8,036 nucleotides of DNA, from positions 1-8,036 of the forward strand of contig JAJONP010000090.1 of the NCBI GenBank assembly GCA_021323555.1, in the 5' to 3' direction. The DNA is from Gammaproteobacteria bacterium. Lineage in GTDB: Bacteria > Pseudomonadota > Gammaproteobacteria > DSM-16500. Positions 1-8,036 of this stretch are shown piece after piece. The position numbers and the translations under genes are program-made. Below the pieces are notes generated by a model, which worked only from the letters and a program-made list of their open reading frames with translations, had not been told where the DNA came from and made no database searches. Position 1 is the first letter of the stretch, and the number at the start of each line of letters is the position of its first letter.

Positions 1-48
1 GCATCTATTAAAATTATCGTGTATTTTTTGTTTTACAAAGCTATTCAT
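1..48 (-). CDS. bioC: Malonyl-ACP O-methyltransferase BioC, N-terminal 16 codons only
   Basis: Only the first 16 codons lie in the window; the gene continues past the left edge. They read MNSFVKQKIHDNFNRC, which fits the usual BioC N-terminus (a KQxIxxxFxR pattern just before the methyltransferase fold). The ATG (48-46) overlaps the TGA stop of bioH (47-45) as ATGA, so translation is probably coupled. BioC methylates the free carboxyl of malonyl-ACP using S-adenosylmethionine, so that fatty acid synthesis can extend it to pimeloyl-ACP methyl ester, the substrate of BioH encoded just upstream. The identification rests on a very short stretch plus strong operon context; no catalytic motif is visible. 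A bioD gene may follow outside the window. Confidence 0.72.
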   Translation of the reverse strand, partial: MNSFVKQKIHDNFNRC

Positions 49-749
49 GATAGACAAATATTTTTAATTATCTTTTGATAAAGAGAAGGATAAACCAAAA
101 ATGCCGCATGGCCAGCATTATCTAGGCTGATGATTTTCACGTTATGCTTTAATAATTTAAGTTGATTTTCGTTTTGTCTCAGTATGGCGTCTTGCTTGTT
201 AAGAATGTAAAATATTCTAGAAGATATATTTTGATACCCTTCTCTTAAATCAGTATTAAATAATACGTATAAAAGTTTTAATAAATAAGAGAAATCCAGA
301 TGTAAAAAATTTTCCAGCAGAAAATGTCTGTTTGATAAACATCGGTTTGGATAATTGATTAAGTTAATAAATTTAGCTATTTGTCTCTCTCTGTTATTTT
401 TAAATAATTTGATAAAATTATCCGCATCACTTGGTTCTACCCCGTCCCAACCCGCTTCTGATAAAAATTTCGCTTGGCTTGATATTAAAATAAGTTTTTT
501 TACCTTATTAGGAAATAGTGCAGCGATCTGAATTGCAATTAAACCTCCGAATGACCATCCTAATAAGATGCTATTTTCAGGTAAAGTTTTGGACAAATGT
601 GCTGCTATTGATTCGGCCGTTATAAGGGATGTCGTTAAATAGTCTAATCCAATTACCGTTAAATCAGTTGTTGATAATACTGTAAATACCTTCGGAGAAA
701 ATCCCCAACCAGCGATAACATAAATGGTGATATTTTTTTCTATTAACAT
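45..749 (-). CDS. bioH: Pimeloyl-ACP methyl ester carboxylesterase BioH
   Basis: A 234-residue alpha/beta hydrolase, slightly shorter than E. coli BioH (about 256). BioH removes the methyl ester from pimeloyl-ACP methyl ester, ending chain growth and giving pimeloyl-ACP for BioF; it acts in the cytoplasm. The N-terminus has the oxyanion-region AGWGF motif (13-17), the nucleophile elbow is GWSFGG with Ser66, the acid is likely Asp187 (NKQDAIL) and the base His214 (DNAGHAAF). The SSQAKF...GWDGV stretch at 90-104 matches the BioH region just before the lid. The start overlaps the end of bioF by 7 nt, and an AGG lies 9 nt upstream. Its end overlaps bioC by 4 nt. In E. coli bioH is unlinked to the bio operon; here it sits inside it, between bioF and bioC. 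Other hydrolases such as BioV or BioG are less likely given these motifs. Confidence 0.92.
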   Translation of the reverse strand: MLIEKNITIYVIAGWGFSPKVFTVLSTTDLTVIGLDYLTTSLITAESIAAHLSKTLPENSILLGWSFGGLIAIQIAALFPNKVKKLILISSQAKFLSEAGWDGVEPSDADNFIKLFKNNRERQIAKFINLINYPNRCLSNRHFLLENFLHLDFSYLLKLLYVLFNTDLREGYQNISSRIFYILNKQDAILRQNENQLKLLKHNVKIISLDNAGHAAFLVYPSLYQKIIKNICLS

Positions 750-1903
750 AGTCTTAGACCTGCTACAATATTATCAACTAATAACATGATTTCATCCTGT
801 GTATGTAGTGAGTTTAAAGAAACTCTTAATCTTGCCTTGTTTTCAGGCACGGTCGGGGGGCGTATTGCTGGAACATGCAAGCCTTTTGCAAGTAAGAAAT
901 TCTGTAGAGCCAGTGTCCTTGTATTGTCGTGAATTAAAATGGGTTTAATAGGGGTATCGTCATAGGAAAGTAAACTTAACCCCTGATCATTAGCATAAGA
1001 AATAAAAAAGCGAATATTCTTTATTAATTCGTACCGACGCCAGTTTTCTTCTTTAATGATTTTTAAAGAAGCTTGAATAGCACTGCAAATTGCAGGGGCA
1101 ATTGCCGTTGTATAACGGTAAGTTCTACAAAATTGTAATATGCCTTCCATAATTTCGGATTTACCAGCAATAATAGCTCCCATCGCATTGAATGCTTTAC
1201 CTAAAGGTAGAACTAAACAAGAAAAATCTTGCTGATTGATCTCATGATGCTCAATAATGCCAGCACCTGTTTTACCCAGTATGCCGATTCCATGTGCATC
1301 ATCAATTAACAAGCCAGACTTATAATGTTTTGCAAGTTGAACTAAAGAATCAATAGGAGCTAGACGTCCTTCCATACTAAAAATACTTTCTGTAACAATA
1401 AGATCAGGTGAATGAGACTCAGCCATATGATATAATCTTTCCATGTTGACATTCTGGTAGCGATAATGTTGAGCACGAGAAAGTATAATACCGTCTAGTA
1501 AAGAAGCATGGCATAATTTATCTGAAAAGATTGTGTTTGATCTGCTCACTAGTGAACTAATAATGCCTACATTGGCACAATAACCTGAATTAAAGAGAAT
1601 TGTCTTATCGACGCCTAACCATTCAGAAAATAGTTGCTCAGTTTCAGCATGTTCTTTGGAATAACCAGAAACCGTGGCTGATGCACCGCTGCCAACTCCA
1701 TATTTTTCAGCAGATTTTATGAAAGCTTCTATAATGCTGGGATGTTTTTTTAATCCCAAATAGTCATTACTTGAGAAATCGATACAAGAGTTGTTTTCTA
1801 CAGAAATACGGTTTGTTTTTTCTGTTTCAACAATACAACGTTTTCTAATCAAAGATTGGTTAGCATGCTGGATAAGTCGATTTTGAATTTTTTCAGTCAA
1901 CAT
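743..1903 (-). CDS. bioF: 8-amino-7-oxononanoate synthase BioF
   Basis: A 386-residue PLP enzyme of the alpha-oxoamine synthase family, full length for BioF. It condenses pimeloyl-ACP (or -CoA) with L-alanine to 8-amino-7-oxononanoate, releasing CO2. Visible motifs in order: NDYLGL at 46-51; the glycine-rich [10 protein letters not shown] at 71-80; His132 in CHAS, which stacks on the PLP ring; [14 protein letters not shown] at 171-184; DDAHGIG at 201-207 with the PLP-nitrogen Asp201 and His204; and the Schiff-base Lys236 in [12 protein letters not shown]. The last motif is slightly divergent from the usual S/T-x-x-K-A-x-G but the lysine is present. The ATG lies inside the end of bioB (11-nt overlap) without a strong Shine-Dalgarno sequence, which suggests translational coupling. 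Homologous kbl or ALAS enzymes are excluded mainly by context. Confidence 0.96.
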
Positions 1904-2855
1904 TGCTTGATATCTTTTGGGGAGGACAGATATTTAATTTTTCCAATAGCTGCACATCTTTATTTTGGGCAGGATTCTTTGCTGTCAGGAGCTTTTCACC
2001 AATAAATATTGAATTGGCTCCAGCCATAAAACACCAGGCTTGCATTTCCTCTGACATATTTTCTCTGCCGGCAGATAGCCTGACTTTAGATTGTGGAAAC
2101 ATAATTCTGGTAATTGCAAGGGTTTTGATAAATTCAAAAGAATCTAGCGGTTTTTTATCTTGCAGCGGAGTACCAGGAATAGCTATCAATTGGTTAATAG
2201 GAATACTTTGTGGTATAGAAGGTAGTTCATATAGAGATAATAAAAAATCAATTCGGTCATTTCTGCTTTCTCCCATACCTAAGATCCCGCCGCAACAGAC
2301 ATTAATCCCTGCAGAAACTATATTAGTAATCGTATTGATCCGATCTTGATAGGTTCTGGTAGTGATGATAGAAGCGTAGTAATCAGCTGAAGTATCTAAG
2401 TTATGATTATAGTAATTCAAGCCTGCTTCTTTTAGTGCATGGGCTTGATCTGCATCTAGCATGCCAAGCGTGACACAAGTTTCTATCCCTAAGCTCTTTA
2501 CCGCTTTAACTATCTCTAACACCCTAAGAAAATCCTCTGCAGGAGGACTTCTCCATGCTGCCCCCATACAGAAACGTTTCGCGCCATTGTTTTTCGCCCG
2601 TTGTGCTTGCAAAAGCACTTCTTCTACATCAAGCAGCTTTTCTTTTCTCACATCTGTTTTATAGTGCCCGCTTTGAGGACAATAAGCACAATCTTCCGGA
2701 CAATTTCCCGTTTTAATGCTGGATAGTGTGCAGAACTCTATGGAGTGGGTATCAAAATTAATTTTGTGGCAGCTATAAGCTTGATGAACTAGCTCGAAGA
2801 AAGGTTTTTCATATAATGTCCTTATCTTGTCTTTTGTCCATGCCGTATTGTTCAT
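1893..2855 (-). CDS. bioB: Biotin synthase BioB (radical SAM)
   Basis: A 320-residue radical SAM enzyme that inserts sulfur into dethiobiotin to give biotin, the last step of the pathway. The CxxxCxxC motif for the [4Fe-4S] cluster is Cys52, Cys56 and Cys59 in [13 protein letters not shown]. All ligands expected for the auxiliary [2Fe-2S] cluster are present: Cys96, Cys127, Cys187 (in VCCGG) and Arg259 (in VRLSAGRE). The YYNHNLDTS motif (148-156) and the substrate-site IPGTPL (226-231) are intact. It is the first gene of the leftward operon. An AAGG Shine-Dalgarno (complement of 2863-2866) lies 7 nt before the ATG. A sigma-70 promoter overlapping a BirA-type operator lies just upstream. The length is normal and nothing is degraded, so the enzyme should be active. 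Confidence 0.98.
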
Positions 2856-2876
2856 TAGTTAACCTTTTTGATTTGT

Positions 2877-2895
2877 TGTATCGCTGGATGATACA
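2877..2895. repeat. 6-bp inverted repeat over the bioB -10 region
   Basis: TGTATC (2877-2882) and GATACA (2890-2895) form a perfect inverted repeat with a 7-nt spacer. One arm contains most of the bioB -10 hexamer (complement of 2888-2893) and the repeat spans the expected transcription start. It could be a small operator, a short 5' hairpin, or chance in an AT-rich gap. Confidence 0.35.
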
Positions 2896-2916
2896 TGCTA
2901 ATCTTTATTCAGTCAA
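2888..2916 (-). promoter_or_regulatory. sigma-70 promoter of the bioB-F-H-C operon
   Basis: On the minus strand TTGACT (-35, complement of 2911-2916) is followed after exactly 17 nt by TATCAT (-10, complement of 2888-2893). The -35 matches the consensus at five of six positions and the -10 at four or five, depending on weighting. The predicted start is near 2881, giving a leader of about 25 nt with AAGG before the bioB ATG. The -35 lies inside the left arm of the BirA-type operator, so a bound repressor would block RNA polymerase. Confidence 0.75.
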
Positions 2917-2941
2917 CCGCTTTTATTAATTAGGTTTACTG
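2910..2941. promoter_or_regulatory. BirA operator (bioO) candidate between bioB and bioA
   Basis: CAGTCAACC (2910-2918), a 14-nt AT-rich spacer, and GGTTTACTG (2933-2941) form an inverted repeat matching at 8 of 9 positions. This fits the known gammaproteobacterial BirA box (TTGTAAACC, 14-16 nt, GGTTTACAA) in sequence of the inner arms and in spacing. BirA is the biotin-protein ligase that also represses bio genes when loaded with biotinyl-AMP. The left arm covers the bioB -35; the right arm abuts the bioA ATG and covers its weak ribosome-binding sequence. One site could therefore repress both directions. birA itself is not in the window. Confidence 0.78.
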
Positions 2942-4285
2942 ATGAATACAACAGAAATACAAGCATTAGATTTGAAATATAACTGGCATCCTGGCTCTCA
3001 AATGAAAGATTATGAGCAATTTAAGCCGTTGGTTATAAGACGTGCTTATGGGAGTTATATTGAGCTAGACAATGGCAGAAAAGTAATTGATGCAATTTCT
3101 AGTTGGTGGTGTAAGTCTTTAGGTCATAACCATCCAGTCTTGAGAAAAAACTTAATGAGACAGCTTGAAAAATTCGAGCATGTTATATTTGCTAATACCA
3201 CTCATGAAACCATCGCTAAATTATCCCAAACTTTAGGCAATCTGATGCCAACGCTAAATAAGGTATTTTACACCGGTGACGGCTCTTGTGCTGTCGAAGT
3301 TGCTATGAAGATGAGTTTACATTTTAGAGTATTGCAGGGAGATCGTGGAAAAACGAAATTCATTGCACTAAAGAATGGTTATCATGGCGAAACTATAGGA
3401 GCGCTGAGTGTCAGTGATATGGGGTTATACCGTGACCCTTATGCTTCTATACTATTTGAGCCGATATTGATAGAACCTCTTTACGTGTCAGGGAAAAGCG
3501 ATCCACAGTGGGATAATGCAAAGGACTACTGGAAAACTGTTGAAAATACCCTAGAGGTTCATAAAGATTCTGTCACTGCGATTATATGTGAACCAATATT
3601 GCAAGGTGCAGGTGGTATGAGAATATACAGTCAGGATTTTTTATACAAACTAGGAACCTTTGCAAAAGCAAATAATATTCACTTGATTGCAGATGAAATA
3701 ATGACAGGTATCGGGCGCACCGGAAAAATGTTAGCATGCGAGCATGCTGCTGTAATTCCTCATTTTATTTGTCTTTCCAAAGGATTGACCTCTGGCTGGA
3801 TACCTTTTAGCGCCGTTTTAACCACACAAGAGATATATCAAGCTTTCTATGATGATTATGAAAAAAGTAAGTCTTTTTTGCATTCTCACACTTATTCAGG
3901 CAACGCATTAGGAGCCAGTTTGGCACTTTCTACTTTAGAGATTATTAAAAAGGAAGATCTTTGTGGTAGAGCTAATAGGCTGCAAACCCTTATGCAGAAG
4001 AATTTACAGGATATTGCCGAAGTAACGGGTAGCCTTACCAATATTAGAGGTATCGGAGGTGTAGTTGCGGCTGATCTGATTAATCAAGAAAATATACCTA
4101 GATTAGGATATAAATTATCTCAAGAAGCAGTAAAATTAGGTGCATTATTAAGGCCATTGGGCAATACGATTTACTGGATGCCGCCACTCAATATAGCAGA
4201 AGAAACGCTTGAAGAACTAAAAGATAAAACACTTCAGGCTATTCTTAATACGCAAAAGCGTATATCAAATAAAATATCTTTCTGA
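2942..4285 (+). CDS. bioA: Adenosylmethionine-8-amino-7-oxononanoate aminotransferase BioA
   Basis: A 447-residue class III, PLP-dependent aminotransferase. It converts 8-amino-7-oxononanoate to 7,8-diaminononanoate using S-adenosylmethionine as the unusual amino donor. Visible landmarks: W15HPGSQM near the start; SSWWCKSLGHNHP at 53-65, with the tryptophans typical of the BioA substrate site; GDGSCAVEVAMKM at 112-124 for PLP phosphate; YHGET at 147-151; the PLP aspartate in ADEIMTGIGRTG (Asp251); Schiff-base Lys280 in LSKGLTSGW; HSHTYSGN at 314-321; and LLRPLGN near the C-terminus with the carboxylate-binding arginine. It is transcribed away from bioB. The leader is very short: only an AGG (2932-2934) lies 7 nt before the ATG, within the BirA-type operator. 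A plausible -10 (TATTAA, 2924-2929) would place the start almost at the ATG. Two terminator-like hairpins follow the stop. Confidence 0.97.
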   Translation: MNTTEIQALDLKYNWHPGSQMKDYEQFKPLVIRRAYGSYIELDNGRKVIDAISSWWCKSLGHNHPVLRKNLMRQLEKFEHVIFANTTHETIAKLSQTLGNLMPTLNKVFYTGDGSCAVEVAMKMSLHFRVLQGDRGKTKFIALKNGYHGETIGALSVSDMGLYRDPYASILFEPILIEPLYVSGKSDPQWDNAKDYWKTVENTLEVHKDSVTAIICEPILQGAGGMRIYSQDFLYKLGTFAKANNIHLIADEIMTGIGRTGKMLACEHAAVIPHFICLSKGLTSGWIPFSAVLTTQEIYQAFYDDYEKSKSFLHSHTYSGNALGASLALSTLEIIKKEDLCGRANRLQTLMQKNLQDIAEVTGSLTNIRGIGGVVAADLINQENIPRLGYKLSQEAVKLGALLRPLGNTIYWMPPLNIAEETLEELKDKTLQAILNTQKRISNKISF

Positions 4286-4290
4286 TTTAG

Positions 4291-4356
4291 AGAAGGTCGA
4301 ATCAAAAAAACAGCACATTAACCTGCTTTTTATTTACTTTGTTTGACCCTTCTTTT
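4291..4356 (+). terminator. Imperfect terminator-like hairpin after bioA
   Basis: The sequence from 4291 (AGAAGGTCGAATCAAA) can pair imperfectly with 4338-4353 (TTTGTTTGACCCTTCT), allowing small bulges, and is followed by TTT. The T-run is short and the loop long, so this alone would be a weak intrinsic terminator; it starts only 5 nt after the bioA stop. Confidence 0.4.
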
Positions 4357-4371
4357 AAATAAAAAATCATC

Positions 4372-4394
4372 CTGTTTTTGCAACAGATTTTTTT
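4372..4394 (+). terminator. Intrinsic terminator candidate downstream of bioA
   Basis: CTGTT (4372-4376), a 5-nt loop and AACAG (4382-4386) form a small hairpin followed by A and seven Ts (4388-4394). The stem is short, but the T-run is good. It lies about 90 nt after the bioA stop and would end rightward transcription before the tRNA fragment. Confidence 0.5.
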
Positions 4395-4486
4395 ATTAAC
4401 AAGGATTTCCCCCAGGAATTTTTCTATTTTTTTTCTAAATTTTTCTAGGAAGCTTTTTATATACCCGTATTTGACTTTAAAAGCAC

Positions 4487-4504
4487 AAAAATCCTGATGA
4501 TTTT
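4487..4504 (-). terminator. Terminator-like hairpin downstream of the tRNA-Leu fragment
   Basis: On the minus strand AAAATC, a 5-nt loop (ATCAG) and GATTTTT form an AT-rich hairpin ending in a T-run, 10 nt past the CCA end of the tRNA-Leu fragment. It is probably the original terminator of the chromosomal tRNA-Leu gene, left behind with its 3' end when the island inserted. The stem is weak, hence the moderate confidence. Confidence 0.4.
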
Positions 4505-4514
4505 CTAAAAGATT

Positions 4515-4570
4515 TGGTGCCCGGGGCCGGAATCGAACCGGCATGGGATTTAAGTCACGAGGGATTTTAA
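4515..4570 (-). pseudogene. 3' fragment of tRNA-Leu(UAA), probable island attachment site
   Basis: Read on the minus strand, this starts in the anticodon loop (TTAAAATCCCT, containing anticodon TAA), continues through a long class II variable region, a perfect T-arm (GCCGG, TTCGATT, CCGGC) and the 3' acceptor strand CCCGGGC, then discriminator A and encoded CCA (complement of 4515-4517). An intact tRNA-Leu(UAA) would have a matching anticodon stem and a GCCCGGG 5' acceptor strand to the right. Instead the match stops at 4570 and no 5' half is found in the next 100 bases. Class II variable arm, A discriminator and UAA anticodon together point to leucine rather than serine. Tyrosine recombinases commonly integrate at this position, leaving the displaced 3' half at the far end of the element. 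The intact copy should lie at the other end of the island, to the right. Confidence 0.85.
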
Positions 4571-4651
4571 GACTGTAGCCGTAAATCGTATAAAATGCTA
4601 AATTTCTAGGAGAATTTTAAAATCGCTGTTCATTTCTTGGGCTACAGATTA

Positions 4652-4697
4652 ATACATTCAGATACTTATAAAAACAAAAGGATACATTTAGATATTT
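4652..4697. repeat. Pair of 16-bp direct repeats near the attachment site
   Basis: ATACATTCAGATACTT (4652-4667) and ATACATTTAGATATTT (4682-4697) agree at 14 of 16 positions, with a 30-bp period, close to three helical turns. Lying 80-130 bp inside the att core, they resemble in position and size the arm-type binding sites of tyrosine integrases. Function is inferred only. Confidence 0.5.
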
Positions 4698-4714
4698 CTA
4701 ACAACATTCACACG

Positions 4715-4734
4715 CTTTAGCGTACTTTAGCATA
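4715..4734. repeat. Tandem 10-bp repeat CTTTAGCRTA
   Basis: CTTTAGCGTA (4715-4724) is followed directly by CTTTAGCATA (4725-4734), matching at 9 of 10 positions. The period is one helical turn, so a protein could bind both copies on one DNA face. It may belong to the same att-region set as the preceding repeats. Confidence 0.45.
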
Positions 4735-4744
4735 TTTTCACGAC

Positions 4745-4765
4745 AGCAAAACCTGTATTTTTGCT
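4745..4765. terminator. Perfect 7-bp hairpin, possible bidirectional terminator
   Basis: AGCAAAA (4745-4751) and TTTTGCT (4759-4765) pair perfectly around a 7-nt loop. On the plus strand it is followed by CTTTATTTT, a loose T-rich tail. It could stop transcription entering or leaving the island, or be a structural element of the att region. Which is not decided by the sequence. Confidence 0.35.
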
Positions 4766-4778
4766 CTTTATTTTGCCA

Positions 4779-4851
4779 AATCTTTTAATCAGCTGATAGA
4801 CAGAATTTCTTAGGAAAAATTACCATTATGCGTTGTTCTTAGAAAAGATTA
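4779..4851. repeat. Nested inverted and direct repeats upstream of the SIR2 gene
   Basis: AATCTTTT (4779-4786) and AAAAGATT (4843-4850) form a perfect 8-bp inverted repeat 56 bp apart. Inside this span TTCTTAGGAAAAATTA (4807-4822) recurs as TTCTTAGAAAAGATTA (4836-4851), nearly identical except for a one-base shift. These could be recombinase or regulator sites; AT-rich chance similarity is possible. Confidence 0.35.
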
Positions 4852-4940
4852 TTTGAGAGCGGAAGGGGGTGGAGCGAGGGGGAAGTAAAGTGTAAAGCTA
4901 GGGAAATTCTGCTAAAATGCCGGTTATTTTAATCTTACCG

Positions 4941-4949
4941 TGCTATTAT
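4941..4949 (+). promoter_or_regulatory. Extended -10 promoter candidate for the SIR2 gene
   Basis: TGCTATTAT contains the extended -10 TG, one base, then TATTAT, five of six matches to the -10 consensus. No good -35 lies 16-18 bp upstream, as is common with extended -10 promoters. Transcription would begin near 4956, leaving a leader of about 55 nt before the TTG start at 5013. Confidence 0.45.
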
Positions 4950-5000
4950 CATTTCGAAGAATAATTCTATAAGCCCATCCTAAATCCAAAAGTTCTTAAC

Positions 5001-5005
5001 AGGAG
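5001..5005 (+). promoter_or_regulatory. Shine-Dalgarno site that fixes the TTG start of the SIR2 gene
   Basis: AGGAG at 5001-5005 is 7 nt before TTG at 5013, ideal spacing. The intervening ATG at 5008-5010 is only 2 nt away and in another frame. The next in-frame ATG, codon 49, would remove the NAD-binding GSGVS motif, so TTG is the likely start. Confidence 0.7.
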
Positions 5006-5012
5006 TAATGTA

Positions 5013-8000
5013 TTGCGCTTTTATAAAGATGGTCCAGACATACCAGATGAGCTTTTGTATGATCATGAAGAAGAGAATGTCATTTTCTTTCCTGGTTCAG
5101 GCGTTTCTAGGGCCTATGCAAATCTTCCAAATTTTTCTGAGTTAGCACGCAAAGTGATGGATGCTCTTGGAGCAAGGAAAGATAGCGAGACCAGGCAGCT
5201 TTTAGAAAATCAAATTGTTTCAACAGATTATATTTTTGACAAGCTAGAGGAAGACTTTGACAATAGACATATAAATTCTTCTGTGGCTAGAAATCTCCAG
5301 CCAAATCCAAACCCTGATTTATCAGCGCACAAAACGATATTAAAACTATCCAGTTTTCCCGGGAAAGGGACTCGCTTAATAACAACTAATTTTGATTCAT
5401 TATTCGAATCCTGTAATAGAAAGCTTCCTTCAATTACTCATTCTAATCTACCAAATGTCGAATTTTCTGATAGTAATTGGGGTATAATACATTTGCATGG
5501 AAAAGTTAATTCAGATTATTCGGGATCAGCTAATGATGGTTTCGTGCTTTCAGCTTCACAATTTGGTTCAGCATATCTTACAAGTGGACTAACAAGAGAT
5601 TTCGTTAGGGAAATTTTTAATAGATTTACTGTAGTCTTTGTTGGGTATTCAGCAGAAGATCCCCCAATAAATTATTTATTAAGAGGGCTACGGTATGAGA
5701 ATAAATGCGAAAGCAAAATATACGCTTTTGTTGAGACTGGGTTAAATAATAAATCAATAAAGCAATGGGAATCGAAAGGAATTAAAGTAATAACTTATGA
5801 AAATGTGAATAAAACACATGCTGTCTTGTGGAAAACATTAGAAGCATGGGCAGTTAGAGCAAGTAACCCTTATAGATGGAGAAATAAAGTTCTCTCTAAG
5901 GCGCGTAAAGGGCCTACTAAAATGGAACCTCATGAAAGAGGAATGGTTGCTCATATAGTTAAATCTGCGTCTGGGGCTAAAGCATTTGCACAGATGGATC
6001 CCCCTTTACCAGCGGAGTGGCTAGGTGTATTTGATCAACGTATAAGGCGCCAACAACCAGAGTTCTATGCTTTAAATGATGAATATTTCTTACCAGAAGA
6101 AACTAAACAAGATGAAAACTTGCATCTTCCGGCTTGGGATGCTTTTTCGTTTCCTTTTAAGGAATTAGAAGCTAATGAGGAGGCTTCAATACGATATATT
6201 GAACCTAATTACTCTCTTCCTATTCCGAGAAGGTTACATTCTTTAGCAGTTTGGATAGGAAAAATTTCAGACCAAAAATTTACTTTATGGTGGGCGAGCC
6301 AACAATCGGGCTTACATTTGAATATAATAAAAAACGTCCAATTAAATTTTAGGAAGATGCCTGATTCTCTAAGAAAACAATGGAATGCGGTATTCGAATC
6401 CCAACCATATCGTGTTGATAAATATGGTATGTATAATTTAAAAAATCGTATAGATGCACAGGGCTGGGACGATTTTATTGTTCGTGAATATGCCATTCTT
6501 TCTTCACCGTTTTTAAAAGCAAGGCCTACTATTAATAGTGTCCCGAAAAGTGATGGTTTTAAAAAAAATAAGGTTGATGTTATAAAAGCTGAAGTTAAGT
6601 ATCTGGAAGGTATTGAAGAAATAAAAATTCCTAGTGAACAACTGGTTAAAATTATAGGTATTTTACGTCTAAATTTAGAGAAATACATTGATATGGAGAA
6701 AGAATTTTCAGGAAAAGAGCCTTATTTACGCAATATTCAAGGAAACGAAGACTCAGAAGAAAGAATCATTTATGGAGGGTATTTTTCACAGCGTGTTTAC
6801 TATTTTCTAAAATTGTTCAAAGCCTTGATCAGTTTTGACACAGAGCAAGCAAAAAAAGAATATAAAATATGGAGAAATAAAGACTATATATTTGGGAGAA
6901 TTCGCATGATAGCAGCTAGTTTTGAAGGTGCTGCAACTGAAAATGGATTTGTGAATGAGGTTTTTTCTTTGAAGGAAGAAGATTTTTGGTCTCCTGAATG
7001 TCAGCCGGATATTTTAATCTGCTTAAAAAGAAAATGGGATAAGCTGTCTCTGAGTAATCGCAAAAATATTGAAGAAAAAATATTAAAAGGTCCACCGAAA
7101 CTAACAAAATCTTCAAAATTGCATTCAAAAATATCAGCTTATATGCAATTGAATATGTTTCATTATCTTCAAAAACACAATTGTAATTTGAGTTTTGATC
7201 TAAAAGAATTAACTGAAAATCTTAATAAGATAGTGCCAGAGTGGAGGCCTGAAGATGTAGAAAGTGCTGTTGAAAGTGCCAACCCACGTGGAGGATTTAT
7301 TAGGGTTAATACGGATTATGAGGCATTAAAAATTTTACCCTTATCAGAAATTATAAAGAATGCAAAAATAACTCATGAAATTCGTTTAAATGACCTGGTT
7401 GAACATAATCCATTTTTGGGGCTTTGCGATGCTGAACCATTACAAGCATTAGAAGCCTTAACTTTGGATCTAAAAAGTGGGAATTTTTCGATAGAGTGTT
7501 GGGAAATTTATCTATTAAGCATAGGTAAAAAAAGCAATAATTTGCAGCTGAAAATTTCTACAGCTTACGTAATTAATCAAATCCAAAATAAGCAATTTGC
7601 AGATATTATTTGGTCTGCTTCAGACTGGTTTGAGAATATACGCGCTGAATTAAGAGATAAAAACATAGAAATATTCAACGCATTATGGAATAAATTTATT
7701 GATACTCTAATGCTTTATAAGGATTGTGCTCGTTCAGTTTCAATAAGGCAAAAATCAGAAAAAATTGACTGGGTAGCTGAATCGATTAGTTCTGTACCTG
7801 GAAAGCTAGCAGAATTACATATAATTGAGTGGCAAAATAAAAAATTGGAAGCAAATAGTGGATTTCCGAAATGTTGGCTAAAGAAAACAGAGCAATTGTT
7901 GAATCTGCCAAACGATGCTAGCCGTTATGCAATAACTATTCTTTCTCTTCATTTGTCAGCGTTATACTATGTTGATCCTGTATGGGCTGAAGAAAGACTA

Positions 8001-8036
8001 CTTAAAATAATACAAGATGATTATCAATCGAAGGAC
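5013..8036 (+). CDS. dsr1: Dsr1-type defence-associated sirtuin (SIR2-domain NADase), C-terminus beyond window
   Basis: The frame from the TTG at 5013 is open for all 1008 codons to the window edge, so the protein is C-terminally cut by the window. Residues about 20-280 form a bacterial SIR2 domain: NAD-loop GSGVS (28-32), LITTNFD (122-128) with the catalytic-type Asn126, HLHG (160-163) with His162, and GYSAEDPP (211-218). The expected NADase residues are all present. A block PHERGMVAHIV at 306-316 and PPLPAEWLGVFD at 330-341 follows, as I recall from Dsr1-type proteins that carry a DUF4020-like C-terminus. The remaining 650 or so visible residues are mostly helical and tryptophan-rich, with no nuclease, ATPase or membrane segment that I can recognise; in this family the C-terminal part senses phage proteins. 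Known relatives hydrolyse NAD+ on infection and stop the host cell. There is no zinc-binding cysteine set of the deacetylase sirtuins. The gene is the first cargo of a probable tRNA-Leu island. The SIR2 call is firm; the Dsr1 subtype is inferred from memory of the family. Confidence 0.88.
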   Translation, partial: MRFYKDGPDIPDELLYDHEEENVIFFPGSGVSRAYANLPNFSELARKVMDALGARKDSETRQLLENQIVSTDYIFDKLEEDFDNRHINSSVARNLQPNPNPDLSAHKTILKLSSFPGKGTRLITTNFDSLFESCNRKLPSITHSNLPNVEFSDSNWGIIHLHGKVNSDYSGSANDGFVLSASQFGSAYLTSGLTRDFVREIFNRFTVVFVGYSAEDPPINYLLRGLRYENKCESKIYAFVETGLNNKSIKQWESKGIKVITYENVNKTHAVLWKTLEAWAVRASNPYRWRNKVLSKARKGPTKMEPHERGMVAHIVKSASGAKAFAQMDPPLPAEWLGVFDQRIRRQQPEFYALNDEYFLPEETKQDENLHLPAWDAFSFPFKELEANEEASIRYIEPNYSLPIPRRLHSLAVWIGKISDQKFTLWWASQQSGLHLNIIKNVQLNFRKMPDSLRKQWNAVFESQPYRVDKYGMYNLKNRIDAQGWDDFIVREYAILSSPFLKARPTINSVPKSDGFKKNKVDVIKAEVKYLEGIEEIKIPSEQLVKIIGILRLNLEKYIDMEKEFSGKEPYLRNIQGNEDSEERIIYGGYFSQRVYYFLKLFKALISFDTEQAKKEYKIWRNKDYIFGRIRMIAASFEGAATENGFVNEVFSLKEEDFWSPECQPDILICLKRKWDKLSLSNRKNIEEKILKGPPKLTKSSKLHSKISAYMQLNMFHYLQKHNCNLSFDLKELTENLNKIVPEWRPEDVESAVESANPRGGFIRVNTDYEALKILPLSEIIKNAKITHEIRLNDLVEHNPFLGLCDAEPLQALEALTLDLKSGNFSIECWEIYLLSIGKKSNNLQLKISTAYVINQIQNKQFADIIWSASDWFENIRAELRDKNIEIFNALWNKFIDTLMLYKDCARSVSIRQKSEKIDWVAESISSVPGKLAELHIIEWQNKKLEANSGFPKCWLKKTEQLLNLPNDASRYAITILSLHLSALYYVDPVWAEERLLKIIQDDYQSKD

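Follow-up and report, generated by a model that had tools for sequence, protein, structure and literature searches.

A tRNA-Leu(UAA) 3' half beside bioA as the probable attR end of an integrated element with a Dsr1-like SIR2 gene

The stretch of DNA analysed here (the window, 8036 bases) joins a biotin locus on its left to a long open reading frame on its right, and a short piece of a tRNA gene lies between them. In the protein search the SIR2 protein of the window was listed on one contig of 8036 bases, and the window is taken as that whole contig. The features needed for the argument are as follows.

2942 to 4285, plus strand: bioA, the core gene on the chromosomal side, 74% and 71% identical to its counterparts in two Legionellales MAGs
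4289 to 4355, plus strand: hairpin at the 3' end of bioA (z -3.06, a fold equalled by 3 of 200 shuffles)
4515 to 4571, minus strand: displaced 3' half of tRNA-Leu(UAA), from anticodon-loop base 32 to CCA, the proposed attR core
4572 to 5012, strand not given: presumed element-side flank, with a 20-nt direct repeat and without a 5' tRNA half
5013 to 8036, plus strand: gene of a Dsr1-like SIR2 protein, 1008 codons present and cut by the contig end, the proposed island cargo

Both bioA and bioB exceed their NCBIfam cutoffs, and the next two frames of the biotin locus are bioF-like and bioH-like, with scores below theirs. Within bioB, positions 2504-2841 of the coding strand gave a match to the Rfam family Ricks_sRNA10 (42.8 bits, against a gathering score of 97), which probably reflects the conserved bioB coding sequence and not an sRNA.

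The tRNA segment comprises 57 nt, and its minus strand matches intact tRNA-Leu(UAA) genes from C32, the first base of the loop CTTAAAA, to CCA. In the alignments C32 is preceded by a T in the window and by an A in the intact genes displayed. Homology therefore ends at base 32, a recognised anticodon-loop subsite by the break criterion of Islander, and the segment is the 3' part of a tRNA gene terminating at CCA, as fragments are defined there. The search covered the order to which G001 belongs, taken as Legionellales, with 143 genomes; the half was matched in 136 of them at E ≤ 0.001, the top match reaching E = 4.7e-19 at 93% identity. No complete tRNA was found in the window by ARAGORN. The best ungapped match to the 32-nt 5'-half consensus was 18/32, which is the level of shuffled sequence (mean 17.2 and maximum 19 over 30 shuffles), and the 5' half is therefore absent. 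The T arm and CCA are unbroken, and the variable arm contains an internal U-C mispair when the alignment is read by eye. The initial annotation had described a minus-strand 3' half of tRNA-Leu(UAA) running from the anticodon loop to CCA and lacking its 5' half, and the alignments, ARAGORN and the shuffle-level match bear this out; the segment is real, and its length was put at 56 bp, one short of the 57 nt measured. On sequence comparison, its identity as a displaced 3' half of tRNA-Leu(UAA) is confirmed.

The same search was used to look for further halves of this kind in the order. Among the matches listed, where in some genomes only six candidates were scored, there was no displaced-half-like second match, and a partial second match in G119 covers query bases 14-57. 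This indicates that the site is no common hotspot in the order. The presence of the same fragment in all relatives, which the initial annotation had named as speaking against an island, was likewise not seen, as no listed second match starts in query bases 1-13.

Gene order around bioA and around tRNA-Leu(UAA) has also been compared. According to ARAGORN, no tRNA follows bioA in the nearest relatives, L001 (1.0 kb past bioA) and L002 (3.8 kb past bioA). The empty site predicted earlier, with a complete tRNA-Leu after bioA, was hence not found in these two relatives within those distances. In the genome of L001 (G001), tRNA-Leu(UAA) is followed by convergent gpsA. The tRNA-Leu(UAA) gene stands behind tRNA-Gly and tRNA-Cys in most genomes looked at, its neighbours vary between genomes, and in G002 a further tRNA-Gly lies beyond it. 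A survey by eye of the listed rows for 32 genomes, those in which a single contig carries both the best bioA match and tRNA-Leu(UAA), gave a smallest gap of about 273 kb (G128). The exception is G012, where a class-III aminotransferase of 33% identity, not the best match of that genome, lies about 2 kb from tRNA-Leu(UAA). As bioA is not beside tRNA-Leu(UAA) in the nearest relatives, a half beside bioA needs a lineage-specific gene order.

A different arrangement was observed in two Coxiella endosymbionts of Ornithodoros (L005, L006), where tRNA-Cys and tRNA-Leu(UAA) follow bioA after about 1.5-1.7 kb on the same strand (L005:11305-13115). There tRNA-Leu(UAA) points away from bioA, whereas the half of the window is convergent with bioA.

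The right flank contains 441 bases without a nameable gene, after which the SIR2 frame begins. Within it, a direct repeat is formed by 4652-4671 and 4682-4701 with 17 of 20 positions matching, a level reached by 0 of 60 first-order Markov samples. These copies could be candidate arm-type sites of an integrase. When positions 4560-4760 were compared with the 143 genomes, weak short matches appeared in 32 of them (E ≤ 0.1), none longer than about 60 bases and the best at E 6.5e-4 over 29 bases; these are taken as AT-rich chance.

A terminator-like hairpin on the CCA side of the half, claimed at first, was not recovered. For the 75 nt downstream of CCA, folding did not exceed the shuffle level (z +0.78), and a scan of 4200-5100 gave no terminator-like match there; its sole match was at 4710-4725 on the minus strand, in the right flank (shuffle mean 0.6). 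The hairpin at 4289-4355 is the significant one in the spacer, and it belongs to bioA, not to the tRNA.

These observations bear on the view that the half is a decayed relic, left by an old insertion or rearrangement whose element has since been lost or replaced, so that the SIR2 gene would not belong to the original element. The lack of an integrase in view, the U-C mispair seen by eye, the lack of a significant hairpin after CCA and the separation of bioA from tRNA-Leu(UAA) in the nearest relatives would all suit such a history. Nevertheless, the half shares up to 93% identity with intact copies from other species, its T arm and CCA have stayed unbroken and the 20-nt direct repeat is present in the flank; a relic is accordingly considered unlikely.

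The protein encoded from 5013 onwards has a SIR2-type N-terminal domain (PF13289, 67.8 bits) and matched the PADLOC Dsr1 model at 5.6e-71. Like Dsr1 as defined by NCBIfam (NF041818), it carries SIR2 at its N terminus, and its full-length relatives, with about 1270 aa and up to 46% identity, are similar to Dsr1 in length. In contrast, the cut protein scored 285.6 bits against an equivalog cutoff of 1400, and five longer relatives (1247-1281 aa) reached 285-426 bits. Because all six lie far below that cutoff, the protein is designated Dsr1-like rather than Dsr1. According to a review, DSR1 blocks phage replication via SIR2 NADase activity (PMC10952713, in the part of the text available). The gene of the window is thus predicted to be a probable NAD+-depleting phage-defence gene.

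The distribution of its relatives was also surveyed. Only 6 of the 143 genomes of the order have one, at 27-35% identity over part of the protein, and no tRNA was found in these six short SIR2-like loci. Plasmid records with relatives number 59, of which 22 are predicted to be conjugative, 4 mobilizable and 33 non-mobilizable, and comparison of the window itself with plasmids by near-identity gave no match. In viral contigs, a pattern search of a kind that suits close relatives gave two matches, neither of them a relative. Base composition does not separate the two sides of the half, with a GC content of 34.1% in the SIR2 gene and 30.6-39.4% in the bio genes.

Neither an integrase nor an intact tRNA-Leu was found in the 8036 bases of the window, which end inside the SIR2 gene. 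Five of its eight frames were tested against families and none is an integrase; the other three overlap other genes or the tRNA half. Pairs of an intact gene and a displaced half occur in other genomes, and three informative ones are described here.

The first lies in G006, the genome of the bioA locus L008, and was found without imposing a break point. The intact tRNA-Leu(UAA) occupies 11659-11745 on the minus strand, and an identical 3' half, with the same break base and preceded by T, lies 3.4 kb away on the same strand. The interval contains an AbiEi-like gene, an AbiEii gene and a transposase-like frame just under its Pfam cutoff. None of the three frames tested in this interval is a tyrosine integrase, so this analogue is itself incomplete.

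Halves with this break were next sought by pattern in 369 genomes of the class, of which only three matched (G237, G176 and G445, the last on a 4-kb contig). In G237, one strand carries the intact tRNA-Leu(UAA) at 244044-244130 and, 39.3 kb from it, an identical 3' half beginning at 283447; about 15 bp past the intact tRNA comes the 3' end of a PF00589 integrase gene. In G176, 93.8 kb separate the intact gene at 61702-61790 from a half beginning at 155620, and a PF00589 integrase is encoded about 370 bp to the 5' side of that half. The two copies in G176 differ in their variable arms and need not stem from one event.

Genes of the AbiE system were observed beside displaced tRNA-Leu(UAA) halves in two of these genomes, between the intact copy and the half in G006 (L123:8675-10352) and on the CCA side of the half in G176 (L138:1564-2412). 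The AbiEii gene of the latter is outside the interval from the intact gene to the half.

Besides genomes of the class, 2.9 million IMG/VR contigs were searched, and nine contain the displaced-half pattern. A PF00589 integrase lies beside or overlaps the half in five of the nine (L140, L142, L143, L144 and L145), and none was found in the two frames tested of L147. The shared break in the viral matches and in those from the 369 genomes is partly a matter of construction, as the pattern required it; the pair in G006 is exempt. An exact pattern made from part of the window's half had 0 matches in viral contigs, and comparison of the half with phages in a distant mode gave partial matches in nine records, two of them annotated as tRNA-Leu.

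Two of the nine viral contigs lead to a different origin for such a half. In L141 and L146 a group I intron (Rfam, 63.0 and 56.1 bits) interrupts a tRNA-Leu(UAA) gene, of which the half forms the 3' exon (L141:4476-4800 and L146:12697-13030). The intron stands directly before base 32, and the 5' exon is visible by eye beyond it. L146 was drawn from a 239-kb contig rich in tRNAs. L139 resembles these two by eye, and Rfam reported no intron in its 178 upstream bases. Intron-split exons therefore share their boundary with integrase-displaced halves, and the same base boundary can arise in two ways. On these grounds, the segment of the window might come from a tRNA-Leu(UAA) gene split in the anticodon loop, as its 3' exon, given that the same 3' half and break base occur in both contigs. 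Nevertheless, a search of the window with Rfam gave no group I intron at E ≤ 1, the 5' exon is absent from the window (18/32) and the right side is filled by a gene of at least 1008 codons. With neither intron nor 5' exon, this explanation was rejected for the window and is regarded as extremely improbable.

The reading best in keeping with these data is that the 57-nt half is the attR of a tyrosine-integrase element lying to its right, with the SIR2 gene as cargo, to which a probability of roughly 0.84 is assigned. A tyrosine integrase would have recombined the attP of the element with the anticodon-loop region of tRNA-Leu(UAA). A copy of the 3' half carried by the element would then have rebuilt an intact tRNA at the far end, on the right, while the original 3' half would have been displaced to the left and stayed beside chromosomal DNA, here bioA. 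As the tRNA is on the minus strand, the element should extend rightwards beyond 4571 and end on the far side with the intact tRNA. The body of the element would start at 4572, and the Dsr1-like SIR2 gene would be placed near its attR end; the right end and the integrase are expected beyond 8036. The geometry proposed in the initial annotation, with the intact tRNA-Leu(UAA) and a nearby integrase at the distal end, is probably correct and has counterparts elsewhere: the same half and break point recur in G237, G006 and G176 (with differing variable arms), and five of the nine viral contigs have an adjacent tyrosine integrase.

Mobile DNA on both sides of the half was also considered, in which case the half would be the attP core inside an element or would lie between tandem elements. 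Tandem islands are described in the part of the Islander report available (PMC4383910), and G237, as would be seen in a tandem array, has a second integrase frame (281 aa, with the beginning of the central-domain profile missing) on the CCA side of its half, about 225 bp from where the half starts. In the window, by contrast, the left side is a biotin locus in which bioA is divergent from bioB and bioF, the same order as in L001 and L002 (frames read by eye), and this arrangement of mobile DNA is very unlikely. It is practically negligible that the contig is an assembly chimera joined via the repeated tRNA segment. The window does appear to be a single unbinned contig, and the 57-nt repeat would occur twice in a genome of this kind. 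Nevertheless, 57 nt would be short for a mis-join, the right flank is no 5' half of a tRNA, and even a mis-joined contig would need a real displaced half in the sample.

As an attR with the element on its right, the half of the window would be an ordinary further case of a well-known kind, and the principle is textbook. In the available part of the Islander report, a 3' fragment is given for 3760 of 3919 islands and an anticodon-centred site for 2083 (PMC4383910). The tRNA-gene islands presented there resemble the window in their 3' tRNA fragment, their break in the anticodon loop and their cargo 5' of the fragment. Islander also requires an intact tRNA and an integrase, both of which would fall outside the present contig. 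Integration into a tRNA-Leu gene is likewise found in the prophage AH2/phiO18P of Aeromonas, where 50-bp direct repeats serve as attL and attR (PMC3835674). Unlike the window, that case is complete with both ends known, and the isoacceptor is not stated in the portion of the paper available. An island of Vibrio metoecus shares with the window a defence cargo at tRNA-Leu, in its case type III-A CRISPR-Cas, and an island-free strain is known (PMC6360697). As far as the accessible text goes, that island differs in its size of 26 kb, in an integrase being seen and in its defence system and host. A literature search on the combination of defense island, tRNA-Leu, prophage and SIR2 found no papers joining them in the collection searched.

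A broader proposal may be put forward as a doubtful generalization. In it, tRNA-Leu(UAA), usually at the end of a Gly-Cys-Leu cluster, would be a docking site for unrelated integrases, which would repeatedly deliver single-locus phage-defence cargo (Dsr1-like here, AbiE in G006), set at the attR end and so remote from the integrase. Group I introns in large phages would also enter this tRNA at that very base.

For the organism, apparently an uncultured Legionellales relative, the preferred reading places a probable island boundary with single-base precision and marks out a probable defence gene as mobile cargo. Its main use is in annotation and as a precise prediction for longer assemblies, in which the intact tRNA-Leu(UAA) would be expected at the far right end of the element.
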